Shown: piece after piece, positions 1 to 43,346 of the stretch
Numbering within the stretch: position 1 is the stretch's first letter
How the letters are laid out: each line of letters starts with the position of its first letter
Origin: a virus
Length of the DNA stretch: 43,346 nt
IMG/VR virus record: IMGVR_UViG_3300034105_001793
Location: 1-43,346 of that record
Direction: 5' to 3' (one strand)
Program-made: the position numbers and the translations under genes
The notes under the pieces: model-generated
Database searches by the model: none
What the model was told of the DNA's origin: nothing
What the model saw: the letters and a program-made list of their open reading frames with translations, nothing else

Positions 1-14
1 AAATATTTTTTTAT

Positions 15-593
15 TCATTTTTTTATAAATGATCCTATTAAAACTTTTCTAAACTCTTCATATTTAAATTTTTCTAAATTATTTTCAATTACTGATTTTT
101 TAATATTTGAGTATTTAGATTCATATGGATAGATCCAACCAGCAGATTCTGCAAAAGAATTATATCCTTCTGGCTGCTCATCATCATAATAATCATGAAG
201 CATAATAACATCATCTTTTTTTAGATATTTACTAAACACGTTGAATTCATGCTCTTTATAGCCACCATCACAAAATAATAATGTTTTTCCAGAACTTTGT
301 ATAAAATCTTTAATTTCATTTTCTGAAGCAAAACAATCTTTTGTAATAAATTGAATATCTGATTCATATTTAACCCTATAACCATCTGTTATATCATAAG
401 ATATGACTTTTGCAGTTTCTTTTTTATTTTTAAAAAACCAATAAGTTAATCCACCCATATAATACCCTATTTCAATAATAGTATCAAAAGAGTTAATGAC
501 TGAACCTAATTCTTGTAATGCATTTATAGGTTGGCTTATATGTAAGCCATCCATGTAAGTTACTGATCCGTGTTGTACAATTTCGTTTCCCAT
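15..593 (-). CDS. SAM-dependent methyltransferase-like protein
   Basis: The 192-residue product looks like a class I (Rossmann-fold) methyltransferase of the small-molecule or sugar-modifying kind. Residues about 39-50 (IIEIGYYMGGLT) resemble the glycine-rich SAM-binding motif I. The segment LLFCDGGYKEHEFNVF followed by LKKDDVIMLHDYYDD resembles the strand-acid-then-HDY arrangement of TylF/CmcI-like enzymes. It is the last gene of a minus-strand series of four glycosyltransferase-like genes, which suggests it decorates a sugar or glycoprotein made by them. The start is an ATG placed 4 nt after the stop of the upstream gene, with an A-rich leader (AAATAAATAAAAAC) and no Shine-Dalgarno sequence. 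The fold assignment rests on motif shape only; substrate and partner are unknown. Confidence 0.6.
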   Translation of the reverse strand: MGNEIVQHGSVTYMDGLHISQPINALQELGSVINSFDTIIEIGYYMGGLTYWFFKNKKETAKVISYDITDGYRVKYESDIQFITKDCFASENEIKDFIQSSGKTLLFCDGGYKEHEFNVFSKYLKKDDVIMLHDYYDDEQPEGYNSFAESAGWIYPYESKYSNIKKSVIENNLEKFKYEEFRKVLIGSFIKK

Positions 594-597
594 GTTT

Positions 598-1347
598 TTA
601 TTTATTTAAATATTCCATACTCCAAGGTTGTCCTCCAGCAAAATGTCTTATTATTGTGTTTTCTTTAAAGCTTTTTACAATATTATATTGTTGTAGGAAT
701 TTGCTTATATCATCATCTTGTTCTTCTTCAAGAAGAGTAGTATTCCATTCTGGTCCTTTAATATCTACATGTTTATGAAGAGTTTGTATATCATAATATG
801 TATGAGGGGTTATATTTGAATGCCATCCATAATTTTCTATTTCAAAAAAAGACTTATCACTATGTGATTGAATTCCGCATAAGCTATACCACGCAGCTTG
901 TTCTCTGAAATTTTGCCAATGGTCATAATATTTGCATGTATTGTAAAAAGAATCATCCAATATTCTATTAATTAAATCTATGCTCCATTCATTTATTTTT
1001 ATACTAAAATTACCCATGCAATGAGTATTTCCATTATCTATGGAATAAGAAAAACTTTTACTTGTTAGATATGCATAATCATTTTTTACAATAGCCATAT
1101 CAGCATCAAAATGAGTAACAATATCTCCCATTTTAAATATTCCACTATTTATAAAATTCCTTATGATAGAAAATTTCCACCATGTTGGGTTGGCTCTTAT
1201 TAATTCTAATGGATAATCATTTTTAATTTCAATATAATTAAAATCATGTTTTTTAGCATATTCTTTATTTTGTGGGGAAATAAAATTGTCAAAAAGATTT
1301 TGCTTATCACATTTATATCTAGCTATTACTAATAAGTGTTTGTTCAT
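598..1347 (-). CDS. Glycosyltransferase-like protein (GT34-like, DxD motif)
   Basis: This 249-residue protein carries HFDADMAIV, a DxD motif that binds the metal and nucleotide-sugar phosphates in GT-A fold glycosyltransferases. The context (an N-terminal LLVIARYKCD strand, a WWKFSIIRNF segment before the DxD, and a later region with conserved His and Trp ending HFAGGQPW) resembles the galactosyl/mannosyltransferase family GT34. No signal peptide or membrane segment is visible, so it probably acts in the host cytoplasm. Its start overlaps the end of the upstream glycosyltransferase-like gene by 29 nt, a sign of translational coupling. The sugar donor and acceptor cannot be read from the sequence. 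GT-A fold is fairly secure; the family assignment is tentative. Confidence 0.65.
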   Translation of the reverse strand: MNKHLLVIARYKCDKQNLFDNFISPQNKEYAKKHDFNYIEIKNDYPLELIRANPTWWKFSIIRNFINSGIFKMGDIVTHFDADMAIVKNDYAYLTSKSFSYSIDNGNTHCMGNFSIKINEWSIDLINRILDDSFYNTCKYYDHWQNFREQAAWYSLCGIQSHSDKSFFEIENYGWHSNITPHTYYDIQTLHKHVDIKGPEWNTTLLEEEQDDDISKFLQQYNIVKSFKENTIIRHFAGGQPWSMEYLNK

Positions 1348-2107
1348 TTAATATTTTTAATGTTGTTAAAAACGACCCCTCTATCGAGCAGTTTCTATTG
1401 TACCAATCTATGCACTGTTTAGACATTTCCTCCCACTGATCTCTTGAACAAGAGTTTATTTTTTCTTTAACTTCTCTTGGATTTTTTGCATAAAAATAAT
1501 GCTTATTCTCAACAAGCGGTTCATAATAATCATTAAAAGTATCCCATGTGAAAATAGGAACAACTCCAAGAGCCATATATTCAATATCTCTTTGACATTT
1601 ATTACCAAATCCCTCTAAAGAAAGTCCAAATTTACAATTCGATAAAGTATTCAAATACTCTTCGTTTGTGTATTTGTGAGGATTTGAAGAAAAATTAAAA
1701 TTAAAATCATACTCATCTACAGCTAAATTCCAATCATATTTTGTCCTGTTAACATATTGAATATAGTTTTCTGCACATCCAACAAATATAGATTTTATTC
1801 CTCTTGATTCATAAGATTTTACATGATTATCCTCTATAAATGAATTTAATTTTTTAGGGAATCTAGGCCAATAAATCCAAGGTCTAGTATTATTTTGTTT
1901 GATTACTTCATTAGCAAATAATGCAAAATCAAAATAAGGTAAGTTAGAAACCCTGTCATGTTCATGAAGAAGTATTTTTTTATCACTATCAATCCATGAA
2001 TAAGAATCTGTAGATTTTTCCACTTTGCAATATCCAAGTTCATTCCAGCAATCAACTAATTCCTGAAAACTATCTGACCATGATACATTTGCTTTAAATA
2101 TTTTCAT
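1319..2107 (-). CDS. Glycosyltransferase-like protein (exostosin/GT-B-like C-terminal half)
   Basis: This 262-residue protein has LEGFGNKCQRDIEYMALG followed by VVPIFTWDTF in its second half. That pattern resembles the nucleotide-sugar-binding part of exostosin-like and related GT-B transferases, where a Gly-rich loop is followed by an acidic residue and a hydrophobic strand. The N-terminal half is less recognisable and has many aromatic residues (WIYWPRFPK). It overlaps both neighbours (14 nt with the upstream gene, 29 nt with the downstream one), so it is translated as part of the glycosyltransferase series. The base composition is very AT-rich compared with the capsid genes of the same window, which is compatible with separate acquisition. 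The family call is uncertain. Confidence 0.5.
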   Translation of the reverse strand: MKIFKANVSWSDSFQELVDCWNELGYCKVEKSTDSYSWIDSDKKILLHEHDRVSNLPYFDFALFANEVIKQNNTRPWIYWPRFPKKLNSFIEDNHVKSYESRGIKSIFVGCAENYIQYVNRTKYDWNLAVDEYDFNFNFSSNPHKYTNEEYLNTLSNCKFGLSLEGFGNKCQRDIEYMALGVVPIFTWDTFNDYYEPLVENKHYFYAKNPREVKEKINSCSRDQWEEMSKQCIDWYNRNCSIEGSFLTTLKILNEQTLISNS

Positions 2108-2918
2108 TACTTAATCTTTCTATTTCATAAAGAGTTATCAAGTCTTCTTGATTAGATCTTTGTTTTAAAATACTAATTAGTAAATTTTTAAATTGATTTT
2201 TATCAAAACCATGATTATCTTCTTTAAAAAAATGAAAGTGAAAATTAATTAATTTGTTTCCATATAATGTAACATTATTGCTTTCTAATTTTAAATATGA
2301 AAAGTTGCCTTCAAATTTTTCATTCATGAATTTCCACCAACCAACATTATAATTAATTGGCAAATTTGTGGTTTTAAATTTTTTGCAAGATAATTCTAAA
2401 GCTTTTTGTTCAAAATATATATTAAGTTTTTCATGTTGATCATATAGCCTTTTCCATTCAATTAAAAACTCAATATTCTTAATAATGACAAAGCCACAAT
2501 TAAAGAAACCAACTTCATTTTCATTAGCAAAATTATTTGAATAATGGGGAGTTACTAATGCATCATTAGTATCTTTATATATAAACTCATCAATACTATT
2601 AATAAATATATGATCTGTATCGCACCATAAAACTATATCATTAGATGATTGTAGAATTTTTAAAGTATGTTCAAATTTGATTTTGATTATATTTTTAAAA
2701 TTATTCAATAATTTATTATTATTTTCAACATGACTACCATCTTCCAATTCATCATATTTATAACATTTCAAATTATTAAAATTATTATTTAAGTAATCAA
2801 AGCAATAACTATCACAGGCTAAATCATATATATGATTAGTATGATATAAATCAAAAGTTTTTTTCATCAATAAAAAATCTTTTAAACAGCTTTGAGTTAC
2901 AACAGCAGATATTTTCAT
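2094..2918 (-). CDS. Glycosyltransferase-like protein with DxD motif
   Basis: The 274-residue product begins with a beta strand (MKISAVVTQS) and has IVLWCDTDHIFINSIDEF at about residues 95-112. The DTD there matches the metal-binding DxD of GT-A glycosyltransferases such as GT8. Downstream, NEVGFFNCGFVIIKN resembles the stretch where GT8-like enzymes place a conserved N-x-G-(F/V) before a hydrophobic strand, and HFHFF near the end could supply the metal-binding His. It starts with ATGA overlapping the stop of the upstream GT2-like gene and ends 14 nt inside the next gene. Extremely AT-rich with runs of Asn and Lys. The donor sugar is unknown. Confidence 0.6.
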   Translation of the reverse strand: MKISAVVTQSCLKDFLLMKKTFDLYHTNHIYDLACDSYCFDYLNNNFNNLKCYKYDELEDGSHVENNNKLLNNFKNIIKIKFEHTLKILQSSNDIVLWCDTDHIFINSIDEFIYKDTNDALVTPHYSNNFANENEVGFFNCGFVIIKNIEFLIEWKRLYDQHEKLNIYFEQKALELSCKKFKTTNLPINYNVGWWKFMNEKFEGNFSYLKLESNNVTLYGNKLINFHFHFFKEDNHGFDKNQFKNLLISILKQRSNQEDLITLYEIERLSNENI

Positions 2919-3619
2919 TTATATTTATTTCTTATTTCAAAAACCTCCTCCACGGCTTTATTTATATTATTAGAAGACGAGGAGATTCCATTTGGATTTC
3001 TATAATATAGCCCAACAAGACTATCCAACGCTTTCAATTTACCTCCACCTTTTAAAATACGAAACCACATATCATAATCAGCAGCGGAGAAGTATTTAGT
3101 ATCAAAATTTCCAAATCTTTCGTGAATACTCTTTCTCCAAACAGGTAGACAGTGAGGAGAATTATGCTCCATTTGATTTTCTAGAGTGCCATCTAAAGCT
3201 GGATGATAAATCTCAGAACAACAAAATTCAAATACTTCATTTGGAACTTCGCTGAATAATGTTGGCCCATAGCATAAATCATACTCTGGATTCTTTTCCA
3301 TGAAAGAAACCTGATTTTCTAATGAGTCAAAAGCCCTACGATCATCAGTATTCCAATTTGTGAGGATATTTGAAGATGACAAATCTATTCCAAAATTCCA
3401 CGCTTCATATACTGAGCATTTACCAAGTTTATGGTATTTGAAATTACGAAAAGACAAAAATGGCTCGATTATTTTAAAATCGCGATCATCATCATTGCAA
3501 TCTAATAAAAGAATCTCAGACTGTGGAAAAATAGTCTGTCTCTTAACATCAATCAAAAATTCATATAAGAAATCTGAAGACTTATAGATGGAAGTAATTA
3601 TTGATACTCTGTAATCCAT
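2915..3619 (-). CDS. Family 2 glycosyltransferase
   Basis: This 234-residue protein starts with VSIITSIYKSSDFLYEFLIDVKRQT, the typical N-terminal strand and helix of GT2 (GT-A) enzymes. It continues with ILLLDCNDDD and ILTNWNTDDRRAFDSLENQV, where the TDD is the DxD-type nucleotide-sugar site, and FSAADYDMWFRIL, the acidic catalytic-base motif (E/D-D-x-x-x-W) common in GT2. It is the promoter-proximal gene of the glycosyltransferase series and overlaps the next gene by ATGA. Its ATG lies in the 3' arm of a short 5-bp inverted repeat (3617-3621 with 3627-3631), which is probably too weak to matter. The likely role is adding a sugar to a virion protein, DNA or host surface glycan; which one cannot be said. 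Confidence 0.8.
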   Translation of the reverse strand: MDYRVSIITSIYKSSDFLYEFLIDVKRQTIFPQSEILLLDCNDDDRDFKIIEPFLSFRNFKYHKLGKCSVYEAWNFGIDLSSSNILTNWNTDDRRAFDSLENQVSFMEKNPEYDLCYGPTLFSEVPNEVFEFCCSEIYHPALDGTLENQMEHNSPHCLPVWRKSIHERFGNFDTKYFSAADYDMWFRILKGGGKLKALDSLVGLYYRNPNGISSSSNNINKAVEEVFEIRNKYK

Positions 3620-3639
3620 GCTTAATGCATGATAATAAA

Positions 3640-4611
3640 TCAGAGATCGTCTTCTTCAATAAAAACTTGAACCTCTGATAAATAAGTCCATTCACCTAGA
3701 ATTTCTTCATGCTCTAAGAATTCAGAGTCATCCCAATCCCACTCTGTATCATCTTCATCACTTAAAAGAAAATCTTCTGAAGCCATAGACGAAACAGGTT
3801 TCTTGCTCCAAAACTTACAACTCCAATAACGAGCTTTCCATTTTGGGCCAACATTAGTATCGCACTGATGTCTTGCTCTAAAGTTCTTTCTGCGATTTGG
3901 ATCATCTCTTTTGATCTCCATGTTAGGATCTCCAAACTTCACCATTACGACGTTGCCCTTGTCATTCTTGACATACACGCCAAACTTCTTGTTGGAACCG
4001 CTAGGCAGTCTGAATGGCTTGTTGAGAGTCTTCTTTTCAGCTTCTGAATACTCGATATCGAATAGATCAATATTAGCTTCATCATCTAAATCTACATTCG
4101 CTTTGATCAAATCAATTCTAGCCAAATCAAAATCAATAGAATCAAATTCCCAAAAACAATCTTCAGAATTCTGTTCGTAATATAATTCAGAACCAGAAGC
4201 AACATCTTGATCAGCGGCACGATAAGAATCTTTAACTTTACCTCCGCGCATCATTTTTAAGAACATATTAACTCTCGCCATAGCCCAGCTGCTTCTGCTT
4301 TGATTTGGGCGATGAGAAGATGAAAAAGCACCAAGACCTCTTCTGTAAACTTTTTTCAACTGAGACAATGAAACTTTCTTGTCATACTTTTCATTATGAG
4401 AAGTAACTTTTTCTTGAAGAGAGTTTGTAATTTTTTCGGCAAACTCAATTTTTCCACCGTCAGTTCCAGCAGATCCTTTTTTGTTTTTATCTGAACCTGT
4501 TTTTTGATCAGATTTCGGAGCAGGAGTTTGAGCGGAGCTTCTCGGCCCAGATCTTTTTGCTTCCGAGTTATCAAACAACTCTTTGATTCTTAAAGAAAAG
4601 TCAACTTCCAT
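3640..4611 (-). CDS. Charged phage protein of unknown function
   Basis: I do not recognise a function. The 323-residue product has a polar, low-complexity N-terminus (about residues 18-50, rich in Lys, Ser, Gly and Pro). Next comes a compact segment at about residues 87-120 containing VYRRGLGAFSSSHRP and SWAMARVNMFLKMM, then a strongly acidic C-terminal half (DDTEWDWDDSEF). The middle segment resembles a short motif I recall from many uncharacterised phage and large-virus proteins (R-G-x-G-A-[FY] ... RP ... W-A-x-A-R-V-N-x-F); I give that recollection low weight. A GTGTAA element lies 14 nt upstream of the ATG, so the gene may have its own phage promoter inside the nrd transcription unit. It lies between the ribonucleotide reductase and glycosyltransferase genes. 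Confidence 0.6.
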   Translation of the reverse strand: MEVDFSLRIKELFDNSEAKRSGPRSSAQTPAPKSDQKTGSDKNKKGSAGTDGGKIEFAEKITNSLQEKVTSHNEKYDKKVSLSQLKKVYRRGLGAFSSSHRPNQSRSSWAMARVNMFLKMMRGGKVKDSYRAADQDVASGSELYYEQNSEDCFWEFDSIDFDLARIDLIKANVDLDDEANIDLFDIEYSEAEKKTLNKPFRLPSGSNKKFGVYVKNDKGNVVMVKFGDPNMEIKRDDPNRRKNFRARHQCDTNVGPKWKARYWSCKFWSKKPVSSMASEDFLLSDEDDTEWDWDDSEFLEHEEILGEWTYLSEVQVFIEEDDL

Positions 4612-4625
4612 ATATATAAAAGATA

Positions 4626-4631
4626 TTACAC
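4626..4631 (-). promoter_or_regulatory. GTGTAA promoter-like element upstream of the charged unknown gene
   Basis: On the minus strand this reads AGTGTAATA, ending 14 nt before the ATG of the charged unknown gene at 4611. It is the same core found upstream of seven other starts in this window. No paired -35 hexamer is visible. Promoter function is inferred from recurrence only. Confidence 0.5.
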
Positions 4632-4643
4632 TTTTTTTTTAAT

Positions 4644-6296
4644 TTATGCCTCACAAGTTTTGCAAGACATGATCGATCTTGCGAGTTCTTGAGCGGGATT
4701 AGCACTTCGCTGATAATACATTCCCTTGATACCGCTTTCCCAAGCGAATATCATTAATTCATTAACATCTTTTGGCGATGAATTTGGAGGAATCATAACA
4801 TTCAAACTCTGCCCTTGATCAATATACTTTTGTCTTTGCGCAGCTTGAATAACGATCTCTTTTTGAGAGATTTCTCCGAAAGTCTTGAATACTTCTTTTT
4901 CTTCTATTGTTAAGAAATCAAGATGCTGAACGCTTCCGCCGTGAACAAGAATAGATTTCCAAATTTCCTGATTGTCCATTTCTTTACAAGCAAGCAATTC
5001 TTTTAAGTGTGGATTTTTATAAGTGAATTTTCCTTTAGCTAAATCCTTCACGAAGTAATTACTGTTCAGTGGCTCAATTGATGGAGACACTTGCCCGAGA
5101 ATAAACGAGCTTGAAGTGGTGGGAGCTACTGCCAATGTAGTAGAATTTCTACGAGCGTAGCCTTTCAACAATGGAGGCTCGCCAAAAATAGAAGCAAGAT
5201 CTTGAGAAGCTTTGTCTGCGAGATTGCGAATGCTTTGCCAGATTGACATATTCAATAGCTTAGCTTCCATAGATTCGAAAGAAACCATTTTAGATTGAAG
5301 GTATGTATGCCATCCAAGAACACCAACACCAAGCGCACGCTGATTGATAGCAAACTTTCTTGGAGCTTCCATGAATGGCATAGACTCTGTCTTTTCGATA
5401 AACTCGCTCATCACTGCGTCCAAGAAGAAAACAAGAGTTTCGACAGCATCAGTTTTTACAATCTCGTCCCATTTTTCGAGATTTAGAGAAGAAAGATTAC
5501 AAACAAAAGATTCATCTTCTGATGTCGAAAGCATGATTTCGTTGCATAGATTACTAGCATTGATAGTCAACCCCTTATCTTTATAAACCTGTGGAGCTTG
5601 CTCGTTGGCGTTGTCAGAAAAGAATAGGTATGGATAGCCACTTTCAAATCTCTTTTTAATAACCAAGCCCCAAATTTTGCGAAGATCTTTATCGCCATCA
5701 ATCATTCTCTTCATCCATTCATTGGATACACAAACACCAATCGACATGTCTTGAATCTCATGACCGTCTGAGCGAATTTTCAAAAACTCTTCGATATCTG
5801 GATGATCGATTGGAAGATAAGCAGCAAAAGAACCCCTTCGAACATTACCTTGAGAAACAACATTCATGATCTTATCGTACAATTCCATAAAATGCACAGA
5901 GCCAGTAGATTCTCCACCAGAACTAATTGGTGCGCCACGACCGCGAAGCGCTCCAAAATATGCAGAGGTTCCACCTCCAGCTTTGGTCATCATTGCCACT
6001 TCAGATAACTTATAACCAGCAATCTGCTCTAGCTTGTCTGAAATGTAAGAACCAAAACAACTAATCGGCAATCCTCTGGATCTTCCAAAGTTACTCCAAA
6101 TCGGAGAAGACAAAGAGTAAAAACCAGAAGCCAAGTATGACTCAAACTTCTTAGCAAACCCATCAATTCCTAAGTATTTTTCAGCAGTGTTTGCAATATC
6201 CAAAATTCTCTGTTCGGCAGTCTCCCCCGCTAGTAAATAGCCTCTTTCGAGAAATGTTCTCGAATCCGCATTAAGCCAATAGTATTTTTCAGTCAT
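4644..6296 (-). CDS. nrdA: Ribonucleoside-diphosphate reductase, large (alpha) subunit
   Basis: The enzyme reduces ribonucleoside diphosphates to deoxyribonucleotides for phage DNA synthesis. Active-site residues are visible. N249-C251-E253 sit in NLCNEI, the radical-site triad. C80 (PISCFG) and C266 (VCNLSS) are the redox pair. Y527-Y528 (GMYYQ) belong to the radical-transfer chain, and the C-terminal C545/C548 (SCKTCEA) is the re-reduction pair. At 550 residues it is much shorter than typical NrdA (about 750), because it begins almost directly at the catalytic region and lacks an N-terminal ATP cone, so dATP feedback inhibition is probably absent. It follows the beta-subunit gene after 2 nt, giving a nrdB-nrdA order in one transcript. 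Function is secure. Confidence 0.96.
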   Translation of the reverse strand: MTEKYYWLNADSRTFLERGYLLAGETAEQRILDIANTAEKYLGIDGFAKKFESYLASGFYSLSSPIWSNFGRSRGLPISCFGSYISDKLEQIAGYKLSEVAMMTKAGGGTSAYFGALRGRGAPISSGGESTGSVHFMELYDKIMNVVSQGNVRRGSFAAYLPIDHPDIEEFLKIRSDGHEIQDMSIGVCVSNEWMKRMIDGDKDLRKIWGLVIKKRFESGYPYLFFSDNANEQAPQVYKDKGLTINASNLCNEIMLSTSEDESFVCNLSSLNLEKWDEIVKTDAVETLVFFLDAVMSEFIEKTESMPFMEAPRKFAINQRALGVGVLGWHTYLQSKMVSFESMEAKLLNMSIWQSIRNLADKASQDLASIFGEPPLLKGYARRNSTTLAVAPTTSSSFILGQVSPSIEPLNSNYFVKDLAKGKFTYKNPHLKELLACKEMDNQEIWKSILVHGGSVQHLDFLTIEEKEVFKTFGEISQKEIVIQAAQRQKYIDQGQSLNVMIPPNSSPKDVNELMIFAWESGIKGMYYQRSANPAQELARSIMSCKTCEA

Positions 6297-6298
6297 AA

Positions 6299-7270
6299 TT
6301 AAAATAAGTCGTCTTCACCAAATGATTGATTCTTCTTTGAATATTCAACGGGTCTAGAACTGAAAAAGTCAGTCATGTTATTGCCCAAAAGTTCCTCTGA
6401 AAACCACATGGTCAATGATAACAATTTTTCATCAATTTCAAATACTTTTTTGAAACCGATTTGAATTAAAGATTCATTGATTCTGTTTTTGATGAACTCC
6501 TTAAGAATTGGGGAAGAAAGACATTCTTCATTCAGACCATTTACCATCCAATCTACGATCTTGCTTTCTGCTTCAAAAGCTTGAACTGCTTCGTGAGCAA
6601 TTCGGGATTCAAGCTCTGAATCAAATAGATCTGGATACTCTTCGCGAATGGTATTGATAATTTTAACGCCAACCAAAGCGTGAATATTTTCTTCGTTGCG
6701 AGTATACTTCACTTGCTGATCTGTATCCTTCAAAACGTTTTTGAAGCGAGCAAAATGATTGATGATGTAGAATTGGCTAAACAAAGAAACATTTTCGACG
6801 AAAAGAGTAAAGAGAATCAAGGCGTACAAATATTGTTTTTTTGAATCCTTATAGAATTTATGAGTATACTTTCTCAAGTATTTCACTCTACCCTGAATCC
6901 ACTCAAGCTTGAGATTTTCTTCAAAGATGTCCTCCAAATCAAGAACATTCAAAAGTCGCTCGTAAGCATTGTTGTGAATGACCTCTATGTTGGCCATAAC
7001 GTAGCCTAGATCCTGCATAGATGGATGCGGCAGATTGTCGCCCAGCTTTGCCCAGAAAGTCTTCACAGCTACCTCGATTTGGCCAATTGCCGACAAAGTT
7101 CTGACGATCACTTCTCTTTCTTGATCGCTCAAAGACACTTTGAATTGCTGAACGTCAGACTTAAAGTTGAATTCCTTGTCGGTCCAAAAGCCATTGTGCA
7201 TCGCCTCTATATATTGCTCAGTCCACGGATATTTATTCGGCTTTCTCGAAACCTGTTCTTCAAAAATCAT
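6299..7270 (-). CDS. nrdB: Ribonucleoside-diphosphate reductase, small (beta) subunit
   Basis: This is the radical-generating di-iron subunit that partners the adjacent alpha subunit. Counting from the ATG at 7270, likely metal ligands are E66, E96 and H99 (IEVIHNNAY), E159 (FVENVS), and E194 and H197 (EENIH). Y103 occupies the radical tyrosine position four residues after H99. The C-terminus (GEDDLF) fits the tail that docks on the alpha subunit. The frame is open to a TTG at 7318, but the ATG at 7270 is preferred: it gives 323 residues with a normal N-terminus (MIFEEQ) and lies 11 nt downstream of a GTGTAA element. It is the first gene of the leftward block facing the divergent region at 7271-7578. 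Confidence 0.95.
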   Translation of the reverse strand: MIFEEQVSRKPNKYPWTEQYIEAMHNGFWTDKEFNFKSDVQQFKVSLSDQEREVIVRTLSAIGQIEVAVKTFWAKLGDNLPHPSMQDLGYVMANIEVIHNNAYERLLNVLDLEDIFEENLKLEWIQGRVKYLRKYTHKFYKDSKKQYLYALILFTLFVENVSLFSQFYIINHFARFKNVLKDTDQQVKYTRNEENIHALVGVKIINTIREEYPDLFDSELESRIAHEAVQAFEAESKIVDWMVNGLNEECLSSPILKEFIKNRINESLIQIGFKKVFEIDEKLLSLTMWFSEELLGNNMTDFFSSRPVEYSKKNQSFGEDDLF

Positions 7271-7281
7271 AGTAGTATGTT

Positions 7282-7287
7282 TTACAC
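7282..7287 (-). promoter_or_regulatory. GTGTAA promoter-like element upstream of nrdB
   Basis: On the minus strand this reads TATAGTGTAAAAC, with the GTGTAA core ending 11 nt before the nrdB ATG. The upstream bases (GGCGTGGAGTATA) show no clear -35 box. If it acts as a -10 element, the transcript would start only a few bases before the ATG. Function is inferred from recurrence. Confidence 0.55.
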
Positions 7288-7339
7288 TATACTCCACGCC
7301 AATTCTAAAAGCCAGCAAAAATTTAGTGTAATTTTTTTC

Positions 7340-7367
7340 TTGACAAACAAAAAATAACGCCTACGAT
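7340..7367 (+). promoter_or_regulatory. Candidate sigma70-type promoter
   Basis: TTGACA at 7340-7345 is a perfect -35 hexamer, followed by a 16-nt spacer and TACGAT at 7362-7367 as a moderate -10. It points rightwards into the noncoding region ahead of the dUTPase block and lies about 210 nt upstream of the first gene. A GTGTAA copy on the same strand (7326-7331) lies just before it. It is weaker than the promoter at 7541-7569. Confidence 0.4.
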
Positions 7368-7452
7368 TACGTAGCTGCTTTGCGATTAAAAAAACAAGAA
7401 ACTTTGGATGAGCCAATAACAAACAACGATTAACCTACTACGAATACGATTA
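7364..7452 (+). repeat. Four CGATTA direct repeats in the divergent region
   Basis: CGATTA occurs at 7364-7369, 7383-7388, 7427-7432 and 7447-7452, all in the same orientation and within 90 nt. Spacing is 19, 44 and 20 nt between starts, roughly multiples of two helical turns. Flanks vary (TACGATTAC, TGCGATTAA, AACGATTAA, TACGATTAA). The array sits between divergent transcription units and next to a 14-bp inverted repeat, a layout expected of regulator binding sites or origin iterons. The role is inferred. Confidence 0.45.
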
Positions 7453-7526
7453 AATTAATTTTAAGTGAAGTGGTTCTTATCTTTTTTCGATTTTTGCAAT
7501 AGAAAGTTATCCAAAATTAATTTAAT
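7449..7526. repeat. 14-bp perfect inverted repeat in the divergent region
   Basis: ATTAAATTAATTTT at 7449-7462 is exactly complementary to AAAATTAATTTAAT at 7513-7526, with 50 nt between the arms. Each arm also contains the self-complementary core TTAATT/AATTAA. The pair could be two half-sites for a dimeric regulator, an AT-rich unwinding element, or the stem of a cruciform. The second arm ends 15 nt before the -35 box of the promoter at 7541. Confidence 0.5.
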
Positions 7527-7540
7527 GTGTGAATTTTTTG

Positions 7541-7569
7541 TTGACTGTGCATCTTAGTTGTGATAATAT
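7541..7569 (+). promoter_or_regulatory. Sigma70-type promoter of the rightward nucleotide-metabolism block
   Basis: TTGACT (7541-7546), a 17-nt spacer, and TAATAT (7564-7569) form a good host-type promoter. The first start codon (7579) lies only 9 nt after the -10 box, so the mRNA would begin at or within a few bases of the ATG. An in-frame TGA at 7573-7575 excludes an earlier start. This predicts a leaderless or near-leaderless first gene. Confidence 0.7.
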
Positions 7570-7578
7570 GCCTGATAT

Positions 7579-7860
7579 ATGACAGAAGATAACCCACAGC
7601 AGTCATTTTTATGCTCAAGTGCTGATTGGTCAATTGTAGTTGATAATGCTGATTCATTTGAAAGCGCAGCGTCGAGAGCGCTTGAGCAACTTCTTGAATC
7701 GGATGGAGATAAATTCTCTGTTGGAGCGGTTATTTCTGTGATTCCAATCAAAAAGTCCCTTTCGGAGACTAGACTGATTTATGCTCCAGCTGTTTTGGCA
7801 GATATCGGTATGCACAAATATGCAGCTGAGTTAATTAAACATATTGATCAAGATGAATGA
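7579..7860 (+). CDS. Small acidic protein of unknown function
   Basis: The 93-residue product has no motif I recognise. It is acidic in its first half (SFESAASRALEQLLESDGDKF) and could form an alpha/beta fold, with a predicted strand VGAVISVIPI followed by a helix near the C-terminus. It is the first gene of the rightward block, directly behind a sigma70-type promoter, and precedes dUTPase, dNMP kinase, a sigma-like factor and SSB, so it is probably expressed early. The ATG lies 9 nt from the -10 box and has no ribosome binding site. Its end overlaps the dUTPase start by 8 nt, indicating translational coupling. It may be a small host-takeover or regulatory protein, but nothing in the sequence proves this. 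Confidence 0.7.
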   Translation: MTEDNPQQSFLCSSADWSIVVDNADSFESAASRALEQLLESDGDKFSVGAVISVIPIKKSLSETRLIYAPAVLADIGMHKYAAELIKHIDQDE

Positions 7861-8350
7861 ACTAAATACAAACTCGTTAAAGAATATCATTTTACCAGCA
7901 CATATTGGTGACGCTGGCTATGATGTTATTGCCGCTTCAGACCCAGTTATCGTTGGGAAAACACAACTCGCTGTATATTACAGTTCTATTGATTATATAG
8001 AGTACGATACTGAACTTGTGATTGCCCCAGAATCTAAATTCCATACTTATGCTTTTCCAAGGTCTTCCATCTCGAAAACTAACTTGGTTATGGCAAATAG
8101 TATTGGGTTAATTGATAATGGATATAGAGGAACTATTAAGTTCAGATTCAAGTATCTTCCACAGCCAGAAGATTATATTATCGGTCACGGAGGATTACTT
8201 ATTCAGATTAATGAATCGAAGATCTACAAGAAAGGCGATAAGATTGGCCAATTAGTTTTCTCTGAAACGTTGAGTCCAAATCTTAATCTTGTAGAATCTT
8301 TTGAAGACACAACTAGAAACAGCGGAGGCTTTGGAAGTACAGGACTGTGA
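7853..8350 (+). CDS. dut: dUTP diphosphatase (dUTPase)
   Basis: The enzyme hydrolyses dUTP to dUMP and pyrophosphate, preventing uracil incorporation and feeding dTMP synthesis. All five motifs of trimeric dUTPases are visible, numbered from the ATG at 7853: motif 1 DAGYDV (20-25); motif 2 PRSS (69-72, with Ser in place of the usual Gly); motif 3 GLIDNGYRG (85-93, catalytic D88 and stacking Y91); motif 4 GDKIGQLVF (128-136); and the C-terminal Gly-rich motif 5 RNSGGFGSTG (155-164). The 165-residue length is normal with a small insertion before motif 2. A TTG at 7844 extends the frame by three codons, but the ATG overlapping the previous stop (ATGAATGA) is preferred. Confidence 0.92.
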   Translation: MNELNTNSLKNIILPAHIGDAGYDVIAASDPVIVGKTQLAVYYSSIDYIEYDTELVIAPESKFHTYAFPRSSISKTNLVMANSIGLIDNGYRGTIKFRFKYLPQPEDYIIGHGGLLIQINESKIYKKGDKIGQLVFSETLSPNLNLVESFEDTTRNSGGFGSTGL

Positions 8351-8934
8351 AAATTATAGGAATTTCTGGTGCCGCAAGAAGTGGCAAAGACACATTTGCT
8401 GATTGTTTAATCGAAGTTCTTAATGCTCGCGGAATTAAGGCTAAAAAGTTTTCTTTTGCAAATCAGCTAAAAGAAGAAGTAAAAGACTTTCTCCAATCTA
8501 CAATTGGGATTGACGCTTTTACTCAAGATGATGAGGAAAAAAAGATTATTCGTCCACTTCTGGTTACATGGGGAACTGAAGTCCGCAGAAAAATCAATCC
8601 TAATATTTGGATCGAGCATGTTGAATCTGTTTTGGAAGATGATTGTGTCAACATCATAACCGACGTTCGATTCACCAATGAAATGGAATGGCTTAAAGAT
8701 AAGTCTGGATATTCTGTTTTCATCAATAGAGTACTGAAAGATGGAAGTTTTGTTGAGCCAGCCAACCAAACAGAATCAGAAAATAATTCCGTACTGATTA
8801 ATCTTTGCGACTTCCAACTTTCTTGGTCAACTGTAGACAACTTGGACATACTAGTTGCTGTCGCTTATGAAACCCTTCACAATATTGTTCCACAAGAGGA
8901 AATTGAATCATGGACTCAGATTTGTCGCTTATAA
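8347..8934 (+). CDS. Deoxynucleoside monophosphate kinase-like protein
   Basis: This 195-residue P-loop protein phosphorylates deoxynucleoside monophosphates towards dNTPs if it acts like T4 gene 1 kinase. The Walker A loop is GAARSGKDT (residues 8-16), the variant with Asp after Lys seen in phage dNMP kinases. IITDVRFTNEMEWL at about residues 97-110 carries the D-V-R-F/Y-x-N-E motif typical of that family's substrate region. The start is a GTG overlapping the dUTPase stop (GTGA), and its end overlaps the next gene by 25 nt. With ribonucleotide reductase and dUTPase nearby it completes a nucleotide-supply set. Thymidylate synthase and kinase are not in the window. Confidence 0.85.
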   Translation: MKIIGISGAARSGKDTFADCLIEVLNARGIKAKKFSFANQLKEEVKDFLQSTIGIDAFTQDDEEKKIIRPLLVTWGTEVRRKINPNIWIEHVESVLEDDCVNIITDVRFTNEMEWLKDKSGYSVFINRVLKDGSFVEPANQTESENNSVLINLCDFQLSWSTVDNLDILVAVAYETLHNIVPQEEIESWTQICRL

Positions 8935-9479
8935 ATAAAATCAAAGAGGAGAATGATAGCAAAAGCCTCACTGAGCTTATCAATCGTCATTCTGGAATTT
9001 ACATGGACATAGTCAACAAGACTGTTTCTGATTCATGCTCTTTCGTAAATAAAAATGATATTTTAAAAGATAAAGATTATTCCATATACTCTGCTGCTTT
9101 AAAATACAAGTCTGATAAAAATACCAAGTTCCCGACTTATCTAGCAAACGAAACTCGTTGGAAGTGTCTTAATATTTATAATAAAAATAAAAAAATGATT
9201 GAGGAGCCTCTCGACGATTCTTTAAAAGAAAAATCAAGTCGAGAAGATTTTCTTTCCGACATTCAAGCAAAAGAAACAATTAAAAATATCTTGGATATGG
9301 CGAATAAACATTCTGATCCAAGAGTCAAAAAAATTATTGACATGAGGTATTCTTTCGGCTATAATAAAGCCTGCTCTTGGAGAGAAATTTCTAAAGAGCT
9401 GGGTATGAGTATTCAAGGATGCATTGATATTCATAACAAATTCATTAATAAAGTAAAACAGGAAATTAAAAATGTATAA
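8910..9479 (+). CDS. Sigma-70-like RNA polymerase sigma factor (early block)
   Basis: The 189-residue product has the two-domain layout of small sigma factors. Residues about 50-95 (DKDYSIYSAALKYKSD ... FPTYLANETRWKCLNIY) resemble sigma region 2, where a K-F-x-T-Y-L stretch precedes the -10 recognition helix. Residues about 142-186 contain a helix-turn-helix (SWREISKELGMS ... IHNKFINKVK) resembling region 4. It is encoded among replication genes behind a host-type promoter, which would suit a factor that redirects host RNA polymerase to later phage promoters. Its start overlaps the kinase gene by 25 nt and its end overlaps ssb by 8 nt. Similarity is by pattern only; an anti-sigma role is possible but less likely. 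Confidence 0.6.
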   Translation: MDSDLSLINKIKEENDSKSLTELINRHSGIYMDIVNKTVSDSCSFVNKNDILKDKDYSIYSAALKYKSDKNTKFPTYLANETRWKCLNIYNKNKKMIEEPLDDSLKEKSSREDFLSDIQAKETIKNILDMANKHSDPRVKKIIDMRYSFGYNKACSWREISKELGMSIQGCIDIHNKFINKVKQEIKNV

Positions 9480-9870
9480 CACAATTATTGCAATCGGTCA
9501 TCTTGTCAAAGATCCAGAAACTCGTACAACTTCTACTGGAAAGGCTATTTGCACTTTCCGAATTTGTATCTCGGAAAGCCAAGCTAAGAACAAGTGTTTC
9601 ATCGACGTTGAAACTTGGGAGCGCACTGCTGAAGTTTGCCAAAAGTATCTAGCCAAGGGGCGAGAAGCTATGATTGAAGGAGAACTTAGCACTTCAAGCT
9701 GGACTGGTAAAGATGGAAATCCTCAGAGCAAGAATTTCATCAGAGCTACCAAGGTTAAGTTCCTTGGTGGTGGTCAGAAGAATGATGCAGCTAAAGACGA
9801 TTCAAATACATCAAGCAAGCAGGTTTCAGAATCTAGCAATGATTCAGAAGATGAAGATATTCCTTTCTGA
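9472..9870 (+). CDS. ssb: Single-stranded DNA-binding protein
   Basis: The protein coats ssDNA during phage replication. The N-terminal OB-fold (about residues 1-100) begins MYNTIIAIGHLVKDPETRTT and continues through CTFRICIS, FIDVETWERTAEVCQKYLAKG and MIEGELSTSSW, all in the bacterial SSB order. A Ser/Asp-rich linker leads to an acidic tip ending DEDIPF, which matches the bacterial partner-recruitment tail (DDDIPF), so it probably docks host or phage replication proteins. At 132 residues it is compact. It overlaps the sigma-like gene by 8 nt and touches the next gene (TGATG junction). Confidence 0.95.
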   Translation: MYNTIIAIGHLVKDPETRTTSTGKAICTFRICISESQAKNKCFIDVETWERTAEVCQKYLAKGREAMIEGELSTSSWTGKDGNPQSKNFIRATKVKFLGGGQKNDAAKDDSNTSSKQVSESSNDSEDEDIPF

Positions 9871-10943
9871 TGAAAACTTTATTAGTTGAAGCCCCAATTA
9901 ACTCCCTGAGTTTTGGCAATGTTTCTTATAATATTCTTCGTGAATTATCGAAAAGGAATATTGAAGTCGGTTTAATTCCAACTGGGAATGTAGACGTATC
10001 CGCTTACAAGGCGGATGCGTCCTTTTCTTCTTGGATTAAAGAATCAATTAATAAAAGCTGGGACATCGTAGCGTCTAAAGCTCCTAGCTTTAAATTGTGG
10101 CATTTGAATGGAGCATTAGATCGCAAGTCTCACAAGCAAAATCTACTAACTTTCTACGAAAGTAGCGAACCTACATTTCAGGAAGTTTCAACGTGCAAAT
10201 CTCAAGATCGCACCTTGTTTAGCTCTACTTATGCCAAAGATCTTTTTGAATCAGCTGGATGTGGTAATTGCAGCTTTGTTCCAATGGGATTTGATCAAGA
10301 CTTCTTTAAAACTGGTAAAAAGTATTTAGAAGGAGTTGTTCACTTCGGATTGATGGGCAAGTTCGAAAAGCGAAAGCATACGGAGAAGATTATTCGTGCA
10401 TGGCTTAAAAAGTACGGCAACGACAATCGATATCAATTATCGTGCTGCGTGACAAATCCATTCTTCAAGCCAGAACAAATGCAAGCTGTTATTGCTTCTG
10501 TTTTGGAAGGAAAGAGATATACTAATATTAACTTCCTTCCATATCTAAAGACCAACTCTGAAGTTAACGAGTTCTTAAATGCCATTGACATCGACTTGAC
10601 TGGATTAAGTGGTGCAGAAGGCTGGGATTTGCCGAGCTTCAACGCTACGTGTCTTGGCAAGTGGAGCATCGTCTTGAATGCTACGTCTCATAAAGACTGG
10701 GCAAATGATCAGAACTCGATATTAATCGAACCGTCTGGACAAGAACCTATCTATGATTCGTTTTTCTTTTCAGAGGGTTCTGGATATAATCAAGGCAACA
10801 TGTTTTCTTGGAATGAAGATGATGTCATTGCGGCGATGCAAACAGCAGTTTCTAAAGTGTCTTCGGTGAATAACAATGGTATCGAATTGGGTAAAAAATT
10901 AACCTATGCAAATACCGTTGATCGCATTCTAGAAAGCTTTTAA
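9870..10943 (+). CDS. Family 4-like (GT-B) glycosyltransferase
   Basis: The 357-residue product fits the GT4 ('group 1') two-domain fold. The N-terminal part (MKTLLVEAPINSLSFGNVSYN) resembles the acceptor domain with its Gly loop. FVPMGFDQDFF is the 'P-x-G-x-D' hinge segment. VHFGLMGKFEKRKHTEKII is the start of the donor domain with the conserved R-K stretch. LSGAEGWDLPSFNATCLGK corresponds to the E-x-x-G/S-x-P-x(2-3)-E/A nucleotide-sugar-binding region. No membrane segment is seen. It is co-transcribed with SSB, away from the other glycosyltransferase-like genes, so it may act early, for instance on DNA or a host target. The acceptor is unknown. Confidence 0.75.
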   Translation: MKTLLVEAPINSLSFGNVSYNILRELSKRNIEVGLIPTGNVDVSAYKADASFSSWIKESINKSWDIVASKAPSFKLWHLNGALDRKSHKQNLLTFYESSEPTFQEVSTCKSQDRTLFSSTYAKDLFESAGCGNCSFVPMGFDQDFFKTGKKYLEGVVHFGLMGKFEKRKHTEKIIRAWLKKYGNDNRYQLSCCVTNPFFKPEQMQAVIASVLEGKRYTNINFLPYLKTNSEVNEFLNAIDIDLTGLSGAEGWDLPSFNATCLGKWSIVLNATSHKDWANDQNSILIEPSGQEPIYDSFFFSEGSGYNQGNMFSWNEDDVIAAMQTAVSKVSSVNNNGIELGKKLTYANTVDRILESF

Positions 10944-10947
10944 ACAT

Positions 10948-11343
10948 ATGGCAATCTACATATATCATAATACTGCCACCGACGAATATTCTGAAGTTTT
11001 TCAGGGTATGAATGATCTTCATGTTTATTCTGGAATCAACGGTGACGAAGATTCGTGGAAGCGTGTTTTTACTGTTCCAAATGCTTCTATTGATTCTCAT
11101 GTAGATCCATTTAGCTCTAAACAGTTCGTAGATAAGACTCAGAACAAGAAGGGTACCTACGGTGATCTTCTTGATAGAAGTGCTGAGATGAGTGATAAGA
11201 GAGCCTCCTTGGCTGGAGGCAAAGATCCCGTTAAAGAAAAGTATTTCACTGATTACTCTGCGAAACGTAGAGGAGCTAAGCACCCAGATCAAATGAAAAC
11301 ATTTGAAAACAGTAAAATAAAAGTAGACTTCGGAAAGAAGTAA
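10948..11343 (+). CDS. FmdB-like protein that has lost its zinc cysteines
   Basis: The 131-residue protein starts MAIYIYHNTATDEYSEVFQGM, which resembles the opening of FmdB-type zinc-ribbon proteins (short M-P-x-Y-x-Y strand, then an acidic strand), but it contains no cysteine, so no zinc site remains. The middle (VFTVPNASIDSHVDPFSSKQFVDKTQNKKGT) and the basic tail (KRRGAKHPDQMK) resemble small uncharacterised phage proteins as I recall them. It is the last gene of the rightward early block and ends 6 nt before a terminator hairpin. Its function is unknown. The FmdB relation is a moderate guess based on the first 25 residues. Confidence 0.5.
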   Translation: MAIYIYHNTATDEYSEVFQGMNDLHVYSGINGDEDSWKRVFTVPNASIDSHVDPFSSKQFVDKTQNKKGTYGDLLDRSAEMSDKRASLAGGKDPVKEKYFTDYSAKRRGAKHPDQMKTFENSKIKVDFGKK

Positions 11344-11349
11344 ACGTAG

Positions 11350-11369
11350 GCTGCATTGAAAAATGCAGC
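11350..11369. terminator. Bidirectional rho-independent terminator
   Basis: GCTGCATT (11350-11357), a GAAA tetraloop and AATGCAGC (11362-11369) form a perfect 8-bp stem. It is followed by TTATTTGTTTTT on the plus strand and preceded by A/T-rich sequence on the other. It lies between the convergent early block and the tail block, so it can stop transcripts from both sides. Confidence 0.85.
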
Positions 11370-11669
11370 TTATTTGTTTTTAGCGTCTGCTTGTTTCTTT
11401 AATAGATTGATCGCATTGATCATGCTCGCAATTGCAGCGGCTATTTCTGGATTCTCAGAAGCTTTGCCCCAAATATTATCAACAATTAACACTTCTTTTG
11501 TATCTGCTGTTTTCTTCAAAGATTTATTGTAAGGCTTTAATTCTACAAGCGCTTTTCCAGATGATTCTGGATTTGGCATATCGATGATAATTCTACTCGC
11601 CCAAAATGATTCAAAAACTGTTTCTTGAGTTGCTGGGATAATGATTGGTTTTGTGTTTTCTATATACAT
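11370..11669 (-). CDS. Small hypothetical protein behind the fibre gene
   Basis: The likely start is the ATG at 11669 (MYIENTKPII), 5 nt after the fibre gene stop, giving 99 residues. A longer frame from a TTG at 11726 would run into the fibre gene and is not preferred. The protein has a beta-rich first half (IIIPATQETVF, ASRIIIDMP) and a helical C-terminus (EIAAAIASMINAINLLKK). No known domain is recognised. Position directly after the fibre gene and before the terminator suggests a small virion or fibre-associated protein or chaperone, by context only. Confidence 0.6.
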   Translation of the reverse strand: MYIENTKPIIIPATQETVFESFWASRIIIDMPNPESSGKALVELKPYNKSLKKTADTKEVLIVDNIWGKASENPEIAAAIASMINAINLLKKQADAKNK

Positions 11670-11674
11670 AAATA

Positions 11675-12493
11675 TTAAAAAGATTGTAAAAATGTTCTTC
11701 TCCATCCTCCAGTAGCTCCAGTGCAAACATATAATCCACTTCCGCTGATTCTTAACTCTCCCAGTTTACCAGCTTGAGATGATAAACCATTGAATGTTGG
11801 TAGTATTAAATTTACTTGCCCAGTGAATGATCCTGCACCAAAGATATTATTCGCAGCGTTGACTCCAAAATAATTTGAACCTTGCGCATATTCTCCAAAA
11901 GTATTAAATAATACACCACTTCCAAAAGAGTTCGAAGTCACAGGACTAACAGGATCTGCACCGTCGCCAAAACTATTAGTATTAGCGTCAAATCCAAAAA
12001 AATTCAAGAAAGATACCGATCCGAAAGAATTTGATGAAGTTGCGTCATTCCCGAAATAATTTGAAGCCGAAGAACCTCCAAAATAATTTGATCCTATGGT
12101 GTTGTAATTTCCAAAAGAATTACTCGGGCAATAATCTCCAAAAATATTAGTTGCTATAGCATACTCTCCAAAATAATTAGTCTCAGCATACTGTCCAAAA
12201 GAATTGAATGAAGTAACATTATCTCCAAAATAATTATTAAATGCATCAGATCCAAAACTATTTTCTACTGCATTATCTCCAAAAAAATTTGCTGGAGCTG
12301 AATTTCCAAAACTCACAGCAACTATATTATTGGTAAATGTCTTTACTCCAGCTATTGTTTGTGTGCCAGTTCTAGCAACAACATTAGCGCTGTTCCAATT
12401 GACTGCTGTATTATCACCCAATGTTATATTGGTGCCGCTTTGATTCAACAAATATCGAAACGTCGTATTAACTGGATTTGGACCTAAATTCAT
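11675..12493 (-). CDS. Tail fibre-type protein with tandem N-x-F-G repeats
   Basis: Residues 1-60 contain TGTQTIAGVKTFTNNI, a sequence type common at the start of phage fibre shafts. Residues 61-219 are a tandem array: one VSFG followed by 16 copies of N-[SYFIT]-F-G, mostly 9-10 residues apart (for example N78-G81, N87-G90, N106-G109). The last 50 residues (GELRISGSGLYVCTGATGG ... WRRTF) resemble the C-terminal module often found in phage fibre and appendage proteins. The regular spacing suggests a beta-helical or beta-roll shaft, probably trimeric; this is inference. A GTGTAA element ends 9 nt before the ATG. Probable role: host recognition or a tail-tip appendage. Confidence 0.7.
   Translation of the reverse strand: MNLGPNPVNTTFRYLLNQSGTNITLGDNTAVNWNSANVVARTGTQTIAGVKTFTNNIVAVSFGNSAPANFFGDNAVENSFGSDAFNNYFGDNVTSFNSFGQYAETNYFGEYAIATNIFGDYCPSNSFGNYNTIGSNYFGGSSASNYFGNDATSSNSFGSVSFLNFFGFDANTNSFGDGADPVSPVTSNSFGSGVLFNTFGEYAQGSNYFGVNAANNIFGAGSFTGQVNLILPTFNGLSSQAGKLGELRISGSGLYVCTGATGGWRRTFLQSF
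11837..12313 (-). repeat. Tandem N-x-F-G coding repeats in the fibre gene
   Basis: Each unit of 27-30 nt encodes N-x-F-G plus five or six variable residues. At DNA level CCAAAA(A/T/G)(A)ATT recurs throughout on the plus strand. Two spacings are longer, 11 residues (N125 to N136) and 15 residues (N173 to N188); the latter carries a Pro-rich insertion (DPVSPV). Such arrays can expand or contract by recombination. Confidence 0.85.
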
Positions 12494-12502
12494 TTCTTTT
12501 AT

Positions 12503-12508
12503 TTACAC
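12503..12508 (-). promoter_or_regulatory. GTGTAA promoter-like element upstream of the fibre gene
   Basis: On the minus strand this reads GAGGTGTAAATAAAAGAA followed by the ATG; the core ends 9 nt before the start codon. It sits in the 22-nt gap after the upstream tail-tube-like gene, so the fibre gene can be transcribed separately. A purine-rich AAAAGAA precedes the ATG, but no typical Shine-Dalgarno sequence is present. Confidence 0.6.
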
Positions 12509-12515
12509 CTCTGTT

Positions 12516-13703
12516 TTATAAATCACTCCAATTTACTGTTATATTTTGCCACAGACTGGTTATGCCGCTCCATATTCCGCTGTATGCGGCATTTCTTTTC
12601 ATTAGGAAACCTCCTGTTTCAGTAGCTTCAAAAGAAAAGTTGGCATTGAATTTTAATGTATCATTAACATTCATCGAATAATCTACACTTTCTAGTTTAG
12701 CATTTTGTATTTGATAGTAACCAGTAACCAGCTTTTTAGTATCGCAAAAAGCCACTTCAAAAGAATAACCAGATTCATTTGTAATAATTGATTGAAACTC
12801 TCCGCTGGAAATTCCAGACACCAAACACTGAATAGCGGCAGATCCATTCACTGGATATTCTAATTTTCTACCGTAAGCATAATTGCTTCCCAGTCCATAT
12901 AAGTTTGTTCTAGCTAAGTCTAAGTTTAAATTAAAACTCTGTAAAATAGGATTAGCGGCGGCACCTAAACCAACACCTCCAACTTGTAAATTTTGCAAAG
13001 AAAAGTTACTAGTATTAGGATTCACAACTGGAGCATTAAATTCATTTCGTCCTTCTGCATTGTTTGGGATGTATCCGTCAATCAATGATGAGTATAATCC
13101 ACTCAGATTTAAAAAACCAGATCCACTATTATTACCAGAAACACTGTTGATCGCTGGAATTGATACAATGCCTCTCGTTAGATTCTCAAATCTAACATTG
13201 GAAGCAGCAAATCCCATGCTAACAGTTGGTATTGCGTTGAGTGCAAAATCAACAGAGTAGCTATTCAAGAAACAATTGCCAAATGTGAACGCTTGTATTC
13301 CGCTAAAGTTTACAGATGTTGGATTAACTTTAAAGTTATCAAATCCTTCTTTTTGATCATCTGGGTTTACTATTATGTATATGTTTTGATCTCTGTTTTT
13401 TAAATCTTGCAAACACGGTTGATAAGACTGAGCCTCGGCTTTAAAACCAGCTAATATCTCATTGCTGCAATATGGATTTAAATAATAAGATAGATCTATA
13501 TTAGCTTCTGGAGCTTTAACTAAATTGTTGACAGCATATGATTGACTGCCTATCTGTTTTATTTTCTGATGCTCGCTTTTGATAGAAAAGCTACAGCTTT
13601 GAACCAATGGAAAAAGATTCGCAGCTTCTTCGCCAGTTTTCCAAGCTGGAAACTGTCCCATCGCTACAAATGCTGAGTTGCTTTTTAATACTTGTCGATT
13701 CAT
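12516..13703 (-). CDS. Tail-tube-like structural protein (paralog 1)
   Basis: The 395-residue product shares an ordered set of segments with the gene at 26841 and, more weakly, with those at 14644 and 42605. CSFSIKSEHQKIKQIG plus LSYYLNPYCSNEILAGF (about residues 36-85) matches YSFNVSRQDINQYG plus FSYYLTDGTNERALGF in the 26841 product. FGNCFLNSYSVDFALNAIPTVSMGF matches FLTDYTLDVAVGSLPTVSVSM. GLGSNYAYGRKLEYPVN matches RLGSRYPYSRLVDFPLN. The shared core is beta-rich, consistent with tail tube and tail-tip ring folds. It overlaps the gpM-like gene by 4 nt (ATGA). It is probably a distal tail or tail-tip ring protein rather than the main tube. Paralogy is seen directly; function is inferred from position. 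Confidence 0.65.
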   Translation of the reverse strand: MNRQVLKSNSAFVAMGQFPAWKTGEEAANLFPLVQSCSFSIKSEHQKIKQIGSQSYAVNNLVKAPEANIDLSYYLNPYCSNEILAGFKAEAQSYQPCLQDLKNRDQNIYIIVNPDDQKEGFDNFKVNPTSVNFSGIQAFTFGNCFLNSYSVDFALNAIPTVSMGFAASNVRFENLTRGIVSIPAINSVSGNNSGSGFLNLSGLYSSLIDGYIPNNAEGRNEFNAPVVNPNTSNFSLQNLQVGGVGLGAAANPILQSFNLNLDLARTNLYGLGSNYAYGRKLEYPVNGSAAIQCLVSGISSGEFQSIITNESGYSFEVAFCDTKKLVTGYYQIQNAKLESVDYSMNVNDTLKFNANFSFEATETGGFLMKRNAAYSGIWSGITSLWQNITVNWSDL

Positions 13704-14647
13704 GTTCCTGTAGGTATTATGCCCAATGGGTCTTCAATTAAATTAACTTCTATATTATGAGAATCCACAAAATTCCAAGAATGATTCCAAGTCGGACAGT
13801 AAAAAACTTTATCTCTGTTGTAAACAGAAGGAATGGAATGCAAGAATCTTCTATAGCCGCCTTTATTTTCTAAGAAGTGCATAATGGCTTTTGCTTCTTT
13901 GGTTGTTATGTTTGAAAACTTATACGATAGATTGATTGGAGCTAAATGCTTTCTATTCTTCATTCTTTGCGTGAATGAATTCTTGAACTCTATTTTATCC
14001 ACTTTTATAGCCACATCATTTTGCAATCCAATATCAGGTTCGAAGAAAAAAGCCTGAGTCCATTTACTTGATGCACCAGTGGGACCATCTACACCGATAG
14101 AAGCAGATGTGTGATCTCCAGAACAATAATAATAGTTGTTTAGTTTATTTTGACTTATGCCACTGTAAACAATGTCGTATTTTTTATAGCTATATCCAGC
14201 GGACCATGTTTGAAGTGGAGAATTTATAAATGTCATTCCAGACCAATTAAAAAGAGTCGGCGCTTGATTTACATCAATAGATACCGCCACTTCATAGTGG
14301 TTTTTGTTTATGTGATTAACGGCATAGTTATCAGTTACCCCGCTGATTGGTTTATAAAAATTGGAAGCATCTGTAAATCCATACAAGTTGCAGCCTGATT
14401 GACTTTCAATAAAGTCTACCAGTTTTTGAGATCCTGTTTGATCAAGATCAAATCTCAACTCGAACTTAGCATCCAAGCTGTTTATTGATAATGGAATCAA
14501 GTTATAATAACCATCTACTGTTTCATAAACATTAGCTTTCGAAGAAAAGTTTACTCTTGATCCATAAACTGGAGTATAAAATAAACCAGTTAATCTATCT
14601 CCGCTGGCAATATCAATATTATTGCTTCTATCGTAGAATGTGTTCAT
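13700..14647 (-). CDS. Minor tail protein, lambda gpM-like, internally duplicated
   Basis: The 315-residue protein seems to contain two related halves. The first has LDAKFELRFDLDQTGSQKLV, then FIESQSGCNLYGF, then NKNHYEVAVSID (about residues 55-130). The second has LAPINLSYKFSNITTKEAKA, then HFLENKGGYRRFL, then DSHNIEVNLIED (about residues 235-308). The order (strand, helix ending F-[IL]-E-x-[QRK]-x-G, CPTWNHSW, final strand) resembles phage minor tail protein M of lambda-like phages, which joins the tail tip to the tube. It overlaps both neighbours by 4 nt. The fold call is moderate; the duplication is visible in the sequence. Confidence 0.6.
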   Translation of the reverse strand: MNTFYDRSNNIDIASGDRLTGLFYTPVYGSRVNFSSKANVYETVDGYYNLIPLSINSLDAKFELRFDLDQTGSQKLVDFIESQSGCNLYGFTDASNFYKPISGVTDNYAVNHINKNHYEVAVSIDVNQAPTLFNWSGMTFINSPLQTWSAGYSYKKYDIVYSGISQNKLNNYYYCSGDHTSASIGVDGPTGASSKWTQAFFFEPDIGLQNDVAIKVDKIEFKNSFTQRMKNRKHLAPINLSYKFSNITTKEAKAIMHFLENKGGYRRFLHSIPSVYNRDKVFYCPTWNHSWNFVDSHNIEVNLIEDPLGIIPTGT

Positions 14648-15435
14648 GAGTGTCCGATATAATTTAATGTTAACTTAACTCCTCCATCCGCAGAGCTAGA
14701 TAAAGATTCAGAAACTAAAGATGCTTTTGGAATTGTTAATTGTTGTAGAATCAAAGAGTTGTTTCTAGATCTAATGGTGAATGATACTGTTTTGTTTTGG
14801 CGTGTGGTAAGAAAATTAGTACTGTTGGACAAGAAGGCATCATCAACATCTATTTGCACAGAAGCTGAGTATTCCATCACTGGCATAGTCACTATTTCTT
14901 TTGGGAAAATAGATCCTATCGAATATACTGGTCTTCTATCTATTTTTACAGAATAATCAAATCCCACAACTCGATTTGTAGAACTATTATCACACGTTAA
15001 AGATATTGATCCTTGTGTTGGCACGTAAACTGTTGGAGAAGCAACAGATCCAGCTGCGTTTTTAGTTCCAGTGACCATTGCATCATAAACAGTAATGTTG
15101 CTGGATACTTTGGGAATAGATCCAACTGCACAATTTACGATATACTCATTCAAATACCCACTTTGGAAACCATAACTGTTGTTTTCATAATTTATGCTGC
15201 CGCTTATGTTGTTTGCGCCAGTGTAGTTTATTAATCCCCCAGAATGTATTAGATTCTGAGATATAGATAACTTTTGTTCTGTGGGAGAATTTACAGTTGT
15301 ATAGCCAGCTGTAAATCCTAAAGGTTTAAATACATTGGCTGAATTAGAATACGAAAGCTCTACACTTTCAACGCCAATAAGTTGTTGGCCTGAAATGTAA
15401 AATTGATTTTCGTAGCTGGATACTTGTCCAAACAT
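14644..15435 (-). CDS. Tail-tube-like structural protein (paralog 2)
   Basis: This 263-residue protein lies between the tape measure and the gpM-like gene. It has SVELSYSNSANVFKPLGF near the N-terminus, then FQSGYLNEYIVNCAVGSIPKVSSNITV, matching the L-N-x-Y ... G-[SA]-[IL]-P-x-V-S segment of the genes at 12516 and 26841. Its C-terminal part (RRPVYSIGSIFPKEIVTMPVMEYSASVQIDV) matches their G-S-x-[YF]-P ... P-[VL] segment. The ATG is 1 nt after the tape measure stop. A distal tail role is likely because tape measure, distal tail and tail-tip genes usually follow in this order. It is the shortest complete member of the family, without the central insertion seen in the 26841 product. Confidence 0.6.
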   Translation of the reverse strand: MFGQVSSYENQFYISGQQLIGVESVELSYSNSANVFKPLGFTAGYTTVNSPTEQKLSISQNLIHSGGLINYTGANNISGSINYENNSYGFQSGYLNEYIVNCAVGSIPKVSSNITVYDAMVTGTKNAAGSVASPTVYVPTQGSISLTCDNSSTNRVVGFDYSVKIDRRPVYSIGSIFPKEIVTMPVMEYSASVQIDVDDAFLSNSTNFLTTRQNKTVSFTIRSRNNSLILQQLTIPKASLVSESLSSSADGGVKLTLNYIGHS

Positions 15436-15436
15436 A

Positions 15437-18400
15437 TTATCTTCTTAATTGACCTCCCAATCTTTTTTCGTCTTGAAGGATTTTGAGAACAGCGTCTTTG
15501 ATTTGTCGAGCCATTTGTTGTCTTTGGTCAGTTGGATTTCCGTTCGTGCTTTGGGTTGCTGCTCCAGTAGATCCTTCGACATTGATGGTAATGTTAGAAG
15601 CTCCTCCAGAAGCCTCGATAAGCTCGTCCAGCTTGGCTATAAGCTTCTCGTTCAACTCTTCTGTCTTCTCCTCTGTAACGATGGTTCCTGCGCCAGCATT
15701 GAGTGCTTGTAGATTTCCAGCACCGATGTTTTGAGCGGCAGAGCGATTCATGATGAATTCGCCGCCTGAAAGCATCGCTGGAACTGTATCGATTCCACCC
15801 TTGAAAGGAATTGAACCTCCAGTGGCGAATCTTTCATTTGCGCGTTCTTCTATATAATTTCCTTGCGCGTCAAATGGACCAGTAGTGAATGCTGGTATGT
15901 TATTGTTATAAACACCATTATTAGATCCTCCAAAATTTAATGGAGAAACTCCTAAACCTCCCAAGGCAGAATTTACTTCATTTATTTGATCATTATCATA
16001 TGGATTCACATCATATCCATTTGCGCCATTTGTATTTTTTGATGATGGTTTCGCTGAAGATGATCCGCCGAAACTAAATAAGTTTGTTAAACCTCCCTTG
16101 CCTTCAAAACCACTCCAAATTCCTTTCGCCGCATCGCTTAATCGCGCCATTCCAGTTGCACCTGATCCAGCATAAGCTTTAAAGAATCCAGATCCAGCAG
16201 CCAATACTACTGATAACATGAGTTGCTTCTTCAGCGCATCACTTTCTGCTTCCGCTTGTTTTTGAGCTTCTTGCTGCGCTTGTATTTCTTGAACATATAA
16301 ACCAAAGGCTTGCTCTTTAGCAGATCTAGTAGCTTCAGCTTGAGGACTATTGCTTCTTCCGAAATTTGTTAATCTAGCACTTTCTGCTTCTAAGTTTATA
16401 GAAGCGTAATTTCCCTGATTGACGATTTGATCTCTAGCTCCAGAAGTGTAAGCTTGAGTCGCGAATTTAAGCAAGTTGCCTGATCCTTGAATTCCGCCAA
16501 GTCCATAAGTTCCTGGAGTGAAGAATCCTCCTTTTCCACTTTGAACTTTGCCTCCTTGAGCATAACCGCCCAATGTTCCATTATTGATTGCTTCTAAGAA
16601 TTTAGGTCCATATCTACCAACAGACTTTTTGTTGATAACATATTCGCCGCCCATAAGCATTGCTGGAACATCGTCTTTGGTTCCTGATCCACCTGAAATC
16701 ATTCCCCCAGAAGCAAAACCAATAGAAGACATTACGCTGCTGAGAAATCCAGATCCTCCTGATGCAGCTTGCTTACCACTTCCAACAATACTATCAACGA
16801 GATTGCTCATTAACTGTTTGTTGATTGCTTTTACAAATTCATAAGCAGAATTTTGAAGAACCTCTCCAAGAGACTTTCCACCTTCGATGGCTTCGGAGAT
16901 ACCATCTATCATGTTGCTCTTGAATTGCTCAGAAGCTTGTACGATAGTATCTTCAAGTCTATTTTTCTGCTCTTCTGGAGAAGAAGTGAAAATAGATTCA
17001 AGTCTCTTTGCAAGAGGAAGTCTTTCCTTTTCTTTTGCTATGATTTTATCAATTATCTTTATTCTTTCTTCGTCTGTTTCTGCTTTTAAAAGTTCTAGTC
17101 TTAATGGAAGAATTTCTTTGAGTTTTTCTAGTTCAAACTCAGCCCCGATTTTTGCTTCTGTAGTTGTTGATCTTTTAATTTCAAGTTCTTTTTCCAATAA
17201 GGCGACTTTATCTGCGGCGGCAACAATAGTATCTTCTGTCGCAGGTCCAGATTTAAGAACGGATAACTTAGTGTCTTGCAGTGCAGCACTTATCATTGAC
17301 TGAGGATCTGTGGTCGTAAGATATGAAAATTTATTTTGTGCAATATCATCTGGCAGATTTTTAAACACATCATTAACTAAGCTGCTAAATGTAACTAAAT
17401 TTCCTCCAGCTGAAATAATTGAGTTGTTTAAAGATCCAAATGCATTTTCATATTCTTTTATAGTAAAAATTCCTTCTTGAAACTTTTCATTTATTTGTTG
17501 AAGAAGTATGGATGATGAAGGCTCTTTCAAAGCCTTTATAGCTTCTGCGGATCTTTTTTTAGATTCTTCGACCACTTTATTAAGTGGGTCAAATCCAGCA
17601 ACTCCTTTATCTAAAGATTTTTTCAAATCTTCAGGTAAAATTTCTTTACTTTTCGGTAATACATTTAAGATTATATCTTTAAATCCATTAGCGGCTTCTA
17701 TAATTTTTGTATAAAGAAAATTAGAACTTTGTATTTTGCTCTCGAATTCAGTTTGAGCTATTTTTATTTTTTCAATTTGAATATCTTTTTCTATTTGCTC
17801 AATTTTCTCGGCTGCTTCAATAGCTTTGCTCTGGTCGTTTATGCCTCCTAAATTTAATCCTGCAATTTGATCTGGTGTTGCTCCAGCTTTGATAGCTGCA
17901 TCAGCAAGAGTTTTTTGGACTTGAACTATGAGATCTTGCTTATCTATGTCTAATTTAGCCTTGAGAGTGATTTTTTCTTTTTGAATAATTTCCTTGTCAA
18001 TAGCAAGTGTAGCTGCGCCACCTTTACCTATTTTTTCGCGCTCCTTTTGGATTTTGAAAGCCTCAAGTTCTAGATCAAGATTTTTCTTATCTATTTCATT
18101 TTTCTTTGAAGTTGCATCATATGTTGATGTGATACTGTCTAATCTTTTTTGAGTTGCAAAATTTGAAGCTTCTAAAGTTGCTTTTTGTAAATTGTTTAAA
18201 GCATTTACTTTAGTTTCTAGACTTATTCTCTTGTCTATTTCTCCATTGGTTTCTTTTAATAAATCAAGAATTAACTTTTGCTGATCAACTGTCAATCCAA
18301 GCGGTGTTAACAACTCATTTGTTTTATTTTCGACTTCTTTGGTAAAGCCTCCTTGTTTTTTAATTGAATAGCTGATTTCTTCAGAAATACCAGCTATTTC

Positions 18401-21400
18401 CTTAAATTTTTCAGGATTTATTTCATCAAGACCTATTCCAGCTCCTTTTAATTTATTATTAATAAGCTCAGAATTCTTTAAAACTTCTACTGTTGCGTTT
18501 GCTTGTTCTAATGTTGCTTTTTTAGCGGCTTGTAAACTTTGGAGTTTGTAATCAGCTTGCATTCTATCATTTTCTCCAACAGATAACATTTCTTTTTGAA
18601 GACTTAATGAATACTCTTCGGCGCTCATAACTTCAAATAGAGCGTTTTTGTAAGCAATTCTATTTTGCAACTGTAATTGAAGAAGGCTTAAATTAGCTGC
18701 ATTTATTCTTCTTGTGTTTTCAACGGATTCACTTGAATCTTTTTCAGCTTGATTTATATCTCTCTGTATTTCAGCTTGTTCTTTTTTTCTTTCAGATATT
18801 GCTTTTATTCTCTTTTCATATTCTGGATTTATTGCTCCATTTTCTAGAAGTTTCTTTGGCATCTGAACTGCTTCCGCAGCTACCGCCTTAAACTTATCTT
18901 CATCAGTCACTAAATAATTCTTGCTATCTTTATAACTACTCGTTTTTCTGGTAGCTCCTTTCTCTATAAGTAATTTTTGAAAATCCTCTTCGGTCATTCC
19001 AGTTTGATATGCAGTTTCCGCATAGATTCTTTGGGTTTCTTTATCTTTAAAGGCTAATCCAAGACCACCTTCTAATCCAACCCCTAAATTATACAAAGCT
19101 CCTTTAGCACTAACAATTTTTTGGTTTCTTGCAGTTTCAGATAAACCATCCAAACTAATTCCAGCATTTTTAACAGCATCATTAAATTGAGCAGTTGCTT
19201 TTGCTGCATCAGCAGTTTTTCCACTCCAATCTCTATATATTTGTTTCGAGCCTTTAAAAATTTCAAATGCTGCAAGAGCTACGGCACCCACCATCCCAAC
19301 TTTACCTAAAGCTTTTCCAACTCCACCTGTAGATTCAGTGACGAGTCGCTGCGCTCCTTGATAAGCAAATGCAGCGGTAGTTATACCTGATGCCATGCTA
19401 GTCAATCCTTTTATAACCAATCCCATCTTGCCAGATAAATTATCTGTATAACCACTCAATACACTAAATGCTCCTTGCAGTGCAAAGATAGTTCCAAGCA
19501 TGTCTTTTTGTCCAGCTTGCGGTTGAACAGTAGCTTCTTTGCGAGTTAAAGTTTTTCCAGTTCCCAAAAAACCTTTTGATTGTTGAATAATAGCTTTTTT
19601 AGTTGCCTCTGAAGATTGTTTAAGAACAGCTTCATCTTGTTTTAAAGCTGCGATTCTATCATCTAATACTTTTTTTTCTCTTATTCTTGATTTGTGCAGA
19701 GCTTTACTGGAAACTGTATGTTTATCTATTTCATTTGTGATAGCATCTAATGCTTTTTGATATTTAGCTGTCGCTTCCGCTAAGGCAGCACTTCTTGTTT
19801 TACCAACATATCCAGAAATATCTGGCGCATCCGCATAATTAGGTATAAATCCACTCGCCGCACCATAAGTCTTTGGATTGCGACCTTCTTTGATAGCTCT
19901 ATTGATACCTTGATAACCACCTGCTGGCTCATCACGACGATTAGCAACCATCAATCCCATTGGATTAGCTGCGCTTTTAAGAGATGAATTTTTGTCTATA
20001 TAGATTTGAGAAGCTGGAACTCCTGCTGCCATTTCGCGATTAACTGCCTGTCCGATAGGATCAGAAAAATTAGGAATAAATCCTTTGGAAGCTCTCGGCA
20101 TTTTAGATTTTTTAAGAGGCCCCAAGTTATCAATTACTTGTCGGACATATTTATCTTTTTGCTCTAAACTGTTTTTATAATCACCAAAATCATAATGATT
20201 ATTTGGAAGTCCAAAAATCTGCTCTAAAGTTTTTCTCTTTTTTCCATCAAAAGCCACATCTAAAGTATTATCACCACCAGGCTCAACACTTTCTTTAGAA
20301 ATCCCTTTGACAATTGAATTAGTAACAGCTTCGAATAATGCGCCTCTAATTGATCCTAATGCTCCTGCACCACCCGCTGCATTAATTAGATTTTTGATAT
20401 TAGATGAATTTACTGATTCTGGATCAGGATGAATATTAGGTTTTACTTGTTGTAAAACAAAATTAGCTGCATTCGCTAAAGATTCATCCATAATCGAATC
20501 TAATTTTAATAATTTTTGAAATTCAGAATCTTTGGATAAATTTGGGTCGATACCATATGCTTTTCCAATAAATGAATCATATCCTTTTTTATCTGGATAT
20601 GGTTCTTTAAACATATGACTAAATTCTATACCTGATAAAGCATTAGGTAAAAGCATAACACTCCTAGGTGTTGATTCAGCATCCCAAACATTAGAAAATT
20701 TTACTGATTTAAAGCTCAAAGCATCTTTGGCTGCTCTGATGTATTCTGGAGACTTATCTCTTCCCTGGCCTGATGCATATTTTTCTAAATCTGCTACTTT
20801 AGTACCGCTTTTGAATTTATTAAACAGAGAATCATACTCTCTTTGGTTAAAAGTAGAAAAATTTGGAACAAATCCTCCAGCCGCACTAATCTTCTTAGCT
20901 CCAGAAGGCAATCCCATTGATTGCACCATATTTCTATTAAAAATAGCAGATCCACCATTTGCGAAATTAGGAACAATGTATTCTCCAGTATGAGCGACCA
21001 TAGCTCCTTTCTTGCCACCACCAAATGCAAAATTAGGAATAACAACGGGACGATCTCCAGATCTAGCGCCGCCAACACCTTTTCTAATATCAGACGATTC
21101 TTGAGAAACTGCTGGTGTATATCCACCTGCCGCTCTAGGCACTCTTAATCCTTCTCCAGTGCTTCTTACGCCTTGTCCATAAAGAGGAGCAGCTAAAGCA
21201 CCTGCTGTGGAAGCCATTCTTCTCATCGCAGCTTCTTGCAATACGATAGCATCAGACATTAGTTTAATCTGAGCCGCTCTATTACCTTCTAAAGCGAAAA
21301 GTTGGCGCTGAAGTCCGACATTCCTAGAAAGAGCCGAAGCAATAGACTGTTCGACATTTTGAATTTCTTTAGCAGCTTTTCCAATTCCAAAGAATCCTTT

Positions 21401-22762
21401 TAAGCTCGCAAAACCAAACTGAGCAAGGTCTTTTGAAAGCTTTAAAATAATAGCTGCAAACAAAGCTAAACCTGGACCTGTAACAAGATTTCCAATGCCT
21501 TTAGCTAAACCTCTAAAAACATCTCCCAATGCACTTTCTTCACCGAGGATTTTTTGGATTCCTTCAAGAAGCCCATTGAAAAATCCAAGCAAGCTTTTAG
21601 CACTGTCAGTGATACCAATTTTCCCAAGTGTAGCTCCAAGTTGTTCTGCACTTAAAGATGTCTTATTGATCAAAGCAGCTAATGTAACATTCAGCGCTGC
21701 ATTCTTTTCATAAGCTTCATTTGTACTTTTTAAAGATAATTCGGTTGCTTTAAAAGCAACTGATGATTGACTACTTAAATCTTCCAATGTAGCTATTAAC
21801 TTATCGATTTGGAATCCGCCGCCGACTCTTTCAGTAATCTCTGCAAGTTGTACTTGATTAAGACTTTTGATTGTACCTGCTAAATTTTCGAGAAGTTTTG
21901 TAGCTGGCAATATTCTGCCTTGAACATCTGTTACAGAAACTCCAAGTTGTTGCAGAGCATCCAAAGTGTCTGTTCTTTGCAACCTTGTGAAGATTGTTTT
22001 GAATGAGTTACCAATAACTGCTCCACCAACAGATGTTTTTTCTTGAACAGCTGTGATGATACCAACCAACTCATCAAAAGAAACTCCAGCTTGTTTCGCA
22101 ACAGATGATGATCTCTTAAGACCTTCAATTAAATCTTTTTCAGAAACCGAGTACTTTTGAGAAACAACAACCAGTTTGTTTAAAACTTCAGATGTTGTAA
22201 TACCTGTGCTTTTGAAAGCATTAACTGCGGCAGTTAAACCAGATACTGATCTTTCTGCATCCAATCCAGATAGGCGAGTCAAGATAAGAGCATCATTAAT
22301 TCTTCTAAGAGATTCTTCTGTGCTTAAACCTTGTCTAGCTAATTCGAGAGCGCCTTTTGCAACAGCGTCAAATGATTGTCCTGTGTTTTTAGCTACATCG
22401 AATAAAGAGTTGCCAAATTTCTCCAACTCAGAAGAGCTTTTTTGGAAAACAGAATTAATTTCGGTTAAAGATTTTTCGACTGCGATAGTACTTTTAACTA
22501 GAGAACTAAATGCACTTGTAACTCCATTGATAATACCAACAGAAGCTCCGAATGCGAATACGCGAGCATTTGCCGCTTCCATCGATTTGGTAAATTCGTC
22601 AGCTTGTCCAGTAATACGACCAAGAGGTTGAGCTAATGCATTAATTTGGCGGGAATTGGTTCCCAAATTAATTTGAGCGCCTTTCCCAGCATTCCTCAAT
22701 GCCGCTTGAATGCTTGCTTCTAAACCTGTTTGTGTTACTGGTATTTGAACTGACGCTGCCAT
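15437..22762 (-). CDS. Tail tape measure protein
   Basis: The 2441-residue protein sets tail length and is ejected with the DNA. Residues about 65-330 match the TP901-type tape measure core (SLTEINSVFQKSSSELEKFG, ALELARQGLSTEE, GITTSEVLNKLVVVSQKYSV). Long helical, Lys/Glu-rich segments fill residues about 1250-1950. Two hydrophobic stretches (LFAAIILKL, MVGAVALAAFEIF) may cross membranes. Modules with [GI]-[FVI]-[IV]-P-N-[FY] recur at about residues 570-970. The C-terminal part repeats the tape-measure motif DVPAMLMGGEYVINK (about 2025) and TVPAMLSGGEFIMNR (about 2330). At roughly 0.15 nm per helical residue the maximum length is near 370 nm. An AGGAG ribosome site and a GTGTAA element 26 nt upstream precede the ATG. 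Confidence 0.93.
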   Translation of the reverse strand: MAASVQIPVTQTGLEASIQAALRNAGKGAQINLGTNSRQINALAQPLGRITGQADEFTKSMEAANARVFAFGASVGIINGVTSAFSSLVKSTIAVEKSLTEINSVFQKSSSELEKFGNSLFDVAKNTGQSFDAVAKGALELARQGLSTEESLRRINDALILTRLSGLDAERSVSGLTAAVNAFKSTGITTSEVLNKLVVVSQKYSVSEKDLIEGLKRSSSVAKQAGVSFDELVGIITAVQEKTSVGGAVIGNSFKTIFTRLQRTDTLDALQQLGVSVTDVQGRILPATKLLENLAGTIKSLNQVQLAEITERVGGGFQIDKLIATLEDLSSQSSVAFKATELSLKSTNEAYEKNAALNVTLAALINKTSLSAEQLGATLGKIGITDSAKSLLGFFNGLLEGIQKILGEESALGDVFRGLAKGIGNLVTGPGLALFAAIILKLSKDLAQFGFASLKGFFGIGKAAKEIQNVEQSIASALSRNVGLQRQLFALEGNRAAQIKLMSDAIVLQEAAMRRMASTAGALAAPLYGQGVRSTGEGLRVPRAAGGYTPAVSQESSDIRKGVGGARSGDRPVVIPNFAFGGGKKGAMVAHTGEYIVPNFANGGSAIFNRNMVQSMGLPSGAKKISAAGGFVPNFSTFNQREYDSLFNKFKSGTKVADLEKYASGQGRDKSPEYIRAAKDALSFKSVKFSNVWDAESTPRSVMLLPNALSGIEFSHMFKEPYPDKKGYDSFIGKAYGIDPNLSKDSEFQKLLKLDSIMDESLANAANFVLQQVKPNIHPDPESVNSSNIKNLINAAGGAGALGSIRGALFEAVTNSIVKGISKESVEPGGDNTLDVAFDGKKRKTLEQIFGLPNNHYDFGDYKNSLEQKDKYVRQVIDNLGPLKKSKMPRASKGFIPNFSDPIGQAVNREMAAGVPASQIYIDKNSSLKSAANPMGLMVANRRDEPAGGYQGINRAIKEGRNPKTYGAASGFIPNYADAPDISGYVGKTRSAALAEATAKYQKALDAITNEIDKHTVSSKALHKSRIREKKVLDDRIAALKQDEAVLKQSSEATKKAIIQQSKGFLGTGKTLTRKEATVQPQAGQKDMLGTIFALQGAFSVLSGYTDNLSGKMGLVIKGLTSMASGITTAAFAYQGAQRLVTESTGGVGKALGKVGMVGAVALAAFEIFKGSKQIYRDWSGKTADAAKATAQFNDAVKNAGISLDGLSETARNQKIVSAKGALYNLGVGLEGGLGLAFKDKETQRIYAETAYQTGMTEEDFQKLLIEKGATRKTSSYKDSKNYLVTDEDKFKAVAAEAVQMPKKLLENGAINPEYEKRIKAISERKKEQAEIQRDINQAEKDSSESVENTRRINAANLSLLQLQLQNRIAYKNALFEVMSAEEYSLSLQKEMLSVGENDRMQADYKLQSLQAAKKATLEQANATVEVLKNSELINNKLKGAGIGLDEINPEKFKEIAGISEEISYSIKKQGGFTKEVENKTNELLTPLGLTVDQQKLILDLLKETNGEIDKRISLETKVNALNNLQKATLEASNFATQKRLDSITSTYDATSKKNEIDKKNLDLELEAFKIQKEREKIGKGGAATLAIDKEIIQKEKITLKAKLDIDKQDLIVQVQKTLADAAIKAGATPDQIAGLNLGGINDQSKAIEAAEKIEQIEKDIQIEKIKIAQTEFESKIQSSNFLYTKIIEAANGFKDIILNVLPKSKEILPEDLKKSLDKGVAGFDPLNKVVEESKKRSAEAIKALKEPSSSILLQQINEKFQEGIFTIKEYENAFGSLNNSIISAGGNLVTFSSLVNDVFKNLPDDIAQNKFSYLTTTDPQSMISAALQDTKLSVLKSGPATEDTIVAAADKVALLEKELEIKRSTTTEAKIGAEFELEKLKEILPLRLELLKAETDEERIKIIDKIIAKEKERLPLAKRLESIFTSSPEEQKNRLEDTIVQASEQFKSNMIDGISEAIEGGKSLGEVLQNSAYEFVKAINKQLMSNLVDSIVGSGKQAASGGSGFLSSVMSSIGFASGGMISGGSGTKDDVPAMLMGGEYVINKKSVGRYGPKFLEAINNGTLGGYAQGGKVQSGKGGFFTPGTYGLGGIQGSGNLLKFATQAYTSGARDQIVNQGNYASINLEAESARLTNFGRSNSPQAEATRSAKEQAFGLYVQEIQAQQEAQKQAEAESDALKKQLMLSVVLAAGSGFFKAYAGSGATGMARLSDAAKGIWSGFEGKGGLTNLFSFGGSSSAKPSSKNTNGANGYDVNPYDNDQINEVNSALGGLGVSPLNFGGSNNGVYNNNIPAFTTGPFDAQGNYIEERANERFATGGSIPFKGGIDTVPAMLSGGEFIMNRSAAQNIGAGNLQALNAGAGTIVTEEKTEELNEKLIAKLDELIEASGGASNITINVEGSTGAATQSTNGNPTDQRQQMARQIKDAVLKILQDEKRLGGQLRR

Positions 22763-22788
22763 AAATAGTCCTTACTCCTTTGTCCTAT

Positions 22789-22794
22789 TTACAC
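22789..22794 (-). promoter_or_regulatory. GTGTAA promoter-like element and Shine-Dalgarno site of the tape measure gene
   Basis: On the minus strand TTTTGTGTAAATAGGAC is followed by AAAGGAGTAAGGACTATTT and the ATG. The core ends 26 nt before the start, the longest distance in this window, and it is the only motif-preceded gene here with an obvious AAGGAG ribosome binding site in between. This contrast supports the idea that the element is transcriptional rather than a ribosome signal. Confidence 0.55.
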
Positions 22795-22807
22795 AAAAAA
22801 CAATATT

Positions 22808-23785
22808 TTAACCCATCAATTTCATCAAATCTTCCATATTCATACTGCCGCCATTTTTACTGATCTCATCAGAAAGGCTTATTGCTTTCGCTCCTGAATC
22901 AACAAATGATAAATCTTCTTTGGTAGCGCCGAAAACAGCAGTAGCACCACTATCAGAATTCTTAAACTTCTCACTCGTCTTACTTCCGCTTCTTTTTGAT
23001 TCAGAGAACCTTAACACATCGGCTGGATTCTTTTTTATGCTTTCTGGAATATCATCATTATACTGAAAGATATTAAAGAAAATTCTAGCATACAGCGCCA
23101 ACTTTAACTGATATACTGAAAGCTGAATAATAGGCTTTCCATAAAAAGAATGAAGATGCTCTGTTTGAGATAAATACATATTAAAGAAATCTCTCAAAAC
23201 AGCGTGCTGTATATTGTCTTCGCCTAATCTTGTGCCGCACATTTGGTGCTGTTTAATCAAATAATGAATGTCAGAATCACTTATTTCCGCAAAACTATCT
23301 TCGGTAAACAGATGCTCTTTTAATTCTGGATCTTTGTATATGATATAGCGGATAAACTCTTCGTTGGATCTTGAAGATCCATAATCCTCTGCTGTTTTGC
23401 CAATTACTTCTTTTCTTTTAATCTTAAGAATATAAAGCTCTTTGGATCTTTCTTCGATTGACGCTTGAGTTTTATCTTTTTGAGACGGTAGAACTAAGTT
23501 CATTTTTGTCTGCTTAAGATTGGCAATTTCATTTTCCAACTCAGCTATTTTTTTGTCATCTTCTGCCAACCATAAGCCATCGGCAACCAACTGATCCAGC
23601 ATCTCCTTCTCAGTTGGTATGCCTTTATCGAGAGCTATGTTTTTATACTTTTCGTAGTATCGATGAATATATCGCTGATCGCGGATAGAAAAATGCTTTA
23701 GATAAACAGGTTGACCTTTATAATCAAACTCTGTATATCCATCGAATATCTCTCCTACGATAGCGATATACTGTTCTTCACTCAC
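22808..23785 (-). CDS. Unknown protein in tail assembly chaperone position
   Basis: I recognise no domain in this 325-residue product. It has a compact N-terminal region (residues 1-85, with FDYKGQPVYLKHFSIRDQRYIHRYYEKYK), a helical coiled-coil-like stretch (about 80-130, KIAELENEIANLKQTKMNLV), a middle region with many aromatics, and a Ser/Lys-rich C-terminus ending in a short helix (NMEDLMKLMG). The start is a GTG that overlaps the upstream stop (GTGA). The gene lies just upstream of the tape measure, where phages encode tail assembly chaperones or similar proteins, so that role is possible from context only. Confidence 0.6.
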   Translation of the reverse strand: MSEEQYIAIVGEIFDGYTEFDYKGQPVYLKHFSIRDQRYIHRYYEKYKNIALDKGIPTEKEMLDQLVADGLWLAEDDKKIAELENEIANLKQTKMNLVLPSQKDKTQASIEERSKELYILKIKRKEVIGKTAEDYGSSRSNEEFIRYIIYKDPELKEHLFTEDSFAEISDSDIHYLIKQHQMCGTRLGEDNIQHAVLRDFFNMYLSQTEHLHSFYGKPIIQLSVYQLKLALYARIFFNIFQYNDDIPESIKKNPADVLRFSESKRSGSKTSEKFKNSDSGATAVFGATKEDLSFVDSGAKAISLSDEISKNGGSMNMEDLMKLMG

Positions 23786-24543
23786 AGATCATTACTTTCC
23801 AATCTCTTCATCAGAGAGTCAAATGATTCCTTGTCGGAAGCTTGGTTGAAGAACCAGAACGCAAGAACAGTTGCAGCTTTCTTGGTGATCAAGAAATATA
23901 AACCATCTTCAGATTCTTCTCTGCGATAGTATTCTTCAAGACGATCTTCAAAACTACCCGCGCCAAAATATGGAGACGGCGAATCCTCTCCTTCTTCCTG
24001 AACGTAAGTCAACATAATCACATACCAAAGAATAAGCCTGTTCTGAGCTTTTACATCTGCGGTGTGATCAAACAATGATTGGTAGTTTGATTCGAACTCA
24101 ACAATTTGGCGGCGAACTTGAGCCAACTCAGAAGTGATTTCCTCGACTCTGGTTTTTTGCTTGTCTGTTTTGTTTTGAATAATCTCCAATCTTGAATATT
24201 CGTTTTGAATATCGAAAACCTTTTTGTATGAATCAACCAAAGACTGAGCATCGTCTTCACTCATCAAACCTCCAGTATCGCTATACTTTTTAGCCAACAT
24301 CGCTTTTGTAAGAATGCCTTTCTTGACACACTTACTCATTTCGACGCTGAATTCAAGCTCAGCTTCTTCCAACTCTCTGCGAGAAGGTCTTTTCAACTTG
24401 ATCGTGACTGGAACAGAAGTCTTGATCTTCTTCTTGACTGTGATTTCCTCCTTGGTCTTTTTGTCGATCTTGGTTGTTACTTCTTCCTTTTCGATTTCCT
24501 TGTCAACGCTGAAGCTATATAGCTCTTTGATTTTTGTTTCCAT
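23782..24543 (-). CDS. Unknown coiled-coil protein in tail assembly chaperone position
   Basis: The 253-residue protein begins with METKIKELYSFSVDKEIEKE followed by a Lys-rich stretch, then PVTIKLKRPSRRELEEAELEF, a helical region (about residues 105-150), and an aromatic C-terminal helix (LITKKAATVLAFWFF). No enzyme motif is visible. The opening beta strand with a charged linker resembles the start of phage tail-assembly proteins that bind the tape measure, but this is weak. The 3' end overlaps the next gene by GTGA, and no slippery heptamer was found at the junction, so a -1 frameshift product like lambda gpGT is not supported here. Confidence 0.6.
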   Translation of the reverse strand: METKIKELYSFSVDKEIEKEEVTTKIDKKTKEEITVKKKIKTSVPVTIKLKRPSRRELEEAELEFSVEMSKCVKKGILTKAMLAKKYSDTGGLMSEDDAQSLVDSYKKVFDIQNEYSRLEIIQNKTDKQKTRVEEITSELAQVRRQIVEFESNYQSLFDHTADVKAQNRLILWYVIMLTYVQEEGEDSPSPYFGAGSFEDRLEEYYRREESEDGLYFLITKKAATVLAFWFFNQASDKESFDSLMKRLESNDL

Positions 24544-24544
24544 T

Positions 24545-24838
24545 TTAGTTGTTTTTAAATATAAAGCTTACTGTATAATTTTCCATTTCGGACGAGAAAT
24601 CTCTTAAAGATTCGTTGCCACGGTCAAGTATTTTTTTTCTAATCCATGCGAACTTGTTTTCATCAAAATGATTTGCTGTGTCTATGATAGAATGATATTC
24701 TTGTGGAATATTATCATACAACTTACCATAATGATAATCATGATCTGCTTTCATGTCTTCAACAATCTTTAACATGTCTTTAAATATGCACGTTACCGAC
24801 TGTTTATACCTCTTTTCTAAAAAAAATTGACCATTCAT
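24545..24838 (-). CDS. Small hypothetical protein at the start of the tail block
   Basis: This 97-residue product is helical and rich in His, Tyr and Lys (KADHDYHYGKLYDNIPQEYH). No domain is recognised. It is the first gene of the leftward tail block, facing the rightward neck genes across a 45-nt gap. It has a good ribosome site (AAGGCATAAGG just before the ATG) and an A/T-rich TTATAAATTAA upstream. It ends 1 nt before the next gene, so the two are co-transcribed. Confidence 0.6.
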   Translation of the reverse strand: MNGQFFLEKRYKQSVTCIFKDMLKIVEDMKADHDYHYGKLYDNIPQEYHSIIDTANHFDENKFAWIRKKILDRGNESLRDFSSEMENYTVSFIFKNN

Positions 24839-24869
24839 CCTTATGCCTTAATTTATAATAGATAAAAAA

Positions 24870-24875
24870 GTGTAA
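24870..24875 (+). promoter_or_regulatory. GTGTAA promoter-like element upstream of the neck genes
   Basis: AAAAAAGTGTAAAATTCAAT directly precedes the ATG at 24884; the core ends 8 nt before it. This is the one clear start-proximal copy on the plus strand, showing that the element follows gene orientation. The 45-nt gap also holds the leader of the divergent leftward gene. Confidence 0.65.
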
Positions 24876-24883
24876 AATTCAAT

Positions 24884-25342
24884 ATGCCAAGCTTAATAAA
24901 TATCGCAAATCAATTAAAAGTAACATCCGCTTTTGCGAATTTGCATGACACGTTCTCTAGAGAGATAACTGTTTATAAAAATTCAAAGCAAGTAACTATC
25001 GCCAGTTCTGCTCAATACAATTCTATCTATGGAAACGCTGGAGCGTATAGCAACACACAAAATCAAATAGTATCTTCTACATTCATGGCTAGAATCTACT
25101 ATATTAAGATGGACGAAGAATTTCTATCAGACTCAGCTTCTAATAAAGGATCTCAAAACAAAATAATAATTCCACAAGGATCTGTCAAGATAGTGGTTGA
25201 TCCTGCTGGTTATCTTTTCATAAAAGAAGCAAGAAAGGTAGAATTCGATGGTAAAACTTTTTCGATTAAAAGTGATGGAGTTCCAATTGGGCTTTTTGAT
25301 AATCAATACTATGAATTCTTTTTAACTCCTTTAGATGAATAA
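24884..25342 (+). CDS. Putative head-tail connector or neck protein
   Basis: The 152-residue protein has no clear domain. It is beta-rich in its second half (KIIIPQGSVKIVVDPAGYLFIKEARKVEFDGKTF, shown here as consecutive strands at about residues 92-125), which fits a small barrel as found in head-closure or stopper proteins. It starts 8 nt after a GTGTAA element without a ribosome binding site and touches the next gene. Its place, three genes before the probable main tail tube, matches where phages keep neck and tail-completion genes. Function is from position only. Confidence 0.5.
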   Translation: MPSLINIANQLKVTSAFANLHDTFSREITVYKNSKQVTIASSAQYNSIYGNAGAYSNTQNQIVSSTFMARIYYIKMDEEFLSDSASNKGSQNKIIIPQGSVKIVVDPAGYLFIKEARKVEFDGKTFSIKSDGVPIGLFDNQYYEFFLTPLDE

Positions 25343-25941
25343 TGAAAATACCCAAGCAAGTATTAGACAGTGTTAATTTGCAAGCGAATAAGATTCTAAG
25401 ACCTCAAGTAGAAGATGGTTTGCGAAATATTGTTGACGATATAAAGAAACAAATGATTGAGGAATTCATGAATCATCCAGTTACAGAAGAAATAATGAAT
25501 GGTTATAATTCAGAAAATATATCTAATACTTTAGGCGGTTATGGCAATTTATTTTCTTTTATCGGTTTTGATTTTGGTGATGCGCCAGTTATCCCAATAA
25601 TAGAAATATTAGAACAAACTAGCATTATCTTTTCTAGATCTGGGCGAAATATTCTTACCGCAAACATTACCTTACCGTCCGCACAAGACATATTCGCTAA
25701 AACTCCCATGCCGTGGGCTTCTGGAAGAAGTTGGGCCAAAGGAATAGAATCTGGAATTTCTGGATTAGGGTTTTATCTTAATTCTTATGGAAAAGGCAAC
25801 TCTAACGCTGGTATTCAAGTTGAATCAAAGATGAGAGGCGGTCGCTTTAAAAACACTCTATACATATCGGCTTTAATAAATAAGTACCGAATACTTTTCT
25901 CTAAAATTAATTACGCGCAAATAAACATTAAAATATCATGA
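25342..25941 (+). CDS. Putative neck or tail-completion protein
   Basis: The 199-residue product begins with an amphipathic helical region (DGLRNIVDDIKKQMIEEFMNHP) and then has NTLGGYGNLFSFIGFDFGDAP. I recall similar sequences from uncharacterised proteins of marine phages, without a tested function. A hydrophobic strand region and a basic C-terminus (KMRGGRFKNTLYISALINKYR) follow. The helix-then-beta layout resembles HK97 gp10-type tail completion proteins. It shares its first base with the preceding stop codon and overlaps the next gene by 4 nt. Tentative. Confidence 0.45.
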   Translation: MKIPKQVLDSVNLQANKILRPQVEDGLRNIVDDIKKQMIEEFMNHPVTEEIMNGYNSENISNTLGGYGNLFSFIGFDFGDAPVIPIIEILEQTSIIFSRSGRNILTANITLPSAQDIFAKTPMPWASGRSWAKGIESGISGLGFYLNSYGKGNSNAGIQVESKMRGGRFKNTLYISALINKYRILFSKINYAQINIKIS

Positions 25942-26783
25942 TCGAACAATTTCAACATAGAGCAACAACATCATTCATGCTTTGGTTTGACAACTTTTTA
26001 TTGAAAAAGGGTCAAGCATTCAGCAATCAAACAGGGGTTTTTTATAACTACACTGATGACAGATTAGACAGTAGATACAAATCTTTCGGCAGTCCTTATA
26101 AACAATGGGTTACTGATTCTTCAATCAATGGAGCTACTGTTCCTTCTGGTGTTTATGTAAACGGAGTTTTTCAACCAAGAAGTAATAATTTACTTTTAGA
26201 TTTCGAAAATGGACGAGCCTTAATCAGTGGAGTATCCAACTCCGCATCAATCACTGGATCTTTTTCGGTGAAAGATTTCAACATATACTTCACAAACGAT
26301 GGAGAAGATGATCTACTTGTCGATAAAAAGTATAATTCCAATCCAAGAGTTTACTCTGCGCCGAATACATATGTAGAACCATACGATCAAGTAGTTCCAG
26401 CTATATTCATTTCCAGCCAATCAATGCGAAATGATCCATTTGCTTTTGGCGGCGAAGATACTACTAAGATTTCAATGAAAGCTGTAGTGCTTGCCGAAAA
26501 TCCTTATCAATTAGATGGAGTTCTTTCTATTTTTGCCGATTCATATAACGAAGTTATTCCCAACATTCCATACTCTGGCAATCCAATCACTGAATATGGA
26601 GACATTAAAAATGGACGTTTTTCCTATGAAGATTTAAAAACTCAATACGCTGGCAATCCATTATTCTTTGTTGAAGATGTTGACACTTCGAAATTGACAG
26701 ACAAAGCTCGAAAATCTTTGGCAAATGATTTGTATATTGGCTTTATTGATTTTGAAATACACCAACAAAGATACCATAGATGA
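25938..26783 (+). CDS. Putative tail terminator or neck protein
   Basis: The 281-residue protein is rich in beta strands and aromatic residues. It starts MIEQFQHRATTSFMLWFDNFLLKKGQ, has a central segment with VPSGVYVNGVFQPRSNNLLL and SASITGSFSVKDFNIYFTND, and ends in a helix with basic residues. This order (N-terminal helix, then long antiparallel strands) could fit a tail terminator, but no signature is decisive. It overlaps the previous gene by 4 nt and precedes the main tail-tube-like gene, the normal position for the protein that caps the tube at the neck. Confidence 0.45.
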   Translation: MIEQFQHRATTSFMLWFDNFLLKKGQAFSNQTGVFYNYTDDRLDSRYKSFGSPYKQWVTDSSINGATVPSGVYVNGVFQPRSNNLLLDFENGRALISGVSNSASITGSFSVKDFNIYFTNDGEDDLLVDKKYNSNPRVYSAPNTYVEPYDQVVPAIFISSQSMRNDPFAFGGEDTTKISMKAVVLAENPYQLDGVLSIFADSYNEVIPNIPYSGNPITEYGDIKNGRFSYEDLKTQYAGNPLFFVEDVDTSKLTDKARKSLANDLYIGFIDFEIHQQRYHR

Positions 26784-26840
26784 TAAAAATAATTTCACTT
26801 TTTTTGAGTGCAGCTGTAAAGACAATAAAGATAAAAAATT

Positions 26841-27959
26841 ATGGCACGTAACCGAGTAATTTACCAATCAGACGCTTTGTATATTAGCGAAGGCATCACT
26901 TCTACTACCACAGGAAAGCACAGACAATTAGATCGCGTTCAAAGCGCAAATTATAGCTTTAATGTTTCTCGTCAAGACATTAATCAATATGGCGAGCTTG
27001 CACGTATCGATTCTATCGTTTTAGAATCTCCTACAGTAAGTGTAGACTTTTCATATTATTTGACAGATGGAACTAACGAAAGAGCGCTTGGATTCAATTT
27101 ATTAACAGGAGTTGGAATTTCTGGCAACGCTATTTCTGGTTTGATGTTGGATACAAGCGGCAGAAATTTGTATATTACCACTTCTACAGAAGGTAACGAT
27201 TATAATAAAACTAATAATTTTAATGGAGTCAAATCACTCATTGGAATAGGAAATGTATTCTTGACAGACTACACCTTAGATGTCGCTGTAGGAAGCTTGC
27301 CGACCGTATCTGTATCAATGGAAGGATCAAATATTACCGCATCTGGTGTGAGCGGTACCGCCGTATCTGGTATTAGCGGCTTCTTACCTTCTGTTGATGT
27401 TACTGGTGGAGCGTCTTACGCATCAACTGGTATTTTACTTCCAAGTGGATCGAGCAACACTGGTACTGCCACAGTTTCTGCTCTTAGACCTGGAGATGTT
27501 ACTCTTTCTTTCGGAAGTAATAATTCTGGGATTATCTCTGATATTACTGGTGGAGCAGACGGTATTCACATTCAAAGCGCAAGTCTTTCAGTTCCTCTTT
27601 CACGCTCTGCATTGCAACGCTTGGGAAGCAGATATCCATATTCAAGACTTGTTGATTTCCCTTTGAATGTTACATTATCTGTCAACGCTATTCTAAATGA
27701 ATTAACCGCTGAAAACTTAGCTGCGTCTATCGACACTAAAATCACAAATGATTTGACATTAACAATCAAACAGCCTAATTCGACTAGCAATGCTTTAGTA
27801 TATGTTCTTAAAGGTTGTAAACTTGATAGTGAATCATTCAGTTCTAGTATCGGCTCGAACAAAACTGTAGACCTTGTTTTCTCCACTCAGGTTGGAGGTA
27901 ACAATGATACCGCTAATGGTTTATTTATCAGCGGCTTTGGAAGTGGATCAGTTTTTTAA
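26841..27959 (+). CDS. Tail-tube-like protein, probable main tube subunit
   Basis: This 372-residue beta-rich product belongs to the four-member tail-tube-like family of this window. Common segments are YSFNVSRQDINQYG and VDFSYYLTDGTNERALGF (about residues 33-85), FLTDYTLDVAVGSLPTVSVSM (about 135-155), and RLGSRYPYSRLVDFPLN (about 260-277). Between the last two is an insertion of roughly 90 residues rich in Gly, Ser and Thr (GVSGTAVSGISGF ... VTLSFG), which could be an exposed Ig-like decoration. It stands alone between neck genes and a strong terminator, as expected for an abundant major protein, so I call it the main tube. It could instead be another tail ring protein. Confidence 0.6.
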   Translation: MARNRVIYQSDALYISEGITSTTTGKHRQLDRVQSANYSFNVSRQDINQYGELARIDSIVLESPTVSVDFSYYLTDGTNERALGFNLLTGVGISGNAISGLMLDTSGRNLYITTSTEGNDYNKTNNFNGVKSLIGIGNVFLTDYTLDVAVGSLPTVSVSMEGSNITASGVSGTAVSGISGFLPSVDVTGGASYASTGILLPSGSSNTGTATVSALRPGDVTLSFGSNNSGIISDITGGADGIHIQSASLSVPLSRSALQRLGSRYPYSRLVDFPLNVTLSVNAILNELTAENLAASIDTKITNDLTLTIKQPNSTSNALVYVLKGCKLDSESFSSSIGSNKTVDLVFSTQVGGNNDTANGLFISGFGSGSVF

Positions 27960-27961
27960 GT

Positions 27962-28006
27962 AGCCCTTCTGAAACACTATTTGATGAATTCAGTGTTTAT
28001 GGGGCT
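27962..28006 (+). other. Hairpin in the 3' untranslated region of the tail-tube-like gene
   Basis: AGCCC (27962-27966) pairs with GGGCT (28002-28006), and inside it AAACACT (27972-27978) pairs with AGTGTTT (27992-27998). The result is an interrupted stem that starts 2 nt after the stop codon's last base. It has no U-run, so it is not itself a typical terminator. It may protect the 3' end of the transcript. Confidence 0.5.
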
Positions 28007-28039
28007 TTCGTTCCAGAAAGTTAAATGAATCAAAGATAA

Positions 28040-28061
28040 GGGGTCTAGGCAACTAGACCCC
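28040..28061 (+). terminator. Rho-independent terminator after the tail-tube-like gene
   Basis: GGGGTCTAG (28040-28048), a GCAA loop and CTAGACCCC (28053-28061) form a perfect 9-bp stem, followed by TTGTTATTT. It ends the tail-tube-like transcript and separates it from the next gene at 28102. Confidence 0.85.
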
Positions 28062-28101
28062 TTGTTATTTCACATGGGCTAAAACAAACCAACAAATAAA
28101 A

Positions 28102-29142
28102 ATGTCAACAATAGATTATTCAAGCTTCGAAACTCCGACAGGATCTTGGTCTGGATCAAGCGCTGCACCTCCAAATTATTTAAAAGACTATAAAATAATA
28201 GCTTCATCTATAACTGATTTATATGAACCAAATTCCATTATAACATTTGCATTTGGCGCTGGAGAAGAAAATGCTTCTGGCAAATTAAAGGTTGTATCAG
28301 GAAATATGTTAAATCTTCCATTTGATAAAGCATATGTAGATATTTCTGATTATGATGATTATATTGTAATTAAAAATAATAACCCTGGTCAATATAGTGG
28401 TATATGGGTAAGCGATCAAAGTACTATCTCACCAGCTAGTTTTATAGTAGCTTATACAGAAGGAGGTTTTTGGGCAATGGGAGCCGCACAAAATGAATCT
28501 CCAAATGTTATATTTAGAGCTTATCCAACTGGAATTGGGGATTATAGCTATGATTCAATTATAACTTTGCCTTGGCTATCAATTAATGAAGGATCTATTG
28601 GTGAATTACCAGTTCCTAATTTTACGGATTTAAATGATGATCCAAGTGGTGAGCATAATTTTATTTATCAATTAAATTTTGTCGAAGATGGTCCCAAAGA
28701 GCCTATCCAAGAAATTTTAATTCGTTTTGACGATAACGGACAATCTTGGACAAGAAGAAGAATAAATATTGGAGATCTTAGAGATACAACTGGAGTAATT
28801 GTTTCTGGATTAGATTTAAATTCTGGAGAACAAATAATTACTTTCGCATTAGGAGTTGATCTTGGGTCAAACTCTGCTATAGAATTTTATTGGAACAATG
28901 GTGTTTTATATAAAGAAGAGTTTCCAAGCTTGGGTGGGCTACCTGCGCCTTATCCATTTGATAGTTCATTCTTTAATTCTCAAGGATACGGAACAGCTAA
29001 TGTGTATGCAGATGAACCAATGATCTCTTATGAAGTTATAAATAATCACTCAATTCGAGTTACCACAACAGCTGAAGAAGTCGCATCTCTAATTCCACCG
29101 CTTCGGAAGTTATATGTTAATTTTAGCGGCATAATAGCATAA
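28102..29142 (+). CDS. Unknown virion-type protein
   Basis: The 346-residue product has no domain I recognise. It opens with a Ser/Gly/Pro-rich stretch (SFETPTGSWSGSSAAPP) and continues with many short beta strands, Gly turns and acidic loops (IITFAFGAGEENASG, VIVSGLDLNSGEQIITFALG). The composition is typical of phage appendage or decoration proteins. The repeated ITFAFGAG / ITFALGVD phrase (about residues 47 and 253) hints at an internal duplication. It is isolated by terminators on both sides, and neither a GTGTAA nor a clear sigma70 promoter was found in the 40 nt ahead of it, so read-through past the upstream terminator may be needed. Function unknown. Confidence 0.6.
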   Translation: MSTIDYSSFETPTGSWSGSSAAPPNYLKDYKIIASSITDLYEPNSIITFAFGAGEENASGKLKVVSGNMLNLPFDKAYVDISDYDDYIVIKNNNPGQYSGIWVSDQSTISPASFIVAYTEGGFWAMGAAQNESPNVIFRAYPTGIGDYSYDSIITLPWLSINEGSIGELPVPNFTDLNDDPSGEHNFIYQLNFVEDGPKEPIQEILIRFDDNGQSWTRRRINIGDLRDTTGVIVSGLDLNSGEQIITFALGVDLGSNSAIEFYWNNGVLYKEEFPSLGGLPAPYPFDSSFFNSQGYGTANVYADEPMISYEVINNHSIRVTTTAEEVASLIPPLRKLYVNFSGIIA

Positions 29143-29148
29143 ACAATT

Positions 29149-29170
29149 AAACCCGCCTTTCGGCGGGTTT
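29149..29170. terminator. Bidirectional rho-independent terminator
   Basis: AAACCCGCC (29149-29157), a TTTC loop and GGCGGGTTT (29162-29170) pair perfectly and are followed by TTATT. The A-run on the left gives a U-run for leftward transcripts, so it can stop both converging units (28102 rightwards and 29198 leftwards). Confidence 0.88.
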
Positions 29171-29197
29171 TTATTGGGCTTCGATAAACTATCTAAA

Positions 29198-29653
29198 TCA
29201 GATAGTTATATTAAGAGCATCTATTCCTCCAAGTTGTAGAGGCTGGGATTGGTATATATTGTAGTAATGAGAAAGCTTCTCGACTTTTCTATCACTTTCT
29301 TCTGCAAGGCTTTTGTAAACCTTGGATACTTCGTTTTTGTTGGTGAATGTAACAGAACTATTTCCATCTCTCAAACTAAGTATATCAGAGCCGTTCGTAT
29401 TGCCGATCAATCCTCTTAAAGCGTTGCGCGATTGCTTTCTATAGTAATTACCCATATACAACTCTTTATAAATAGCTTGCGATTCTAAATCTAGCTCAGC
29501 ATCGATTCCGCTGTATGAAGTATTTATTCTATTATTTAACTGCCCCAAATTACTTTCGAGCCAAGCTTCGATGTAAGAATTATACATCACTCCAGTGTCT
29601 CCATCGAATTCTGTCTGAAAAATATTTAATGCTAAGTCGCTAATTACACTCAT
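29198..29653 (-). CDS. Putative head-tail connector (adaptor) protein
   Basis: The preferred start is the ATG at 29653 (MSVISDLALNIF), giving 151 residues. A TTG 18 nt upstream lies inside the GTGTAA element and is unlikely. The protein is mainly helical, with FQTEFDGDTG, YIEAWLESNLGQLNN, QAIYKELYMGNYYRKQSRNALRG and VTFTNKNEVSKVYKSLAEESD. This helical adaptor-like pattern, with a conserved Y-K-E-x-Y stretch, resembles small connector proteins of large phages as I recall them. It is the most downstream gene of the head block, consistent with a head-tail joining function. Confidence 0.5.
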   Translation of the reverse strand: MSVISDLALNIFQTEFDGDTGVMYNSYIEAWLESNLGQLNNRINTSYSGIDAELDLESQAIYKELYMGNYYRKQSRNALRGLIGNTNGSDILSLRDGNSSVTFTNKNEVSKVYKSLAEESDRKVEKLSHYYNIYQSQPLQLGGIDALNITI

Positions 29654-29661
29654 ACAGTATA

Positions 29662-29667
29662 TTACAC
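29662..29667 (-). promoter_or_regulatory. GTGTAA promoter-like element upstream of the connector candidate
   Basis: On the minus strand this reads TTGAGTGTAATATACTGT followed by the ATG at 29653; the core ends 8 nt before it. A second copy (29644-29649) lies inside the first codons (ATGAGTGTAATTAGC), so GAGTGTAAT is directly repeated 18 nt apart. The first copy also overlaps the end of the upstream gene. Confidence 0.55.
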
Positions 29668-30123
29668 TCAAATATCCCCAAGGATTTTCAATAATTTCTT
29701 ATGTTCTGGATTGTTTGGATCGGGAATAAAGCTGTTTACTGGTGATGGCATAATGTTGCGGCGACTGTTCTTTGTATACGCTTGGAATTCCCTGATTAGA
29801 TTTTTCTTTAAAGTAGGATATTCGTGGAATGGATTGATGCCGATCTTGTTTGCCAGTCTTTGCAGATCAGTGATAGACATTTCTTTGAGGTTCTCCTCGA
29901 AGATCTCAAGTTCGTTTGTGCCGAATGGACTGATTTGAGATACGCCGAGAATAACCTCTAGCTCTCTCATGTTTTGAACGAACTCTGGAGTATTCACTTG
30001 ACCATTGAGTCTCATGTGCGAGATTCGTTCAATCAATCCTTGTGGATTACTAGATCCATTTGTTGTTTGAATTTCTGGCTTCAATGCACCGTTGGTTTCT
30101 TCGATTTTCTTTTTTCTAGGCAT
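29668..30123 (-). CDS. Hypothetical protein between capsid and connector genes
   Basis: No domain is recognised in this 151-residue product. It has a basic start (MPRKKKIEE), a Gln/Asn-rich linker, a helical region (NMRELEVILGVSQ), and a segment LKEMSITDLQRLANKIGINPF followed by TLKKNLIREFQAYTK that resembles a small SAP-like or helix-extended-loop-helix DNA-binding unit. ATATAATAAAG lies just upstream of its ATG. Position between the capsid terminator and the connector candidate suggests a small head or neck-associated protein, or an internal DNA-binding protein. Confidence 0.55.
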   Translation of the reverse strand: MPRKKKIEETNGALKPEIQTTNGSSNPQGLIERISHMRLNGQVNTPEFVQNMRELEVILGVSQISPFGTNELEIFEENLKEMSITDLQRLANKIGINPFHEYPTLKKNLIREFQAYTKNSRRNIMPSPVNSFIPDPNNPEHKKLLKILGDI

Positions 30124-30161
30124 ACTTTATTATATCTTAAAACTCATGTTTTTAAATAAAA

Positions 30162-30189
30162 AAGAGCCGCCCCGTTAAGGGCGGCTCTT
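30162..30189 (-). terminator. Rho-independent terminator of the major capsid gene
   Basis: The arms AAGAGCCGCCC (30162-30172) and GGGCGGCTCTT (30179-30189) pair over 11 bp around a 6-nt loop. On the minus strand, the direction of the capsid gene, the 3' arm is followed by a U-rich tract (TTTTATTTAAA). This GC-rich stem is the strongest terminator in the window. Confidence 0.9.
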
Positions 30190-30206
30190 GGGAGGGTTTA
30201 TCGCTA

Positions 30207-31349
30207 TTAAGCAAGACCAGAAACGATCTTACCAACGAGAGCGCGGGTATCGAGAACCATACGACCTTCTTCAAGAGAGCCGAAGTAACCGATCTTGCTC
30301 TGACGAACGCTGTATTGATCATCAGCGGTAAGAGAGAACTCAGAACCGTTTTCAGAATCAACAGCAACTGCGCGGATAAGAGAATCACGGGTACGATCAA
30401 GACCAATGATGATTTCTTCGTTAGTTCCATCAAACACAGCGGAATTTCCGCCAGCTGCATTGGTGAATGCGGTACTTCCAGCTACAACATCAAATACAGT
30501 ATTGAAGCGTTGGCCTTTACCAAGCTCATTGATTTCCATGATCGAAACACCGTAGAACTCAGGGATACCTGCGCTGTTGTAGATAGAAGTTCTCATATCT
30601 TCTGGAGCAGCAAGATCGGTGACGATTGCACCGCCAGCACCACCACCTCTGGTGTTGATTGGATTGTAAGCCATTGCACGAAGCTCTTGAACAACTTCTG
30701 GAGAAACAATGATGTCAGTCAAACCGCGACCTTGGCGAGCTTCTGGAGTACCACCAAGCCATGAGGTATTGATTCTCTTGGCAAGAGTGAAGAGTTCGTT
30801 AAGATCTGCAAGCAAGAAGCGACCATTGGTATTAGCACGTTGAACGTGTTTCTTACCATTAGTTGTAGCACCAGCAAGTGAACCTAAAAGAAGGTTAGCA
30901 GAAGTCTTCTCTTGTTTGAAGAGAATTTCTTGTGCAAGACGAGTAAAGGTCTTGCTGATAACATCCATACGGCTCTTAGCAGCATAGCGCTTGTCAAAGC
31001 TCAATGCGGAATCAAGAGTATAGGTGTGGATCTTCATTTCAGAAACAGTTGGTAAAACTTGGTTCTGAGGAAGACCACCAGCTGCGCTTTGGCTATATAC
31101 AGTGATATAGTCTTCAGCAGCTACGTCGTAGTATAAATCGAGCGGAATGCTTGGATTGTCATCAGCGTTGAATTGAAGTGGAGTGAACAAGTTGCTCAAG
31201 GTAGGAGCGTTGTTGATAACTTCAGCTAAAACTGGACCGATGAATTCAGCAAGAGCGACTTGAGCTTCCATCGCAACAGCGCGATTTCTTGAAGCCATAG
31301 CTTTGATTAACTCGATTTGTTCAGGAGTTCTTTTTAAAGTAATTTTCAT
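30207..31349 (-). CDS. Major capsid protein (HK97-like fold)
   Basis: The 380-residue protein is the probable shell subunit. It has the order expected for HK97-fold capsid proteins: a helical N-arm, DLYYDVAAEDYITVYSQSAAGG at about residues 71-92 (E-loop region), helical FDKRYAAKSRMDVISKTFTRLAQEI (spine), FLLADLNELFTLAKRI, TDIIVSPEVVQELRAMAYNP (P-domain) and EFYGVSIMEINELGKG. Position after portal, protease-scaffold and decoration genes and before a strong terminator fits. Codons look more GC-rich and uniform than in the glycosyltransferase series, as expected for a very highly expressed gene. No N-terminal cleavage site can be named with certainty. Confidence 0.88.
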   Translation of the reverse strand: MKITLKRTPEQIELIKAMASRNRAVAMEAQVALAEFIGPVLAEVINNAPTLSNLFTPLQFNADDNPSIPLDLYYDVAAEDYITVYSQSAAGGLPQNQVLPTVSEMKIHTYTLDSALSFDKRYAAKSRMDVISKTFTRLAQEILFKQEKTSANLLLGSLAGATTNGKKHVQRANTNGRFLLADLNELFTLAKRINTSWLGGTPEARQGRGLTDIIVSPEVVQELRAMAYNPINTRGGGAGGAIVTDLAAPEDMRTSIYNSAGIPEFYGVSIMEINELGKGQRFNTVFDVVAGSTAFTNAAGGNSAVFDGTNEEIIIGLDRTRDSLIRAVAVDSENGSEFSLTADDQYSVRQSKIGYFGSLEEGRMVLDTRALVGKIVSGLA

Positions 31350-31371
31350 ATTTAAATTTTTCTAGGTTAGA

Positions 31372-32016
31372 TTAGAGTCCAAGACCGATGATTGCATAGC
31401 TTCCTGAGAGTGGATCAACAAGGTTAGCAGTTGAAGCAGTATAGGTGCGTGAACCAGTAGCGATAATAAGAGCGACTCTTGTTGGATCGGTAATCAAACA
31501 ACCAGTTAGCTTACCGCTAACGCCCGATGGAAGCTTGAGTCCACCACCAGGTGCGCCAATTGTTCCCGCAAATGCAGAATCATCAAGTGTGAAAATACCG
31601 CGAGTAGCAACTGGAACTGCTTGACCTGGAAGCATACACATAAGCTCTTCAGCTTTTTGTGGGTAGTAAAGAAGTTTCTCACCGTTTTCGTCATTCTTTG
31701 CAGTTTGGCGAAGAGTCATACCGATAAGTGCATCACCTGAAGTAGCAGGTTTAAGACTGATGCTAACTCTTGGGTATTGGTTGGCTCCAACGTATGGATA
31801 ATTTGTCTTACCAAGATATGATGCATAAGCATTATCATAAGTAATGGTGTCCACGTTTAAGTTTCCGCTTTCAATAGTAACGAAAACGCCAGCGTCTCCG
31901 TAGCTAGTAGCGCTGCTATCGGTAACTGATTCGTTAACAAATCCAGTTCCAAGAGCGAACATGTTGATAACGTCAGTTTCGTTATATTGTCTGAATGGTA
32001 ATGTTCTAAGTGACAT
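31372..32016 (-). CDS. Head decoration-type protein
   Basis: The 214-residue beta-rich product lies directly upstream of the major capsid gene. It has RTLPFRQYNETDVINMFAL at the N-terminus, an N-terminal FVTIESGNLNVDT region, a central SISLKPATSGDALIGMTLR and the C-terminal LTGCLITDPTRVALIIATG. Gly, Ser and Thr are abundant and there is no coiled coil. Such proteins next to the capsid gene usually stabilise the shell (decoration or cement). It is likely expressed with the capsid gene after a 22-nt gap. The role is by position and composition. Confidence 0.65.
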   Translation of the reverse strand: MSLRTLPFRQYNETDVINMFALGTGFVNESVTDSSATSYGDAGVFVTIESGNLNVDTITYDNAYASYLGKTNYPYVGANQYPRVSISLKPATSGDALIGMTLRQTAKNDENGEKLLYYPQKAEELMCMLPGQAVPVATRGIFTLDDSAFAGTIGAPGGGLKLPSGVSGKLTGCLITDPTRVALIIATGSRTYTASTANLVDPLSGSYAIIGLGL

Positions 32017-32036
32017 AATATTAGTTTATAGATTGT

Positions 32037-32729
32037 TTAGGAAATAATGATGTTTTTGCGATCAAATGCACTAGCGAATTTTTCTCTAAGCGATTTGACT
32101 TCTTTTGAAGATTCTTCGTTTGAATTAGGAAGTCCACTTTCGGAAGCTTGAGCTTTTTCAAGAGCTTCTTCAGCGAGTTCCTTGTCGGTTTTGGTTTCTG
32201 AAGCAGTGGAAACAGAAGCGAGCTTCTTAGCAACTTCCGCATCAATTCTGTCTTGGATATTCTTTTCGTAAGAAGCCTTAACTTCTTTATTCTTGTGTTT
32301 CCACATGATTGAAAGCTTATCTTGATAAGAAGCAAAAGCTTCATCAGAAAAATCGAGAGACTTGAGTTCATCGAGAAGAACTTTGCGATCTTGGTCATCA
32401 AGATCGTAGCTATTATCGATAACTTCCATTCTAGCGTTGAAGCAAGCAATAGCTTCTTCTTGCTTTTTGAAATTTTCGAATTCTGCAATGCGCTGTGAAG
32501 CTTGGCCAATATCAGCTTGTAGTTTTTCAACTGAAGCTTTTAGCTCTTCACGGTCTTTAATTGCAGCAGCTGCTTCTTCTTCAGCTTTGGTTAGAGATGC
32601 ACGATATTCGATATCTTTTTGTTTGATAGCTTCGGCAAATGTACTAGTCATGTTGGCGACAGCTTCTTCAGAGAATTTTTTCTCCACAAGAAGATCTTTA
32701 AGTTCAGAGAGGACTTCTTCAATATCCAT
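32037..32729 (-). CDS. Internal start giving free scaffold protein
   Basis: Within the protease-scaffold gene an in-frame ATG at 32729 (MDIEEVLSELKDLLVEKKF) marks exactly the beginning of the helical scaffold half and would give 230 residues. It is preceded by GCGAATGTAAAACACAAAA and then AAGAAACTATT, a one-base variant of the GTGTAA element (ATGTAA at 32750-32755) 20 nt upstream. Nested scaffold genes read from internal starts are known from lambda (Nu3 within C). I infer the same device here. The alternative is that only the fusion is made and self-cleaved. Confidence 0.5.
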   Translation of the reverse strand: MDIEEVLSELKDLLVEKKFSEEAVANMTSTFAEAIKQKDIEYRASLTKAEEEAAAAIKDREELKASVEKLQADIGQASQRIAEFENFKKQEEAIACFNARMEVIDNSYDLDDQDRKVLLDELKSLDFSDEAFASYQDKLSIMWKHKNKEVKASYEKNIQDRIDAEVAKKLASVSTASETKTDKELAEEALEKAQASESGLPNSNEESSKEVKSLREKFASAFDRKNIIIS

Positions 32730-33599
32730 AATAGTTTCTTTTTTGTGTTTTACATTCGCTAACTGTATTTGGGAAATAGATGATTCAGTTTTTTTATTAT
32801 AATCTTTCTTTTTTATATCAAAAAATGTTTTTTTGTCTCTTTTGTCTTTGATTTCCACCATAGACGAAGATTCATTGTCAGAATATAAACCTTTTACATC
32901 AGCTGCTGGATTTGTTGTGAAACCTATTCCCAATGGATAAATTTCTCCAGTTAATAAACGATATACATGACTGCCATCATCAAGTTTACCAGCGCCACCA
33001 TAAGCTTTAAGCTTTCTGCGCATTTCTTCAAAGTGTTTTGGATTACTGATAATCTCAGCGTCTTTTAAATCAGCGCCTCCAACAGCTATCACGAACTCAC
33101 TGAAACCAACTTCCCAACTAGTAGATATTGATTGATAAAGAGAGTCTTGAGGATCTACTGATCTTTCTATAAGCTTGGCAAATTCTTTGTTTGCGTATTT
33201 ATAAACAACAGCGCCCAAAGCAATGTTGTAAGGATCTTTTTTAGCTAAAGCTTCTTCAATTTCAATCAAAGAATTTGTTCCATACTCACTAAAACCAGCG
33301 CTTACGATATGGCCAACGACTTTGCCTTTATCATGTTCGATATTAGTCGGCTTGTGCAAAAAGTTTTTAATTACTCTTGCAGCTGTTGCCGAATCCATTC
33401 CATCATCATTTTTATTAAACTTGTTGACTATCGCCGCATTAAAAGCAACACCAATCAAATCTATATTCTCAGAGAAGTCTATATCTTGAGGAAGCAATGG
33501 TTTTAAGTTTTCAAGCGAAGCTTTCGACATAAAAGATTCATCACCTTTAACACACGATATCAAAGATGATTCGAATTTAGTAGTGTATTTATACTTCAT
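32037..33599 (-). CDS. Prohead maturation protease fused to scaffold
   Basis: This 520-residue protein combines two functions. Residues about 45-175 look like a phage prohead serine protease: H89 in NIEHD (general base) and the serine-rich QSISTSWEVGF (residues 156-166) that holds the nucleophile, probably S159 or S161. After a linker, residues about 291-520 are helical and charged with coiled-coil character (TKAEEEAAAAIKDREELK, VEKLQADIGQASQRIAEFE), typical of scaffold that is later degraded. The start ATG at 33599 overlaps the portal stop (ATGAAGTATAA); the longer frame to 33647 is not preferred. An internal ATG at 32729 could make free scaffold. Confidence 0.85.
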   Translation of the reverse strand: MKYKYTTKFESSLISCVKGDESFMSKASLENLKPLLPQDIDFSENIDLIGVAFNAAIVNKFNKNDDGMDSATAARVIKNFLHKPTNIEHDKGKVVGHIVSAGFSEYGTNSLIEIEEALAKKDPYNIALGAVVYKYANKEFAKLIERSVDPQDSLYQSISTSWEVGFSEFVIAVGGADLKDAEIISNPKHFEEMRRKLKAYGGAGKLDDGSHVYRLLTGEIYPLGIGFTTNPAADVKGLYSDNESSSMVEIKDKRDKKTFFDIKKKDYNKKTESSISQIQLANVKHKKETIMDIEEVLSELKDLLVEKKFSEEAVANMTSTFAEAIKQKDIEYRASLTKAEEEAAAAIKDREELKASVEKLQADIGQASQRIAEFENFKKQEEAIACFNARMEVIDNSYDLDDQDRKVLLDELKSLDFSDEAFASYQDKLSIMWKHKNKEVKASYEKNIQDRIDAEVAKKLASVSTASETKTDKELAEEALEKAQASESGLPNSNEESSKEVKSLREKFASAFDRKNIIIS

Positions 33600-35598
33600 T
33601 GATTTTTTGGGAGTGATATAACAACGCTGCTGAATAATCATCTTCAATCTGATGTTCAGAAGCTATTTCTAGAACTTCTGGGATTGTTGATAAAGAGGCT
33701 ATTTCGTCAAAGTTGTTTACACAAGAAGATGCCGTAGCTTCCCAACAATTTAATTCTTTAGAAACAGCTATAGAATGAGACAACTGTTCAAGCATTTCAT
33801 GCTGTTGGTTATTTAACTTTTTCAACTTTAACTTACTCTTCAGTTCTTTTTCCATACTGGCTTTAACAGCTTCAATATTCTTGATTACTGCTTGAATATT
33901 TTTTATAGAAAAATTGGCTTTTGTAATTGGTATGCCAGTTGTTCCTTCTGGTCTTCCTGCAACCTTGTTTGTTTGATTGATCGTCGCCTTGTTAGCATTT
34001 GGATCTTTCGGCGGTGGAATAACAGGAACACCACCAACAATTGGATTATAATAGCCATCTTCTCTTTCCTTGACGAATCCTTCTTGAGCAGGAGCAATGT
34101 CTTCGGCTTTTGGAAACTGTCCAGTATGGAACATTTCCATTCCTTGCTGCGGAGTAATGATTCCAAGCTCCATAAGGCGTGTAGAAACGCGCATAAGCTG
34201 GGTTTGATCTCTGATATCAATATCTCTGAAGTGAGCCGTAGGAGAGTTCTTTAAGCCCATATCCTTGGCTATTCTACGAATCTCAGGCTGCAAGAAATCA
34301 TTCAAGAATGCGTTTCTCGCTTCTTTTAATCTATCGATAAAAATTTGAGCTTTTACTTCAGTAGCGCTATACTTTTCCTCACCAACAACAATATTCTGAA
34401 GACCTTGCTTGATATCCTCATTCAAGACTTTATATTTATCGGGACCAAGAACCTTATTCAATTCTGGAATTACAAACTCTGCTTTTGTGGTATAATCAGA
34501 AATCAAAACTCTTCCAACGCTTTCGTTTTTGAACAAACCTTGCATCGCCAATAAGTTATTTTGATTAATGCCTCCCTTGTCTGGTTCGGCTCCCATCGTA
34601 ATCAAAAGAATAACGTTTTCGACTGTTCTTGTAATAGCCTGATCCATTTTCTTCAATTCCATTTTAGCATTGATATCTTCAAGCACTGGATAACCGAATG
34701 GAACGGCAAATGGTTCGTAATCTTGCTTTTTATAAAATGAATATGTGAGTTTCAGGGGATCAAGTTCAATTTTTAAACCATCAGAATAATAAGCACCATT
34801 CTTAATGTCTTTTTTCACTTCTGAAGGAAGACCTTCTAAGATATCTTTATCTTCTTGGGTGATTGGATTTTGCAAACGAGCCAATTCATACTCAGAAAGA
34901 ATTTTTTCATAAGCTCCAGTATTAAAGGTCGAACCTCTTTTAGCGACTACATCAAATGGATTTAATAAAATATACTTAACTGGAATTTTATTCACCATAG
35001 ATGTGATATCTCCAATTTGTCGCATCACTTTAGTGTAGTCATCGACTTGGAATTTACCATCTACTCTATAAAGGAAAATATTACCACTGCGATAATACTC
35101 ACGGAAGTATTGATCTTTTAAATTCCACAGCTTAATTTTCTTAAACCATTCTGTGAAAAAGTCTCTGCTTTTTTGAGATCCACCTTCAAAATAAATTTCA
35201 GTATTGGCAAACTCTGCCATGATATCAATAGCGTTTCTGAATATAGCAATATTAGCATAAGCTTTTTGGCAAAGCTCAATAGCTTCTCGCACATTGACTC
35301 CATCCATTGCATAACTATATGGCAACAGTCCATTTCGGATGCTGCTGAATCTATCGATAGTTCTGTTCAATGCAGATCTATTGATTCTACTGCCGCTTGG
35401 TTCGTTATTGTTTAATCGTCCGTAAGAAGCCTTGGATACGCTGTGTTTAGTAGATGCATCTGAAACATAAAAAGGCTCGCCGCATAACTCTGGTTGATAA
35501 TCATTTTGCGCAGTTGGGCCAACAGGGTTAAACTTGCTTTGACTGATCTGATTCCAGTATTCAGATTTTTTTTCGTATTTACGTTTCGATGATTCCAT
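33589..35598 (-). CDS. Portal protein
   Basis: The 669-residue protein forms the dodecameric DNA entry ring. Supporting segments are the N-terminal Tyr/Asn-rich arm, NVREAIELCQKAYANIAIFRNAIDIMAEFANTEI (about residues 101-135, shown here only as the typical 'N-x-x-V-x-x-A-I-D-x-x-A' helix of portals), YFREYYRSGNIFLYRVDG (wing strand), and MQLITMGAEPDKG and ALQGLF regions before the long C-terminal helix. A C-terminal region rich in Lys and Gln (LKSKLKLKKLNNQQHEM) forms a crown-like helix. It follows the terminase and overlaps the protease start by 11 nt. A GTGTAA element lies 9 nt before its ATG. Confidence 0.88.
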   Translation of the reverse strand: MESSKRKYEKKSEYWNQISQSKFNPVGPTAQNDYQPELCGEPFYVSDASTKHSVSKASYGRLNNNEPSGSRINRSALNRTIDRFSSIRNGLLPYSYAMDGVNVREAIELCQKAYANIAIFRNAIDIMAEFANTEIYFEGGSQKSRDFFTEWFKKIKLWNLKDQYFREYYRSGNIFLYRVDGKFQVDDYTKVMRQIGDITSMVNKIPVKYILLNPFDVVAKRGSTFNTGAYEKILSEYELARLQNPITQEDKDILEGLPSEVKKDIKNGAYYSDGLKIELDPLKLTYSFYKKQDYEPFAVPFGYPVLEDINAKMELKKMDQAITRTVENVILLITMGAEPDKGGINQNNLLAMQGLFKNESVGRVLISDYTTKAEFVIPELNKVLGPDKYKVLNEDIKQGLQNIVVGEEKYSATEVKAQIFIDRLKEARNAFLNDFLQPEIRRIAKDMGLKNSPTAHFRDIDIRDQTQLMRVSTRLMELGIITPQQGMEMFHTGQFPKAEDIAPAQEGFVKEREDGYYNPIVGGVPVIPPPKDPNANKATINQTNKVAGRPEGTTGIPITKANFSIKNIQAVIKNIEAVKASMEKELKSKLKLKKLNNQQHEMLEQLSHSIAVSKELNCWEATASSCVNNFDEIASLSTIPEVLEIASEHQIEDDYSAALLYHSQKINEV

Positions 35599-35607
35599 GT
35601 ACTTATT

Positions 35608-35613
35608 TTACAC
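35608..35613 (-). promoter_or_regulatory. GTGTAA promoter-like element upstream of the portal gene
   Basis: On the minus strand this reads TTTGGTGTAAAATAAGTAC followed by the ATG at 35598; the core ends 9 nt before it. It occupies the 42-nt gap between terminase and portal and would start a head-gene transcript (portal to capsid) that ends at the terminator at 30162-30189. Confidence 0.65.
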
Positions 35614-35640
35614 CAAAAGTCGAAAAGTTAACTTTAAAAG

Positions 35641-38600
35641 TTAATGAATAAACATTGGAACAAATGTAGATTGCACAGTTTCTTGCGGTGTAGACATCAT
35701 ATCATAATATACATTCATCATCCAATTGCCCAACACAAGAGCGGAGTAAGAGTCTTTTCTTGCTTTGTCAGCTCCTCTTTGCTTTTTAAGATTAAGCGGC
35801 AAATCAAAACTTTGAGTTCCTTGTGTTGAACTGGATACTTGAATTAAGGCGCATTGAACTTTAATCGTATCAACACTGTCTTTAAGATGCTCAATAAAGT
35901 CGATCATTTTTGCTCCTTCATTTTTTTCATCGTCAATACGCAAGAATTTTAAATCAGCAATGGGAATGTTTGCTGTTTTTTGTCGAGTGAAGTCATCGTT
36001 CATAGCCATGCTTGCAAACCATATGTTTCTATGATCAAATGCTGACTGCAACAACTCATTCGCATATCTTATCCAAAAAGAACTTGGCTTTCTTAAAAAT
36101 ACGATTCTTTTGGATTCTAAATTATATTGATTTCTAGCATCGCGCAAGGATTTTTCATATTCTTGAGTGTTGTCTAAATCAGCATCAAAACATTCTAATT
36201 TAAAATTGTTCTTTTTGAATAATTCACTTTCGTTGCAAGAATTTAGAAACTGCACTCCACCATTATAGTCTCCTACAACAGCAACCACATTAAATGATGT
36301 CATCAAGTAGTAGAAATACTCAATGTGCTTTTTCAAGTTGGTGCCAGACAAAGCATACGAGTGAACCACGATGCCTGTTCTTTGATTTGGCTGTAGTTTG
36401 ATAACTTGCATAGCGAAATCATCAGAACCATCACTTTCAGACCACGATGGGTCAAACGATACAATGTATTTTGCTTTAGAATCCCCTATTACTTCGACAC
36501 ACTGCCCTTCTCCGTCTGGAACAGTGCATTGAGCCATCTTGCTTACCTTGAAGTATCCAGAGCTATCGTCTGTGAACACAGAGCCGAATTCTCGCTCGAA
36601 CTGTGCAACACTCATGGTAGCTTTTGATTGGTCTAGAAGGTTGGCATCGTAAAGCTGCTCTGGAGCGCAATCATAACTTAAGTGCATAATAACTCTATGA
36701 GCTTTATCTTTTTGATCGGGATTCATAATCAAGTTTTCATACTGCAAATAAAGCTTGTATAAATACTCGAATCGATAACTTGCCGAAGACAGTCCAATGA
36801 TTTTGTTGTGAGGCCAAATATGACGCTCAGATTCTTCCATTTTGCCTTCTTGTATCATCTTGGTTTCTAAATCATAAACTTGTTGTCTTTCAGTAGGATT
36901 TTCTACAACAGCCAAGAACGGTAAAATAACTTCGTTGAGAATCTTTTCTGGCATCAATAAAAGCTCATCGATAATCATTCTTTGGAAACGGAAACCACGA
37001 AGTTTTTCACCATCACCAAGAGGCAGTGCTGTGATTTTACTTCTTCCAATTTCCATAACCCATTCATCATTGCTTTTAGAAACTCTTGTAATACACTGAG
37101 ATAATAATGCAGCTTTGGGACTTCTAGAAATATCTTCGATCTTTCTGAAAATCATCTTTGACTGTCTAAATGATTTACTAATAATCCCAATGTGAACACC
37201 CTGATTAAATATTGCATCTAGAATAGCAAACACAGCTGTTGAGAATGATTTGGAAAGACCTCGCGAATTATGGTGAACAAAACCGTTTCCAACATAACAC
37301 TCTTCATTTTCTACAGTGATATCGACAGATTTAACTAAGCAAGAGTCAATCGATTTAATCTCAGAAAAAATTACATTTTCTTTCTTTATATCTTTTATGA
37401 TACTCTCTGTTTCGAGAGATAAATTTTTTAAAATATTTAATTCATTTTGAGAAAAGCTTTTGCCCCAAGATCCTTTTCGGCCTGTTAATTTTTCTCTTGA
37501 CCCATCTTTCTTTAATATTTCTGAGAAATTTGGAATTAAATTATTTTGATAGTTTCTAGTTTTAGATCTATTAATAATTTTTTCTAAATTGTGTTTTTTA
37601 TGAGGAACTATGAAGTCTATTGAGTTTTTAAATTCGGTAAGAGATTTTTCATCATTTGATATCACTAAATCATAATATGGAACGCCTTTATGCTCTCCCG
37701 ATTTGCGAAGGAAAGATTGAACTCCCATGTTATTTAAAATCATTTTTATCTGACGTAGCAATTCAATAGAAGTATTTTTGATACCCACTTTACTATTCTT
37801 ATCAAGATAGGAAGCATAACCATCAGCATCGAAAACCCCACCAATCAATGCGCAAAGTTCATTTCTAGAACATTGAAGTAAACCATCACATATAACTTTA
37901 TCTTTAGATTTTAAAGACATGTTCCATCCTATTTGTTCTAACCACTTAGATAGTTTTCGATTAAATATTGAATACTCATAAAAGCTTAAATTTTTAGTTC
38001 GCTGACGAGCATAACTTTTAAATTCATTATCGCGAATGAATTTTAAACACATCTCTTGGACTTCATAACTTTCTGAGCAATAATGCACTCCATCTTGATT
38101 TACCCATCCATCGCCCAATACATAACCTAATAAATAAAATAAATAAGGAGATCTTTTGATTTCCGAGCCATTGGTGATATCTTTATTTCCCCATACCTCA
38201 GTTTTTATTTTAATTGGCAAATGATCTCCAATTGACAGATCTTGTATATTTTTAAATTCAAAATTTCCATTGTTATAAGCAAGAACCTTATGTCCAATTT
38301 TAGCTTTAAAAGAATCGCCAGATTTTAAATGAATACTTAATCCCTGTTCTTTTGGATTAAACTTTTTATCTAAAACTAAATTAATATTATTTCTAGATCT
38401 GACAGATTCTCCGACGTTAATATCTTTGATCTTTTTAAATCCTTCGCTAGATAAAACGTATTCATTTTCCTCCAAACACCAAATGCCTAAAAAGTAATCC
38501 GTTTCCATCATAGACTTGATTGCTATATGTTGGAACGGGAATAAACTAACTCCAGTGATTAATTCGGTGGCAAAAGATGGATTCTCTCGCAAGAATTTAT

Positions 38601-38712
38601 ATAAAAGAACCTTTGCTTTTTTCTCTTCTATAAAACCTTTGCAATCAAGAATTTCTTTATTTACATTGTTGAATTTTTTATTTAATTTCTGCGATCCTTC
38701 TTGCCAACTCAT
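35641..38712 (-). CDS. terL: Terminase large subunit containing an intein
   Basis: This is the packaging motor ATPase and headful or cutting nuclease. The 1023-residue precursor contains a 404-residue intein (residues 79-482); the spliced protein has 619 residues. After splicing, IW joins SRGLSKSFS, restoring a Walker A loop of the S-R-G-x-[GS]-K-S type used by T4-like terminases. Walker B is MIIDELLL (D582-E583). The C-terminal RNase H-like nuclease begins at YIVSFDPSW (D754), with VVGDYNGGVQF supplying another acidic residue. Without splicing the ATPase is interrupted. It overlaps the upstream ERCC4-type nuclease gene by ATGA. Confidence 0.94.
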   Translation of the reverse strand: MSWQEGSQKLNKKFNNVNKEILDCKGFIEEKKAKVLLYKFLRENPSFATELITGVSLFPFQHIAIKSMMETDYFLGIWCLEENEYVLSSEGFKKIKDINVGESVRSRNNINLVLDKKFNPKEQGLSIHLKSGDSFKAKIGHKVLAYNNGNFEFKNIQDLSIGDHLPIKIKTEVWGNKDITNGSEIKRSPYLFYLLGYVLGDGWVNQDGVHYCSESYEVQEMCLKFIRDNEFKSYARQRTKNLSFYEYSIFNRKLSKWLEQIGWNMSLKSKDKVICDGLLQCSRNELCALIGGVFDADGYASYLDKNSKVGIKNTSIELLRQIKMILNNMGVQSFLRKSGEHKGVPYYDLVISNDEKSLTEFKNSIDFIVPHKKHNLEKIINRSKTRNYQNNLIPNFSEILKKDGSREKLTGRKGSWGKSFSQNELNILKNLSLETESIIKDIKKENVIFSEIKSIDSCLVKSVDITVENEECYVGNGFVHHNSRGLSKSFSTAVFAILDAIFNQGVHIGIISKSFRQSKMIFRKIEDISRSPKAALLSQCITRVSKSNDEWVMEIGRSKITALPLGDGEKLRGFRFQRMIIDELLLMPEKILNEVILPFLAVVENPTERQQVYDLETKMIQEGKMEESERHIWPHNKIIGLSSASYRFEYLYKLYLQYENLIMNPDQKDKAHRVIMHLSYDCAPEQLYDANLLDQSKATMSVAQFEREFGSVFTDDSSGYFKVSKMAQCTVPDGEGQCVEVIGDSKAKYIVSFDPSWSESDGSDDFAMQVIKLQPNQRTGIVVHSYALSGTNLKKHIEYFYYLMTSFNVVAVVGDYNGGVQFLNSCNESELFKKNNFKLECFDADLDNTQEYEKSLRDARNQYNLESKRIVFLRKPSSFWIRYANELLQSAFDHRNIWFASMAMNDDFTRQKTANIPIADLKFLRIDDEKNEGAKMIDFIEHLKDSVDTIKVQCALIQVSSSTQGTQSFDLPLNLKKQRGADKARKDSYSALVLGNWMMNVYYDMMSTPQETVQSTFVPMFIH
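37267..38478 (-). mobile_element. Intein with LAGLIDADG homing endonuclease in terL
   Basis: The element encodes 404 residues. It begins with C79 (CLEENEYVLSSEGFKKI, splicing block A) and ends CYVGNGFVHHN followed by Ser as the +1 extein residue (blocks F and G). A block B-like IGHKVLAYN lies about 60 residues in. Two LAGLIDADG-type motifs, LGYVLGDGWV and LIGGVFDADGY, at intein residues about 116-125 and 211-221, mark a homing endonuclease of the two-motif class that appears intact. The insertion point is immediately before the Walker A Ser, a conserved site that limits loss of the intein. The AT-rich coding matches the phage. Confidence 0.93.
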
Positions 38713-39647
38713 TTGGAACCCCTTTCGTAATAATCCATAACCTTGTTATCTAAGAAATACTGTATGTCAGTATTCCACAACTCTTTTCCGCAAACCAATA
38801 GTTTTGGAATTAGTATTTGACTATTCCCTCTACTTCCGCTAAAAACAAATTGGCAACAGTCTCTATATTCGTGTTGCAGTTCTTTCATCACATGAAAGGC
38901 ATAATCAAGATTATATCTCTTTGGTGAGTGAGCATTTCTTTCTGACATTCGATATAAATCGCATTCAGTGACAATAAACAAATAAGATCCAAGATCTCTA
39001 CATCTTTGAAGTTCTCTACTGAATCTTTTGTAGCCGACTGTCATGGTAGAACAAAAATCAGCGAATGATTTTCTGTCTACATAAGTATAATTATAATCGT
39101 CACCGCTTACGGCATAATCTCCGACATCTAATTTAAGACTCTTGGAGTTTTTAAACTCTAACGGCTGCTGTTCTCTTGTGTCTACATATATCTGCACATC
39201 GCGGCAATCATTATGAAATGCTTGTGGCAAATTAGCGGGGAACATAGGTTCCACATCACATAGTTTACAAACTTTTGAATAGCTTCCGAAAACTTCTTTA
39301 TAAATATGCATAGAAGGCAAGCTGGAAGTGAAAAGCTCAATAGTGTTCGGGCCATATATTAATTGTTTCTTTTTTATTCTTTTTTTCAAGCAAGAAATTA
39401 TATAAGGCTCAACTTCTTCAATGGGAGCCGTTTCACACCACTCGATTAATTGTTTATATGTAGTGAAATCTCTTTCAAAGTAGTCTTCATAATTTTTGAA
39501 TTGCAGTAAGCATCCAGTTAACTTGTTTTTTCTTTGAAAATGCTTTACATAGTAATCCCCAAGCATCATATCGTGTTTTTTGATATGAGCATGTAGGCTT
39601 TTTAACAGAGGAAATGATTCCTCGCACTCTTTACAATCAAATGACAT
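38709..39647 (-). CDS. ERCC4-type nuclease with an N-terminal C2H2 zinc finger
   Basis: The 312-residue protein begins with a C2H2 finger: C5-x2-C8, H21-x3-H25. The C-terminal half has VDTREQQPLEF (D156, R158, E159), then VGDYAV (G176-D177), then VDRKSFADF (D191-R192-K193, D197). This matches the GD-x(n)-(E/D)RK-x3-D core of the XPF/ERCC4 nuclease family, which cuts branched or structured DNA. A second cysteine pair, C127-x2-C130, lies between. It sits between the small-terminase candidate and terL with 11-nt and 4-nt overlaps, so it is co-expressed with packaging genes and may resolve branched DNA before packaging. The pathway is inferred. Confidence 0.82.
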   Translation of the reverse strand: MSFDCKECEESFPLLKSLHAHIKKHDMMLGDYYVKHFQRKNKLTGCLLQFKNYEDYFERDFTTYKQLIEWCETAPIEEVEPYIISCLKKRIKKKQLIYGPNTIELFTSSLPSMHIYKEVFGSYSKVCKLCDVEPMFPANLPQAFHNDCRDVQIYVDTREQQPLEFKNSKSLKLDVGDYAVSGDDYNYTYVDRKSFADFCSTMTVGYKRFSRELQRCRDLGSYLFIVTECDLYRMSERNAHSPKRYNLDYAFHVMKELQHEYRDCCQFVFSGSRGNSQILIPKLLVCGKELWNTDIQYFLDNKVMDYYERGSK

Positions 39648-40689
39648 CTTCTTGTGAAATTCCTAGTATTCTGCTTTTCCATTCAGCCATTCCCTCTAAG
39701 CGATGAGCTTCCTCTTTGATAAGAGCTTTCTGCATCTCCGCGATATTAACCATGTTGATTCTCTCTTCTTCGTCTTGAAAGGATTGAACCAAAGAAAGAA
39801 TTGATGCATTTTCTTTGTGTCTACTTTTCATACGTTCAGAGCGATCACCCTGAAGCTTTTTAGTAAGATTTTCAATTCGAGTTTCGCACTGATGGTATTC
39901 AGAACTTTTTGCTTTAATAATCTCAGATAGGCGCACGCTCATTTCTTCTTGATCATTTGTAATGTCAAAAATATCATTAAGTTTATTCAAGTGTTTGCTA
40001 ACGACTTCCAAATTAACAATTTCCTTGCACACGTTCATGTACAAGTTAATTTCATCAGCAGTTAAATCAGGCTTGTCCCAAGTAAGACGGATGAATTCAT
40101 GCTCGAACAATCCCCTATCTTCTTTAGATGTATAATTATTTACAATTTTTAAAAATCTTGAATTATTTAAATTGATACCCAACCTATCTACACATACCTT
40201 ATGTTGCCTATTAATCTTCTCATCCTGCAATTCACTGCCAGTTGCATCGTTGATCTTCTTGACGATTCGGCTCGTCGATTTCGGCGCTACATAACTGTTT
40301 AATCCAACATCACTATCCTGTGATGGGGAATAATCTGGGTTAATTTCATTAATGACGCTAAAGACAGCTCTTTGCTCAAGCGACAACGGTTTTATTTCCT
40401 TGTCAGGAAATAAAATTTCTGCAATGCGCAAAGAAGAAGATCCTCCGTTGGCATGTTCGACAATGAAATCCTTTTGCTGCTTGGTAAACTCGATTCCTTC
40501 TTTTTTTACGCGAGTTGACGTTTTGAACTTCAAGCCAGCTTCAATCATATAAGATCTAATCAGTCTTCCTTCTTTGCTTCTACCGTCGATATCTTGGTTG
40601 TCGAAAACAATTCGGGTAATATCGTTAAGATCTGTTGTTTTTCGATATGTATCTTTGATTTTTTGTTTTTGTTCTTCAGTTAAAGTCAT
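39637..40689 (-). CDS. DNA-binding-type protein, small terminase candidate
   Basis: I do not recognise a family. The 350-residue product has an N-terminal region of about 120 residues with two helix-turn-helix-like segments (KIKDTYRKTTDLNDITRIVF and KDFIVEHANGGSSSLRIAEILF). It then has a helical middle (residues about 190-290, with ISVRLSEIIKAKSSE-type helices) and a coiled-coil tail (LTKKLQGDRSERMKSRHKEN, MQKALIKEEAHRLEGM). N-terminal DNA binding plus helical oligomerisation is the plan of small terminase subunits, and the gene lies two genes before terL. At 350 residues it is about twice the usual size. It overlaps both neighbours. The role is inferred from layout. Confidence 0.5.
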   Translation of the reverse strand: MTLTEEQKQKIKDTYRKTTDLNDITRIVFDNQDIDGRSKEGRLIRSYMIEAGLKFKTSTRVKKEGIEFTKQQKDFIVEHANGGSSSLRIAEILFPDKEIKPLSLEQRAVFSVINEINPDYSPSQDSDVGLNSYVAPKSTSRIVKKINDATGSELQDEKINRQHKVCVDRLGINLNNSRFLKIVNNYTSKEDRGLFEHEFIRLTWDKPDLTADEINLYMNVCKEIVNLEVVSKHLNKLNDIFDITNDQEEMSVRLSEIIKAKSSEYHQCETRIENLTKKLQGDRSERMKSRHKENASILSLVQSFQDEEERINMVNIAEMQKALIKEEAHRLEGMAEWKSRILGISQEDVI

Positions 40690-41372
40690 AAAATTATATC
40701 GTATTCATTAATAATGTTTTCGGCTTTTTCCTTTAACATTTTTTTCAAATTCTTTATCTGCTTGTAACCAGCTTTGCGATTCTTTTCATTGCTTTTATAG
40801 CCCATAAACTTAGCGACTTCTTCTTCGCTTTTATGTTCGAAGAACAGCATGATATAAACTGTGTAGTGAGGTTCGGAAAGTTGCTTCTTTAAAAGATCGT
40901 TTAATTTTAAAACAGAATCACAGAAATCTATGCCCGAATCATGTTTCTGATTAACCTCTTGAGTATGATTCTCCATTGGAAGTGGAAGCTTGATACCATA
41001 GCCAGATTGTTTTCGCTTGGTCCATTTGGCGTATACAGCACAAGAGGAGTTTTGAATACCATTGCTGGTGGCAGCGCATAGATTATCTCCCATATTAAAC
41101 TTGCACTTCATGCACGGCTTAACGTAGTTGGTATAGTTGTTGCGTATGGTATTTTTGATTTGATTGGAAGCTATTCGAGCAGCCCAAGGCTCCAATGGCT
41201 TTGTTTGATCCCACATGCTCCACTTGTTATAAATGTGGATCTTAATGTTCTGAGATACATCGTCAAAATCAAACCAATTAATAGCTTTTAACTGCCATTT
41301 TTTTTTAAATTTTTGAACTACCAAATCAATGATATCGGAACAATCCTCGTATGTTTTTAAATTATTCTCCAC
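40686..41372 (-). CDS. Sigma-70-like RNA polymerase sigma factor with a cysteine-rich insertion
   Basis: The 228-residue protein has sigma region 2 at about residues 33-82 (FDFDDVSQNIKIHIYNKWSM, then PWAARIASNQIKNTIRNNY), the -10 recognition and melting region. Its region 4 helix-turn-helix is at about 165-215 (YTVYIMLFFEHKSEEEVAKF). Between them is an unusual insertion with four cysteines, C87-x2-C90-x8-C99-x11-C111, probably binding zinc. The start is a GTG overlapping the zinc-ribbon gene by 11 nt, so the two proteins are probably made together. It is a good candidate for the factor that reads the GTGTAA promoters. ECF-like size, but the insertion is not part of normal ECF factors. Confidence 0.72.
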   Translation of the reverse strand: MENNLKTYEDCSDIIDLVVQKFKKKWQLKAINWFDFDDVSQNIKIHIYNKWSMWDQTKPLEPWAARIASNQIKNTIRNNYTNYVKPCMKCKFNMGDNLCAATSNGIQNSSCAVYAKWTKRKQSGYGIKLPLPMENHTQEVNQKHDSGIDFCDSVLKLNDLLKKQLSEPHYTVYIMLFFEHKSEEEVAKFMGYKSNEKNRKAGYKQIKNLKKMLKEKAENIINEYDIIL

Positions 41373-41730
41373 GACGGGTTTTTTGATTTACGAAATCGTC
41401 AACGCTGGCAGCTGATCTGCGGCGTGTTGTTTTGGGAGCTTCAGAGCCTTGGCCAAAAATAGATCCTAAAGAAAAGGAGTTATATTCAGATTCATGCTCG
41501 ATCTCGAATTGAAATTTATTAATTTGAGGAACATGTTCCGCGCTAGAGTTTTCTGGGTCAGAATCATCATCATCATAATCATCATCATTGCTCGACAAAC
41601 GAGCTTTGGATACAGCCTTTGGTTTTTCTAACATTGCCGCCATTGCATTTCCGCAACTCGAACAGAACTTAGGCTTGGAATAATTATATGTATGTTTTGA
41701 ACCGCAGTTAGGACAAAAAATAGAAATCAT
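41362..41730 (-). CDS. Zinc-ribbon protein coupled to the sigma factor gene
   Basis: The 122-residue product has an N-terminal zinc ribbon with C6-x2-C9 (FCPNCGS) and C22-x2-C25 (FCSSCGN), followed by an acidic Asp/Ser-rich linker (DDDYDDDDSDPE) and a basic, Ser-rich tail ending KTRRGE. Zinc ribbons of this shape occur in transcription-related proteins, and its 3' end overlaps the start of the sigma gene by 11 nt. It may be an accessory factor for the sigma, such as an adapter to RNA polymerase. The Asp run is encoded by a tandem ATC/ATG-type trinucleotide stretch near 41566-41588. TTATAATAG lies just before its ATG. Confidence 0.65.
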   Translation of the reverse strand: MISIFCPNCGSKHTYNYSKPKFCSSCGNAMAAMLEKPKAVSKARLSSNDDDYDDDDSDPENSSAEHVPQINKFQFEIEHESEYNSFSLGSIFGQGSEAPKTTRRRSAASVDDFVNQKTRRGE

Positions 41731-41784
41731 ACTATTATAATGTCTTTAAATGGTTGTTTTTCCAGTTAATTTTTCCGACGAAAA

Positions 41785-41843
41785 GACAAGGCCACCACCT
41801 GTTATAATTTAGCATCCGCTGCGTGCGTTGTGGTAGCCTTGTC
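41785..41843 (-). ncRNA. Candidate structured RNA between phoH and the zinc-ribbon gene
   Basis: Arms at 41785-41798 and 41830-41843 form a 14-bp stem around a 31-nt loop. Read on the minus strand the arms are GACAAGGCTACCAC and GTGGTGGCCTTGTC and pair completely with one U-G wobble; on the plus strand the same position is a C-A mismatch, so the fold favours minus-strand RNA. A GTGTAA element ends 9 nt before the first paired base, so its transcript would start at the hairpin. A short U-run (TTTTCGTC) follows. It could be a small RNA, a protected 5' end or a large-loop terminator for phoH. Confidence 0.5.
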
Positions 41844-41852
41844 TATATTTAT

Positions 41853-41858
41853 TTACAC
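41853..41858 (-). promoter_or_regulatory. GTGTAA promoter-like element in front of the intergenic hairpin
   Basis: On the minus strand this reads CTACAGTGTAAATAAATATA. It overlaps the last codons of phoH and shares TACAGTGTAAATA with the element upstream of phoH itself at 42592-42597. No start codon follows for 120 nt; instead the 14-bp hairpin begins 9 nt after the core. It is the only copy with an extended match that is not next to a gene start. Confidence 0.5.
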
Positions 41859-42581
41859 TGTAGCTCCGATTTTTTCCAATTTAGACACTAAAAACTTAAG
41901 AATTTCACTGCGAACAATATCTTCGTGAGAGAATGAGAATGTTTGCACTCCTTTGTCTTTGCTTTCTTTATCATTAAACAGATCAAACATGTTTTTAAAG
42001 CCAGAGCGATGACCGATATCACTTTGCATAATATCTCCACACATAATAAGCTTGGTGCCTTCGCCAACTCTTGTGATCAAAGTGGTTAATTCTTTCAAAG
42101 TAAAGTTTTGGCATTCATCTGCCACAACAATTTTGTCTGTCCAGCTTGCGCCGCGCAAAAAGTTAATTGGCACAGCACTGATCATTTCTTGCTTCTTTAA
42201 CCAAGCAACATCTTGCGGCTGTACAATCTCTTCGAGTTTGTCGTATAAAGGCATCAAGAACGGATCGAACTTTTCGGCAATATCACCTGGCAAACTTCCC
42301 AAACCTTTGTCAGCACTTTCGGCAATGCTTCGAACATATAGAAGTTCTTTTTCACGATCCGCCGCCATGAGTTGAATCGCGGCATAAATCGCCATGTAAG
42401 TTTTAGATGATCCTGCTGGTCCAGAAACAAAAACAATAGAATTGTCTGGATTGAGTATGATATTTAAGAATCGAACTTGCTTGTCTGTAAATTTGAATTT
42501 GCGAGGTCTTGTTCGGATCTTATGTTCTAATTGAGGGTGGAACTCAAGAGAACCCGACTTGTCGAGTTTTTTCTTTGCCAT
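41853..42581 (-). CDS. phoH: PhoH-like ATPase
   Basis: The 242-residue P-loop ATPase has Walker A GPAGSSKT (residues 54-61) and Walker B IVVADECQN (D155-E156). Family segments include KGLGSLPGD and EKFDPFLMPLYD (about 92-114), FLRGASW (141-147) and MCGDIMQSDI, in the order of bacterial PhoH and phage PhoH-like proteins. It is compact because it lacks the N-terminal part of longer PhoH proteins. The function is an RNA-related NTPase of uncertain role, very common in phages of aquatic bacteria. A GTGTAA element ends 10 nt before the ATG, and no clear Shine-Dalgarno is present. Confidence 0.9.
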   Translation of the reverse strand: MAKKKLDKSGSLEFHPQLEHKIRTRPRKFKFTDKQVRFLNIILNPDNSIVFVSGPAGSSKTYMAIYAAIQLMAADREKELLYVRSIAESADKGLGSLPGDIAEKFDPFLMPLYDKLEEIVQPQDVAWLKKQEMISAVPINFLRGASWTDKIVVADECQNFTLKELTTLITRVGEGTKLIMCGDIMQSDIGHRSGFKNMFDLFNDKESKDKGVQTFSFSHEDIVRSEILKFLVSKLEKIGATV

Positions 42582-42591
42582 TCATTTATAT

Positions 42592-42597
42592 TTACAC
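42592..42597 (-). promoter_or_regulatory. GTGTAA promoter-like element upstream of phoH
   Basis: On the minus strand this reads TATACAGTGTAAATATAAA, with the core ending 10 nt before the phoH ATG. It lies in the 23-nt gap after the tail-tube-like gene and would drive the phoH, zinc-ribbon, sigma and terminase series. Confidence 0.6.
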
Positions 42598-42604
42598 TGT
42601 ATAA

Positions 42605-43346
42605 TTATAGAATTACCTCGCGCAATGAAATATCTCCTGCCAAAATCGAATTTTCTGATATCGATAGATTTTGAGACACAATGCGCGAATTTGACGACAT
42701 AGATAAGTTCGGCGTAAAGACGCTTGTTCCCAAATCGTTTTTCACATCTATATTTATCGTATCTCCATATCCACTGTAAGCAATAAAATTACCTATGTTT
42801 GTGGCTTTGATGCTTACTTCTTTTTCCACACCGTCTAAAAACATATTAGTTGATTTGCTCTGCCCCAAAACAAATGTGGGTGTTCGCGCACAACTTACTC
42901 GATAAGAAATAGATTCATAATTCTGATCCGACAACAATGTTCCATTGCTAACAACGGTGTTGTATCCATGTGCTAAAAATCCATTTAATTCTCCAGTGTT
43001 TGGCGCACCAGCTGCCGCCGCAAAAGCTTGATTGACGATCATGTTGGTGCTGGTGAATTCCGCACTCACAATCACAGGCGCAAACGGAGCAATTTCCACA
43101 GATGCGCTGTTGCAGAAACAACCAGAAAACTCTGAATTGCCGATTCTAATAGAACTAGAACCAGTGCCTGTGAGATAGTTCAACAATATGTCTGCGGCAT
43201 TGTATGATGCTTTATTACACGCGACAAAACTAAAGGATATTTTTGCCGCAAGAGGTCCATTAATTCGGAAGTTGTTGTTTTGATTTGGGGCAAGAATGCG
43301 CGATGGCTCTAAAGATGCAGCGTATGAAACGGTTGCAGAGTTGGCT
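42605..43346 (-). CDS. Tail-tube-like structural protein (paralog 3), 5' part missing
   Basis: The frame is open to the right edge, so this is the C-terminal 247 residues of a longer protein; the apparent TTG start at 43186 is internal. The visible N-terminal part (SYAASLEPSRIL, FRINGPLAAKISFSFVAC) matches the first beta segment of the family. FSGCFCNSASVEIAPFAPVIVSAEF resembles the C-[FL]-[NS]-x-Y/A ... P-x-V-S segment of the genes at 12516, 14644 and 26841, and SYRVSCARTPTFVLGQ, the 'paired strand' segment near their C-termini. It lies far from the other tail genes, next to phoH, so it may be a separate tail or virion ring protein. Similarity to the family is weaker than among the others. 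Confidence 0.55.
   Translation of the reverse strand, partial: ANSATVSYAASLEPSRILAPNQNNNFRINGPLAAKISFSFVACNKASYNAADILLNYLTGTGSSSIRIGNSEFSGCFCNSASVEIAPFAPVIVSAEFTSTNMIVNQAFAAAAGAPNTGELNGFLAHGYNTVVSNGTLLSDQNYESISYRVSCARTPTFVLGQSKSTNMFLDGVEKEVSIKATNIGNFIAYSGYGDTINIDVKNDLGTSVFTPNLSMSSNSRIVSQNLSISENSILAGDISLREVIL

Follow-up and report, generated by a model that had tools for sequence, protein, structure and literature searches.

The packaging RNA of phage phi29 is a phage-encoded structured noncoding RNA which forms part of the packaging motor. The put RNA of phage HK022 and the leader pseudoknot of T4 gene 32 are structured, lie at the 5' end of a transcript and act in cis on the transcript which follows. 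Pseudoknots are frequent operator or aptamer folds, and ToxI RNAs are arranged as tandem repeats. Comparative analysis of large phages revealed manA and wcaG of cyanophages, structured RNAs of unknown function in the presumed 5' UTRs of metabolic genes, of which manA may contain a pseudoknot (PMC2864571). RNA antitoxins of the ToxI type are small pseudoknot RNAs; ToxI binds protein and adjoins a toxin gene (PMC5772629). STAXI is a small pseudoknot RNA which occurs as repeated units (PMC2864571). The late promoters of phage T4, read by gp55, consist of an 8-bp box one turn upstream of the start, with no -35 (PMC2988020).

We describe here a locus of an uncultured phage (IMG/VR record IMGVR_UViG_3300034105_001793, positions 1-43,346; the whole stretch of 43,346 nt is referred to as the window) which very probably carries a separate structured noncoding RNA gene of approximately 60-75 nt, shared by a group of uncultured phages (Table 1). 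Like manA and wcaG, the RNA is phage-borne, structured and found comparatively; unlike them it looks like a separate unit. It resembles ToxI and STAXI in being a small pseudoknot RNA, and differs from them in being a single unit within a long stem. Nor does it have the setting of a type III antitoxin: it is present in single copy, flanked by phoH on one side and a zinc-ribbon gene on the other, not by a toxin gene. With put and the gene 32 leader it shares a structured RNA at a (predicted) transcript 5' end, but here the gene which follows has its own promoter box. The phi29 packaging RNA is larger, and the two have no sequence or fold match. The window had no matches to Rfam 15 at gathering cut-offs; the best result of a permissive scan of the RNA site was AbsR25, with 15.2 bits against a cut-off of 47, and five relatives from other classes had no Rfam match at the RNA. 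No description of this RNA was found in the part of the literature which was covered. It appears to constitute a new family of phage-borne structured RNA with a distinct architecture and, apparently, its own promoter.

Table 1. Features of the RNA locus in the window and its neighbouring genes
Feature	Position	Strand	Basis
phoH, upstream neighbour	41853..42581	minus	PF02562, E=3e-47
GTGTAA promoter element (putative), about -14 to -9	41853..41858	minus	position-fixed upstream hexamer
Predicted +1, first P1 base	41844	minus	14 nt from GTGTAA G, equal to modal G-to-ATG distance
Outer stem P1, 5' arm	41830..41844	minus	fold and covariation
Pseudoknot S1, 5' strand (CGC)	41825..41827	minus	
Pseudoknot S2, 5' strand (GCA)	41820..41822	minus	
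Pseudoknot S1, 3' strand (GCG)	41817..41819	minus	
Pseudoknot S2, 3' strand (UGC)	41812..41814	minus	
Variable single-stranded segment, pseudoknot to P1	41799..41811	minus	low identity within classes
Outer stem P1, 3' arm	41784..41798	minus	fold and covariation
U-run (UUUU) at P1 3' end, terminator-like RNA end	41781..41784	minus	sequence and T-run enrichment
-35-like box (TGGAAA), putative separate promoter of zinc-ribbon gene	41759..41764	minus	34 nt before ATG
Zinc-ribbon protein gene, downstream neighbour	41362..41730	minus	weak Pfam matches, below cut-off
Sigma-like gene, candidate GTGTAA reader	40686..41372	minus	Sigma70_r2, E=3.7e-5, 23.9 bits (cut-off 24)

A gap of 122 nt after phoH precedes the ATG of the zinc-ribbon gene, in agreement with the gene-free gap of about 120 nt in the initial annotation of this DNA. 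The minus-strand RNA from 41844 to 41784 reads AGACAAGGCUACCAC-AA-CGC-AC-GCA-GCG-GA-UGC-UAAAUUAUAACAG-GUGGUGGCCUUGUCU, followed by UUU. The arms of its outer stem, P1, form 15 pairs including one U-G; the single wobble had been recognized before, but the stem had been given as 14 bp. Between the arms is a 31-nt loop which holds a conserved core, AACGCACGCAGCGGAUGC. Neither this core nor the overlap of GTGTAA with the phoH stop codon, described below, had been recorded. The minus strand folds at -30 kcal/mol, compared with -19.5 (sd 2.8) for dinucleotide shuffles (z -3.8; 0/200), while the plus strand folds more poorly (z -2.9), and the covariance-model score is 71 bits on the minus strand and 22 on the plus. 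The hairpin of the initial annotation is confirmed. As an inverted repeat with a single fixed location in the genome, the element might instead be a DNA-level palindrome serving as a protein-binding, replication or packaging site. We regard this as the most improbable of the readings considered here, in view of the strand-specific score, of the kept pairs (seven G-U against three A-C mismatches), of a pseudoknot pairing which has no clear sense in duplex DNA, and of the promoter spacing.

Relatives of PhoH were found on 80 viral contigs in a first scan, and the regions downstream of phoH were compared. Nearly all possessed, 3' of phoH, GTGTAA, a short spacer rich in A and T, a stem whose sequence varies, and the kept core. 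Two further PhoH scans from diverged members added relatives, again nearly all with the RNA element; from the sample numbers we take these later relatives to be marine for the most part, and those of the first set to come largely from fresh water. Altogether 110 distinct RNA variants were counted, which fall into five classes, A-E. When the model is derived from class A only, it recovers class B members at the corresponding site (E=0.012 for L148, in 721 kb; E=0.0026 for L054), and the classes therefore appear to be homologous. The hairpin was found in every close relative, a comparison by which the initial annotation had let its proposal be judged. RNA-bearing members of the first set are distributed throughout its PhoH tree, in which class C falls within class A. 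The RNA and GTGTAA have both been lost in one clade (L070, L071, L074, L076, L078) which retains phoH, the zinc-ribbon gene and its -35-like box, and the two most distant rows of the tree (L080, L081) are also without the RNA. The adjacency of the RNA to phoH is fixed; since PhoH persists in the clade which lacks the RNA, a dependence between the two is not indicated.

The window and six long relatives, searched with a descriptor and the covariance model, contained no credible second RNA, giving one copy per genome. Occurrences of the core pattern away from phoH in viral contigs (L088, L090, L092, L101, L102, L104, and also L151, L156, L158, L159, L171, L173, L174, L177, L180, L186, L190, L194) were put down to chance, there being no zinc-ribbon start after them; the same applies to the sole bacterial match (L200), which lies inside an efflux-protein gene. 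A small protein was rejected as the product of the locus, as a 1-nt loop difference between the window and L006 shifts any reading frame and class B is without the ATG.

The core fits an H-type pseudoknot, composed of S1 (CGC/GCG) and S2 (GCA/UGC) and enclosed by P1. Class A sequences in a plain MAFFT alignment were tested for covariation, with shuffles and slid partners as controls. Paired cells amounted to 92.4%, against 83.7% in the shuffles and 27-45% in the slid controls; nine pairs had double changes, and none of 500 shuffles was equally good. Among the variants the two strands of P1, and likewise those of the pseudoknot stem, change together. Compensatory changes in the stem had been named beforehand as the mark of a conserved RNA, and the covariation shows one. 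In S2 the two sides are altered together to give GCA/UGC, ACA/UGU, GCU/AGC, ACU/AGU, GCC/GGC and AGC/GCU, the exceptions being three variants with ACU/AGC and one with UGC/GCU. S1 becomes CAC/GUG in class C, a nested clade, and GGC/GCC in L230; its outer pair is A-C in 18 of the 19 class D variants. S2 is fully paired in 106 of 110 variants (shuffled mean 43.5), but because class patterns partly fix the letters counted, the S1 and S2 counts over the 110 variants are weaker evidence than the class A alignment test. Swaps of P1 arms between variants were moderately discriminating only, 149 of 1867 being as good as self.

S1 and S2 are each only 3-4 bp in length, and loop 3, with 1-2 nt in some variants, is tight for a pseudoknot; the two helices could instead be alternative hairpins. 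Identity within classes is 76-96% for the core and 40-63% for the first 12 nt of the adjoining single-stranded segment. Directly after P1 (41776-41783, minus strand, in the window) is a kept tail, which reads UUUUCGUG in most of class A and might base-pair with the GCGAAA in the core, perhaps as a switch.

The TAA of the GTGTAA element doubles as the phoH stop codon in the window. The sequence GTGTAAATA occurs four times in the window (0.39 expected); all four copies are on the minus strand, a short way upstream of a gene or of this RNA. A hexamer scan covered 860 predicted genes in seven phage sequences, i.e. the window and the six long relatives. GTGTAA was the most position-concentrated upstream hexamer, with 82 of 102 occurrences 14-18 nt before the ATG (mode 14), and TTGACA is concentrated 34-38 nt before the ATG in the same gene set. 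A Shine-Dalgarno-like sequence was found near none of 92 GTGTAA genes, and no conserved -35 column was seen upstream of such genes. The spacing of GTGTAA and TTGACA fits leaderless transcripts which would start at or near the ATG; starts of this type are found in the window at 12500-12508, 22786-22794 and 42589-42597, and in relatives G001-G012. In the more distant, presumably marine, relatives the GTGTAA spacing is unchanged. Portal-like and tape-measure-like genes carry GTGTAA, from which we infer that the genes with this element are late.

GTGTAA is located upstream of 95 of the 110 RNA variants. The distance from its G to P1 has a median of 14 nt in class A; the commonest values are 14 and 12 in class B, and 17-18 in class E. 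Fifteen of 19 class D variants (L206-L234) have GTGTAG or another sequence in place of an exact GTGTAA though the RNA is kept, suggesting a changed promoter. The initial annotation had GTGTAA starting transcription, and the hexamer, at its fixed spacing, does behave like an element of a promoter. Its nearest analogue would be the T4 late promoter. Judged by its spacing to the ATG, GTGTAA is likewise a short, -10-only element approximately one helical turn upstream, with no -35, and like T4 the phage may encode a sigma-region-2 protein, the match here falling just under the Pfam cut-off. The element itself differs from the T4 TATA box, and most of the genes read from it appear to be leaderless. 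The borderline sigma-like gene lies two genes downstream of the RNA. A second sigma-like or transcription-regulator ORF (8910-9479, plus strand) in the window has weak matches to PHROG 36 and 351. Repeated intergenic palindromes, TCGTTGA..TCAACGACTTACG with GACCCC.ACGGGGTC, occur in L139 (about 4469-4565) and L122 (about 7493), and not in the window; the GTGTAAG within them looks unrelated to the promoter.

In the window the G of GTGTAA is 14 nt from the first paired base of P1. Since this equals the modal G-to-ATG spacing of the leaderless genes, the RNA probably begins at the stem or a few bases from it, and the start predicted in the initial annotation is supported. A T-run of at least four is present near the end of P1 in 60% of the variants, compared with 21% of random windows (class A 71%, E 91%, B 43%, D 5%, C 0%). 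The loop exceeds the length which the terminator scan accepts. Such a run, in an element directly 3' of phoH whose GTGTAA overlaps the phoH stop in the window, would also suit an elaborate intrinsic terminator or 3'-end stabilizer of the phoH mRNA, insulating the next operon and having a loop of little importance. This is unlikely: the 31-nt loop holds the best-conserved letters of all, S2 covaries, the promoter element is upstream of P1 at +1 spacing, and in classes C and D the structure persists with no clear U-run.

Upstream of the zinc-ribbon/sigma operon, where the element is found in all RNA-bearing relatives, a cis-acting leader (an autoregulatory site or riboswitch) controlling that operon could be imagined, pseudoknots being common in such a role. 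Yet a -35-like box lies between the RNA and the gene in most relatives: of the 39 distinct upstream regions with the RNA, 28 have TNGAAA or TTGA 33-36 nt before the zinc-ribbon ATG, as do all three distinct regions without it. The T-run after P1 also speaks against a leader, which we consider improbable. Two functions offered in the initial annotation, a protective cap for the zinc-ribbon/sigma mRNA and a regulatory leader for sigma synthesis, are not supported in view of this same evidence and of the RNA-lacking clade, which keeps both box and gene; the third, a small noncoding RNA, is the best of those offered. Because the RNA-lacking clade is also without GTGTAA and yet keeps the zinc-ribbon gene and its box, promoter and RNA would be gained or lost as one unit, the zinc-ribbon gene being independent of both. 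Being structured and placed where a transcript from a phage promoter is predicted to begin, the RNA might also be a cis element bound by RNA polymerase which renders the transcript terminator-resistant, in the manner of HK022 put. That is very improbable for an element of single copy per genome, often followed immediately by a T-run, when many other GTGTAA promoters have none like it.

The locus instead has the appearance of an independent noncoding RNA gene, with a putative promoter of its own, conserved structure, no conserved coding and separable neighbours. Comparison of the sequences shows that it is structured, conserved and present once per genome, that its promoter spacing is fixed, and that it is separable from the next gene. 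We infer that the RNA is transcribed, with the ends given above and late in infection. The phage-type, probably late, promoter GTGTAA would start an RNA whose first base is the first of P1; this would fold with P1 closing the pseudoknot, and in most clades would end at the U-run right after P1. The RNA would then act in trans, presenting the pseudoknot fold to a protein of phage or host, and P1 would serve mainly as clamp, end protection and terminator. A fold recognized by protein is favoured because the conserved letters are in the pseudoknot while the single-stranded parts vary. An antisense RNA is disfavoured, the single-stranded segments being the least conserved parts. Taken as a step by itself, binding of a protein has in our judgement a nearly even chance. 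We favour a protein-binding, trans-acting late RNA. More tentatively, and at rather less than an even chance, it may be the founding member of a new phage RNA family, a stem-clamped H-type pseudoknot with a dedicated late promoter, which binds a protein, such as RNA polymerase, the adjacent PhoH or a nuclease of the host or of a defence system, and alters it, and which has been kept through the radiation of a large group of freshwater and marine phages.

Among isolated phages nothing matched the region as DNA, and neither the sigma-like protein nor the protein encoded at 30207-31349 had a match; weak portal and terminase matches were the only ones, and no cultured close relative or host can therefore be named. 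The large terminase gene of the window (35641-38712, minus strand) carries an intein with a LAGLIDADG domain, and the ORF at 11675-12493 (minus strand) is rich in N-F-G repeats and perhaps specifies a repetitive fibre-like protein.

Small RNAs of lytic phages are seldom found from sequence alone. This RNA, with predicted ends, a covarying fold, an associated promoter and an occurrence in many environmental phages, may be searched for directly in metatranscriptomes. The putative promoter code of these uncultured phages, GTGTAA and TTGACA at fixed distances before apparently leaderless starts, would be of use in annotating their transcription units.
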